Below, in pieces: positions 1 to 64,000 of a stretch of 64,000 nucleotides of DNA. A model generated the notes under the pieces. The model was not told where the DNA came from. It searched no databases and saw only the letters and a list, made by a program, of their open reading frames with translations. Numbering within the stretch: position 1 is the stretch's first letter; the number at the start of each line of letters is the position of its first letter. The stretch spans positions 620,001 to 684,000 of the forward strand of contig JBBPFI010000007.1 of assembly GCA_037974965.1 (NCBI GenBank). The letters are read 5' to 3'. Both the position numbers and the translations under genes were made by a program. Source of the DNA: Dacryopinax spathularia (taxonomy: Eukaryota > Basidiomycota > Dacrymycetes > Dacrymycetales > Dacrymycetaceae).

Positions 1-3000
1 TTCCTCCCATTCAGCAGAGTTCGGAGGAGGCAAATCAGGCGCAAATCTTTCTATTTGTGCACTGTTCGACGCGCGAGAGGAGGGTGCGTTTCGCATGTCT
101 TGCCCATTGGATGGAGGAAGACCATACGCGGATGCCGGAGCATCACCCGATGATGACGAGATGGTGGACTGAGCTGGCCGGGACCGAGAGCTCGGAAGTA
201 GAGTCGCACTTGTCGGCAAGGGTGCTGCGGACGTTGATGGCACGGTTCTCTCTCGCTGTCGGTGCGACTTCAGGTATTCGGCTTCTGCTCGTCGATCGCG
301 AACCCATGCCTTGCAATTTTCTCGAAGATCGTTGATATAACGAGCCATGCCATTATAGAACTGACTGGCGTCAGCAACAGAAGAAACTGCGAGCCCCACG
401 AACGTACGGTCAAGCCCTCGGTTAGGTTATTGAGAACTTCCGAATATCGGTGGTACGCAATGTCAAGCTCCTGCAATGCTCGCTCACGTTCCTTCATTGT
501 TGGGTCATTCAACGTAAGCTCCTCGAAGAGCAGGTTCTCCTCCTACACGCGTATAAAGGTTAGCATATATGCCAGAGTACATGACTGATGGACCACTAAC
601 TCGAATCTCGTCCAGACGTGCAGCCAATATTTCGGCTTGGTCGTTCAACCTATCCACCCATGGCTGGAATTTAGACAACAAGCTTTGGATAAGATCCTCG
701 AACATCTCCGGCTTTAAATCATCCATTCCAAGCAATCCCGCCTTGTGCACGATGTCGGCTTGTCCGTCCTCATCACTGGTGATAGCGTGTCGCGCCTGTG
801 AGACTAGTCGATTTCGATCCTCTCGAAGATCATCGAGGGACTCGAGTAGGACGCGTAACTGCCTGACATGGACCAGAGGTTGATGCTGCGTCGGGTCCTT
901 CCTGGCTTCAGCTCCCACGCTCGGAACATACTCCTCGAGTGCCTCCTGCAACGGGTCAGATCCTACATGCCTGCGCAGTGATGGATAGATGGCCCTTACA
1001 TCGCTTTGTTCCAGCTTTTCGATGATCTCTTCCCATTCTTCCCATTTCAATACGACCTGCTCATCTGACTCCCTCGCTTGTTGCATCAGCTTCGAGTACC
1101 GAGACGCCTGCTCAATAAGCACAGCGTTCGCTTCCTGCGATCTTGGGCGTTGTAAGCTGGGATTGGCGGCTCTTAAGCCCTCATCTTCGGACGCTTCCAG
1201 ATCCAAGATCTCGTACGCCTTCGACCAGTCAGAAGGGCTATCAAAGCTGCAGCGTACATGGACTCACATCATCAAGTATCTTCGCGTTGCTTTCAGCGAT
1301 CTTAGCAACATCGGAAAAGAGAGCCTGAACCCGCTTCAGTCCTCCCGCTTTCCGGACTTCCTCTGCCTTGCCTAGGAGGGAGGCTGGCAGACCGGTAGGA
1401 CGCTCAAGAGCATCGAGAGCGGCAGGAAGATTGAGCTCTTGCAGCGTCCTGATTCTGGGTGAGCGGTGGTAACGGGCAGCCATCATGCCAGCATACCTAG
1501 CAACGGTCTGTTCCAGTTCGTCGTTCTTCGCTACTATTTCTTCTTCCAGCCAATCCTTCTTCCTTTCTTGATAGACGACTGTCACGTTGTTTAATAAGGA
1601 TGTTTGACAGTCCAACTTCGATGCAACTTACAGATGGCGCGAGTGACAGCCCATGGCATTAGTTGCTCAAACAGCACCTTGCCACCCAAGGCCTTTCTTG
1701 GGTCCCGGATACCTTCAATGACTCCTGGTACGCTGACATTTCTCGCCTGTATCGGTGGCAACGATGACGCAGCCGGCACATCTTGATGATAGATAAGGTC
1801 ATTGTCGCGTTCAGCTCGCGCGAGGCTTTCGCTGACAGCCTTGGAGAGCGACTGTTGGGCGTTAGGAGAATTGAAAGATGACAGATACAACACGCACATT
1901 TATGTCATTGACCACCAATTGGTTCACACCTCGTTTTGGCACCGACAAACCTTTCTTGACGAATCCACTCGCGAGATGCAGTCGAGCAATCTCATCTCCG
2001 TATCGGTGTGCTTCGCTGTCAGCACTGGCCTGGCGGAACTGTGCAGCGGCGTGGAAGTGGTTGCGCTTGATGTCGATGTGGGATAACCATGCCTGGGATT
2101 GCGTCAGCTAGCAGGTATATGCGTATGATGATGGCGTCAACAGACAGGAGGAAAGCTGTCACTGATAGGTGGAGAAGCGGAGAACATGGCTTGATCCACA
2201 GAATCGTACAGCTCAGCGACCTGCAACACGATCAGAATTCATTCAAGGGTAGCGAGTATATGCGTACGGCGAGCGCTAATTTGGCTATTGTGGGATTCTT
2301 GAGAGTGCCACCTGGTCACTTGTTAAGAACGCAGATTCAAGTATGTAGCATAATGGCTTACCAGCTACAGCTGCTTGCCAGAAACATTCCTGAGCTTGCG
2401 CCAACATTAGGCGCTCAGCGACTTCCAGCCAATTCTCGGTCAAGTCTGCCGGCAGTGATTTACCGCCCAACGCCTCTTGCAGCACCGGGAGTTGCTCGAC
2501 ACGTAGAGTCCGAAATGCGCCGGCAGAGTTCTAGTCTCCGATAAGTGACCTGATCCAAGGGAATGATATTCAACCTGCGTACCTCAAGAGCCTTCTTAGC
2601 CCTCCCTATTGCTTCTGCCGTCTTTCGTCCTTCCTCTCCGGCTCGTGCACTCCACGCAGCTCCAAGGTTCCACAATACGTTACATATCTCCCAATGGAAG
2701 TTCGGCTCTGCTGGTGCAGGTGGAGCGGTTAGGGCGAAGGATGATGGCGGGAATGGAGGTTCATAGGGCAAAGGAGGCGGGAGAGACGGCGGCAATCTCT
2801 TCACGATGTGCAGGAGGTGCAACAGATATCTGGGTGAATGTCAGATGTTATCAAATGTACTGAAGACTGTGCATACGTCTGCAGAGCCTCTACTTTCTGA
2901 CTAGCCCGTTGCTCTATTCCGTCGAGAGCATTACTCCTCAGTCTGTCCAACTGTTCGATGTCCGCCCTGAACGCGTCAGGGTGTGTTGGTAGATTCTCAT

Positions 3001-3088
3001 GGATATACGTCCGTATGTTGGTAGCAAACGATACCGCGTGAGATACCTTTGGGGGTATAACCAGCTGGTTTATTGGTACTGGCGGCAT
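1..3088 (-). CDS. RIM20: pH-response regulator palA/RIM20 (BRO1-domain protein), 3' end cut by window edge
   Basis: Read leftward from the ATG at 3088, this spliced gene encodes an N-terminal BRO1 domain. It opens with a segment containing HPDAFRADIEQLDRLR, followed by NVLWNLGAAWS and the hallmark MLAQAQECFWQAA. A middle stretch, DNDLIYHQDVP, is typical of the palA/ALIX type. A long helical V-domain with coiled-coil heptads follows, then a Ser/Pro-rich tail ending in PPPNSAEWEE at the edge. In fungi palA/Rim20 is the scaffold that binds ESCRT-III and the Rim101/PacC transcription factor during alkaline pH signalling; that role is family knowledge. The N-terminal residues fit palA better than vacuolar Bro1, but Bro1 is the alternative. 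The stop codon and last part lie outside the window. Its start is divergent from the arrestin-like gene, and arrestin-related proteins also act in the Rim pathway, which may be coincidence. Confidence 0.85.
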
Positions 3089-3401
3089 GGTGGTCGTTCG
3101 ACAAGCCGGTGACTGTCCCCAGTATTGCCAGAAAGAAGCATCAACCGGACATGACGTGCAACGACCCTGAGCTGTCCCTTACATAAACACGCCCACGCGG
3201 TCGCCTTCTTTCCACCTTCCTTCTCCTGTTCCGCCTCGCGACTTGCACGCTCACTTTGACGGAGTACGCTAATGATGGACCACGTACAGCCTATCTCTGC
3301 TCTCTTTCTCTCACTATATTCTCGCTCGAGTCATCGTATACCCTTGTCAACTGCTTTGTCCCAAGTACCTGGCTAGCTCAGAACGATTAGAATAACCCAA
3401 C
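3089..3401. promoter_or_regulatory. Shared promoter region between palA/RIM20 and the arrestin-like gene
   Basis: This is a 313-nt gap between two divergent start codons. It contains pyrimidine-rich tracts (about 3210-3240 and 3293-3325), which are common core promoter features in basidiomycetes. No open frame with family resemblance was seen. Confidence 0.5.
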
Positions 3402-5230
3402 ATGAGCTCAGACGACTCTATTGAAGACGGAACCTTTCCCGTGATATCGTCACACCCTGATCTTTTGTTCGACTTCGAAATCGATACCGAGCCTGCTGTT
3501 GCCGGTGGAGAGCTCGGCGGATGGCTGATCATGGACTGCCAAGCGGAGCCCGGGACTCTAGCAATCGGCGACCTGGTCCTCTATGTAGTCGGCCGGCAGA
3601 TTCTTCGTCTGCCTGGAGAACATAATCGCTTCGAGCACCTGGAGCACTTTCATTGCGAACGTGTTTTCCAAGCACCGTCGCTGGAGCCTTGCAATGCCGT
3701 CGATCCAGACATGGCAATGGAACTGGATATACCTGCCAATTTTTACCCAGCCAGGCAAGGAGAGACACGATTTCCGTTCTGTATCAACTTGCCGCCTTGG
3801 CTGCCCGCAAGTATTGACTTCGAGTCGGGTGTGGCCAGAGTTTTGTATGAGGCGAGGAAGATTTCTCTCTAACAAAACAACTACTCATCGAATCCTAACA
3901 GCTTCGTGCGAGCGCTACGTTATATGATTTCTCGGACGGATCGCAGCTCGTCCAAACTTGGCCTGTCCAGATCGTGGAGGCCCCTATGCAGTTCGAGATC
4001 ATCGGTCCTGTGAAGGCGAAAGACGGAGGGCTCAACCTCAAAGCTACCATATACGACGAACTCGTCGTAGACAGAGAGATTGGCGTCGTCGTGGAGGTAC
4101 ACAACACTTCTCGAAGAACAGTACGTACATCCCACCTTCGCTTGCTAATTTCCTGAAAAATGTCAGATCTCGTCAATGGGCATCACGTTCTACCATCATC
4201 TGACCGTATCCTCCAATGGTTCGCCTCCTTTCGAGACTGTTCGCGAGCTTCACACGGAGCGCTTCGACGATCGGCACTATCGGATCCATCCTGAAGAGTC
4301 AGCAAAGATGACGCTGCCGGTCAAAGTGCCCAATTTCACCTGGGGATGCAGTGGATACAGGCAGCAAGGGGTCGATGGACTTTTCAAAGTGCAGACGTTG
4401 ATGGCTGTCTCGGTCAGCACACATGGGATGCCGTCAGTACACTCATACCTCGCGTGCTTCTGCTGAGCTGACAAATTACTCGGAACCTCAGAGATTCTCG
4501 GCTCATCCTTCCAGTGGAGGTCATCCATCCTGTGGCTGCCTTGTCTCGCAGAACACAAGTACCCTATCGTCCCAAAGAAATATCGCCTTCCAAAGAGCCT
4601 GTCAAACCGTTGAGGATATCGGACAACCGGGCGAAAAGGGGGCACCGCGCTTACTCCCCCTTGCCGCCTCCCAAGCCAACCTCGACAAGGACGCCACCCG
4701 TCCCGATTCGCAGTCCTGGTGGTTCAGCCCGTGGACCTTCGCCTCTCGTTAGTCCAACGCCGGTACGCGGCAGGTCGGGCTCGTTCGGCCGACCTGGCCC
4801 GTTTTCCGAAGATGTTCGACATCTCGAAGAAGTCGTGCAAGGAGGGTACGACGTCCCGAGGGCGTCCCCGTTCAGAGCGCCGCTTGACTCGTCAGAGGAA
4901 GAGTCTCTGTTGCTGGAACAGAAGGCGAAGAGGGATGCGGCGCGCACCCAGCGCTGGGCAAACATGAAGGCGCCTCCCCTCCCGGCGCGGTTGGTCGTGC
5001 GCCATCCCCGCGCGTTGAACGAGAACGACCGCGACGGACCTACGCCCATGCCTCTCTTTCAGAGGGCACCAGGTACCGGCAGGCCGGCTGCTTCAAGAAC
5101 GCTGTCTGTGCGCAATCCGTCGCATGAACCTACGACCATGAAGGAGAGCGACGATGATGGCGATATTGTCGTTTACCAGCCGCCTCATGCGATTAAGGCT
5201 GCCCAGTTTATAGCGGCCCTCTCTCCTTGA
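3402..5230 (+). CDS. Arrestin-like (ART/alpha-arrestin type) protein
   Basis: The ATG at 3402 opens a protein rich in beta-strand sequence. The first exon ends near 3868. After a short intron the frame resumes with LRASATLYDFSDGSQLVQTW, and later exons give KMTLPVKVPNFTWGCSG and a second beta-sandwich. The layout of two beta-sandwich halves followed by a Pro/Ser/Arg-rich disordered tail (about 4560-5227) is that of fungal arrestin-related proteins. These usually recruit Rsp5-type ubiquitin ligases to membrane cargo. I did not see an obvious PPxY motif, so the ligase link is unproven here. The tail has many SP and TP sites and an acidic ESDDDGD run close to the end. At least three short introns are needed. 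Family assignment rests on fold-like sequence pattern, not on a diagnostic motif. Confidence 0.6.
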
Positions 5231-5428
5231 TTCCGTTTTCAGATTTCTGTTGTGTATAGGAATAAGCCTATTAGGAGATGCAAGTGGTAATACAAAAATG
5301 GTGTGGAAACTGTCATCAACCAGTACAGGGAACGCATTCGTCATCCGACTCTCCTCATCCCACCCCAATCTTCCACCCATCTCCCCTCCAGGATAGCCGG
5401 GAAAAACAAAGCGCAGAATGTCTCACGT

Positions 5429-5808
5429 CTATTTGGCCTTGCCATCCAGCTTTTCCAAAAGATCTTTTGCCTCGTTGATCTTGCTGGCAAGGTATGGTGA
5501 TCCTCCACGGTCAGGATGGTTGGCAAGCATGATGTGCCGATGAGCATCCTTTAACCGATTTCGAATAGTTGCGTTATCCCTGCCAATATCGTCAGAGGCG
5601 CATCTCACCGAAATGCTTCAAATGGGACGAACTTGAGACCCAGGATGGCAATAGCCTCCTTCCTATCCATCTTCGCCTTAAATCCGCCCTTCACCCACTC
5701 CTCCTGAGCAGCCTTTCCTATCCTCAGCGCTCCAGTCCGAATGAGATGTCTGCCGGCGAGAATAGCGCCCAAGCCAGCAGCAGTGCCAAGGATGAGAGGT
5801 GTCGCCAT
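5429..5808 (-). CDS. PAM18: Mitochondrial import motor J-protein Pam18/Tim14
   Basis: The ATG at 5808 begins [19 protein letters not shown], a single hydrophobic membrane helix. It is followed by the Pam18 linker and a short J domain with the HPD motif ([12 protein letters not shown]) and the conserved [12 protein letters not shown] 53-nt intron (5580-5632) joins ILGLK to [14 protein letters not shown] exactly as expected for the family. The product is about 108 residues, normal for Tim14. Pam18 sits in the inner mitochondrial membrane and stimulates the ATPase of mtHsp70 during matrix protein import (family knowledge). An upstream in-frame ATG at 5871 would add 21 residues without a clear purpose, so the inner start was chosen. 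It is divergent from the SGD1 homologue, with 286 nt between starts. Confidence 0.93.
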
Positions 5809-6094
5809 TTGATACCAAGTGCGTGATTCGGTTTGTGTGTTTCGTTCAGTGCTGGTCATGCAACGGTGCACGAGTGGTCGATGTGCTGGTAAGCTGTTGA
5901 GAGCGAAGGAGCTGACGGCAGCCGCTGCCGTTGCCGAAGGAGAATATCAGCGGCACTGCCACTTATGGGCGCTTCTCGAAACGCGAAATTTGGTGGGCAC
6001 CGATCATTGCCCGATCACAGTCCCTGAGCGCCCGTCGTTTTTGGGAGGCGTCGTACATTTGAGGGACGCATCACCTCCTCAGCGTACGTGAACC

Positions 6095-9000
6095 ATGCCG
6101 CCTCGCCGATTCAATGCGGGTCCGAAGCTGCCTGCAGCATTGAGGGATGAGATTGCTGAGCGAGGTATGATCGAATGTACTGCAAATGTTACTCGAGATT
6201 GACTAGCAACGCAGAGCGTGCGGATGGACGACGACCCCGCACCCAGTTGAACCGCAAAGAGGCTCGGAAGGAGCAACGTCAAGCTAAGAAAGAACGGAAG
6301 GCGGAACACTTCTCGCATCATCATTCTCCCTCCCAACCTCGGAATGCGAACGGCCTGAAGCGAGCCGCAGCGGAGGCACCGATCGAATCAACCCACAAGA
6401 AGCGCAAGCTTAACGACGGACAAGCGAATGTGCCCGCTAAGAAAGCAGTGCGGTTTGCTAAGGATGAAAGCGAGGATCGCCCCTCTAAAGGCGGGAAAAC
6501 CGCTCTGGAGAAGATGGCGGAACGGCTAGACAAGAGAAAGGCGCCGAGTGTCCCAGCGTCTACTACGAGCTCTTTCCCCAAAACTCAGGCGGAGATCGAG
6601 GAGGATGCTCGCATTGCACGATATGAGAAGCTTCTTGCTCAAGGAGAAGGCAGCGATGAGGAGGATGGTCTTGACGGTGCGTACCTCTCATGAACAGTGA
6701 GGTGCAATCCTGAACTCCACCTAGATCTCATTTCGTTTGCCGACAAGATTGCGTTTTCCAGCTTGAGTGTAAGTGTGCCTTACTGTGGAGTGAGCTGGCA
6801 AATCTAAGACTGGGCTGTAGAAATCGGATTTGGTGGAGAGCAGCGAGGGCGATGAGGAGTCAGCAGGCGAAAATACGGAGGACGACGACGACATGGATGA
6901 GGAGGAGCAAGAGGAATACGTGATCAATGCCGAGGAGGACGACTCGGACGAAGACGATTCAGAGGAGGACTCTGAGGAAGAAGACTCCGAGGGACAATAC
7001 GACTCAGAGGAGTTCCATGGCTTCGGAGATGAAAACGAGCCGTCGGAACCTGCAGACGCTTCACCTGCAAAGCCGGTGTCCGAAGCTCCCCAGCTGCCGA
7101 GGACGGCTGGCGCTTACGTCCCACCGCATCTACGAGCGAAACAGGCTGCGGCGGGCTCAAACACCGTGACGCCGGAGCAAGCCAAGCTGAAGCGTCAAGC
7201 ACAAGGTCTCCTCAATCGGTGAGTGATCCCTCATTGATCGGAATACAACTAATTTGCGGAAAGGCTGAGCGAGCAGAACATCGCGTCCATCTTGAGCGAG
7301 ATAGAAACACTGTACAGGAATTTCAGCAGGAATGGTTTGTCGCGATTGCTACCTACTTGAAACCAGACTGACGACACCAGATGTGACCACTACTCTTACG
7401 AATCTCGTGCTCGAGACGATATCATCGCGTTCCAACCTCCTCGATTCTTTTGTCATCTTATATGCGGCGCTCATCGCAAGCTTGACCAAGATTATCGGAA
7501 TTGAATTTGGTTCGCACGTTCCATGTGTTCTTGAACGTATGCTGACGACGAAGCAGGTGCGAGCTTCGTGCATGAACTCGTCACGTCCTACAAAAAGCAT
7601 TTGTCGGTATTGAAAGCTGCTCCGCCTTCGGATTCAGGGGAAGAGGAGCGGGGAAAAGAATGCACCAACCTGATCGTCCTCCTTTCGGAGCTGTACAACT
7701 TCCAGGTTATCTCCTCCGTCCTGTTGTACGACGTGATTCGTGACTTGCTAGAGGGGGACTTGGCGGAATTTAACGTTGAGCTGCTCCTCAAGTTGCTCAA
7801 GAGTGCGTTATCGACACCATTGTCTCCGAAAACCCTCTTATTGACGTGGCGCAGATTCCGGCCCACAATTGCGACACGATGACCCAAAGGCATTGGACGA
7901 CATTGTCAAGATTGTCCAGCAGAAAACGGCGACGTCATCGCAGACGCTGGGCTCACGAACGAAGTTCATGCTCGAGACGCTGGCAAATCTGAAGAGCAGC
8001 AAGTCCAAAGCTGTTCAGAATCAAGCTGTCGCAGCGGAAGCCACCACTCGGATGAAGAAGTTCCTGGGTGGACTCAGCAAGACGCATACAAGTGAGGATC
8101 TGTACCCCGCATAATCGCATTCAGCTGACCCACCATGCAGTCCGATCGCACGAAAGTCTGCGAGTTACGCTCGCTGACCTCCTATCTTCCGATCAAAAGG
8201 GGAAGTGGTGGCTAGTTGGTGCAGCATGGGCCGGTGATCCACTTGTCGATCGCCAGGTGGAAGTGGCGGAGGAGAAAGCGTCGGCCGCCTCCGAGAGCGC
8301 CATCCTGAAACTGGCAAAGAAGCAAGGGATGAATACGGACGTCCGGCGCAAGATATTTGTTGCTTTGATGACCAGCGAGGTATGTCGTCAGGCTTGTTCT
8401 CAGACGTAACCTGATCGAGAGCAGGACTACGTGAACGCTCGCGAGCGGCTGGATCAGCTGCATCTTTCGGAAGTGCAGCAGCGAGAGATTATCCGGGTTC
8501 TGCTCCATTGCTGCGGGACAGTACGTTGGTGAATGAAGTTGTCGGTAATGGACACTAACTTCGCAGCAGGAGAAAGTCTACAACCCCTTCTATGCTCTTG
8601 TAGCGCAAGAGCTCTGCAAGGCCTCCCACTCTCATAAAGTGACGCTGCAATTCTGCCTCTGGGACTTCTTGCGAGAACTTGGCGAGACAGAAGTCGGCGG
8701 TGCCGAGATCGTCAAATCTGCAAGCGCTCGGGAGGATGTGGTAGAATTCGACGTGTCCACCAACAAGAGCAGGATGGAGAATCTTGCAAAAGCCTTTGCC
8801 TGGCTTGTGGCGAAGGGTGCCTCCAATTTGATGATCTTCCGGGTATGCAAGTGGCCGCGAGCACCAGAATGAGGCCGCTAACCGTTTCTCAGCCCGTGAA
8901 CTTCACTGCACTGCAGCCGCGGACCATCAAGTTCTTCCAGACTTTCCTTGTCTATATGATCCTGGACACGCAGCTTCGTGCTCCGATTATCGACATATCC

Positions 9001-9228
9001 GAAAAAATAGCACTTCCCAAGAAACGCAATGAAGAAGCGCTCGAGCAAGTGGTTATCAAGGCTGCAAGCAACGGCGGGCTTGCGAAAGGCTTGATCTACT
9101 TCATCCGCAAACTTCCACCGCCTACTGAAGAGTATCCGACTGCTGTGGCGGATACCATAGAGTGGGGTTTAGAGGTTATTAGAGACACCCTGAAGACCGG
9201 CATGGATTTAGCGGCAACCCTCTCATGA
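6095..9228 (+). CDS. SGD1: Nucleolar MIF4G/MA3-domain protein SGD1 (NOM1 homologue)
   Basis: The ATG at 6095 starts MPPRRFNAGPKLP. A basic region with KKRKLND-type nuclear signals follows, then a long Asp/Glu-rich stretch (about 6835-7010). The segment TAGAYVPPHLRAK precedes a MIF4G domain (LLNRLSEQNIASILSEIETLYR and VLLSELYNFQVISS). A C-terminal MA3 region follows (EDYVNARERLDQLHL, and VTLQFCLWDFLRELG). This order is that of Sgd1/NOM1, a nucleolar factor needed for 18S rRNA maturation that binds the DEAD helicase Fal1/eIF4A3 (family knowledge). At least eight short introns interrupt it, for example after GAGCGAG at about 6164. The stop is at 9226-9228. Domain order, acidic linker and motif wording all agree, so confidence is high. 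Confidence 0.92.
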
Positions 9229-9493
9229 TGATACCTTTCTATCCTTATCCAAGTTAGGAGACAATCCGATGTTCATTGTTGTCGTGTATTAGCGGGTCCC
9301 ATCCACTCTCAATCCGTAGATATTCCCTGTCTGATCGTCTGAGGGCAAAGCTTACGAGTGAAAACGCTAGATGTCCACGATCCGCGGGCCACCAAGTATG
9401 GATCGGGAACATATCACAGCAATCTTGGATGAGTCTATCGCTACTGCACAGAGAATAATCCATGATCAGAGTAAAATGGAATCATCTGGTCCA

Positions 9494-10498
9494 TCATGAC
9501 GAGGCTGAGGCGTTTGATTTGACAAATGCCGTCGTGCTGACGACCGTCCCCGTCTGTCCTCCAAAGCTGAAAGATCTATGTTGCACACGCGAACTGGTCG
9601 TCTATTAGTGACGGAGCGAAGACCATCAAGAAGAATGACTAACTGAAATCGTAATCCTGATGCCGTAGTCTCGAAGAGGTTGCGTATCTCGCTCTCAGTA
9701 AAATTGCAGGCTGTAAGTACGGATCAGGCCGCAGTCCAGAAGTGGGTCGTGCGCGAGCACATACATGTTATCAGAAGGAGTCCTCCTTCCTTCAACAGGG
9801 CACCGACCTTGACCGGGTATAATCGAGAAGCAGGTTGCTCCAGTTGTTCGTACTCTCCTAGAGAGACGGCATCGAAGGTGCCCTTGTCAAGAACGAGGTC
9901 CCAGCCATCCTCCATACTTTCGAGACGTTCGGGGTGGTCGAACAGGATATCACATTGCTTGAAGGTTATCTCCGACATGCCTCGATGCTCTGCGATCGCC
10001 CGAGCGAGTTCCACAGAGTGATGGCTATAGTCTACACCGCATAGTCGGTTTGCTGGGTATCCGGCTTCCGCCAAGCCAAAAAGCGTAACTCCGTTTCCGG
10101 TGCCAATGTCCAGGACATAAGGAGGATCCGGAGAAGGTGGTGCATTTTCGAGAGCCCATTCTACCATCTTCTCCAGGACATCTTCGCCAAACCTGAACAG
10201 GTGTGATGAATATTATTCATTATTCCGCGGATCAAACGGATCCCTTACCAAACTTCTCCTTCATCCGCAATTTCGTGAAAAGTTCCGATCTCCCTTTGGT
10301 ACACCTCATCCCAACTAGACGCAGTTCAGAGCACCAGCACATATCAAACAACATGCCTACTTACTGTTGTTTAGTGCCCAGCCGAGACGGGTTGAAGTCT
10401 ACTATAGACGATGATGAAGCGTCTGTGTCGGTCATGTATGAACTGTCTGTTGAAGAGGAAGCATACGTCGGCGAGAGCCGATCGGCTGTTGAAGCCAT
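9494..10498 (-). CDS. EFM4: Protein-lysine N-methyltransferase EFM4 (METTL10 family)
   Basis: The ATG at 10498 gives MASTADRLSPTYAS. The family signature LGTKQ-(intron)-YWDEVYQREI and GEVWFGEDVLEKM follows. The class I SAM-binding site is VLDIGTGNGVTLFGLAEAG, then GVDYSHHSVELA and the catalytic-site-like WDLVLDKGTFDAV. The last exons read SCNFTESEIRNLFETT and SFSFGGQTGTVVSTTAFVK, ending with TGA at 9494-9496. EFM4/See1 methylates a lysine of translation elongation factor 1A (family knowledge). Four or more introns are needed. The start codon lies only 28 nt from the outermost ATG of the divergent PLP-binding protein gene, so the two must share one compact promoter. Confidence 0.9.
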
Positions 10499-10526
10499 CG
10501 GAACCCGCGGGGGATGCGCGACGTAG

Positions 10527-11584
<1,058 letters not shown>

Positions 11585-11646
11585 TCTGCGGTATATCGAG
11601 GTTAATTCCATCAGAGTATGTAATACAGTCGGAGTATGCTGGTAAT

Positions 11647-13248
11647 CTACGTCGCGCTGCCGAAGATCGTGTAACGACGGCAGATGCTAGGCCCAACCTC
11701 ATCGTAATCGGCTTTTGTGTGACAGTACGAGTAGAACTCGGGCTATATCGAGGTGTCAGTAGCGACATGGACAATATGACAGATAGACTTACCAGAGAAG
11801 CCAGAAGAGAGCCACCAAACCAGACAGCATATCTGCTCACAGATCAGTCCTGAGTCGACGGGGACAACTTGGTATATGTGCACCTCTGACGCTTGTGCGA
11901 GATCACGTTGACCTCCACTCCGGACGAGCGCATATGCGCACCACTCGCAACCTCACTCTCAGCCACCCGCTTATCCACGATCTGCTTCAGATCTCGCCGT
12001 AACCGCTGACCGAAATGATCGAACATAGTGGAACCGCCGGACAGCACAATGTTGCGGTACAAACCACGTCGAACGTCGATTGGCGATTGCTGGATAACGT
12101 TGTCAACCACTTCTGGGAGAGGGGTGAGGAAGTCGGAGGAGTAGATTTCGGGGTTAAAGAAGATCTCAGGCGCGAGGAAGCGTTCGTAGCCGACGTCGAT
12201 GCCGTATTTCTGTGAATAGTCATGTTAGCAAACTGTCTAGTCACCATCGACATGGCGTACCCGGCCCGTCACGCTATGCTCGCCCTCGTACCGCTCAAAA
12301 TACTTGTACGGCTCCGCATCGTACTTCCGGAACTCCTTGACAATGTCCTGGCACACATAGCTGTAATCCTCCTTAATCTTCTGCGCCACCCTAAGCTGAT
12401 CTTCCGGAGGGATCGTAGCGGTTTCTCCTCGCTCACGCAGTAGTTGCTGGACGAAGGCAGTGATGTCACGCCCAGCGATGGGGATGTGCTTGATGGCACT
12501 TCCAATCACATAGCCCTCCGCACAGGGGATGACGTGGGTGACACCGTCACCAGAGTCGATAACCGTTCCGGTGAGCGTCCGGTCGGTGACCTTATTGGAA
12601 GACCAGGATGCTGCGAGGGCAAGGACAGCTTGGACAGCGATGTACAGGCCTTGGATGTTGAAGGACTCAAAGAAGATCTCGGCGGTATTCTCTCGGTTCT
12701 CTGGAGGGTTGAGCGGTGGCTCGGTCTGTGCAAGATGTAAGCTGTCGTGCAACAGCCAAGGAGATTAGGGGCATACAAGGAGGAAGTAGTGATCCTCTGG
12801 CTCCGCCCTCAGATACTTGAAGATACTCTGCTCCCAGTACCTCTCCATATGATCCCAGTTCTCGATCAAGCCATGGCGAATCGGATAATGCACACCGTAT
12901 CCAGGCTTGGTGAACGCCTCATCGCCAATGAAGAAGTCGAGGTCCTCAATGCCGCGCTTTGAGGCCAGATGACCAGGCTTGGAGGGGATAGAAGGAGCAC
13001 GAGATGCGCCACCAGCGCTCTGTACCTGGTGCTCACGGGTTGCTATCGCAGTTGGGAATACGCTGCACCAGGTTGAGTGGAGAGTACACGGCGTCAATGA
13101 GCGTCAAGACTCACAAGGACGGATCGGAGTTGCCGGCGAAACTAACATAGATATCTCAGCATTATTGGGCTATGTTCCCCGCTGTTACGCACCCTATTTT
13201 AGAATACCCACTCCCATTGTCACTGATAATGGGTGCGAGGAGCGCCAT
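11647..13248 (-). CDS. ARP3: Actin-related protein 3 (Arp2/3 complex)
   Basis: The ATG at 13248 starts [19 protein letters not shown], split by an intron before FAGNSDPSF and [11 protein letters not shown]. Further exons contain [11 protein letters not shown], the region ending in [68 protein letters not shown] and [18 protein letters not shown]. The C-terminus is [35 protein letters not shown], ending GSAT with TAG at 11647-11649. The insertions and the [11 protein letters not shown] end separate Arp3 from actin and Arp2. Arp3 is one of the two actin-like subunits that form the template for branched actin filaments at endocytic sites. Six or more short introns interrupt the frame. It is divergent from the PEBP gene. 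Confidence 0.96.
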
Positions 13249-13892
13249 GGTTGTGAATGTCTACAGAGGTCACCAGAGCCTGGTAGGGTCACGTCCTGGA
13301 GACGCTCGAGGCGACCGCGCGGCGAAGCGCAAGCAAGCGGGAGCAATGCGAGCTGATTGTCCCGTTTAGGCAGGCGCTTTCTCCTCTCCCTGCTTCCTCC
13401 CCTGCTTCCTGCTGCACAGATAGACGACTCGTGCAAAGGAACGGTCATGCCTATAAGCCGGCCTGCAATTATTGAGCCGCTAGTCAATCGTTCTGCGACT
13501 TCTAGGAACTCATATGGCTGATCGACTGCAACTTCTGGACAACTGCCAGGACCGGTATAACTCTCAGTTCTCACTTCGACTTGCTCTACTGTCACAAGTA
13601 CCTACTGTGTCCTTCGTAAATTATGCTGTCATTGCCATCTGGTCCTCGGAAAGAAGTTGGTAGCATAAGGCAAGCCCCACCGGCGCCGAAGGGAGGCTAG
13701 GAGCTCTGTTGTAATATGGACCAACTCGCCCCCTCAGCTACCCGGATGACGTCACACCCAAAGTTGTCAGAGCATACAAGCGATTACGGCTACCTCAGGT
13801 CGCTTCAGCATATATACGACCGGTCACCTCAGCCAGAGCGCCACAATCTTTGATAGAGAACCCCGATCTACAAAACAGCAAACCAAGAAACC
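13249..13892. promoter_or_regulatory. Divergent promoter region of ARP3 and PEBP gene
   Basis: This 644-nt gap holds no convincing gene. A perfect CRE/ATF palindrome TGACGTCA lies at 13747-13754 and a TATA-like CATATATAC at 13809-13817, about 80 nt upstream of the PEBP ATG. Both favour control of the plus-strand gene by a bZIP factor, which is inference. Confidence 0.55.
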
Positions 13893-14630
13893 ATGTCTAG
13901 CGCCACGTTCGCCGAGAAACTGCAGGAGGACGGTATTATTCCCGACGTCTTGCCACAGGAGCTGGTCCCGACCGCCGGTGCGACGCTCAAGGTCATCTAT
14001 CCCAGCGCTGTGGTGTATGACGGCCAGATTCTTGAGCGTGTGCAGGTCCTGCAGGAGCCGAAGCTTGAGCTGACCGGAGGGGTGAGTCCACTTGGCGCAT
14101 TACACAAGACGTGAGATGCTGACAGACGCATGATGATCAGGACGATTCCAAACTCTATACGCTTATAATGACGGATCCCGACCTGTTCAAGACGAACGAC
14201 CAAATCAGCGGTCAAGTTCGACATTGGCTCCAGCCCGGAATCAAGTTTGACGGCACGACCCATCTGGGCTCGTACAACCAGCAGGCCCTCACGAGCTATC
14301 TTCCATCATCGCCCAGTCTCGGCACAGGGTAAGCAGGACCATCTTCCCGCTTCGAAGCAAATCCTGACGAGTCCTAGGAAACACCGATACGTGTTCATCC
14401 TGTGCGAGCAACCTTCCGCTGCCAACCTCGAGCAGGGCCCGCTGACCGCAGGCGGGTCTACGGCTGATCTGAAGGATCGTATGGGCTTCAATGCCGGGCA
14501 GTACATCCAAGCTGCTGGGTTGAAGGTCGCCGCTATCGCTTGGATGAAGGTGAAGCCCGATGTGTCGGCTACGCTGACGGATGTGAAGGCTATGGCTGAG
14601 AGTGCCGTGCATAAGGTTCAGGGAAAATGA
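13893..14630 (+). CDS. Phosphatidylethanolamine-binding protein (PEBP/TFS1-like)
   Basis: The ATG at 13893 gives MSSATFAEKLQEDGIIPDVL. After an intron the frame continues DDSKLYTLIMTDPDLF with the DPD ligand-pocket motif, then HWLQPGIKFDG. The last exon carries GKHRYVFILCEQP, the second PEBP signature. The product is slightly over 200 residues, normal for the TFS1/carboxypeptidase-Y-inhibitor branch. The usual DPDAPS is replaced by DPDLFK, so the pocket rim is diverged. In yeast Tfs1 inhibits carboxypeptidase Y and binds Ras-GAP; the role here cannot be told from sequence. A CRE palindrome and TATA-like element lie upstream. The stop ends at 14630. Confidence 0.88.
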
Positions 14631-14965
14631 GGGGATGAAGGGTGGAAGAGTATCTAGTGTATCAATAGGTCCAGATTGAAGAATGAAATGAAAGATTTGC
14701 CTCAGTCAAAATCCAGTGTCGTCTGCTCCATCATTTCACCGGCTCATATCTGTGCGCCGTAGAGAAGAATGCAGAACGCGCGACTTTACCCCGCGACAAA
14801 CGGCGGATCTATTCGCGAGATAAAACGGACCCTTTGTGTTCCTCGACACGTCCCTGCCCAGCATACATCCCGGCTGCTTGGCGACTGCTTCAGGTCGTCT
14901 CCCTCTTATTCTCTTGTGTCTCGCTTCTGGTAGTCTCTCCTTACTCGTTCCTCCGGAGAAAGAAG
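14631..14965. other. Intergenic region between PEBP and ZIP transporter genes
   Basis: This 335-nt stretch between two plus-strand genes presumably holds the 3' end of the PEBP transcript and the promoter and leader of the zinc transporter. I see no further gene or clear motif. Confidence 0.5.
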
Positions 14966-16853
14966 ATGTCGAGGAGGCTGATATCGCGCAAGCTGCTGAC
15001 AGCGGTCACCCTGCTAGCGCTGGCCGGTGTAGTGCACGCGGTCGCGTCCCCCACAGACTTCTTCAAGGGATCAGTGACGGTGGGCGCCTAACTTGCTGAG
15101 AAAACGAACGCCCGTCCTCACGTGCACGGGACTAGGCCGACGAGATCGACAAGTGCTCTGCTGCGGTTACGCTAACTGCTGTGAAGCGACAGGCGGCAGA
15201 GACGGACAATGTTGTCCATCAGGTCTTTGGGGTGTTGTTCCCGTTCGAGTCGCCAGGGTGGAATTCCAGTACATCCATTCTCCCATATCAATGACTGTGT
15301 GTCGCTGACCAATGCCTCACAGTTCTGGCCACCTTCTACATCAGCTCGTGCGTGACGAGTGTGGCGCGTTGCGAATGCTAGCTGACGCGCTCCCTAGTGT
15401 GCCTAATTTCATCCTCGCATTCATCCCGGCTGAAATTGCGCCCGATACCCTGAATGTCATGTCTGCATTCGCCGTACGTGCCTCTCACCTAGGCCAAAGG
15501 GGTCTACTTATATGCTCGACAGACCGGTGGCCTGCTTTCCGATGTCATGCTCCACCTGGTTCCACACTCGTTTATGGGGGAGTATACGGATGATGGTGTA
15601 CATCTGTTGATGGTGGAGGAGAAGAGGAATATCCTTATTGGGTGCGCCCCTCCTCCATCTCAGGTATTGAGTTGTCCTAATATGCAAGACAGGCTGGCGA
15701 TGTTCTGCGGCTTCGCATTCTTCTTCGTTATGGAGAAGTCCCTTCGTACGATGTCCGGCGAGGAAGACGACGATCACGGCCATGGGCATAGTCACAGTCA
15801 CGCACATGCGCCGAAGCACGAGATCGAGGTGTCCGGGCAATCCAGCGCAGTGCAGCAGAACGGGGGTGCATTACGAGCCCGTGGAAAGGGGGAGAAGGAG
15901 GCAGAGCCGGAGACGAAGCAGGTCGTCGTTGTGCATGCGACTTCCAAGCTTTCTGCATACCTGAATCTTCTGGGAGATTTCATCCACAATATGTGAGTTG
16001 GTCCATGTGTTTTACAGAACTGTTCTGACTGTGTACAGAACCGACGGCCTCGCGTATGTCTGCCTATCTGCTTGAGATGGTTCAGGAACTAACCAGAACC
16101 AGGATGGCCGCTTCTTTCTATTCATCGCCTCTGATCGGGGCAACAACAACCCTTGCCTGCTTCGCCCACGAGATCCCGCACGAGATGGCGGATTACACGA
16201 TCCTCGTCCGGAGCGGGTTCTCCAAGCGTCAAGCGATGATGTCCCAATTCGGCACCGCAATAGGCGCATTCGTGAGTCCTCATTCATATATGTCCCCAAC
16301 CCCGATAGAACCGACACTGAGGTCTTCTCCTTCCTAGGTTGGGTAAGGCGGGCCCCTGAGTATTCTGGAAGAGCGCTTCTGATCAGATTGAACCCACCCC
16401 TAGCACGTTCATGGGCATCGCTATCCACAACGCGACCTCGAGCGGGTCAGCAACCGAGTCGATAGATCTGGCGGCGGCACTAGGAGGCGAAGGCGCCGGT
16501 CTTCTGGGCACGAGCGCGCGGCCCGCAGACCTCGTCATTCCCTTCGTCGCAGGAGGATTCATGTACATCGGCGCTGTCTCCGTTGTTCCCACGTACGTCG
16601 CATCCGCACCCACACCCTCGAGCGAACGTTCGTTACTCATTCTCATGGTGTTCTGGTGCAGATTGCTAAAAGGAGCATCCACACCTGCCCAGACTATAAA
16701 AGAGGTACGCTGGTAGCTTCGCGGGGGCCCAAGTCCCGTGATCTTGACGTAAACTACGCGTGATGCTGACTCTGGTCTGTGCTTGCTTCTGAACAGTTCG
16801 CAGCGATGGCTTTTGGCGTGTTTTGCATGTTCCTCGTTGCTTGGAACGAGTAG
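14966..16853 (+). CDS. ZIP-family zinc transporter, KE4/LIV-1 type (YKE4-like)
   Basis: The ATG at 14966 gives MSRRLISRKLLTAVTLLALA, a likely signal peptide or first helix. Later exons contain the ZIP segment VPNFILAFIPAEI, TGGLLSDVMLHLVPHSFMGE, LAMFCGFAFFFVMEKSL and a His-rich loop HGHGHSHSHAHAPKH. The LIV-1 subfamily metalloprotease-like motif HEIPHEMADYTILVRSGFS follows. The last exon ends MAFGVFCMFLVAWNE, then TAG at 16851-16853. These marks fit the KE4/ZIP7 branch, which moves zinc out of the ER or Golgi into the cytosol (family knowledge). Seven or more introns are needed. The N-terminal start is the least certain part because an in-frame upstream ATG exists at 14834. Confidence 0.9.
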
Positions 16854-18370
16854 GCTGCAACAGTGGAACGCCTGGAGACGGGGATGCAGAAGGAGAAGAT
16901 ACCGGTGGAGTTGGTCTGGGTGTGAGGTCGCATGCGAGATGGTGGAAGATGAAGGAGATGGGACTGGGCGAGGACAGGGTGGCCATGATGCCAAGCCTTG
17001 GTGGTGTGGTCAATCTACGAACCGCCGCGAACTCAGGAAGAAGGTATATGGCAGAGCCGTGCATGTCTTCTCTACCCACTACCGTACCGACGACGGCGTT
17101 ATGGCAAGTCTATTCCCTTGTCTTCGGGGTCCGCGCAATGTATCCCCCCTTCCCGCGGGGTCCCCTCACCTCCCTCTAAGGGTGCAAATTCAACACCAGC
17201 CCAAACTTCGCACGTTCGTTCCCAGGCCCGCTGTGATTGGCCCACACTTCGATTCCCTCCCACTCTGAACACAGGGATGAACGGCAACTCTGAAATCTGA
17301 CGGGGCTGCCGCCCTTGACTCCGCGGACGCGCATTCCTTTGCCGCGCAAGTGCTTGCGCGCGGAGAAGCGTACCCGTTCATTCTGGACGCGCCGCACCTG
17401 CGCACACCGTTGACTGTACACAGAGGGTGAAAAAAGGGCCAAAGGATCCACGCTGGAAAATGTCTCGTCCGAAGCTTAATTCGAGGGCAGTGGGGAGTAA
17501 AGTGGGCAAACACGTACTCACACGAGCGTGCGAGCAAAATTCAGTGATGTGATGAGGTAGGTAGGGCGCGGCGTTTGTGGCTTGGGTGGTGCCCTTACTT
17601 TCAGCCCGCCCTGGTCGTGTGCCCCACATAATCTCCCCTTCCCTCGCCCTTTGGTCTTCCCATACTCGCTCGACCCCGTTGTCCGCCCGCCCACTTCCAG
17701 CAACCCCATTTCCGCTCTCCGGACGTGCTCATCCGACCCTTCCTTCCCCTTCCCTCATTGGAACATCGCCGTCCCGCCCGGCTTCCCACTCAGCAGCCCC
17801 CCTTCCGTAGCATTTTCACCCTCTCCTTCCTTTCTCTCTCTCACCCTTCTTCGCTCCCTCACTTACCTTAACCCTCATCGCTCATCTCCCGAACCCCCAC
17901 CTCTCGGCCGGCCGAACAAAGCCTACTCCAAATCGAGGCGTCGCAGGCGATCTTGCGTCCCATACCGCCGGAACGCGCTCATCAGGAACCCATCCGCTTC
18001 CCTTCCACCCATACGAGCGCCCAGTCCAGTCATCATCCCACAGGCTGGCCATTGCCCCTGTCCAAGACCATATTAAGCCAGGAAGAAGCAAACACGGCGG
18101 CGTAATAGTCCGTAGGAGCCGGCCCGAGTCTATTCATCCCGCGCATCCCGTGCATTCGAGCATTCGTGTGAGTCCCTCCCCCCAACACGTCATTCTCCCG
18201 TGTACAGCCCTCAATCCTACTTGAGCAGTCTCTCTCTCGGCTTAGGGTGCTCTTTCCCCTCCCCTCCCCCAGTGACTTGGGGGCCCTGCGAGCGCCCTTG
18301 CGCACCTGAGGCACAGACGAACAACGAGACCGACGACGACGACGACGAGATACGTACGAGGGACACGATC
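16854..18370. other. Long intergenic region, pyrimidine-rich toward the next gene
   Basis: This 1.5-kb stretch lies between two plus-strand genes. From about 17590 to 18060 the plus strand is strongly C/T-rich, typical of long promoters and leaders in basidiomycetes. A short CGA repeat sits at about 18331-18348, close to the next start codon. Open frames here are low-complexity (Ser/Pro/Arg) and show no family resemblance, so no gene is called. Confidence 0.5.
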
Positions 18371-19155
18371 ATGGGCCGGTCAGACGCCGTCCGCCCGCGC
18401 GTTGTTTGCTGCGCTATACCCATACACCGCCCGTCGGGGAAGATAATGGTCATTACGAGCCGGAAGAGGCCTGATCAGTGGGTCTGTGAGTCCCAAGTCT
18501 TATATTCTCATTCTCCTCTCGGGCTCCCTCGTCCCCCCCGCCCGCTTCCTGTCCCGGGGGTAGCTTTTAGACTCATCTCGGCTTCCTTCCTACCTATTCA
18601 ATTCTTTCTCCGAATTGGGACCAAATGCTGATCGTTGTCTCCCGCTTCTCCTTGTCGGTTGGTCGGGTTGGAAATACAGTGCCCAAAGGAGGTTGGGAGA
18701 ACGGGGAGACGCTAGAGCAGGCGGCGTTGCGCGAGGCACTTGAAGAAGGTCCACCCCTTCCCTTCCTCCCTGGTGGCTCGTCCTCCTGACGCCTTTTCCC
18801 GCTTTTCCCGTTCTTCTTTCCGGCACCGGCATCTTGCACCACTACTGCACCGTACTGCACTGCACCGCACCACCTCATACCGCATCGCACCGCACTGCAC
18901 CACGCATGCAATGCAACCGCCGACATAACAGCCGGAGTAAGAGGCACCATCACCCGCTACGTCACAACAATCCCGAGCGACCAAACCATTTTCCACGTGT
19001 ACGAAATGGACGTCGTCTCCGTCGACGACCAATGGATGGAGGGCAACGAGCGCAGACGCGAATGGGTCGACGTTGGGGAGGCGTTTAGGCGCGTGCAATG
19101 GAAGACCGAGCTGGGGCAGGCGGTCACGCTGTGCTCTATGGCGCCAAAACGATGA
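18371..19155 (+). CDS. Diphosphoinositol polyphosphate phosphohydrolase (NUDIX, Aps1/DDP1-like)
   Basis: The ATG at 18371 starts MGRSDAVRPRVVCCAIPIHR. The second exon, after an intron of about 190 nt, carries VPKGGWENGETLEQAALREALEE, and the third starts AGVRGTITRYVTTIP. Together they form a complete NUDIX box (G-x5-E-x7-RE-x2-EE-x-G-V) with the KGGWE wording of the DIPP branch. The end reads VQWKTELGQAVTLCSMAPKR with TGA at 19153-19155. DIPP enzymes remove beta-phosphates from inositol pyrophosphates and cleave diadenosine polyphosphates. The VTC4 gene, whose SPX domain senses inositol pyrophosphates, lies next door in convergent orientation. The second intron (18749 to about 18930) is long for this locus and contains a GCAC-type repeat. 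Confidence 0.9.
18833..18917. repeat. Imperfect GCAC/TGCAC simple repeat inside an intron
   Basis: A run of variations on CTGCAC, CCGCAC and CATCGCAC fills the second half of the second intron of the NUDIX gene. It is not coding and no reading frame is shared with the exons. It is either a degenerate microsatellite or a splicing-related element. Confidence 0.6.
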
Positions 19156-19661
19156 TTTCCCGCCCACTCGATACGCATATATGCGCATTTCTCGGCAGCA
19201 GCAGGGTACTCGGCATGGTTTGCAGCGACTATGAGGAATTCGCTGACATATACCCAAAGAGAGGGAGGTTGAGGTTGTTGAGGGGGTTCATGGGAGTTTT
19301 CAGATCGATCCACATAACCAAAGCAAGGGCAACTAAAGTCAACTGCTGCTGCGATCTAGAGTGCTCTTGTCTTTTTTTCTTTCCTGCTCCACACGTCTCA
19401 TTTTTCTTTCCATCTCCATCCATCATGTACTCGTAGGGAGGCCAAGCTATGATCCTCCTGTCTCCTGTTTACGATATCGCACCCAGCACACTCCTCACTA
19501 ATCATGCGCATGAGACTTTTTTATCATTAATAGATACAGACATCCCCAGCTCAAAATAAAAAATCAACATTCAATGCAACTCATTACGAGAGTTCGGACG
19601 AAGCTTCTTATTTGCTCTGCGCTCCTTTTTGTTCTCTGCGGGTTATGACGGTGCTTGGTAT
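19156..19661. other. Convergent 3' region between NUDIX gene and VTC4
   Basis: This 506-nt gap separates two convergent stop codons and presumably holds both 3' UTRs. It contains the motif CATATATGCG at 19176-19185 and T-rich and A-rich stretches at about 19374-19420 and 19510-19570 that may serve polyadenylation. No gene is seen. Confidence 0.5.
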
Positions 19662-22600
19662 CTACAGGAACTCGCGAAAGCGAAGCCCGAGGTTGAGCAG
19701 CGTAGCGGCGAGAAGCACGCCACAGAGAACCGTCGGCCCTATTCAAAAACATGTGAATAGGTCCGCCAATAACCACACACGCACAACGAGGCGAAGGCAA
19801 GGGCAAGGACGTACCATACTTGTCGTAATAGACACTGGACGCTTCCCCCTTCTGCAGCTTGACGGCACGCCAGACGTACAGCAGCGCTGAATATGCAATG
19901 GCTGTCAGGGCCGCGGCTGTGAATGCACCGGCGCTGATGATGCCCGTTATGTCTCCCGCGGGCACAAAGTTGAGCAGGGTGGTCGCGATGGCCGAAATGA
20001 GGATCGCGAAACCCTGCCATTTCTAGAGAAAGAGAAGGAAGGTATCAGATATAATAAACCGCAGCGCACGGAGGCTTGGTCGGTCAGCGCGGACACTGGA
20101 CACTCACCAGGAACGTGCGTTCGTTTGCAAAGTACACCTTGGGCTCCACCCGCACTGGGATGGCGATCTTGTGACCTGGTGGTGCACGGATGTCCGTGAC
20201 GTACGTCGTGCCGTAGTTCTGGAGGCCTTTACCGGCTGGTCCACCCTCCCGCTCATCATCTGCATCTTCGTCTTCAGAATCCCGGTCCGCATCCCGGTCC
20301 TGCGCCACCGTGTCCCTGCGCGCTGCCTCATTTTTGGCATCAGAAAGCACCTCGTGCAGCCGGGCCTGGAAGTTCTTATCGAACGCGTCGGCGGTCTTCA
20401 GGGGAGTTATACCGAAGCTGTTCGTGGCAACACTCCCGCGCCGGCGGTCAGCAGTGCTTTCCTGGGATGTAGGCCGGACGGCGCTACTCTTACGGCGCTG
20501 GCGCAGATAGGGGGTAAAGACATCCATCACCTCATCTTCCTCGGGAATTGATTCTGGTGCGGCTTTTCCTTTTCCAGGGGTGTTCGGCGCCTCATCCGTA
20601 TGTGCCGCGCGGAAAGCCAGGGCCTCGTTAGCGGAGGCCGCCGGAACGCCAGCAATTTTGGCCTCATCAGCCGCGACCGCCCGGTCCATTTCTTCATCTT
20701 CCTCTCCGGAGGAAACAGGTTCAGTGTGCTGGAAGGGGACTTCGGGCTGGTCCCTCTCCACATCGGGGGTGGTGGCAGAGGTTGTCTCGCTACGGGAGCC
20801 CGAAACGAGATTCGGCCGCTCAAACCGAAGCGTAGTGGCGCGCCGAGTACGAGGCTTTTCGTTGATCTTCACCCCCATCTGGGGTAACCAGTATGGAACC
20901 AGATCGACACGGTGAGGCAAGAGCGTGGCACAACCGTGAATAAATTTACTGGGAGCTGTCAGCTACGAGAACAGGTAAGCCGTGGGAGAAAGTCGGGCTC
21001 ACCTGAATTTGGGCACACTCTCAACCATCTCACTGCCAACAAGGTCCTTCACCCATTGTGGTGGTTCCTGGCCAACCTGAGTCTGGAGCTTGACCTCCAG
21101 AACACCGTACGGGAAGCGCTCGATGTCTTCCTTGTCGACCTGGTTGAAGGGCCAGTCGATGCCGATGTCCATCCGTCGCCAGTTATCGCCGGAGCGAATC
21201 TTGCCATCCCAGTTGTCCTCCCGAATCATGGTAAGCTCTGTGTCGAGTGAAATCCGGACACGAGCGTCGCCGGGGAGTTGGAAGGCCGTGCGGTGGTAGA
21301 AAGAGCGCATCACTATGCGTGGTTAGACCAAAAGCTCTCATTTCCACGATATGAACCCACCTGGCTTCAGTTGCTTCTCCATGACAGCCTCCTGCACTTC
21401 CTTCGCAAGTTGTTTCATAGAGTCGACTTCCTCCTGAGTCTTCTTGCCCTTCTCCACAAGTGCCTGGAACTCGTCGTCCATCTTGTACTCGCCACGGAGG
21501 TATGCGTTGACCTTCTCCTCCTTGATCGGGAATCGAGCCTTGACAGACTTTTCGCCAGTCCAGTCCTCACGATGGGTCTTGCGCTCAACGAAGATCTGGG
21601 GCACGGTGAGAATCGTTGACATGCATTACGGTGGGTCGGAACACACCTGCTTGTTGTCCATGCCGCCGTACCACCGGAGTCGGATGGCTTGAGCACCTTC
21701 TGTCTTCTCAAGACGCCCGAGATATAGCTCGAGGTCCTCATTGTCGAAGTAGATGGAGGTAATGGCCGTGTCGTCGGTCTTGAACGGCTTCTTCGGATCG
21801 AAGACTGGTGGCCACCGTCAGAGACCGCATACGTGAGCGACAAGACGTCCATACCCAACACTGGCAAGTGCCGCATGATAGCGAGTTTGACAGGTACCAG
21901 GTAATCTTCATGAACCTACAGTCCTAATCAGATGAACAGCTCCGTTGGCAGGCTCCTGCGACACATACCCAATACTTGGTCGTCTGACGTTCGAAGGCGC
22001 TTTGATTACCGCCCGCACTAGGATCGCCTTGAACCGGATGTCCGCGGGTCTGGACTAGGTCGTAGATCTTGGATAACTTGACGATTAAGGTCTCCCAGTC
22101 GTACTTGTAGAATGGACGGCGAGCAAGAAGGTGCGGCAAGAACTTGCTCTTGAGATCCATTCCTGTGCGTTTCTGTAGTCGTCGTCAGAATCTGCCCCCT
22201 CACTGATAAGGATGCGGAAGACGCATACATCATGTTTCTGCCAGAAAGTCAGCCACTGATCGAGGGAAGGAGCATAACATGAATACAGACCTTGATGATT
22301 TTGTAGAATCCAGCCAGGTTAAGCTTGCTGAAGACGGCGAGGTCGTGGACTGACGGAGAGAATGTTGAGCGCAAAGACACCCGATAAGGACGTCATACTT
22401 ACTATCGGCGACGAGGTAAGCTACTTCAACCTCAAGTTCGGCGAAGCGGTCTTCCAATGAGTCGCGGTTGTCAGTTTCGTCCCAATCTTCATCTTCCGAG
22501 CCGCCATCGTCGGCGGCTTCAACATCGCGGCCGCTGCCCTCCTCGCTGCCTCGTTCTTCACGGTCGTGATACTCAGCGACGAGGCTGGTTACCGCCTCAT

Positions 22601-22945
22601 CGGCCAAGGCAACCCGTCGCTCAAGCTCAGGAATCTAAGCGAGCACGTTCGTCGTGGTAAGCCGATGAAACCGAGAAGCAATCGGAATATCCGTTACCTT
22701 GCTCTCCTGGAAATCAGCGATCTTGTCGAGTTCCTGCTCGAGTGCGGCCTTAAACTGCTTCTCATTCGCGGCCGTCCACACCCGATCCTTGCTCTTCAGA
22801 AGCGACTTCAATCGGCCATATTCTAGATAATATGGCTCCCACTCCTTGTAGAGCTCCTCCTGCCAGACGATAGCGATCAGGAATCGTGGCTTGTTAGCTG
22901 TTTGTTAGCGTTCATCCTCACCTGTAACTTGACACCGAACTTCAT
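19662..22945 (-). CDS. VTC4: Vacuolar polyphosphate polymerase VTC4 (SPX + VTC catalytic tunnel + DUF202)
   Basis: The ATG at 22945 begins MKFGVKLQ, the SPX start, joined by an intron to [20 protein letters not shown]. The catalytic domain includes [59 protein letters not shown] and [12 protein letters not shown] long Ser/Glu/Asp-rich linker follows. The C-terminal DUF202 has three membrane helices: [37 protein letters not shown] and [20 protein letters not shown]. Basic residues of the tunnel (ERKTHR, RLRWYG) and the acidic EVK motif are present, so this looks like the catalytic VTC4 rather than VTC2/3. It synthesises polyphosphate from ATP while moving it into the vacuole, and SPX binding of inositol pyrophosphate activates it (family knowledge). 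The linker is longer than in yeast. The stop is TAG at 19662-19664. Confidence 0.93.
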
Positions 22946-23330
22946 CTGGCCCAAGAAGGCAAGAGGGAATACGGAATGAGCACCTTGTCCAGGCGGAATT
23001 GACGCCGACGAGGCTAAATGCCTGAAATCTGAATTCCTGAACAGACCAGCAACGGGAGAGCGCCCAGCCAAACTATTCCTCGGACCAATCCCGAATAAGG
23101 GACCACGAACGTGCCAGCTCACAGTCCCCGCACAACGAAAGAAGCCTATGACGCGCTGATTTGATGAAAAGCTTCCGCGCATTTGGGCCGGTCGTGCGAC
23201 AAACACCGAAGTTGGGTTGTTGTGGATCTCTCGTCCCGGCGCTTCCGGCAAACACCGCGTGCCTTCGCCATCTTATCTCATCTCAGGGTTGCTTTGCTTT
23301 GTTACAGAGTTTACCGTCATCAAGAGCAAG
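22946..23330. promoter_or_regulatory. Divergent promoter of VTC4 and UPF0014 gene
   Basis: This is a 385-nt gap between opposite start codons. No distinctive factor site was recognised, and no gene. Confidence 0.45.
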
Positions 23331-24622
23331 ATGGATGACGGGCCGTACGAGGGCAATCACCCCTATCTGACCTATGGCAATGTCGGGGTTGCGGCAGCCT
23401 TCATCGTTCTCGACGTCTCGCTTTCCTTCCTGCTAAAGCTAGGCGTCGGGACCTCGCTCTTGATCAGCGCTATACGATGTGTGATTCAACTCAGCCTCAT
23501 GGGACTTGTGTTGGACAAAATATTCCAAACGAAGCACCCGGCCGCGGTCTTCGGCTTGGCCGGTCTGCTCATGCTGCTCGGAACTATTGAGACCAGTGAG
23601 TTTTCCGTCGTATTAGTTACGTGAATCGGCTAGACCATCGTTTTTCTAGCAATGGACAAATGCAAGACTAGATTCCGATACATCGTTTGTTGAGCCCATG
23701 TTCATGCAAAGGCTGACTCTGACGCGGCGATTCGCAGTTCCCCTCCGTCCTGCTAGCATTCCTCTCCTCCGTAATGCCGATCTCCATCATCGGATCCATC
23801 TTTGCGATCAAAAATGTCCCTTTCTGGACACCAGAGCAGTACATCCCAATTCTCGGTACAGTTTTTATCTTGCTTCCTTAGTCTTGTCCTGACGTGACCA
23901 GGCATGCTCTGCGGAACGACCATCTCAGCACTGGTTGTTGTGATCACCGCCACACTGAAAGAGCTACAGTAACTCATGTTGATCACCGCGCAACTCCTGT
24001 GCTGAAGCCCTCGTAGCGATAATAAGGACAAGACAGAATGTATGCTCGCCATGGGTGCAAGCCGATATGAAGCGTGCCTTCCCATCGCAAAAGACGCTCT
24101 TACGCTGGCCTTGACGCCGGTTATCAACCAAATGAGGTACATACCTCTCGCATGAACACAGGACAACAGACTGATTGGTTTTGCAGCGTTCTCGGAATTA
24201 TTAGTATTCCTGGTCTGATGGTAAGACATCGTCTAATGTGCTCCGACGCTTCTAACGGCGATTTAAGAGCGGTGCTATCCTTGGAGGATCATCCGTCGAG
24301 CAGGCTGCCAAGCTGCAGAGTAAGCCTGAGTCAAACGGAACCCTACTTCATATCTGACTTGGTTGGCCAAGTGATCATGATGTTCCTCATTGCATCAAGC
24401 ACGGCTCTAGCAACCATAGTCATCACCGTCCTCGCTCTGGTCATCGTTGTCGATCCGGAACATCGGCTCCGCTCAGATCGGATCGATACGAGGGACGTTC
24501 TTGTCAAGCGGGCATTTGTGGCTGTCGGACATGGCATTGCCGTTGAGTTTAGACGAGTGAAGGACAAAATGTTCGGGTCGAAGAAACAAGATGGCGAGGA
24601 GAACGAGGGACTCCTCGGTTGA
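23331..24622 (+). CDS. UPF0014/FetB-like integral membrane protein
   Basis: The ATG at 23331 gives MDDGPYEGNHPYLTYGNVG, then several membrane helices: VAAAFIVLDVSLSFLLKLG, FGLAGLLMLLGTIET and SVLLAFLSSVMPISIIGSIF. Family marks are MLCGTTISALVVVITATLKEL, a segment reading MLAMGASRYEACLPIAKDAL, LGIISIPGLMSGAILGGSS and MMFLIASSTALATIVI. These match the UPF0014 family, whose bacterial member FetB is the membrane part of an iron-exporting ABC system. Fungi have the membrane protein without an obvious FetA partner, and none is seen here. The cytosolic C-terminus is charged (RVKDKMFGSKKQDGEENEG). Six or so short introns are needed. The substrate in fungi is unknown. Confidence 0.85.
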
Positions 24623-24764
24623 CACCGTCGTAGACGCTAATCTGGCATGTTAAAAGCAACATCATGCCCGCCGCGGATCCGCATGATAAGATATGCATGC
24701 CCAGGGAATCACTCTAGAGTCCATTACGGTTTCATTGTTGAGGTATTTGTACGCGAGTACCTTT

Positions 24765-27206
24765 TTATACTACCAGTAGCGAAGCAAGGGTGGCCTGTGC
24801 GTCCACGACCTATGGCAGAGTCAGCAATAGCCACATTCGATTATGGTAAAGAACTGACCTCTAATGCTTGCTCCACTTCCAACCTCTTTCTGGCAGCCTC
24901 CAACCAATCCGTCAGCAACACCTTCGCCGTCCCTTTCAGCTGGTTCAGTTCGCGCGCAGCGCTGTCCAGGTCCTTCTCGCCGACGTAGAACTCCGCCCTC
25001 GCGAGCGTGCTCAGGACATCGCTACCTTCCACCAGACCGTGACGCTTGAAGCGGAAGTTGGACAGGAGGCTCGAGGCCAGGTGCTCTAAGACACCAGCAT
25101 TCTCGTCAGGGACTAGGGCAACGCTTGCAACCCTCGGGTAGACCGTGGTCGTGAACCACGTAGCGAGATCCGTGTACGGTTCAACCCCGACATCTGGCAC
25201 ATCGCTGTTCTCTAGCGAGTCCAGAGCGGCGGTGATGACGGGATCTTCCTTCGCAGCGGTCCAGTTCCGCAGGACCCTTAGTTCTGTCCGGAAGGGACGC
25301 CTGACTGGCGACTCGATAGCGTTGCGTAAGGCATGAATCGCGGCATTCAGAGCGTGCAGACGAAGGTTCTCCTCGAGATAAGCCGAGTTATCAAGGGTAA
25401 GGCGCTCGAGCTCCTGGAACGACTTCGAAAGATTTTCAAGCTTGGCTAGGCGCTGGCCGCGCTCTTGCTCAACCCGGATCTTAATCTCGCGGATCCAGCG
25501 CCGTTGAAGCTCGATGCCCTGAGCGATGACCTCCTCCTTCAACCTAATGGACCATCAGAAAGAGGGATGATGGTAAGATGAGCACGAACCTTTGGTTTAT
25601 GATCTCGCTTTGAGTAGTGAGCTCCGCCTGCAACTTCTCCTTGTAGCCGTTGATAAGCTTCTCTTTCTCTTCCTCGAAAGCGTGCTTCCAGTTGTCTTCT
25701 TGCTTGTCCAGTTTCTCTTGGGCTTCCTTCTCAAGCGCGCGAAGTTTGCTCTCCCATTCCTCCCTCGTGGCCTCTAGCTTCTTCGCAAGCTCCTGACGCT
25801 CCTCCTCCTTCACGTGCTCCATACGCTGTGCAAGCTGTTCTAGGTCGATCTTGGCAGTGTCAATCACCCCACGTGCGCTGGAAATTGCCGTCGGATTCGA
25901 GGTCGAAACAAGCTCCGCCGAAAGGGCATCTATAGTCGAAGCCAACTGTGCGATCACCGGTTCCGAGGACTTGAGCTCTGGTGCAATGAGAGACGAAACG
26001 AGAGGAAGAGGCTCAGGAGCAGGAGGCGCCTCTGGCTGTCGCGGTGGCTGAGCCACAGCCGACGGCTGAACAGGCGGATTTGTCGGACCAGATGGAGGCT
26101 CGGTAGGAATGAACGGTCCCGTATGCGGTCGCTCACCTTCCTTGGGTACGACCTTCACAGAGTCGCTCTTGGACGGAAGCTTGTATCCGGGCGGCGGCTC
26201 GAATCCAATAGGAAGAGGACCGGTATAAATGTTTTGCGGCTCAGGCGCAGGCTCATGAGGGGGTGGTGGAGGGCTAGGTGCGTTGGCATCGACCTTGATC
26301 TTGTCCTCAGGACGGGGCGGACGAGCAGGAGCGGCTTGTGGGGCAGGGGTGTGCTTCTTCAACGCGCTCTCAGCCTCTTTAACGAGCTTCTCTATCTCAG
26401 GATCTGAGAACTTCGGGTGCCGATGAAGTACGGACGACGCGTAAGATGTCGCCCGCCCGACAATACCTTGCCGCGGTGTCCCAGTGGTCAAAGAGCCGTA
26501 TGTTTGTGATAGGCGGTCGATTTCCGCCTGTGCCTGACGCCTCAGCTCCTCCACCTCCGTGCCAGTTGCGTCCGCCAATGCTTCAAGCTTCCTCTGCGCC
26601 CTCTCTTTCAGTTCAAGAGCTCGTTTTGTGAGATCTTCCTCGGGTGTCGGCCGCTGATCCTTCAGCTGGGAAACGACTGGCGGCTTCGGAGCGTCGGGTG
26701 ACGCTGGCGCGGTAGGCCGTGCTTTGTCTGAATCGGTCGTCACACGGAGAACCTCCTGCTTGATGTGAGCAGCAGCAGCCTTCAGCTCCATCTCATCAAA
26801 ATAGTCCATGATGGTCTCTCCCAAAGGGATTGACTCGACAAAGATATCATGCCATCGATCGTTGCGGAGCGCAAAGATCGTTGAGACGGAGTAGAAGACG
26901 ACGGTGAAGAGCGAGCCATAGAACGCAGTACGAGTGAAGAAGCCGAAGCGGCGCTTTCGCGCTTTGGGAGGGGGCAAGGCAGGCTGGGATGGAGGAGGAA
27001 CCGGGGTTGCTCCGCTGGGAGCTACCGCAGGCGTGGGCTTCGCACCGCCAGGTGCATCGGCATAGCGCTTCGTTTCGCGTCAGTCCAAATTGTCCCTAAA
27101 CAACCGGGACATAACTCACCCTTCGCAGCATGGCTCTGCTCTTTGCCATGTTCGCTCGGCTTGACAGAAAGGCCCTCGTCGGGCCATATCCTGCAAGACG
27201 TACCAT
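24765..27206 (-). CDS. MIC60: MICOS complex subunit MIC60 (mitofilin)
   Basis: Exon 1 starts at the ATG at 27206 and encodes MVRLAGYGPTRAFLSSRA and more Arg residues, a clear mitochondrial presequence. It splices to RYADAPGG. A single membrane helix follows (FGFFTRTAFYGSLFTVVFYS). Next come a Pro-rich spacer with PPPGYKLP, a long coiled coil (about 25550-25830) and the mitofilin C-terminal domain with ELQRRWIREIKIRVEQER, LHALNAAIHALRNAI, LARAEFYVGEKDLDSAAREL and GTAKVLLTDWLEAARKRLEV. The last exon reads VVDAQATLASLLVV with TAA at 24765-24767. MIC60 anchors crista junctions and contacts outer-membrane complexes. Domain order and length are normal for fungi. Confidence 0.93.
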
Positions 27207-27548
27207 AGTGGTGAGGACGTCGACCTCGGCGGACCTTCAGCAACGAGAACGACGATTTGGGTGGTGACGAAACTGGGAAGGAGCAATTGATTCCGTCGCT
27301 GGCGTCCCCAGTTATTCCGAACCGTTCTTCCGAGTGTGCTTCGCGTTTGGTGGGGAATGTGACAGGCAACGGCCACCACCGCTGCATAAATCACACCCCA
27401 TCTTTCGATTACTATACTTATATCAGCTTCGAACCGCGGTGGCTTATTAACAGTCTCTCTTCCGTACGGCGACTTCCGGCCTAGTGCTTCTCGCTTTATA
27501 GCCGCCTTTCGTCTCGCGCGCTTTCGTGTCTCTCCTCCTGTGGGCAAC
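27207..27548. promoter_or_regulatory. Divergent promoter of MIC60 and coiled-coil protein gene
   Basis: This is a 342-nt gap between opposite start codons. I see no recognisable element. Confidence 0.4.
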
Positions 27549-29398
27549 ATGCCGCCTGAACCACCGAAGAAAGTCAACCGACTATGGGAAACCATAGTGC
27601 CCCCCAGTAGTGCACGTCCTGTCGCCGCCTCCCAAACGATTGAGTCCGCTCCCATGGACCGTCACTCGACATCTCTGCGACTCTTGTTTCAGGACACAGA
27701 GCGGATTCTTCAGGACTTTGCTAAGAAGCATGAAGAGCTTCTGGCTAAGATGGGCAATGCCTTGAAGGGCGTGGCTGGGCTGGACGAAGCACTGGTAGCG
27801 ACGCGTGTAGAGACTGTGGCTGAGCTGAAGAACCTGGGTATGTTTCTGTGCGATCCTTGCATCCTCGCACTCTCAGAGCGTACGCGTGTCCGGACACACG
27901 CATATATGCTGGATCTTGGCTTCTGTGCAGCAGTCGCGTTTTTCCTGCGCAGTATCGTATGCATCGTCTAAGGACAATGATTAACGGAGTATGGGGATGC
28001 TTCATATATGCGCATATATGCAGCGTTCTCTCTGGAAATGCGGTTCTGACGCGAGTGCGGGCGTCTCTGCAGGTAATCTGCAGCAAGTGGCTCTGCAAGA
28101 GCAGCTATCTGAGATCCGCACTTCGGTCAGCAAGTTGGCTGGCAATTATGAGCAGATGAAGACACGGCTAGACGGCGTGGATGAGGTGCGTCGCTCCTTC
28201 GCGTAGGCGCATGTATGCTGGATCGTGTTCTACTCAGTCGGTCGGCCGGCAAGTCAGCGACGCGCTCGGGATCTTCCACAAGCGGCTGGACGATGTTGGC
28301 GAGGTCAGCAGACCTTTTCTCCATGATTTCTGACTCACATCCACTCCTGTCACAGCAACAGACGGTGCTTCTGGATGCGGTGAAGGAGCTTGGTCAGCAA
28401 CTAGCGGAGAAGGTCTCCCCGATTGCGCCCGCCGTCCGTGACCTGCGCTCTGCTGTCGAAACTGGTCTTAACAAACTGAACGATTCGTCTGCATCCGAGA
28501 GAAACGCTGTGATACAGAAGATCGATGACGTATTGCTCTGCACTCTCCGTCATTATCCGCCATGTCATACTGGGGGCTGCTGTTCTGGATTGCACGCCGT
28601 TTCCACGCCTGCGACACCTTCCACATCTCTCCATGACTCCAACCCGCATTATCGCACACCATCCGGTCCGATGACTCCGCTAGTTTCTCTATCACATGCT
28701 TCACCTCAAGTGCAGGCTCCTCGAGTGATGTCTGGTCACCCCACACCTTCTGCGAGCATCGTACCCAATACGGGAAACACGTCTTACGCTACTCCAGCAC
28801 GCCAGAAGACAACCGGGCTTACGTCGCAGAGTGCGAGTCTTGGAAAACGTGCCGCTGTTCAGGAGACTGTTGCTGGGCCTACCATGTCGCCCACCGTGGA
28901 GCCTCCTCGTAGCTATGCTGAGACCTTAGCCTTACTCACCACGCCCTCAACGTCAAGAAACCGGCGGAACATGCCGCCCACATTCTCTCAGGTGTCTGTG
29001 TCTTCCAGCCAGCCCCCTCCTTCACTAGCATACTCTGCGTCTCTGGGCAGCTCTTCATCCTCAGTTTGGCCGGCCTCATCCCTTGACCCTTTGAGCCCGG
29101 CACCCTCCGGAGTCGACGAATCCGGAGTTGATCAATCGTCGCCGAACAAGATCGACAATGGAGGCCTGCCCATGCCCTCCTCTCGCAAGCGGCCGCGGAC
29201 GACTATGACAGATCGACAGCATGACATTCCCGTCGCTGCTAGGAAATCACGTAGTCCTGGCCTATCGCGGCAAAGTACGGAGGTGAGGAGCATTTCTGCC
29301 CGGCTTCATGACCCGGCTTTCTTATTGTTAGCCAGCGATATCGCGTGCTCATAGCAAGCGAGGACGACGAGGTTGACATCCCTATAGCCGGGTTTTAG
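27549..29398 (+). CDS. Unrecognised coiled-coil protein with Ser/Thr/Pro-rich C-terminal half
   Basis: The ATG at 27549 gives MPPEPPKKVNRLWETIVPPS. Exons then add a run of helical heptads: LFQDTERILQDFAKKHEELL, LQQVALQEQLSEIRTSVSKL, ALGIFHKRLDDVGE and QTVLLDAVKELGQQLAEKV. A Ser/Thr/Pro-rich, presumably disordered half follows, containing RKRPRTTMTDRQ, a likely nuclear signal. A final 53-nt intron joins RQSTE to RYRVLIASEDDEVDIPIAGF with TAG at 29396-29398. This short acidic-hydrophobic end looks like a binding peptide. I do not recognise the family. The architecture (N-terminal basic motif, long coiled coil, disordered tail) is that of a scaffold or chromosome-axis type protein, but that is only an analogy. 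The exon border near 28528 is uncertain. Confidence 0.6.
28003..28020. repeat. Perfect 18-nt palindrome CATATATGCGCATATATG in an intron
   Basis: The sequence equals its own reverse complement over 18 nt and lies in the first intron of the coiled-coil gene. Related words (TATATGCG) recur across the window. Confidence 0.8.
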
Positions 29399-29594
29399 AA
29401 GGGGCAGGGCCCGTGGCCGCGAACAACACGCGCCTGTTGCTTCCAATGAGAGTATCACATATCGTTTTACAGAGGTATCCGTTACAGAGAATTGTGGTAT
29501 AAAATGATGAGAGAGGATGCCGATGTTGTACATGCGTATTTATGTGCCAATACAAGAACAATTCCAATGAATGAGTCCAAAGAGCAGGCTCGGG

Positions 29595-32529
29595 TTATAG
29601 AGGCGGCAACGGTCTACGACACTGAGGGCAAATGTTCTTGATGGCCAGCCACTAGCGGGAAGATCAGTCACACAGTACAAGGAGATCAAATGAGAAAAGT
29701 GGGGCTTACGCGCTCAAGGCAGTTTGTATGCTGGGAACCCGCATCAGGACACAATCTGAATGCAAAATAATGGAAAACTCACGAAAAGATGGTGACATGG
29801 CGCTAGAGCATAGTTCTTCCTTACACCAACAGTGGAAAGAAGAGAAGCCTTATCACCAGCCTGGCCAACGGCGCTTTCAGGTCCAATAATGATTGGCTCC
29901 ATGCATATGACGCAGTCGCCAAGGGACTTTTCCGGTGCTTCCGTGTCTACAGCTGACAGCGGAGGATGGTAGTCGTACAGCTGAGTTGTTGACCACTATG
30001 CTCCGAGATTAGATGATACACTCCTGAAGCCAGAAGGACAGTCACTTACCGTCTTAGGAAGGAAGAAGGCAGGACCCAGAAACTCTTGCCCAAATAGGAC
30101 GATGACTTGGAAGGTTACCCAAGCGACGACTATCCAGACCCATTCTGTTGTCCAGTCAGCACAGCAGGATACCCGGCCAACGTATGACTCGCCTGTAGGC
30201 TCAGCGAAGAGAACATTCTGGGGACACGCAAAAATGTCTGCAGAACAGTCAGAATTTGCCCCACACCACCGAGTAGGAAGACACTGACAGAGAACGAATG
30301 ACAGCCTTGCGACGCTGGTACCGATGACGTAAGTCCAGCTTAACGCCTTTCTCGTCCCACGCCGAGCATTCCGGATGATTTGAGGCACCCAGAACGAATA
30401 CAATGCTCCGACAGCGAAAAGAACGAGTGAGGGCGACAATGTCGCCTGGACGAGGAAAATGAACGAAAGAAGGAGAAGCGCCCCTGATTGCATGTTAGCG
30501 GCGATAATATGCGACGCAGTGGACACATACAGAATTTCGACTCGGGATCAGTGATAGAATTGATCGCCCGCCATAGCATTGTTTGGCGGAAGAGAGCGGC
30601 GATGGATGGACCCGGTGTGGATTGTGCAGGCGTGGGCGTGTTCACCGCTGCGGTCGGCGCTCCCTCGCCGGGGCCCGTCGTGACAGGAAGGGGCAACTCG
30701 GAGGTTTGACGAGGCTCAGTGATGGGAGGTGTAGACGCGGGCGCTGGAGTGGGAGCGGGTGGTGCTTGCTGTGCCGCTTGAGCTGCATCATCCTCGGGCG
30801 CTTGTATGCGGTGGATGAGGGTCGCATAGCGCTACATTTGTTCAGACCACGCCGGCACAGTACGGATATGCAGCACATACCACTTCGAAGACAAGGAACA
30901 GCGTAGCAGCCAAGAAGCCTGGAGCTATGAGGGAGAGCGAGGCGCGGTTGTCGCTAACAATGCCTATCGTAAGATGCTAGGGACCACATCAGTATTCAAG
31001 TATGAGGGGAAGGAGGCGGAGATCGCGTACGCAAACGAACGAATATGCGTCGCCGACGGCTTGAAGGGCGAACGACCATCTCGATAGCTTGGATATACTT
31101 GCTGGTGTCCTCGTTGACTCCATCTGCCGCACGAGCAAGATTAGAAGTACGAGGTAGACGATCGAGGCGAGAGAGGCGTCTGCGTCCGCTTTTAGTGGAA
31201 ACCGCATACACCCTGGTATAGACGACTTACAGGTCGTTGCTTTCCGCCAGAATCTGTCAGCTCTGATTTCCTATCGTCAGCAAGCGCAACATGAACAAAT
31301 CGAATGACGTACTTTAGGCCGCCTAGCTCGTCTAGGACCACAACAACTCCACACTTCCAGCTGACAAGCGCTCCCTTGCCCTTGATGCTCTGCGTGGGAT
31401 ACGTGTTCTCTCCTGTAGGATCTCGAGACTCGCGTTCCAGATCCAGCATCGCATGTAGGGGCAATGCAGAGGGCGCAAGTCTAAGATACAGCGCTAAGGG
31501 GCAAGATGTAGGTTGCATGGGCGCTGATATCCATATCAGTGACTGTCAGGCAGGATGACAGGTATGCTGCGTACGCATGGGTTCCGATGTGCTCGGTGAA
31601 TCTGCCATCTCCTTCAGCTCTTTTAGCCGCCTCTTCAGCTCCGCCACGATAGCCCAAGATGTTGAGTTCCGGACGCTCTCAGGCAGCAAGGGCGGGAGAT
31701 GACGGAGATCGACGAATTTCCTGCAGCGGAATCAGGCTTTGGCAGGGAGTTCGAGCAGGATTCACGTACCCCACCGGCATTGCCAGGGCGTACACCGTCC
31801 CATTCAGAGGAAAGTGAACTCCGTCTATCGAGTACGATGCGGTGAACTCGTTCGGAGAGGTCACGTCCAGTTGACCCTGTCCATCCGTCAGTCTCTCAAT
31901 AGTCCCACAAACCTATGCGTCGAGGCACGCACATGCACGAAGGTCAAGTCTCCCTCTCCCTTCTCTTCCTTTATGTTCAACGCAACCTTTCCCTTCCCCA
32001 CCCAGTCCCATATATAGTCCTCTTTCAGCGCGAGAGACTCGGTCACATTGACATGCTCATACAGCGCCTTGGCGTCTGTAGCCCAAGGCAGGTTGTCCGA
32101 TATAGATGACAGGTTGTAGGCCACTGCCGGTGATCGCAGGAACCCGGTGATATTGTTATGGTATGAGAAGCCAGAGTTGGGAAGCGGGGTCTCCGGCAGG
32201 ATATGGGTTAACATTGGAGCCACTGACGGTGGTGGTGGACTGGTCTACTCGACTGTTAGCACTCATACTCATTGCACCGAGAAGTGGTGGGCTTACATAT
32301 GTGAAATTGGATTCTGTGCCATTCACGTAGGATGTGAAGTCGTCTAGTTCCTTCGTTCTTGCCTTGAGTGCCTCCACTGCATGCCGTGAGCCTCAGTAGG
32401 ATGCACTCAACCACAGTACGTACGAAGTCGAAGGTGTACCGATGGATCAGGACCGGTCCCGCTCATGAGGAAGAATATGATGACGATGGTAATGAGAGAC
32501 GATAGCGGCGACGGTCTCTGAGGATCCAT
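29595..32529 (-). CDS. TUL1: Transmembrane RING-H2 E3 ubiquitin ligase TUL1 (DSC complex)
   Basis: The ATG at 32529 starts MDPQRPSPLSSLITIVIIFF, a signal-anchor. A lumenal domain follows, with LDDFTSYVNGTESNFTYV and EDYIWDWVGKGKVALNIKEE. A cluster of membrane helices comes next, including ALYSFWVPQIIRNARRGTRK, WTYVIGTSVARLSFVL and WVWIVVAWVTFQVIVLFGQ. The C-terminal RING-H2 finger runs from DCVICMEP through ALAPCHHLF-HTNCLERWL to NICPQCRRPLPPL, with TAA at 29595-29597. Tul1/Dsc1 ubiquitinates Golgi and endosomal membrane proteins and, in some fungi, triggers SREBP processing (family knowledge). RPLPPL at the C-terminus is the usual family ending. More than eight introns are needed. Confidence 0.9.
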
Positions 32530-32819
32530 CTTGACAACCAACCAACCCACCGCAAAAGGGGAAAAGAGAGGATATGAAGGGCAGACCGCCCGCAGTTGCG
32601 CGGTCGAGGAGGGGTTGACTGTCCGAGCCCAGTACGTGCCTTCGCAGGGGACAAGGGACCGGCGTAATTTCGCTCGTGTGATTTCGGAGATCTGCCACAC
32701 GGATCAACGCCCAGAGAAGGCGATGACTATTGTTTACAATGAATAATATCTATGCAAACGCCTATCATACAGCACTATGATCGTACAGAGGTATCGTCCT
32801 TGATGGTATCTAGTCGTAA

Positions 32820-35721
32820 TCAGCTGCGCCAATACTGCGCAATATCGTGTATCCGGTCAAAGACGACCGTAAAATACGACGTCTCGTTAAGAAGCGTCTC
32901 GAAAGCCTTGATCGCCTCCTCCTCCGTCATATGGAGCATGAACTTGTCCTGCAGCTGTTCATGCACGGAATGCTGGTTGATATCGGTGATATGCGCATCG
33001 ATCATCAGCGTTGCCAAGTTGAGGATAAGGTTCGCGTTCTTGCGCAGGATCGTGAATGCGGTGTAGCATAGGCTCTTGAATCGATTATAGTGCTTGGATG
33101 TTGCGCCGCCCATGGCGTCGACCATCTCCTTGCAGACTTTCACCGGAGGCGGGAATGGTTTCGGGTCGCGCCCGAGTATGTATCCAAAGTCCACGTGGAA
33201 GAAATGACCGTCTGGTGCCAGCATCAGATTGTCAAGATGTCGATCGCCGACGCCCATGATATATGTGACAACCGAATATCCCGCTGGCGTCCTGTCAGGA
33301 AGCGAATAGAGACAGTCACAGGAAGAGACATACCACAGCTACGCACGAATGTGTCGATCACATCTGGCCGCACTCCGTACGTCCCGACACTTCCCTCATC
33401 CGGGTTGTTGGCCCGCAAGTAGTTGAGCAGCGTACCATATTCGCTCAGAATAGCAGCAATAGCTTTACTCGGGACAAACTGCACCATGCCTTCCGTGGGC
33501 CCAGTTGCCAGCACAGCATAGGGATGAATCTTCAAGTCCAAATTCTCTTTTCGCAGTAATCGATCCATAAGTGTGAACAATTGGTTAACGAGCTGATCTT
33601 GCCGCAAGTCATCGCCGTTCTTAAAGATAATCGGATATTCTCCTCCACCTTCGGTTTGGAACCATAGTAGAAGAGGGAAAAGGGCCGATTTGAACACAGA
33701 TGACTTCTCGGGGATTACGCCCGTGATGCGGATGCGGTCGTTTAGCGGGAAGGGGAGTGGGTCCATAGAGGCCATGCCGTTGCGAGAGTCTGCAAGCCAT
33801 GCTCGCAGTTTGTCGATCTTCTTAGGTCGAGCGTCCTTCCATGCTCGGACTTCTTTGGCCTTTGCAGATAGGGCTTCTACGAGCACCCCTTGCCGCTTCA
33901 GGATGTCTCGACGTTCCGTCCCGTCAGGCAGCTAGGCAAGCCAGTTAGAGACTATCCGCCCTGATGTACGAGTACAATATACCTGTTCAAGCCTTCTCAT
34001 AAAGTTGTAGACAACATTTGCGTACAACTCCTTATATTGCTGATCCGTGACTTCCACCATCAGATACCAGTGGAACCGGTTGCCAAGAATGAGGTTCTGG
34101 GCGCCACGTTCGATAAGGAAGTCTGCAAGACCGCTATCTTCCTGCGATAACACGACCTGTGATGATCGAGTTGTCTTGTGCCCATCCGCAGCTCGCTCAA
34201 ACTTCAGAGCCTGTACGAGTTGGAGCAGATAAAGCAGTAGTTCCTGCGCCGTAGGTCAGCAAAAGCGCAAGTGCGTCAAGAGGGGACTTGCGTCATCATC
34301 CGCTCTTCGAAGTTGCCGAACAGCGAACGTCCGTACCCTTGAGTCCACCGTTCCTGGACCCAGGAGTTCCAGAGCGTCATCCAGCTCAATCTCGACCCAC
34401 ATAGGCAACAACACCTCCACAGCCTGCTTGACCTCGCTCGCGTCCCTCCACGTAACCGACTTCAGGAACTTAGTCAACCCCCTCTTATCCCTCGTCAGAT
34501 AGAACCTAAACTTCCAGATCAAGTTCTTATCCTCCGCTGAGAGTTCCTGCGTCGGCGGGTAGTTCAGGATCTCGTTGAGTTTGTCGCGCGTTTCGGCATT
34601 TGGCTTGAGGTCGCGGTCGAGCGGGGCGCTGCGATGACTACGGATCAAGCGGGTATGCTTGTCTTCCACGGGGTTCTCGCGGGCGACGTCGGGGTCTACG
34701 ATGCTCCAGAGGTGTTGGTCGAGGTTGGTGAGGGCGGGTGCGGGGCCGGTCGAGGCGTGCGTGGGGACGGACGTGTGGGAGGGTAACTGTGTTGCTAGTG
34801 ACGGTTCTGGCTCCGTATAGATGACTGGGAAGTCGAATCGCGGGAGGTCAATGTACAAAAACAGCTTGTCCGAATTGGCCTGCTCTGCCTGTGAAGTCAA
34901 TTAGCTAAGGAGCCAGTCCACGGAATCGAGGCCACGTACAGCATGTATCTCCTCCATCCTCCTGAACGCCAGCTTATCAAGCCAATCCAGCTTGGCCAAA
35001 TCCCCCCTCTCATACTTCTTCACCAGCTTCTCCAACCGCCCCATCTCGTCCTTCAGCCCCACCTTACTCGGTGTACTCGTCTCGTGTGCGCCGTCCGCCT
35101 CCCGATCCGGCCACAGCAGAAGCCGATGTTTGCCCCTACGCAGCGTCCACTTCTTGCCGAACATCCGGAATGTAGATCCTCCTACTGGTACGGGCCGGTT
35201 GGGGCCTTCGATATCCCATACCGTTAGGGTGAGCTGGGCGTTCAGTGGGAGGTCGCAGTACCGATAGGGGAGGGTGATCCATTCGTTCCATCTTTACGAC
35301 CTATTAGTCACATCCCATAGACTAACCGAGAGCACATACGCATAGTCCTTCTTGAAAGCCTTATATGCAGTCCGATAGGGTATAGTAAGCGGCTTATTAT
35401 CCGCAATCAGTTGGCAAGTGACATATAAATCGGACAGCTCTCTGTCACTCTGTAAGCACCTAATCCGACACCTGAGCATACAGAGAAAGAGCGTACGACG
35501 ACTGCACCCCCGAAAAGCGATACTCGGGATGTTCAAGCAGCTTCGAGAATGGGCGTGGGTTGCGTGTTCCCTCGAGCTGAGATCTAGGATGCCCAGAGTC
35601 AGACTGGTTCAGCTGGGGTATGCGTATGTAGGAGGCGTGCGTACATCCGGAATGTTACGGGCAGCTTGAGGTCACTCAGTTTAGCGAAGGTAAAGTCCTT
35701 CGAGTTGTCTTTCGTATCCAT
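32820..35721 (-). CDS. VPS34: Class III phosphatidylinositol 3-kinase VPS34
   Basis: The ATG at 35721 starts MDTKDNSKDFTFAKLSDLKL, followed by an N-terminal C2 domain. A helical PIK domain runs through EDKNLIWKFRFYLTRDKRGL, FLKSVTWRD and the DALELLGPGT repeat region. The kinase domain has DRIRITGVIPEKSSVFKSAL, YPIIFKNGDDLRQDQLV (with the ATP-binding lysine), GVGDRHLDNLML (catalytic loop) and HVDFGYILGRDPKP (the DFG equivalent). The end is FDRIHDIAQYWRS, the conserved C-terminal membrane-binding helix, with the stop at 32820-32822. It makes PI3P on endosomes and autophagic membranes, acting with VPS15 and Atg6 (family knowledge). Several short introns are present. The gene lies just downstream of, and divergent from, the CCDC174-like gene. 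Confidence 0.95.
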
Positions 35722-35912
35722 CTTTCAGTGCTCGAAGCAAGTTCCTATGTGTACAAGCTGGTCATGAGGACTCCTGGTCGTTGCTCAGTGCGATGAGGTG
35801 GCCGGCGTAGACTCAGGAGCGCCGGCTTTAGGCGCGCGTCAACCCTACGGTAGTCACACATACCCTTACTGTACTTATCCACCACCGCCAGCATTCCCCA
35901 GCACGTTCAACG

Positions 35913-37218
35913 ATGTCCACAACGAAGAAGGCAAAGGCATCAGGCGTGAACGCTACCTCTTTCTTTGATCTTAAGGCTGAGCTCGCCGCGCGAGAAGCGG
36001 AGTTCAAGAAACATCGTACGACGTCCTCCACTGCTACTACTGTCGTGCATGGGATCAAGCGCCCGTTAGCCTCTAGCAAGGTACGCACTGCCCATGCCCC
36101 AGGTCTAAATATCCGAATGATTGATGTACCCACACTGGCAGAAACCAACAATATGGGCCAAATCCAACAAAGGCGTCAAATCCCGCCACGAGCGCGACAT
36201 GGCCGAACTAGAAGCGATCGCCCGTCCCACCCTCGACCGCGCAATGGCCGCCCTGGAGCGGAAAGCGCAGATCTACGAGAAGCTCAAGAAGGGCCAGACG
36301 GGCGGGCTGACGGACGAGCAGTATGATATGCTGCTGGTGGACTTTGATAGGAAGGCGGAGGAGGAGGGGTATGCGAGTGGGAGTGGGAGTGGGAGTGAGG
36401 GGGAGGATGAGTCGCTTACTGTGCCGAAGCCGCCGTTAGACGTCCGTACGCCTTACTCTGTGATAGTTTGTGTGCTAACGAGGAAGTAGGATGATCCTAT
36501 TGTGGAGTATGAAGACGAATTTGGACGTGTACGGACTGCGAGACGGAGCGAGGTGCCTCGACATCTCGCTCATAAGCAGGAAGACGAGCCTCCAGAAGAC
36601 GATTTCAAGTATGTCCCTACATTCTACCTCCCACATCGTACATCCTAACCTAGACTCTATAGCCCCTACGTGCTCCGGGGAGCCGAGACGCTCAACCATT
36701 TCCCCGTGTATGAGCCCTCCGCCGACCGAGTCGCCCAGATCGCCGAGGCGGCCAAGGAGACAAACCCCGCCACGCACTATGATGCGACGTACGAGAACAG
36801 AGCGCGGGCGGCTGGGTTCTACCAGTTTTCGGCGGATGAGGAGGAGAGGAAGCGGCAGATGGAGGAGCTGAGGAGGGTGAGGGAGGAGACGGAGCGGCGG
36901 CGGGCTGAGGGAGGCGTAGAGGACGACGAAGCTGAGGTTGGGCCGCAACCCGCGCCGACGGTGGAGCCTGTGGCCAGCGAGGCCGAATCGGGGAAGGAGA
37001 AAAAAGTATCGGTGTTGAGCAAAGCGGCTGAGAAACGAAAACGGATGCTTGAAGAGCGGAGGAAGGAGATCGAGGCGAAACGGCGGAAAGTGTTGGGTGA
37101 CGAGGAGGTCGAGCGGCGGAAAGAGGCTGCTCGCGCACAAGCGGCAGACGACTTTCTTGCCCAGCTTGAGAGGGACATCCTTTCTTCGAAAGGGAAAGGA
37201 GAAGGAGAAGGCCACTGA
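35913..37218 (+). CDS. CCDC174-like coiled-coil protein
   Basis: The ATG at 35913 gives MSTTKKAKASGVNATSFFDL and KAELAAREAEFKKHR. A later exon holds WAKSNKGVKSRHERDMAELE, then AALERKAQIYEKLKKGQTGG and LLVDFDRKAEEE. The defining motif IVEYEDEFGRVRTARRSEVP is followed by HFPVYEPSADRVAQ and YDATYENRARAAGFYQFSAD. A long Arg/Glu-rich coiled coil with ERRKEIEAKRRKVLG finishes the protein. The motif order fits the CCDC174 family, nuclear proteins associated with RNA processing factors in animals. An acidic GSGSGSGSEGEDES patch is present. Three or four introns are needed; the frame ends at 37218. Confidence 0.8.
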
Positions 37219-37307
37219 GCCGGCAGGTTCGAGTTGACAGTTCGTGTAGTAGAGTTGACATGTTGTATCGCTCGTTCCCCAAGTTGTAGCATTACACGCA
37301 AAGACCT

Positions 37308-37643
37308 TCATCCTCCACTGACAGGGCAAATGACCCCAACTTCCTCCCCACCCCTCAGCACCACACTCTCCTCGCTCTTCCCCTCTTCCCCGTCCTCATC
37401 ATCATCCCCAACAATCTCATCATTAACGCTCCACTTGCTCCTCCTCAAGATCTCTCCCAACCCCTTTCCCGCATGTCGCTCCTCCAACACTTTCCCAAGC
37501 TCTTTCAGCGGCAGCCCGCCTTCCGGGAGAGGGATGCGCTCGGACGAGATCCCGAGTGTTGTACGGGCGGCGGCGAAGTAGAGGATTGTTATTGTTGGTG
37601 GAGAGGCGGAGAGGGCGGATTGGATTTGGTGGACGTTCATCAC
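37308..37643 (-). CDS. Molybdopterin synthase sulfur-carrier subunit (MOCS2A/MoaD)
   Basis: This single-exon frame starts with two Met codons (37643 and 37640) and encodes about 111 residues with a ubiquitin-like fold. It contains TITILYFAAARTTLGISSER, LPLKELGKVLEERHAG and the C-terminal EEVGVICPVSGG. The terminal Gly-Gly is the thiocarboxylate-forming end that donates sulfur to precursor Z with MOCS2B (family knowledge). An acidic insertion (GDDDEDGEEGKSEES) replaces the usual short loop, making it longer than bacterial MoaD. Its presence implies molybdenum cofactor synthesis, for example for nitrate reductase. It is convergent with the CCDC174-like gene, with 89 nt between stop codons. Confidence 0.9.
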   Translation of the reverse strand: MMNVHQIQSALSASPPTITILYFAAARTTLGISSERIPLPEGGLPLKELGKVLEERHAGKGLGEILRRSKWSVNDEIVGDDDEDGEEGKSEESVVLRGGEEVGVICPVSGG

Positions 37644-37980
37644 TTGGGAACGAAGGTTTGGTGTTCGGGTTGAGGTTGGGTATATGCGCTGTGGTTGTTG
37701 GAAGGCAAGGGGTTAGTTAGGCGCGGAGATTGCAGTCCGCTGGAACCAACAATCGAGTCCAGCACCGCGAAGTAGCCGGAAGACGGAAGACACGCATCTG
37801 ACGGCTTAGGTACGAAGATAATGCACTCAACCTAATCAAAAGCATTGCACTAGTTACTGAATAGGATGGCCGTAAGGAAACTAATATGTCACCAACGGAT
37901 GAGTGCTTCACTCGACATTCGCAGCAATTCCAAGTCGTAGCAGAGAAGCGATTGATTACTGCCCCAACGCATACAGTAAA
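37644..37980. other. Intergenic region, MoaD to mL44
   Basis: This 337-nt stretch between two minus-strand genes would hold the MoaD promoter and the end of the mL44 transcript. A TATATGCG word sits at 37681-37688. No tRNA fold could be drawn around the TCGAGTCC at 37753-37760. Confidence 0.45.
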
Positions 37981-39388
37981 TTAAACCTCCACCCTCACCT
38001 CCCTCTCCCCCTCCTCCCTCTCCTGCTCAATCCGTCTCCTCGACGGCCCCACCCTCTTCTTCCCCTCCCAAGCCTCCTTATAATCCCGCCTCACCTCGCT
38101 CTCCCCCAACAACGGGGGCACGTACTCCGCCTGGATCTCCGCTTCCACCCCTTGACCCTCGATCACGGCTGAGTCAAGGTAGTCGGCAGCGCGGAAGAGG
38201 GCGTCTTTGCCTGCTGCGTCTAGTGTCGCGGAGGGGATGGTGAATGAATCTTTTGGAGCTCGGGTGAGGTAAAGTCGCCAGAGTGCATCTTCGCATGCTC
38301 TGTATTCGGCCATCTTGAGTGACGAGCCGTAGGACTCGCCCAGCTTTGTAGCACCAGAGTAGACACCGACAACGAAAACAGGTGTAGGTGTGAACCGGCC
38401 TGACTCGGACAACAGTCTATTCCCCAAGAAAAAATCACATCAGCATACATCTCGCTTTCTTCACCAGGGCAGAACGCACCGCGTGACAGGCCTCTCCCAG
38501 CCAAACTTGATCAGCACATCCACCAAGCTCAGCTTGGGGTTCTCGAACTTCAGCAGCGTACGCAGGTCGATCTGCCTGCTGAGGAAAAACGCCTCTGCAA
38601 ACTTTCGCGCTTCGGCAATACTGTTCAGCTGATAAATAAGCCCCACGAGCGAGCGCGGGATCGTCATGAGTGCGTCGGAGTGGATGAGCGCTGATTGGGT
38701 TTCTGTCCGTGGCTAGTAAAACATCGTCAGCACCCTTGGGGATTTTTATAGAAGAGGAGGATGGGGGACGCACCATCCGCTGCCATCGCAATAACGGCGC
38801 TGCCCCAAGCTCATTCGCGACCGCGCAAAGCGTTTTCGGGCCCACAAATGCGCTCACCGCCGCCTTGGTCGCCTTGGTGGGCAAATGCGGCCACGTAGCA
38901 TGCACGAACTCCGCTGCAAACAGTCCCAACAAACTGTTCCCCAGCACGTCCAGCGCAGCATTATGCGGCGGCTCAGGCTCCTTGGGCCTGTTTTCCCTCC
39001 AGAACGGGATCCAGCTCGGATGGGTGCATACTTGCATGACGAGCGGAAGGATACGTTCCTCGAGCGCACGGCTGCTCTGCGGGGGAAGGAGGCCGACGCG
39101 GTAGGCGAATGCTGCGACTTGGGATGTCGGAGGAGGACGGAGGAGGAGGTAGGTCGGGGCGTCGAATGCGGAGGGGTCGGCGCCGGGGGTGGTGGTTTTG
39201 ATTTCTGGTGGAGGGCGGAAGCTCTGGATGTGTCGTCTTAAGGAGGCGACGGGGCGGGCGAGGGCGGGGCGGGAATGGCGGGAGATGAGGACATTGCGAC
39301 AAGCAAGAGGGGTAGAAGAGGAGGAGGATGGGAAACTAGCAGAGTGTAGGGAGGGTATTTGTCGTGGTGGTCTTGCTCGGGCAGCCAT
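37981..39388 (-). CDS. MRPL3: Mitochondrial large-subunit ribosomal protein mL44 (RNase III-like, MRPL3)
   Basis: The ATG at 39388 starts MAARARPPRQIPSLHSASFP, an Arg/Ser-rich mitochondrial presequence. The body has the RNase III-like fold: LPLVMQVCTHPSWIPFWREN, PHNAALDVLGNSLLGLFAAE and SAFVGPKTLCAVANELGAA. Then come TIPRSLVGLIYQLNSIAEA and NPKLSLVDVLIKFGWERPVT. The final part resembles a double-stranded RNA-binding domain (PVFVVGVYSGATKLGESYGS, LKMAEYRACEDALWRLYL). The nuclease signature is degenerate, as expected for mL44, which is structural in the mitoribosome. A basic tail ends the protein at 37981. Introns lie around 38415-38465 and 38710-38775. Confidence 0.88.
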
Positions 39389-40025
39389 CGCTGAAACGAA
39401 GAAAAGAGTGACCCCGATTTAAGCAAAGGAAGGGACGTCCTCTTCGTCCTCACTGCTCAGCCGCAGTCGTCGATCGTCGACCTTTGAGCTGATTTCCGTT
39501 GAGCTGAACGACCACGAACACCGCGACGACGACTGAAGGACGGAAGTTCGGACAGTGACCAAAAATGCGACGACAGCCAAAGGGGCGAGTGGCGATGCAG
39601 AAGCACCCACAACTCAACGGCACGGTCCGCACGACCACAAAGGAGGCAATTCCGATCCTCTGCTTTGGGATGGTTGTGGCAACGAGAGGAATACAAAGAT
39701 ATAATTGTAGCATAAGTTACACAAGCCTTATCTTCTTAACAAACAAACAAACAAAACAGCAAAAGCAAAACAGTTCATAGCAGACCTAGAAGGTCCAAGA
39801 ATTACTAGTCAAGTAGACTTCTCGTGTATCCTTTCAACAGTTCTCTTTACCTTTTCCTTCAGACGCGACGGCGTACTTCGAACATCAAGAAACTTGCAAA
39901 CAACAAACAGGGGGGTAGGGTAACCGTTAACAAACAATTAAACGGACAAGAAGAGGATACCAGTCGTGCTGATGGCGGCGGTGTCGACAGTAGTGGTGAT
40001 GGTGATGGTGATGTGTCGGTGGTGG
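39389..40025. other. Intergenic region, mL44 promoter and 3' end of WC-2-like gene
   Basis: This is a 637-nt gap. It contains an A-rich AACAAACAAACAAA stretch at about 39738-39775 and a GGTGAT triplet-rich run at about 39989-40012. Both sit where the 3' UTR of the WC-2-like transcript is expected. No gene is seen. Confidence 0.5.
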
Positions 40026-42407
40026 TCATACAAGTCCCGTAGGAAGCAAGAACATATCCTCCATACTCGGCAATTTCCTCAACAACGGCTGATCCAAGCT
40101 CTGCGGCTCACGGACAATGACCTTCAGCCCTCCCGCCTGATGTGTCTGTTGGGGCCAGGAGGACATGCCGACCATCCCACCGGTGGAATTCATCATGCCG
40201 AGCATATGGTGCGGCTGCGGGCCGCCGAGGAGCGTAGGGTGGAACGAATGTTGCTGGACGGCGGCAGGTTGGGGGACGTGCAACGGCTGCACTTGCTGCT
40301 GGAGAGTTGCGGGTTGCGCAATGGGCGAGGGGGACGACTCTCCTCGCTGTTTTTTCTTCCTTCCCTTTTTAGAGTCCTCGTCCTCGTCCTCGTCTGCGGC
40401 GTTGGCGCCTTTCTTCTTTCGCTTGCCACGCTTGAGCCGATCACCACCTTCCTCCTTCGCTCGCGTGCGGCTGTACCGCAGCCCGCAGGCGTTGCACAGG
40501 TCTTTATTCCCACTAGGGCCTTTACGCCACTCGGGTGAAGTGGTATTCCCGCACTGTACACAAGCCTGTACACCGCTAGGCGGACGAGTGGGGCGTTTTG
40601 GCTGATGCGGCGAGGGCTGACCGTTCGTCTCCGTCGACGGCCCGGCGGTAGGCTGGCCAGGCTGGGGCGAGGTGTGTGGCGAGGAGGTGCGCGGGAATCC
40701 GTACTGCCCTGTAGAGTTGGGGGATGACTGCGTCCCTTGCTGCTGGGGAAGGATCTGCGAGGAGTAAGGTTGAGGTGGGACGCTCGACAGTGGCGTAGGC
40801 TGCGAAGTCGAGAGAGGTGGTGAAGGCGGTACGCCCGATCCTGGCCAGCTGCCTGGCCCTGCCTGGCCCGGCTGACCACCGAAATTGCCGCTAGAGTATT
40901 GCGGTCCGTATGTCTGTGGCGAGTAGCCAGGGCCGTACGCACCGGGCGTCGTTGCGCTCGTAGGTGTATGATACCCGCCGTTCTGGTTGTTGTAGGAGTT
41001 GTTATTGTAGTATGTCTGCCGCAAGAGGTGTTGTGGCTCCATCGGCTGGCCGGGGAACTGGGTCCTATGACATGCAAAAACAATCGAGCCTGAAAAAACT
41101 TGGTCAGAGGGGAAATAACAGCAAATGTGAACAGGCCGTACCATAAGGAATGTACACGCTTTCCACCTCCGCCGTCATCCCGCTCAGCTGCCCCCTCCAG
41201 TTCGCCTTGTATCGCCTTGTACAGCTCGTCCGAGCCTCGTTCACCGCCCCCGTCCCACCAAGATTCACGTCCCGCGCAATGCCGCCATACTCCAGCACCT
41301 CGTAGCCGTTCAACGGCCAAGTAAACACGATCCCCCTCCCCTCGTTCCTCAGAATCTGGAACACCCGCTGCGGATGGTTGCCCACGAAATGCGAGTTGGG
41401 TATGAGCGCGTTGTACATGTCCGCCGCGTACTCGACGAGCGAGAGGTTACTGGGCGCGCCGCACCAGTTGGACCACTCGGACTTCTGCTCCTCACTTTGA
41501 TCTTCTAGCGGTTTCTTGTCTGCACGGTGGGGGCAACATTAGTATATGCGCGCCCGGGTGAATGGGAAAGGACTTGCCAATTATGGCATGGAAGAAGCAG
41601 AGGACGAGGTTGTCCCCGACGCAGTTGATGACGAGGTCGCAGATCAGGTACTCTTCGTCCAGACAGAAGAGCGGCGCGTCAGGAACAGGGGCGAGGTTCT
41701 CCGCACCGAGCACGCCTCGGATGTTCGTCAACCGGCGGTATCGTAGTCTATGCAGGAAGCAGCGTTAGGTTTCTGATATCTGCAAGTGCGTTTATGAACA
41801 TACCGCGTCACGCTGCCGTGTAGCGTCTTGCTCTTCACGACGCGCTTGAGATCCTCCACGGCCTTCTCCTTGTCCTGCGGATGAACGTAGTCGAGCAGAT
41901 GCGTGCCCAGCAAAGCGTTCGCCTGCTCGGACATGTGTGTGCTGAGAACCGGATCGAGGAACAAGAACTTCAGGGACTCTGAGAGAAGCGCCCAGTCTGG
42001 ATATGGTAATCAGCCTTAATGTTCCCCGTACGATGCGCATAGAACGTACAACACCGATGCTTGCCCACCGGCGGTACCTGAGCAGGCTTGTGGACGTTCA
42101 TCCCTCCGCTCCGCGAGCTTTCCCCGGACATGGAGAGATCCCCGTTGTCGTGGGTCAGGTGGGTCCCGTTTTGGTAAGTGATGCTCGGTGCGGGACCGTA
42201 TCCGTATATATTCGGATCGATCGATCCATTCGGTTGACCGGAGGGTGTGACTGCGTTGTTCGCGTTGGGAGAAGTTGTTAGTGTTGGTGTTTGTGTTGTC
42301 TGGGAGGGCGTAGAGGAGGGCGCGGGGATGGGAGGTGAGTTCTGTGTTCTGAGGGCGGACAGGGGTGTGGCCGGATAGGAAGGGAAGGACTGGAGAGAGT
42401 GGAGCAT
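40026..42407 (-). CDS. White-collar-2-type transcription factor (PAS + GATA zinc finger)
   Basis: The ATG at 42407 gives [20 protein letters not shown] and a Ser/Thr/Pro-rich N-terminus. A PAS domain follows: [19 protein letters not shown] and [20 protein letters not shown]. After a Pro/Gln/Ser-rich region comes one GATA finger, CVQC-x18-CNAC with the conserved TSPEWRKGP and [12 protein letters not shown]. Basic KRGKRKKKG follows, and the protein ends [13 protein letters not shown]. One PAS plus one C-terminal GATA finger without a LOV domain is the layout of WC-2/Bwc2. That protein pairs with the WC-1 blue-light receptor to drive light-induced genes (family knowledge). Five or so introns are present. 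The Helitron lies just upstream, transcribed in the opposite direction. Confidence 0.88.
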
Positions 42408-43087
42408 GGCTGAGTCCTTCAGCCAGGCTGCGAGCAAGAAAGAGCGGCAGATTACGCCGTCGAGAGTGAGGAACGATGAGGACGACGAGGACGCGTCGTT
42501 AGACGATGAGCAAAGGGGGGAGATGTATGCGCGATCGAAGTGGAGAAGCCCGTTCAGGGGGGCGAAGAGGGGGACGACGGTGCGATCGACGAAGGGGTGC
42601 GATCACCGAAAGACGTCGTCGGTGTGTTCCCTCCCAAAAGAAGGGGGGGCGAAAAGGGGCGTCGATCGATTTTCGCACGCGGAGGGAGTGGCGATTCCGC
42701 GTCGCTCCGTTCCTTTTCCCTTATAGAAAGAGGTAATCGAGAGGGGTGGTGTCCTCCCACCTCCACCCCATCCGTCCCGCGCGCCACGTCGCCGGGACCA
42801 ATTCCGAAGCAGTCTTTTCGCTGCTCGTCGTCGTCGTCGCTCCCCAGCCTCCTCTCTCTCCTCCATCTGCCCGTCAGTTGCTGCACATCGTGTGCGACGC
42901 GGGGCGACTGTCGACCTCAGCATCCCCCCCCCCCCTTCTGGCAACACCCCCCTCCCCTCTTTGGCCCCAGGAGAAGACCAGCAACCCGCGCTAACCCCCT
43001 TCGAGACGTCTCGGGCCCGCGTGCCCCCCACCCCCTCCCCCTCAGACCCCACCCCCAACCCTCCAACCCTAACCCCCTGGGCGGTGC
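42408..43087. promoter_or_regulatory. WC-2-like promoter and probable left flank or 5' end of the Helitron
   Basis: This is a 680-nt gap. Near the WC-2-like start the DNA is purine-rich with several GATC and CGATCG words (about 42531-42670). From 42740 it turns very C-rich on the plus strand, with a poly-C run of 13 at 42924-42936. The Helitron 5' terminus (TC preceded by A) must lie here or within the first part of its oxygenase gene, but too many candidates exist to choose one. Confidence 0.45.
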
Positions 43088-43340
43088 ATGCTGCCCGCGA
43101 TGCCTTGCCCGCCCAGCCTGGCTGACCGTTGGCCCCCTGCGCATGGGGCTGGCGGGCCATACGCGCGCGGGCGCATCGTCGAGCTCGCGGCGCGCGCCCC
43201 GCTCGAGGGAGGCGGCGACCTCCGGCTGCGCCTCCCCCTGTCTTCCCCGCCGCGCCGCCTCCCTCTCCCTCCCTCGCCGCCGCCGTCCCTCCCTCCCTCG
43301 CTGGGCCGCCCCCGCCCCCGCCCACCCACCCACCCACCGC
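43022..43340. repeat. C-rich low-complexity tracts with G-quadruplex potential on the minus strand
   Basis: Repeated runs of three to six C occur at about 43022-43080 and again at 43308-43338 (CCCGCCC then CCCA repeats). The minus strand therefore carries at least four closely spaced G-runs in each block, the pattern needed for G-quadruplexes. The blocks flank or overlap the first codons of the Helitron oxygenase frame. Confidence 0.7.
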
Positions 43341-44447
43341 TTCGCGGCGGGGGTGACAGACTCCTGCATGCCCCGGAACCCACCCACCTGCCTGCTCCTC
43401 ACACGAAATGGCGTAACCGCAGACACCATCGTAGCGCTGCTTCGGTTCAAGCCCATAACAACAAATGGCATGCTCATGTGGCGGAAATTGCCCGAAATGG
43501 CAACCCTGTTCAGGTTTTGGCGGAAAACCCAGGGGATTTCATTGTTCGGCCTCGGAGCAATGCAGCTGTCCGGCGAAAAATGGAGGAGTTGCGGCCTGGC
43601 TACCTGGAGGATGAGGAAAACATCCCGCTTGCACCAGAAAGGGGGGATTGGGTGTACAAGCTGGCCGATTCTGCTTCGCTTCCACCAGGATGGATGAACA
43701 CCCCTCCGGCCCTTCGCATCGACCAAGGCTTTCAGCCTTCTGATCGTGTCTACACACTCCTCCAGCGCTTTTTCAACACCCATCCCCAGGCCTCCCGTGA
43801 CAATCAGGCCAGGCAAACAGAGACCAGCTCGCCTATCTTCTACTTTGGCATTTGGCGGCGCTCCAGCCGCATTCCCCGTCTGACGGCAGACTCCACCTCT
43901 CAGTCACCCCAGTCTACTCGTGCCCTTGCTGCGTTGCTTCATGCAATCAATGCAGAGGTTGGTGATCGTATTCTGGGTTTGTTGGGGGCTCGTTTCCCCT
44001 TGCTGCTTAAGGAACGCAAAGCGTATGTGCCTTTTCCTCCTCCTTTGTTGACCTTTGCTGATTCGAGACAGGATCATTGACCATGCCTGGTCTCATTCGG
44101 CTTTATGGGATGACCCAGACCTTGCTGGACGTCACAGCTACCTTCGTCACTCTGCCTGGCTTACTCTTGCACTCATCCGAGGTGGCGGGAATGTGGTTCA
44201 TATCGACATGAGCGACGACATGCATCAGTTCACTGTCCTCTTCACTTATGGCGACTTCCAGGGTGGCTACTTCTGTATCCCACAGCTCAACATTCGGATT
44301 CCTATGCGACCGGGTCAGTTTCTCTTTGTCAAGACACGCCTCATGGTCCACTATGCCACCCACTTTGAAGGCGTGCGCTATGTGTTTACTGGCTTCATGG
44401 ATTCCAACCTATGCAATGACTATCGTGCTTCTGTACCTGTCAAATAG
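43088..44447 (+). CDS. TET/JBP-like 2-oxoglutarate/Fe(II) dioxygenase carried by the Helitron
   Basis: Exons 43088-44022 and 44072-44447, joined over a 49-nt intron, give up to 436 residues. The C-terminal domain has every active-site mark of the 2OGFeDO fold. The Fe(II) HxD is in NVVHIDMSD (about His355, Asp357). A glycine-rich beta turn YGDFQGGYFCIPQLNIRIP follows, then MRPGQFLFVKTRLMVHYA with the distal His (about 405), and GVRYVFTGFMD with the 2OG-binding Arg (about 414). The wording GDFxGG..(L/I)PQL.I..P.RPG fits the TET/JBP class, which oxidises methylated pyrimidines in DNA, better than prolyl or AlkB hydroxylases; that is a judgement by eye. The N-terminal part (KWHAHVAEIARNGNPVQVLA, RKMEELRPGYLEDEENIPLA) is unrecognised. 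The first ~100 codons lie in C-rich low-complexity DNA, so the true start is probably further in or in another exon. Confidence 0.7.
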
Positions 44448-44619
44448 ATTACTTTATATGGTACCCTTTTCCCATGACACGGCTGGCCCACATGGACATG
44501 TTCCGGCTTTCCGGCCCGGCACTATGAACCGTGGGATTGTTTTGCACCGCTTTCCCTGGGGCATGGGACCCACGCATAAAGCCCCATGAAGATGGGCCGT
44601 GTACGAATCAAGCTGAATC

Positions 44620-45593
44620 ATGTCCGCCATCTTTACTGGCATTGTGGGATGCACCGACTGGCGGCCCTCTATTCCCGGCTCTCGCTCATGGACATGCACG
44701 GCCATTTTTCTGCTTCCTGTGAACTCGGGAAACCCCATCACCATCACGGATGAAGAGTTCAACGGTGTCCTCCACTACTTTCCACCTCCCGGTGCAGCTC
44801 CGCCTGAGGACGGTGTGTACTATGTCACGGCAAAGCTGGCATCGGCCACACCTGCACTCGTCCCAGGGGAGAATGCCACGTCTGAAGGTGCAGAGTATGA
44901 ACTGGACTCGCTTGTGGTATGTCTTCTCTTTTGTCATGGCCATTACGGGACACGTATGCTGATGTTGCTTCTCAGTTCTTGCCGCAGGAGTTTCGAAAGT
45001 ACGATGTTGCCCCTATTGCAACAGTGGTCGGCCGGCCAAGAAACATCCATGATCGCAGCTTTGACATCGAAGCTCAGCCCTACATATTCAACGGCAAACG
45101 CATAGCCAGGTTTGCATGCCACTTCCCTCAAGAGGGACGTTTCGCCAAGAATGTGCCTCGGATCACCCATGTTGCCCTTTTGCATGTTACTGGCCTTATC
45201 ACGGGTCAAGCCCTGCCACGCGAGGGCAATCCGGAACAGCAACTGTCTTTGCGGGTATGACTGCCGGTTGTTGCAGAGGGATATTGCGCTCACACATTAG
45301 TGGCATAGATCCTCGATGTGGACTTTGTCAACATGGCATCCGGTACTGCAGCTTCTCCTACACCTATTACCCCTGGAAAGCGCACCAACTTTTTTGCGGG
45401 CGGTAAACGATCTGCCAGCTCTTCCACAATGCCACCATCACCGTCCCCTCTTGCAAGCAGCAGCAGTCATCAGGATTCTGCGAACCTGTTTTCTGACCCC
45501 TCGCAAGAGCCCATTGAGGAGGAGGAGGGGGATGAGACGGTCTTTGGCGAACTCCCCCCCTCCAAGAAGGCAAAGCGTGGGAAGCAGAAATGA
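44620..45593 (+). CDS. Helitron accessory protein with OB-fold-like region, acidic segment and basic tail
   Basis: Exons 44620-44916, 44976-45254 and 45309-45593 sum to 287 codons (286 residues). The N-terminus MSAIFTGIVGCTDWRPSIPG runs into alternating beta-type segments (WTCTAIFLLPVNSG, DEEFNGVLHYFPPP, DGVYYVTAKLASATP). A second block reads VVGRPRNIHDRSFDIEAQPY, RIARFACHFPQEGRF and THVALLHVTGLITGQ. This pattern of closed beta-barrel strands resembles single-strand-binding OB folds seen in RPA-like proteins carried by some plant Helitrons. No diagnostic motif proves it. The C-terminal third is Ser/Pro-rich, then acidic (EPIEEEEGDETVFGE) and ends in a basic KKAKRGKQK, a likely nuclear signal. 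It lies between the oxygenase and the replicase in the same direction, suggesting a shared role in transposition. Confidence 0.6.
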
Positions 45594-45739
45594 TTCCTTT
45601 GTCATTCGGGCCGTTGCTGTCCTGTCATTTGAATATGAACTGTATCAGGCTTAGTCTGTTCCAAGGACACGGTGCATATAAGGAATAAGCGCTTCTGTGG
45701 GATTACCTTGCAGCCCATGCCTGCATCTCCATCTATCCC

Positions 45740-48700
45740 ATGCCTCGCACACCTGCGCAAGAACGGGAAAGATACGCCAGGCTGGCTGCAGATCCCCTTC
45801 GCCGTGCAGAACATCAACAGCGTAACACAGCACAGCATGCCATTCGCCGGCAGAATCAGCGTGCATCAGAAACTCCAGAGGCACGCATGGAGCGTCTTGC
45901 TCAGAGGCGTGCGCAACGTCAGCGACAGTGCCAAGTGCACAACCAGCGGGCTTGGTGGCAGACCTTTCCTTTGGAGTCAACCGACAAGGCACGCCAGCAG
46001 GCAGTGCATCTTTGGAACCGAGTGTGCCAACTCTGCAATGCTCCCCTCCTGAGGTACATTCCTTTTTGCCACCCACCTTATCAACGTATGCTGACTGGGG
46101 ACAGCGGGGAGCTCCCCACATTCTGCTGTAACAATGGACAACGGCGACTCCCGCCTTTGCCACACCTGCCCCCTCAGTATGACCTCTTCCTCCATGATGC
46201 TCGGCTATCCTCTCTCTCCCGCAAGCTCAACGGTCTCTTTGCTTTTACTGCCATCGGCACAAGCGCCTCATTTGTTCACAATCTTAATGCACCCTCCAAT
46301 GTTGTCCTTACCGGTCGCACCTACCATCGCATGCTCGACATTGCGGATCCCTCCCATTCCATCCATTGGTTTCTGTATGATGAGCAACAACGGCAAGCGC
46401 ATGGGACCATGCAACGTGTGCCACCTGCTTGGATCCCAGCTCTCTCTGCCGCCCTGCATGATTGCAATCCATATGTGCATGAGCTGCAACGGTTTCGAGC
46501 TGATGAAAACATGGAGGATATGGTGCTTGAGCTTCCGGAGCACACAGCAACAGGCGATTTTGCTGCAATCATGCATGCGAACAACTCCACACAGATCCAC
46601 CCACGCAGCATCCTTATCCGTCGCCTTGGTAAGCCTATACTCCTGTCCATCCCACACACTTGAGCTCACCTATGGCAGGCAATGACCAGCCATCTTTCAT
46701 TAGCATCCTCAGCCGCCATTATGAGCCACTTCAGTATCCTCTTCTCTTTCCCCACGGCACTCCAGGGTGGGGGCTGCTCATGGAGGATGCACACGATATG
46801 CAACGCCGTCAGCGCTATCCACATGGTTTGACTCAGCTTGAGTGGTACCGAAGTCGCCTGGTGTCAGAAGACCGGTTTCTTATCTTTGGACGCCTCACCA
46901 ATGAATATTTGTGCGACATGTTTTCGCGAACTCAGGAACAAACCCTGGACTATATCCGGCGTGCACGCACCCTGCAAGCAGCACAGCGGCTGCGGGATCC
47001 AGAGTTTCCACAAGAGCCAATTGACATCGAGCTCCCGGCCAGCTTCACGGGCTCGCGCCGTTGGGCAAGCGAGCAAACGGCCGACTCGCTTGCGCTGGCA
47101 AGAACAGATGGAAAAGCAAGCATTTTCACAACCATGACATGCAACCCAACCTGGCCTGAAATTACGGCAAAGCTACGTCCAGGCCAGAATGCCTCAGATG
47201 TTCCGATGGTAGTTGCACGGACATTCAAGCTGCGCCTGCAGCATCTCCATCACCTTCTGCGCACACGCCTTGGAAAAATTGTATACATTGTGCATGTGGT
47301 GGAATTCCAGAAACGAGGGTTGCCACATGCCCACATCGTTCTGAAGGTCCATCCTGAACTCCCAATTGATCAAGTCGACCGCCTCATCCGTGCCCAGCTG
47401 CCTGCTGATCCTCGCCTGGCTGCCAAAGTGCAACGATGGATGACACACCCCCGCAATCATCTTGATCCTGCTCATTACAGCCGTTGCAACCGAGATGGCA
47501 AATGCATCTATGGCTTTCCCCATCCTATCACCCCAACCACTTGGGTAGATGACAAGGGCTTTGTCCACTACAAGCGTGACAGCGAGGCAGATCGGTGGAT
47601 CTCCCCCCATATCCCCCTTTTTGTGGATGAGCTGGATTGTCACGTGCATGCCGATATTGTCGCCAGCACACACGTGTTCATCTACCTTTACAAGTATCTG
47701 TTCAAGGGGGCAGATCACACGCTATTCAGCATTCTGGAGGAAAACCGCCCTGCAGTGAACGAGGTGGCAGACTACATCAGAGGACGGTATCTATCAGCAA
47801 CCGAGGCAGCATGGCGCATCGGTGGTTTTGATATCATCATGCGCTCTCCTGCAGTCACGCGTCTTTCAGTCCACTTGGCACAAGACAACTATGCCCAATT
47901 CTTTCGCCGGGACAATCGCCACTCTTCGGCTTCCACCCTGCTCCGATACTTTGCGAGACCACAGAATGCGCTTTTCTTGCCATTGCGGTATGAGGAATAC
48001 TTTGCGCAGTACATCCTTGACACGTGGGATGGCAACCCCCTACCACCTGATTCACCACATCATTTGGAAGAGGAGCGGCAGGGGATGCCACGCAAAGTGA
48101 TCAAGAAGCGCACCACAGAACATCGCACACGGTTGCAAAGCCTGTCCCCATCCACAGGCGATGTTTTCTATCTGCGCTGCCTCCTTCAACATGTTGCGGC
48201 AAGCAGCCATGAGCAGCTCTACTATGTTAACGGCATCCGTCATGATTCGTATGCTTCGGCAGCCCAAGCTCTTGGGCTGTTTGATGATGAAAATGAAGGG
48301 CATTATGCAATGCGAGAGGCAGTTTTTGACTTCCGCACACCATCCCAGCTACGATTCCTCTTTGCCCGCCTCGTTCTGGAAGGCTACCCTGCTATCCCAC
48401 TCTGGCAAGTGTTTGCCGATGACCTAGCAGCTGACTTCCTTGAGCACATGCATCACTCCAACCTAGCATACGATGAAGCTCTGCTGGTGCTGGAAAACCA
48501 CCTTGAGGAAGGAGGAAGAGACCTTGCTTCTTATGGTCTTCCCCAACCTCAACGGCGCTCGCCGGAGGTCGCACGGGAGCTGGCAGCTTTTGCAAACAAG
48601 CTACGCACCTTGGAGGAGGAGGCAGCAGCTGGCTTGAGAGGCTTCAATGAAGAACAGCGTGCTATCTATGCCCATCTGATTGGCCTGCTCCATCAATATA

Positions 48701-50136
48701 ACGAGGATCACACCCCCTTCCCACCACAGTTCATTGAAGGCAAACCTGGACGAGGCAAGACCTTTCTCATTGCAACATTGACGGCATACCTACGCAGTCA
48801 AGGCTGCATTGTCCTCCTTACTGCCTCCACAGGGATTGCAGCCTCCAATTATGAGCGCGGCCGCACAGCACACTCTGTCTTTCGTATTCCTGTACAAGCT
48901 GTGAGCCAACCATCCTTTGTTCCATGCATGTCTGGCTGATCGCGATTGCAGGACAACAGCAACATCCAGTCACATGTCCACCCCACCTCTGTGCGTGCGG
49001 AGCTGATCCGTGCTACAAGCCTCATTGTCTTGGATGAGCTTCCTGGTGCAAACAAGACAACGGTGGAAGCGATTGATGCCCTGTGTCGAGAGCTCACAGG
49101 AATCAACAGCCCATTTGGAGGCATTCCATTCCTTGGTCTGGGTGACTTTCGGCAGGTCGCCCCAGTTGTAGAGGGTGGTGGGGAGACGGCAGCCTACGAA
49201 GCTTCCATCCTGTCTAGCTATCTGTGGCCTGCCTTTCACGTCCATTCCTTGCATGAGCCCATACGGAACCGAGGCGACATGGGCTTTGCTGCCTTTGTGG
49301 ATGCCATCGGGGAGGATACATCGCAAGCCCGCATACCTCTGCCATTCCTCCAATCAACCGATGACCTAGGTCACGTACTGGACTTCCTGTATCCATCGGC
49401 AATTCTCCATAACCCAGCAGCTGCAATGCGCCGGGCTTTCTTGAGCCCAAGGAATGTCCTGGTTGATGAGTTCAATAGACAGGCCCTGGACCTGCTTCAA
49501 TCCGATGAAGGTCAGTACGCATGCCAGCACAATTGTTACTCTTGACTGACAGCCATTCAAGTGATTTATCACAGTGCAGACATGATTAAGGAAGGGGAGG
49601 ATATTCCTTTGCATGACCCACGACATCTACCCGAATACCTAAACACGCTTGACTACCGTGGCATCCCCCCTCATTGCCTTGCGTTAAAGGTGGGGGGAAT
49701 CTGTGCCCTCACCCGGAATCTCTCAACAGAGAAGAAGCTGGTTAAAAATGCACGAGTGGTGATTCACGCCCTGAACCAGCGCTTCGTACAAGTCCGCACC
49801 CTTGGCCAGCAGGGCAACCTTGGCAGTGAGCTCCACTGCATCCCACGCATCCGGTTCGCATTCACACCATATCGGGCAAGTTGGACAGTGGTGCGCATCC
49901 AGCTGCCCCTTCGCTTGGCATATGCCACCACATTCAACAGTTGCCAAGGCTTAACACTGGATAAAACGGTGCTGGACTTCCGTACTGATGTGTTTGCACA
50001 TGGACAGTTGTATACTGCACTTACCCGTGTGCGGCATCGGGATGACTGCCTTTCCTTTTTTGGTGTGGAATCTGACAGATTGGTTGCAAACATACAAAAT
50101 TCGAAGCTCATGCCTGTACATACACCAGTAGACTAA
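45740..50136 (+). CDS. Helitron RepHel protein: HUH/Y2 Rep endonuclease fused to PIF1-type helicase
   Basis: Exons 45740-46628, 46679-48900, 48952-49510 and 49562-50136 total 4,245 nt, exactly 1,414 codons plus stop. The N-terminus has an Arg/Gln-rich helix and a Cys cluster (CQLC...CCNNGQ) followed by the Helitron-like N domain. The Rep domain has the metal-binding HUH motif RGLPHAHIVL (about residue 507) and the two catalytic tyrosines in FIYLYKYLFKG (about 631). The helicase has Walker A GKPGRGKT (about 982), TASTGIAASNYERGRTAHS, Walker B LIVLDELPG (about 1062), GDFRQVAPVV, TFNSCQGLTL and YTALTRVRHRDD (about 1374). Every catalytic motif is present, so an active enzyme is plausible. It nicks and unwinds the element for rolling-circle transposition. 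The introns split conserved motifs cleanly, showing the element uses the host spliceosome. Confidence 0.95.
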
Positions 50137-51984
50137 TTTAACTCAGTTGTCAACCCTACCGCTCTCTCTCCGCGCGGCCCGCAGGGATCACCCCTTGTAT
50201 TGCAATCACCATCCCCCAATCAACGACTTCCACTTCCCACCGCTGGGGACCCGTCTCACATGTATAGCTGCCAACTTGACTTCCCTGTACCTCATTGCTG
50301 CGCAGTTCGTCGATTGGTTATCCAACCCATTTGTCCACCAATATCGGAGAACGGCAGAGCACAGCAACGAACTCATCCTACTGCCACCGAAGCAAGGGGT
50401 GGCATGTTTGACATTACAAAGCTGGGGTTTTCACTTATTGCAAAAGTAACCATCTCAATTGAATTAATATCGACACTCGACTCGCCAAGCGAGGTCCCTG
50501 CCTATGACCCTGACCAGCCTTCTTTTCCGCCCGCTGTTCCTTCGCTCGTCTCAATTGGCCCTCAATCAGCGGACAGCGTCGTCCTGCGCCTGCTAGCACA
50601 GCCTTGTCCCCTTTCATTTGTTCATGGACTCTCTCTTCCCCTCATTTCTCGCCCACCCACATGCACTCGCTCGAAGCCACATGTCTCGGCCTAGCCCGCT
50701 ACGATGCTGGCATCCAATAGCTGATCGCTAAACGAATGCCTCGGACTTTGGCGCTCTCGTAGCCCAACTGAATACAACCCTTTGGCATCCATCAAGCTTA
50801 CGGGCGCTCAACCCTGCCTGTCCCTTTGGAGCAACTTGCACTGTCAGTCAACACCGCACTGCCTCGCTCTCTTGATTCCTCTCGGGCCGGCGCCATCTGA
50901 CGACCTGTCTTCCTCTCAACTCCCGCCTGATCCTGGGCCGGTCGTACGAGTGCTGTTCTTCTTCCTAATAATGAGCCTTGTACTCCTGAAGCTCAATATA
51001 GTAGCACGTTCTCAAGAAAGTGGAGAACGCTCTCTCCCGCATTCTAGTCCCAACCAACGACGCCCTCGGCAAAACCCGGAAGATCGCTCGCTCGCTCGAT
51101 CATCCAGCACCTAAATAACGTACAGAATCCGATAATGCAAAACCCAACAATACAAACCCCCAAACGCCGAAGTCCCTGGATAGCCCGAGCACTTCGCCGA
51201 CCCTTCTACTTCCAACAATAGCCAGCAATCTACAAAAATATCCGGTTCTTCCCAGGCTCATACCCCACACTTCCCAACCCCCTTCTAATAAGGAACATAT
51301 AAGTTGATGGAGGATGGAGTGCGCAGCATGGCTCGTAAACCCGGGTTTACAGCGCCGCTGTTTGGGGTTTTGCTTCTGGTGTGGAGAGTGTTTGGGGCTT
51401 CGTCATGCTTTCTGTTTACTCCTCACGCTGGCGACTGTGGTCTTCGATAGGAGAGAGAAGAAGCGGTCATGTGAGCTGCCTGGGCGGGAGCCATGCGCGC
51501 CTTGGCGCTTAACTAGCCCAAGAGTACTTCGACAATGCTTTGGCAGCGCCGCCCATGTTATCCCTAAAACGAGCCCTTCCCAAGACGAAGTCGCTCCGCT
51601 CCACACTCTTCGACCAACTGGTGGACTGCACTGGGAAGCACACGCCCGCACTGCCCCCTTCCAGTGAGCTTACAAAAGCCTGACAAATCCCACTCAATTG
51701 CCTGGTTTGGGAACCTGTGCGCTTACATAAGCCTGTTTCGGGCAGAGTCGCTTCTGCGATCCTGTTACTTTTTGCTTGGGGCTTGGGTTGGGTAAGCCGG
51801 AAGGGGGTTGGAATCCCGTTGTATACCAGCGGGATGGGATCCGCACTGATGGAGCGATGGAGCGGAAACACGAGGGAATGATACTGGATCTATGTGTGTA
51901 GCGGGCTTAAATGATACACCGATGTACAAAAAGCAAAACAAAACAAACTGAAGTCAATAGCAGTCCTGGTCGAGCAATCCACCA
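50137..51984. other. Long non-coding stretch holding the Helitron 3' end
   Basis: This 1.85-kb region between the RepHel stop and the next gene has only weak open frames. The first part (50150-51080) is rich in CTCTC and Pro/Ser-like codons. Structures seen: hairpin GATGC-TG-GCATC (50703-50714) before CTGA/T at 50721-50724; hairpin CGTTCTC/GAGAACG (51007-51029) before CTAG/T at 51044-51047; the palindrome GTAAACCCGGGTTTAC (51335-51350); and a hairpin at 51815-51833 followed 12 nt later by CTGA/T at 51846-51849. Any of the three hairpin-plus-CTRR sites could be the Helitron terminus. Confidence 0.5.
51335..51350. repeat. Perfect 16-nt palindrome GTAAACCCGGGTTTAC
   Basis: This sequence equals its reverse complement and lies in the non-coding stretch right of the Helitron. 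GTAAAC on each arm also resembles a forkhead-type core (GTAAACA). No CTRR follows at the distance usual for a Helitron end. Confidence 0.8.
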
Positions 51985-52915
51985 TCAAACTGCAGCAGTA
52001 CTGGTCGGAGCGGGCAGCGTATCCTCTGGCCGGTTCCCGACCTCCTCCGCCCGACTCTCAAGCCTCACGGCCGCCGCGCCCGCCGCACTTCCCAAGTCCT
52101 GCTCACCAGGCTCGGTCCCGCCAACCACGTGCTGCACCGCAACGTCGAACATGACCTGATTCGGCGCATACCGCTCGAATGTTGGTTCTCGGCCGTACGC
52201 GATCTCTGCTGTGAGGATGAGTATGTCGGCCGTGAGCCCTTTTACGGGGGTGTGCGAGCTCCGGAATCGGTGCATGCGGTAGGCTGAGTCCCATAGCCAG
52301 GCTCGGTCGCTCGTATTCTGTCGCACGGAGACTCAGTCGTCGTCCTCCTGGATCCCGAAAGGCAAGGGGCAAGGTGCAAGGGACGTACATGCAGATCCTC
52401 GTCATATGGCCAGTCTTCGGTCCCCTTTCCCGCCAATGGCTCGTGTCGCATGATCTCCGGATCTAGCACGGCCTCCAACGGGTGGTAGAAACATGCGTCT
52501 ACCTCCCCTGCGTTGGGCACGAGCGTGTTGAGTAGTGAGGGATCTGTAAGCAGGGCGACGCAAGGGGTGACGATGAGCTTGAATTGGGATAGGAAAGGTG
52601 GGAGGAGGACGAGGTTGTGGATGCTTGGATGGGATAGGGGAAGACCGCATTCCTCAAATGCCTCTCGCCTCTATGTTCACATTGAGTCTCGGAGTGATGA
52701 AGTGAGGGCATCAAAGGACGTACGGCAGTCGTGAACGGGTCCTTCTCGCCTGGATCTACCTTACCTCCAGGGAGGGCAGTCTGACCAGGATGACTCCTTA
52801 GCTGCTTCGACCGTGTCGTAAGTAGCACCCATAGTCTTCCCTCTGTCTCAAAGAGCAGCACCAGTACCGCAGCGAGCTTTTGATGCGGAGGGACATTGCT
52901 GATGCTGTTTGGCAT
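51985..52915 (-). CDS. CoA diphosphatase, NUDIX (PCD1/NUDT7-like)
   Basis: The ATG at 52915 starts MPNSISNVPPHQKLAAVLVL. The family-specific segment LLTTRSKQLRSHPGQTALPG leads into the NUDIX box GGKVDPGEKDPFTTA-RREAFEECGLP, split by an intron after ALA. The longer spacing before REA and the upstream LRSHPGQ are the marks of the CoA-diphosphatase branch. Later exons give VTPCVALLTDPSLLNTLVPN and WLWDSAYRMHRFRSSHTPVK, then a Glu/Ala-rich tail to the stop at 51985-51987. The enzyme cleaves CoA and oxidised CoA to phosphopantetheine and 3',5'-ADP, usually in peroxisomes. A C-terminal SKL-type signal is absent (the end is STAAV), so its location is open. Three short introns are needed. It is divergent from pICln. 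Confidence 0.9.
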
Positions 52916-53254
52916 GCCGCATCATCAGCGCCAATGGCCTCTAATTCTGCGACACATGGCTTACGTATATATCGGACTTGGTGACTGATACTCTATCAAC
53001 CTCTCTATCGCTTCTCTAGAAGAAGTAGACAGCGTAGCCAGTGCATTATCAAGCTTTGTCGTTGTATGCGTCCCATTGACGCCGTTCGCGATGACGGTCG
53101 ATTCCATACCGGTTCAGTCCGCGCCGCGCGTCAAAATCACGCGCACCAAACTCAAGTTCAGAGCTAGGGTCCAGAAATTTACGCCACCCCAACAGTATTC
53201 TGCTGCACACCAACATAATCTTTGACTTGTACTTGCAGGACAACAACCACAGGC
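52916..53254. promoter_or_regulatory. Divergent promoter of CoA diphosphatase and pICln genes
   Basis: This is a 339-nt gap between opposite start codons with no recognised gene or clear motif. The pICln leader may contain an intron, because ACTTGCAG lies just upstream of its ATG. Confidence 0.4.
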
Positions 53255-53977
53255 ATGCCTACCGTACCGATATCGACACCGCCTACGTATGTTTCTGTTG
53301 AGGAACACCAGGCGTTGACTTCGTCAACTCCGGATTCGTTCAACTCTATCCCACCGGTCTTAAGGCACAAGGAGGAGAACGTGACTATCTCCCTTGAGCC
53401 TCCCCTGCCCGGACTGGAGGGGGAAAGCATAAAGGGGACACTCTACGTTATCGAGAGGTGCACCGCTCCACCAGTCTTACATAGAGATTAGTACTGAACT
53501 TCTTGGGACAGTGCATTGGCGTTCATATCCGCTGCTGGGACGGGTTTCCAGATTGACTACCCGTCTATAACGCTGCATGCTGTGAAACGCGCTCCTACGG
53601 GCGTGTCTATCTACTGCCAATTGGACGAGACGCCCGAAGGGCAACAGCTATCGGAAGACGAAGAGAATGAGATGCGTGAGCTGTCGATCATCCCTGAGTC
53701 AGAAGCTAGCGGTGCGTACGATCAATGACTCGTTCGTGCTGTGCATTTCTCACCCGGTCACGCAGTGGAACCCATCTTCGAGGCACTCTCCCTCTGCGCA
53801 TCTCTACATCCCGACAAAGCCGGCGGAGACGACGAAGATATGGAGGACGAGATGTTCGCCGATGCGGACGAGTCGGGATTCGAGACGTTCACGGGAGGGG
53901 AAGACGAGGAGCTCAGTGCGGTCGGTCGGGTACGCAACGATTTCGTTACTCCGGATTCGAGGTTTCGGCCGTATTGA
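53255..53977 (+). CDS. pICln/methylosome subunit (ICln family)
   Basis: Exons 53255-53457, 53512-53711 and 53766-53977 sum to 205 codons. The PH-like domain contains GLEGESIKGTLYVIESALAF, ISAAGTGFQIDYPSITLHAV and IYCQLDETPEG. The acidic C-terminus has DDEDMEDEMFADADESGFET and ends SRFRPY. The wording FQIDYPSITLHAVKR is the hallmark of ICln proteins. In animals pICln binds Sm proteins and hands them to the PRMT5 methylosome for snRNP assembly (family knowledge). The acidic loop that mimics the Sm partner is present. The length of 204 residues is normal. Confidence 0.9.
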
Positions 53978-54261
53978 AGCCTGAGTCTGCTACAACTCGC
54001 GTGTGTGAAAATCATATAGGCTGCATTGGCGCATTTGGAGTCGATCATTGTATATCCGCATGGTGGGGAGCCGGCAGCTGCGGATGCAGCTAACGGTGCA
54101 AGCGAACGAGAAGGGAGTGAGGAAGCAGAACCAAGAGTTGCGAGGACGGACAACCTGCCAAATGGCGCTCATTGAATGATGTTGATCGGTCAGCTAGCTT
54201 CGGTATTGATTGAACCCAGATTAAGGGGATAATGTTGTACGGGTATAGCTAAGCAGGCTAA

Positions 54262-57200
54262 TCAAGTCTCTACCACCTCAAACTCTTCCTCCGCTTCCTC
54301 CAAGTCAGATAATTCCCGCGCTTGAGCATCATACTCCACGTCATCTTGGTAACTGTTGAACGATTCGTCGCCGTAGTCAGGGTCATCGTCTCCCTCGGCA
54401 TCTTCCTCTTCTTCGCCCTCCTCCTCTTCGCCCTCCTCCTCCCCGTCCTCCTCTTCTTCTTGGTCGTCACCATCCTGCCGCTGCGCAAATCGCTTGGCCC
54501 ACTCGGCATTGCCGCTCACGCTGGTGGCCACAGGCAGCTGGACAGGCTTGAAAAGGTTGTTACCATTGCCGTTTGAGCTCGAGGCAGGTGGCGTCCACCC
54601 TTCCGGCTTAGCGAAGATACTACGCGGTGCTGCAGGTGCGAACAAGCCCGAGACGCCTCCAGAATGCATCCCAAACGTCCCGCCGATAGGGGCAGGTGAG
54701 GTCGACTTCACAGGCGGCGATACGCTGCCTTGTGTTGGCTGATCAGGCGTGCCGAATCCGCCCGGGCCGAAAGCAGACTTCAGACCGATAGGCGAAACTG
54801 GAGAGGGTGCTGCAAGACCGCTGCCAGATGAAGTCGATGCCGGAGTTGAGGAAGTTGTAGCCATACCGAACCCACCCGGACCGAAGGCTGACTTCGAGCC
54901 GGAAGCGGCAGGTGTCGCAGAAGGCATTCCGAAGCCGCCAGCGCCGAATGCAGATTTAGAGGCCGAACTTGACTTTCCGCCGAACAGCGCTTGAAGGGGC
55001 GGGGAACGAACAGTGGACGACGCCAGGGGATTTGCGGTCTGTGGAGGCGTCGTGGGCGACGCGGGCGACGCAACCTCCTGTGAGGAGTTCGCGACGGCTT
55101 TATCCGAAGACAAGGTGACTCCGGACTTCTTCAACAGGTCCGAGAACGACGGCAGACCAGACGGCCGAGGGCCCGCCGCTGCATCCTTCGTAAGGGACGA
55201 GAAGTCAAACGCTTTCTTCGTTGTCGCCGCTGAGTTTGTCGTTTCCGTCGCTTTGACACCTTCTTTCGACGTATCGTTAGCCTGTGCAGCCTTTGACAGT
55301 GCGGAGAAGTCAAATTTCTTGGTCTCTTTCCCCGATGACGGTGAAGGAGAAGATGCTTCGGGTTTAGCCGGAATGGAGACTGTCATTTCCGGGCTTTTGT
55401 TAGGCGTTCCGGCCGTCTCAGCCGTGCTGCTCGCCTGACGAGCTGGCTCCGGTTTGTCTTCCCTTGGAGAAGAGGAGAAAGCAGGCGTCGTGATCGGCTC
55501 ATCCTTGTTGTCACTCGCTTCAGGCTTCTTCGCAGCAGGTCCAGGCTGCGCGTCGGCAGGCTGGGGAGGAATCTTGCCGAATATCCCCTTATTTTCTGCA
55601 GGTGCACCCAAAGTAGCAGCCGGCGACCCGGTCTTCTGCAACGGTGTGGCGACCGCTTCAGGCTGCTTAGCTGGCGGTGGCGGCATTGCAGGCTTTAGCT
55701 CGGTAATGGACGACACAGGAGATTCCACTTTGCTGGAGGTCGACGCAGGCCCTTGAATGGGTGATTTCCACGGCTCCGTTGTAGGGGAGCCGTGTTCAGA
55801 TCTCCGACGTCTGTTCATCTCCGCCAAGCTCGCCATGGCATCCTTGAAGTTCGGGCTCTGGGAGGGATCGGTTGGATGTGAGGGATTGGTTGGACTGGAG
55901 GGGCCGGCTGTGCGATTCGGCGGAGCTTGGAAGCTAAACGTTGGATTGGGTGCCACCTTGCCGGGCGTTCCAAGACTGCTCCATGCTTGCTTCGCCTGTT
56001 CACGCAGCTCTTCAGCAGAAGGAATATGAGCTGGCTTTCCGGTGAGCGGAATGAATTCTGCGGGCGTTTTGATGGCAGCTTTGGGTAATTGCGGGCCAGC
56101 ATCCTTCTTCACCGGCGGGAGGGAGCCAAGGAAGTCTTTCCGAGGCAACGGCGCAACAGAACCAAGGGGTACGACTGCCGCCGCGGCAGGCGGAGCGAAA
56201 GAGGGCCATTGCGGTGCTTTCAGTGCCGCCAGTGGGTTAACCGTCCCTCCAGACTCGCCGACGGTCTTCACCGGCGTAGCGAAAAGGACCTGTGGACTTG
56301 GCTGGGGAGCCGCCTGCCCCTCCGCAGTTGCCTGCTCGCCGTGCGCTTCTCTGCCTTTCATGGCAAACTTCTCGCCATGCGCATGTCGATGGCCATGCCT
56401 TCCTGCACCGGGTCCAGGCGGCCCAGTGACCAAGGGCTTGTAAGGCGCATTCTTCAGTGCCTCCCACCCAGGTGGTAAAGGGCCGGAGAAGCTGAACGGA
56501 TTTGCAACAGAGGTTGCTGGCGGCGTGGCTTTGAACTCGGCTGGGGCTGTCTCCTTCTCCGGCTCTATCTGCTTCATTTCTGTCACAGGAGCCTTCACAG
56601 TTGACCCACTCGCCACAAGGGAGGGCTGCCCGGCGGGAGGATTTGGTAAAAGACTGGCGGGAGAATCCAGGGACTCGACCAGTTGAGGTGGAGAGATCTC
56701 ATCGGAGAGCGGAGGGCCATCTATTGTCAAGGGGCCATTGCGGAACGGCAGGATAAGGCCCATATCCGAGACCGGAGGATCTTGATGGGTGGCATGGGCA
56801 ACGGTTCGAGTTACGGTATTGACCAAGGGCGTTGTTCTCACGTTGAGAAATGCCTGCTTCAGCCGAGCAGCACTCTCTTTCGACGAGATCCGGGGCGCCC
56901 TAGTTGGTTCCGAAGCAGCTCGAAGCTCCGATGGACCATCCGTCGTTTGATCAGCTTCTGTAAGGCTCGGCTGAGCAGGTAGTTGATCTCGATACGCCTC
57001 CCGAAGGGCTTGCACCTTCTTGCTTAACAGCTCTAGGGTTGCAAGTTCGGTTGCGGCCGCGGTATCCAGATTCCGTATCGTGCGATTGACGGTATCCAAA
57101 GCAGGACCGCTGTACGGGATCAGCAAGGAAAGCTTTGTACAAAGTGTCTAGGACTCACGTAAGAGGTTTTGCGCCGCTCTTTCGCTGTATCACTTTCGTC

Positions 57201-60070
57201 CTCATGGCAGTCACGTAATCTTCAAGCCTCTCGAGTTGATTATGGACCAACTATACCAGGGTCAGTTCAATGCAGATCAAGAAGTTCGTCTTGTAAGCCT
57301 ACTTACCAGGGAAGTGTGACGCAGCTTGGCTTGATTCTCACTCTGCTCAGGTCCTAACTGGCGTATCCGCACCACGGTATCATAATCCTTGTCGTCAAGA
57401 GCGCGTTTCAGTCTCGCACATTCTTCCTTTTTCGTCTCAGCTGGGCAGAGAGGTGAGTTCACATGGTCCGGCGAGTGACAAGCCATACCTTTCAGCACGA
57501 GAGAGTCCAATTCGAGAGACCACCGCCGATACTGCAGCGTGCGTTCCTTAAGAGGAGCAGTCTCAGCTTGGATCTCGTTGATAACAGCCTTCAGAACTTG
57601 GAAGTCGGCAAAGTTCCATCGCTTCCTATCAGCGAGATCTTCCACACCTTTGCTCAGTGGCGATGGCGTCTTGAGCTGCACGTGATACAGGTGACATCTC
57701 GCAAGTGTCTCGCGAACCTGTAAGACATGAGGCTACGAGCAAGCAAAGAGAACGAGAAATACGAACCTCGCGCAATCCTTCTTCTACCACGAAACGAGCT
57801 TTTTGCAACTCTTCAGCAGTACTTCGCACCGGTGCGTTATCAGGATCGCTCGTCTCCAGGCTGAACTTGGGTGTCCGCTGGTGCGGCCAGCCTCCATTGA
57901 AGGGAGGTTCGGGCGGAGTGATGGGTTCCTCCTTTACTGCTTGGCCAACAGTGGTACCCGAGGAGGATGCGCCCAGTTTGCCCAGGGTGGGCATGACAGC
58001 CGGAGAGGCTGGCGGCGTCGGTTCTTTCGGTTTGGTTGCACGGGCCTTCACCGCCGCGGCTGGGGGGACTGGAGCCGGTGCACTAACTGGAGTAGCCGTC
58101 CCGAGTAGGGTAGATGGAGTAACCGGCGCACGAGCAGAGGATTCAGCGGATTGAGCCCCGGGACGAAGAGACAATCCCGTAACGGTATTGGCAATGCCGC
58201 CATCTGGCAGGGAAGGTCTCGTCCCCCAATTAGTGTATTCTTTGCTCGCTGTCTCCTCGGCAATCTCCGCCGCACGGAACCTCTCTGGCTGAGCAGCGGT
58301 CTCCTCTTCTTCATCCGAATCGGGCTGAGCCGGCCTCAGCCGACTATCAGATACGTTTACAGGCGAACCTGCAGCAGGCTGTGCGGCTGGAGGTGCAGAT
58401 TTGTCAGATGTTGTCCTTATGAAAGCCGGCGGGGTGCTTTGTGGCGTCGTGGAGGTCGGAACGGGCGTCGATGAGCTTGCAGCAGTCGTCGCAGCCGCTT
58501 TCTTCGCAGGAGTAGCAGGCAACTCTGTCTTGCTTTCACTTGCTTCAGGCTGTTTTGTAGCGCTTGTAGGAGGTGCGGTCTTCGGTGTCACCGTCGGGCG
58601 TTCCTCCGACTTGACAGTAGCGGGCTTGGCAGAAACTTCAGCCTTTTCGGCGGATTTGGCTACTGGTCCAGCCGGCGATTCGATCTTGGGCGCAGGGGCG
58701 GTGGACTGCTCAGTCTTCTGCACTGGCGCGGACAACGTCTCGGGCGCCTTAGCCGATTGAGAGGGTGTGACAGGTTTCTGTCCAGTGGTGGACTCCTTTG
58801 CAGGTACGGCTGGCGCCGAAGGCGTCGCAGCAGCGGTTTCGGGCGCTTTCGCAGGCGCCGAGCTGGATGCCGTCTCCGGCTTCTTGGCGAAGACACTCTT
58901 GAAGAAGGCATCGGTGACCGACTTGGAAGGAACGTACGACGTGGAAGAAGCGGAGGGGAAGCCGGACGAAGCAGGCGCAGGTGGACTACCGAAGGTGTTC
59001 TTAGGTGATGTAGACGCTGTTGCGGCAGCGAATGCGGACGGCGGGGGTGGCTCGACTTTGCCAAAACTGGGAGTAGGAGAAGTGACTGATGGGGCTTTTC
59101 CGAATACAGGGGCAGGAGCAGATGCTGCTGGTGCCGAGCCGAATGGCTGAGGCTGAGCTGGCTGAGCTGGACTGGTCGTCGGCTGAGCGAACGGAGATGG
59201 CTTGGGCTGTCCAAACGTGCTTTGTGCGGGAGCACCGAAGGTCATTGCTGCTGGAGCTGCGGGCTGTCCGAATGTGCTCTGAGCCGGTTTGCCAAAGGTC
59301 ATCGATGCGCTCGACGGTGGTCCCATCCCACCTGCACCAAACGCGGACACCACCGGTTGAGGAGAGGTGGCAGGAGCACCCATCCCTCCGGGTCCAAAGG
59401 CCGATTGTGCCACGGGTGCGGGTGCACCCATCCCTCCCGGACCGAACGCCGACTGTGTTGCTGCTGGAGCACCCATACCGCCCGCTCCGAATGCAGATGG
59501 TCTTGCTTGACCAAATGTTGGAGCGGCAGGTTGGCCGAACGCATTCGTACTCGGTGCAGCAGGCTGGCCGAAGGCGTTCGTAGTGGGCGCAGCAGGCTGA
59601 CCGAAAGCATTGGTCGGTGGCGCAGCAGGCTGACCAAAACCGCCGGATGACGATAATGACATCTGCCCGAATGCATTAGGAACAGATTGAGACTGCCCGA
59701 ATGCATTTGTGGCGGGCTGAGGTTGACTAAAAGCGCTGGGTTGAGGTTGACCGAACGCTGATGTCGCTGCCGGTGCACCGAAGGCATTCGTAGCTGGTCG
59801 GGGTGCGCCAAAGGCATTTGGAGCTGGCCCCAACACCGCGGCCTCGCTCTCCAGCCCAGACATATCAAAATCATTGCTGCCAGAGGGTGCATCGAAGATC
59901 GAGCGGCCACTGCCCGACTGAGCGATATCCGCGAAAGACAGCGGTTTTGAAGGAGCGATCGCGCTGAACGCGCCCGGCGCGAGCCCTGTCGGCTTGGACA
60001 GAGTGCTGTTCCCAATACTTTTCTGCGCCGCTGCCGCCCATATCGACGACGACGGCGCGTTGCTGTTCAT
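54262..60070 (-). CDS. FG-repeat nucleoporin, Nup159/Nup214-like
   Basis: The ATG at 60070 gives MNSNAPSSSIWAAAAQKSIG. A dense FG region follows at once, with NAFG, SAFGQPQ and tandem SAFGPGGMGAPA units (about 59840-59280). A long Ala/Pro/Lys-rich spacer comes next. The central exons encode a coiled-coil block (RWNFADFQVLKAVINEIQAE, RIRQLGPEQSENQAKLRHTS, LDTVNRTIRNLDTAAATELA) resembling the Nup159/Nup214 coiled coil that joins the Nup82 complex. A second FG region follows (SAFGAGGFGMPSA, SAFGPGGFGM), then a very acidic tail ending EEFEVVET at 54262. Nup159 sits on the cytoplasmic face of the pore and activates the mRNA export helicase Dbp5 through an N-terminal beta-propeller, which is not seen here. 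Low-complexity sequence makes the family name less certain than the nucleoporin call. Confidence 0.75.
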
Positions 60071-60792
60071 CGTCGTCGCACAGTGTCCGTTCTGAGTGGT
60101 GGATCGATGGTGGCGAACGACGCGGCGCAGAGAAAGAGCCAACGCTGACTCTCTGCCTCAGTGCCTCAGCGTCGCGTGGGTGAACGTGACCGAAGGCCAA
60201 CGGAGCCAGATTTGGCCAGACTGGAAATTGAGTCCGAGCAGAGCCACCTAGATCGTAGTCATCCGGCCACATAGGGGCAATCGGGCACATCATACGTTGG
60301 GCCTGCGCTGCGGAGTACTGTAACTCACTAGTCAAGGCCACTTTCGAAGACTTTCGTACTCACGCTACAAAGCTGATATAAGAAAGATCCTGTCTTGTAA
60401 GTAGAATTGTGCACACATGCTTGAGAAAAGCGCATGCCCATATCTTCGAGAATGGAACCAAGGGTGGATCACACTGTTGGACTCAATTACGAGCAAAACA
60501 GTACTGGAGGATACCCAGCACGCAGATTGTCCCCAGGAGTTCCTCATGCACGGGCATGGGGCGGCGTCGTGAGGATGATCAGGACTAGTCAGGATTCGAA
60601 AGTGGGACAGTTCAGAGACCACAGACCATGTCTGAAGCCAAGGGATGGAACAGCTTTCCATGTTTACAATCTCAGGTCATATTGCCATATTGTATCACCA
60701 TAGGGAGACATGTACGTATAGGGCCGGCAACGGGATCCGAGGATTACAACAATGATACAGAGACAAGGAAAGAGAGAAGGGAAAGGCAACAT
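60071..60792. other. Intergenic region, nucleoporin promoter and histone H4 3' side
   Basis: This is a 722-nt gap between two minus-strand genes. The part near 60071-60350 would be the nucleoporin promoter and leader. The rest is presumed H4 downstream sequence. No gene, tRNA or clear histone stem-loop was recognised. Confidence 0.45.
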
Positions 60793-61270
<478 letters not shown>

Positions 61271-61740
61271 TGTTGATAGGTTGTTGAGTGAGGTGAGTGA
61301 GGGTCGGTGGTGGCGAAGTTGCCGAAGTGTCGGAGATGGTGGTGCTGGAGAGAGTGGGATGAAGGCGGGGCAGGAAGTGTGACGCGGGCCTTTTATGTCG
61401 GGGGCAAATCAGTTGCGAACTGTTTACAACCCCCAAAATCGCACGAAACCAGCGACCCTTTCGCCCCGCGACAGACGCGCTGTGTATGCGTAAACTGATT
61501 GCAACGACTGCCGGAATTATTTCACGTGACATCCGGTGCTCCGTGCGCTCCCTCACATTTACCTTCCGTTCCATACACCGGCCCTGAGCATCATAACAAC
61601 ACAGACGCGGAACCGTAATGCATCGACGCGCCTTACGCGCTGAGTAGGAAATTTCACCGTCACCTCCATACACGACCTCGTTTTCAAAGCACGATCAGGC
61701 AGTCCAGCACCGATTAGTTCTCGCTTTCTCCAGCACAGCA
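61271..61740. promoter_or_regulatory. Divergent promoter of histone H4 and DEAD-box helicase genes
   Basis: This is a 470-nt gap between opposite start codons. It includes TTTCACGTGACAT-like sequence with a CACGTG E-box at 61521-61528 (ttcacgtgac), a candidate bHLH site. No gene is seen. Confidence 0.45.
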
Positions 61741-63808
61741 ATGATATGTACTTGTGTACGCTACGCACAATCGATATCCAATAGACGCATATCATCATAC
61801 GTCCTCTCGCCCGTCCCGTTTGCCCTATCACGATCATCGTCAACACCCGTTGCATTCATGTCAACCACGCAAACCGCCCCGAGCGGCTCTCAGGCACCTT
61901 CCAGGAACCGTAGACGGCCACGTCGGCCACAACAACAGCCTGTGCCTGGTCAATCTGCCCCGATATCAACCTCTGCAGTCGTCGCGAACGTTGGCACCTC
62001 GAACGGCGTATCCCCTGCCGCTCCTAAAAGCTCGGATAAGGCAGGCTACTTGTCCAATGCAAAATTCTCCGATTTCTATGAACGTGGACTTCTGAGCAAG
62101 GGACTCTTTGAGCGCATACCATTCGAGCACTGTACGGAGGTTCAGGAGAAGACGCTGTTGCCTCTGCTGCAGGGAAAAGATGTTTTGTGAGTGCTGCATA
62201 TAGTGTACGCGGACTGTGCTGATGCAATCCTCCAGCGGTCAAGCCAAGACCGGAACCGGCAAGACAATTGCTTTCCTTGTTCCTTCGATCGAGCGACTAG
62301 CACGACAACCTCTGCCTCGTCCCCAGAACATATCTATCCTGGTGATAGCGCCTACTCGGGAGCTATGTCTCCAGATTGAGGAAGAAGCGAAACTCCTGTG
62401 CAAGGGAGCTCCTTATGGCGTGCAGTCTGTTATTGGAGGTGTGAACATCAAGGTGCAGAGGGCCAATCTCCTGACGAAAAGGAGCGATATCCTCATTGGG
62501 GTGCGCATATATGTGGTCTTGATGTAGCGTGTGTTGCGCTTACACTGAAAACAGACACCCGGTCGCTTGGTGGACCACATCGAAAACTCCAACCTCGGCC
62601 CGCGACTCAAAACTGTCCAGACGTTCATCATGGACGAGGCAGACCGGCTATTAGACGAAGGCTTCCGAAAGAGTCTCTTGCAAATCGCCAACGCTGTGAC
62701 TCCTTCAGCCCAGCGACAAACCGTGCTTTTTTCCGCGACAGTCGACAAGAAGATACGAGAAATCGCCGATATAGTAATGAAGAAAGATCATGAGTTCATC
62801 AGCACCATCGGCGAATCGGACGAAGCGACACACAAGCATGTTTCCCAGGACTACATTGTGGCACCACTTGCGAGGATCGACTCGATAGTCCTCACCTTAC
62901 TTCGACAAGCCTTCCAGGCCCCTTTCGCCAAGATTATCATCTTTTATTGTACCGCCCGCGCGGCGGGGATCGCCTATGATCTGTTCAGAGCTATACCGGA
63001 CTTGCGAAACATCCCTATGTTCGAGATACACAGCCGATTAAGCCAGAACGCGCGAACCAAGCAGGCTGATGGATTCCGCGCTGCCATGCAAGGCGTGCTG
63101 TTCTCGTCTGATGTGACTGCCAGAGGCATGGACTTCCCGGGCATCACCGCCGTGTATCAGGTTGGTATCCCATCCTCACCAGAGCAATGTGCGCGATCTC
63201 GCTTTCTCCTCTTACGCAATCAACCTAATAGGATGTATACAGACGTCCACAGGCTTGGCAGGACGGCTCGTGCGGGCGCAGAGGGCTATGGCTTGCTCAT
63301 CCTAGCTGACTTCGAGTCAAGCGCGTTTCTGAACAAGAAAGAAATCCGCGAACTGCCGTTAAAACCTCACGCCGATTCGCAGAGGCTCATCGACGGTCCT
63401 GAGGCCCTTTCCGCCCAGGATACCGTCGCGAGAACATACGATGCCATGGACCCAGTCGCCAAAGCGCAAGCCTATCAGGTGTGTATTCCTGAATGATAGC
63501 CAGCTTGTATGGTGCTGATCGTTGCTCAGGCGTTTATGGGCTACTACAACGGTTACGTGAAGCAATTCCGCTGGACGAAGGACGAGCTCGTTCGACGAGC
63601 AAACGATTACGCCCTAAATATCTTGAGGTACAGAAACCCGGATGGCAGCAACAACCCTCCACCTCTCTTACCGAAGACCGTCGGCCTGATGTCTCTGAAA
63701 GGCGTACCAGGCCTGAACATCGTGAGACCTCAGCCGATGGAAGGGACCGCGCGGAATGGGAGGCCTGCCGGACAGCCTGCCCTGAAGAGACAGAGACAGA
63801 TCGTGTAG
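61741..63808 (+). CDS. DEAD-box RNA helicase, mitochondrial MSS116-like
   Basis: The ATG at 61741 opens MICTCVRYAQSISNRRISSY, a presequence-like stretch rich in Ser and Arg with no acidic residues. A second in-frame ATG (61858) starts MSTTQTAPSG. Helicase motifs in order are: the Q-motif region FERIPFEHCTEVQEKTLLPL; motif I GQAKTGTGKT (across a splice site); Ia APTRELCLQI; II MDEADRLLDEGF; III FSATVDKKI; IV IIIFYCTARAAG; V SSDVTARGMDFPGI; and VI YTDVHRLGRTARAG. The C-terminal extension (FMGYYNGYVKQFRWTKDELV) and Lys/Arg-rich end match the Mss116 branch, which assists group I/II intron splicing and translation in mitochondria. Four or five introns are needed; the stop is at 63806-63808. Presequence and family agree on a mitochondrial site, by inference. 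Confidence 0.92.
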
Positions 63809-64000
63809 AGGCTTTTCTTCGAGACACGACCGTCGCCTAGCAAAGTTAGATTGCGGGTACCACCATAATACTAGACATTTATGCATCTTCTACAGCTGCG
63901 TCCTGAGGACAGAAGTGCAGGGCGGTTCAGGCATTTCCGGATATACTTTCGGTTCCGATTTCTATGAGGGCGCGATCGTTGATCGGGCGCATCGCCGTGT
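63809..64000. other. Right edge, no gene assigned
   Basis: This stretch follows the helicase stop. On the minus strand a short open run from the edge ends in TGA or TAG within about 100 nt in each frame, so the tail of a minus-strand gene is possible but cannot be supported. Confidence 0.3.

Follow-up and report, generated by a model that had tools for sequence, protein, structure and literature searches.

A probable Helitron with a TET/JBP-like dioxygenase gene upstream of RepHel and a common CpG-depletion footprint in Dacryopinax spathularia

Three spliced genes without in-frame stops lie in close succession on the forward strand of a 64 kb stretch of Dacryopinax spathularia DNA (hereafter referred to as the window; GC 55%). 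The first of these (gene 1, 43580-44447, with an intron at 44023-44071) encodes a TET/JBP-like 2OG-Fe(II) dioxygenase, the second (gene 2, 44620-45593, introns at 44917-44975 and 45255-45308) a protein of 286 amino acids without a family match and the third (gene 3, 45740-50136, introns at 46629-46678, 48901-48951 and 49511-49552) a RepHel transposase of 1417 amino acids. The introns of the three genes span 42-59 nt. Genes 1 and 2 are separated by 172 nt and genes 2 and 3 by 146 nt, and the arrangement of three open, spliced, same-strand genes with gaps of 146-172 nt, as described in the initial annotation, is borne out by these gene structures.

The open frames extend over 1417 codons in gene 3, 286 in gene 2 and at least 272 in gene 1. 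The longest chance run in 300 simulations of 7.1 kb, on one strand, had a mean of 190 and a maximum of 356 codons, and by length alone neither the frame of gene 1 nor that of gene 2 exceeds what chance produces. Gene 1 is backed by homology and codon usage, and gene 2 by codon usage. When the codon usage of gene 3 served to score all six frames, the proposed one ranked first in each of the five pieces from 43580 onward, and it was also the top of the six in 43364-43579. The three exons of gene 2 scored 6.6, 9.6 and 0.4 bits, each the best of six frames, with exon 3 barely positive.

Coding-like sequence starts at approximately 43364 and the first in-frame methionine downstream, a candidate start, is found at 43580. 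The start of gene 1 had earlier been placed at 43088, and this candidate was rejected, as 43088-43363 is a low-complexity, GC-rich flank (300-base windows reach 79%) with tandem C-rich repeats, where each of the six frames has a codon score below zero, and falls outside the compositional block described below. Imperfect C-rich repeats of telomere-like appearance, including CCCTAACCCC, occur at 43026-43078 of the window, to the left of the putative element as delimited by composition. The left neighbour (40026-42009, reverse strand) is white-collar-like, its ORFs matching a GATA zinc finger (1e-13) and, weakly, PAS, and a NUDIX ORF (52499-52921, reverse strand) lies on the right, followed on the same strand by two long stop-to-stop ORFs of 961 and 842 amino acids (54262-57147 and 57629-60157) with no Pfam match at 0.01.

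Gene 3 matches the Pfam families Helitron_like_N (E=3.9e-33) and PIF1 (E=2.1e-42), as well as the bat Helitron Helraiser (PDB 7lcc, E=1.4e-132), with 38% identity in the Rep region. The HUH (PHAH), two-tyrosine (YLYKY) and Walker A (GRGKT) motifs are all intact. Judged by these matches, gene 3 is a complete RepHel, in which an HUH/two-tyrosine Rep is fused to a PIF1-type helicase, in agreement with the earlier description of the last gene as a complete Rep-helicase. Helraiser has the same combination of an HUH/Y2 Rep and a PIF1-type helicase; the 7lcc entry, however, is the RepHel transposase alone, whereas the Dacryopinax locus has two more genes upstream. Helraiser is a Helitron1 element, and the strong match to it only suggests that gene 3 belongs to Helitron1.

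The assignment of gene 1 draws on CcTet of Coprinopsis cinerea, a relative of the AG type (PDB 7vpn, 7w5p, 8jkk). Four sequences were listed in a single-sequence PDB search, two of which are CcTet (E=1.7e-5 and 1.8e-5, the latter for 7vpn), the other two being chance-level matches (E 0.29 and 0.43); CcTet is, at the level of sequence, the sole credible PDB match of gene 1. The alignment with the matched CcTet segment scores 31.1 bits, a score that none of 1000 shuffles reached (maximum 10.9), the segment having been picked for this comparison since it had matched already. It pairs one 120-residue segment of each protein without gaps at 23% identity, and in it the HxD (HID), the distal histidine and the arginine of gene 1 pair with His326, Asp328, His376 and Arg385 of CcTet. 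Gene 1 keeps the two histidines and the aspartate of the metal site as well as the arginine that binds 2OG, and the full HxD...H...R active site noted in the initial annotation is thereby confirmed. Replacement of each of the four CcTet residues with alanine abolished activity, according to the text of PMC11040006. The Pfam Tet_JBP profile (PF12851) matches gene 1 at E ~0.001 with 18.4-18.8 bits, failing the curated cut-off of 34.9 bits, and TauD is matched with similar weakness (E=0.0038 and 0.0026). The safe name for the product is therefore TET/JBP-like: the TET/JBP type read earlier from the sequence finds agreement in the CcTet match and in a Tet_JBP profile score under the cut-off. A prediction by AlphaFold for exon 2 alone, without an alignment, had a pLDDT of 38. 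Gene 1 also matches, across its catalytic region, the phage family phrog_24024 in PHROGs (E=4e-5), which has no assigned function; this family may be an unannotated phage TET/JBP enzyme.

The alignment further places an aspartate of gene 1 at the position of CcTet Gly331 and a threonine at that of Asp337. The dual 5mC/6mA activity of CcTet relies on Gly331 and Asp337, whereas in conventional TETs the 331 position is occupied by Asn or Asp and the 337 position by Thr or Ser, as in hTet2 (Asn1387/Thr1393), NgTet1 (Asp234/Ser238) and CMD1 (Asp350/Thr354), as given in the text of PMC11040006. The bifunctional pocket of CcTet is absent from gene 1, and with Asp and Thr at the aligned positions the product is therefore predicted to be a conventional 5mC-selective enzyme without the 6mA activity of CcTet. 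CcTet lost its 5mC activity when Asp337 was replaced by Thr, and the threonine of gene 1 would therefore be compatible with activity only if the aspartate at the 331 position takes over; the residue at this position is described as compensating in other TETs (PMC11040006). Two of the enzyme types described for fungal transposons in the text of Kojima 2025 (PMC12730594) differ from gene 1 in their residues. The hallmark of the PE type is HxE in place of HxD, which is absent from gene 1 with its HID. In the AG type, as given there for the Kyakuja-borne enzymes, CcTet position 337 is occupied by Asp and position 331 by Gly or Ser, residues that are also absent from gene 1.

A 2OG-Fe(II) dioxygenase with these features might, alternatively, act on another base modification or on another substrate and not on DNA methylation. 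The low identity to CcTet, the sub-threshold Pfam score with an equally weak TauD match and the inactivity of CcTet D337T on 5mC (PMC11040006) are in line with such a role, and the text of Kojima 2025 allows further activities for the divergent types and describes a different product for CMD1 (PMC12730594). We nevertheless regard it as fairly unlikely, as the PDB holds no other credible match than CcTet and gene 1 has pocket residues similar to those found in conventional TETs.

For the complete gene 2, Pfam and PHROGs gave no family, only matches of the weakest level. When exon 3 was searched by itself, Pfam returned a single match no better than chance (E=0.21), and the PDB matches were likewise at chance level (E 0.32 and 1). 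Similarity to RPA or OB-fold proteins was not detectable in Pfam, PDB or PHROGs, and an AF2 prediction for a single exon without an alignment was uninformative (pLDDT 43); the description of this protein as OB-fold-like in the initial annotation found no support, although the protein may still have an OB fold that these searches missed. Profile searches, which had been proposed for both upstream proteins, thus returned a weak Tet_JBP match for gene 1 and no OB/RPA match for gene 2. The C-terminal tail of the gene 2 protein is basic. RPA-like proteins of plant Helitrons, as described in the text of PMC4683698, are likewise products of an extra Helitron gene, but differ from gene 2 in that no RPA/OB similarity was detectable for gene 2 in the databases searched.

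The three genes stand out from their surroundings by CpG depletion. The observed/expected (O/E) ratio of CpG is 0.69, 0.70 and 0.65 in genes 1, 2 and 3, respectively, against 1.00 (40000-43000) and 0.99 (52200-55000) in the host flanks, with intermediate values to the right of RepHel (0.86 in 50137-51000 and 0.92 in 51000-52200). TpG and CpA O/E values in the three genes are 1.27-1.46. Only three of the 32 two-kb windows of the stretch have a CpG O/E below 0.8, and these are the ones at 44-50 kb. The share of NCG among the NCN codons of Ser, Pro, Thr and Ala is 0.13, 0.17 and 0.11 in genes 1, 2 and 3, and 0.25-0.39 in eight host ORFs; for NCA, gene 3 alone has a clearly elevated share (0.40), the values being 0.21 for gene 1, 0.25 for gene 2 and 0.11-0.23 for the host. 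Relative to gene 3, synonymous usage scores -0.010 bits per codon in gene 1 and +0.040 in gene 2, with all 11 host ORFs lower (-0.25 to -0.059), although some of the host comparison ORFs are without a Pfam match and may not be genes; the cross-validation values of gene 3 itself (0.084 and 0.103 bits per codon) lie above both genes 1 and 2. This codon-usage contrast is nearly gone once codons containing CpG, TpG or CpA are removed, and the footprint is therefore read as mainly methylation-type decay.

The extent of the footprint was delimited with a strand-symmetric Markov model of orders 1 and 2, trained on gene 3 only. Without a length penalty the top-scoring segment was 43365-50464 (order 1) or 43364-50444 (order 2) and holds all three genes; the putative element is given here as the CpG-depleted block 43364-50464 on the forward strand. 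With 0.01 bits deducted per base the block shrank to 43448-50464 (order 1) or 44342-50127 (order 2), and with 0.02 bits to 45696-50127 in both orders. The extent of the block thus varies with the penalty, which can drop gene 1 or both genes 1 and 2, and its right edge is blurred, since the order 2 model also picks a separate small segment at 51615-51997 (+11.8). In comparison with host windows of the same length, overlapping at a step of 50, the gene 1 core (43390-44447) scored +13.4 under order 1, above all 978 host windows (maximum -1.4), and gene 2 scored +14.4, above all 982 (maximum +2.3); the corresponding order 2 values are +10.1 against a host maximum of -2.3 and +15.0 against +1.2. 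The intergenic stretches between the three genes also score positively (+5.3 and +4.2), without a host-like gap. Freely chosen short host segments reach +12.0 (59107-59891, order 1) and +12.2 (5279-5550, order 2), nearly as much as gene 1 or gene 2 scores in total when taken singly. The signal per base amounts to 0.013, 0.015 and 0.029 bits in genes 1, 2 and 3, respectively, and the weaker signal of genes 1 and 2, about half that of gene 3, is in part what a model fitted to gene 3 would be expected to give.

These results suggest that the three genes have a common past as methylated DNA, which also fits two adjacent methylated elements. In such a nested or adjacent arrangement, gene 1, alone or together with gene 2, could be what is left of another TET-carrying DNA transposon beside which an ordinary Helitron inserted, with the depletion common to all of them as methylated transposon sequences. 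Common CpG depletion marks methylated repeats generally and not a single element, the signal of genes 1 and 2 is below that of gene 3, a length penalty can cut both off, and TET/JBP genes occur in nine non-Helitron transposon lineages in fungi, as described in the text of PMC12730594. Such an origin is nonetheless considered unlikely, since Pfam searches with ten of the flank ORFs (40.2-52.9 kb) revealed no transposase, the positively scoring intergenic stretches leave no host-like interruption and the layout is compact and on a single strand. The three genes are probably one element that was once methylated. Of the Helitron packaging three genes that the initial annotation proposed, the RepHel and the TET/JBP-like gene are thus upheld by homology and, indirectly, by the common CpG depletion, while the OB-fold part is not.

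Helitrons characteristically have a 5' TC and a 3' hairpin with CTRR and insert without duplicating their target; the ends of the putative element were sought to the right of RepHel and in both flanks. A scan of 50137-52300 for a 3' hairpin followed by CTRR gave one candidate (51846), which is no more than background density, the whole 64 kb having 11 such candidates on one strand and 17 on the other, and no repeat common to both flanks exceeded 11 bases, giving no convincing ends. A second copy was not found within the window. A search for relatives gave none in the viral contigs scanned and two RepHel loci (L001 and L002) in the genome contigs scanned, with 29.5 and 25.9% identity to gene 3, respectively; genes 1 and 2 have no tblastn match to these loci at E up to 1. 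As both are distant from gene 3, they say little on the gene content of fungal elements and were not counted against co-mobility. The two contigs (L001, 1381-6291; L002, 1-4290) are filed in bacterial MAGs (Bacteroidetes and Roseiflexaceae), probably as a result of eukaryotic contamination or misbinning. A degraded, immobile insertion, in which the open frames are incidental or have been put to use by the host, would agree with the failure to find ends or a second copy in the window and with the long exposure to methylation implied by the CpG loss. Against this, all three frames are intact, as are the Rep and helicase motifs, and a dead or domesticated locus appears distinctly improbable.

The initial annotation knew of no established class of Helitron with a TET/JBP gene, a view superseded by Kojima 2025 (PMC12730594), the text of which describes five families of TET-carrying Helitron1 from Puccinia graminis, TET-carrying Helitron1 elements from five Pezizales species and a TET-carrying Helitron2 from Agaricus bisporus. 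The Dacryopinax locus is probably a TET-carrying Helitron of this class already in print, sharing with the PU-type Helitron1 of P. graminis, the Pezizales Helitron1 and the A. bisporus Helitron2 the combination of RepHel with a TET/JBP-like gene. According to the same text, the TET-carrying transposons do not code for any extra protein that would modify bases further, and its main text makes no mention of OB-fold or RPA. The enzymes of the Pezizales and A. bisporus elements are, by implication of that text, of the PE type with HxE, in contrast to the HxD of gene 1, which thus differs from the Agaricomycotina example, A. bisporus Helitron2. An HxD motif with an Asp/Thr pocket in the enzyme of a TET-carrying Helitron is possibly new. 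Helitrons have been associated with methyl-CpG oxidation in Laccaria bicolor as well, where a Helitron family shows enrichment of 5hmC/5fC at CG sites according to the text of PMC8889193; this case shows that Helitrons can be substrates of such oxidation and does not imply that they carry the enzyme.

Taken together, the locus is likely to be one autonomous Helitron of ~7.1 kb, which carries a TET/JBP-type 5mC dioxygenase and the small gene 2 protein upstream of RepHel and whose enzyme would counter CpG methylation. RepHel would, as expected from its family, mediate rolling-circle transposition of the element, the host would mark the element by CpG methylation, as indicated by the loss of CpG with gain of TpG and CpA, and the TET-like enzyme would oxidise the 5mC of the element and thereby relieve silencing or slow methylation-linked decay, an anti-silencing role already proposed for TET-carrying elements by Kojima 2025 (PMC12730594). 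The element is CpG-poor despite the enzyme, and therefore the protection would be incomplete, or the enzyme would work on expression rather than on mutation. A more far-reaching version, in which a mushroom-type Helitron captured a fourth kind of TET/JBP enzyme (neither AG nor PE, with a conventional pocket) together with gene 2 as its dedicated partner, forming a self-demethylating module that clears 5mC from the replication intermediate, is speculative and rather doubtful.

Fungal transposons with their own TET-like enzymes would represent a direct counter-defence against silencing by methylation. The presence of an intact enzyme and a methylation footprint over the same 7 kb makes this idea testable at a single locus, and a rolling-circle element whose enzyme is predicted to have a conventional pocket is relevant to the frequency and the source of enzyme capture.
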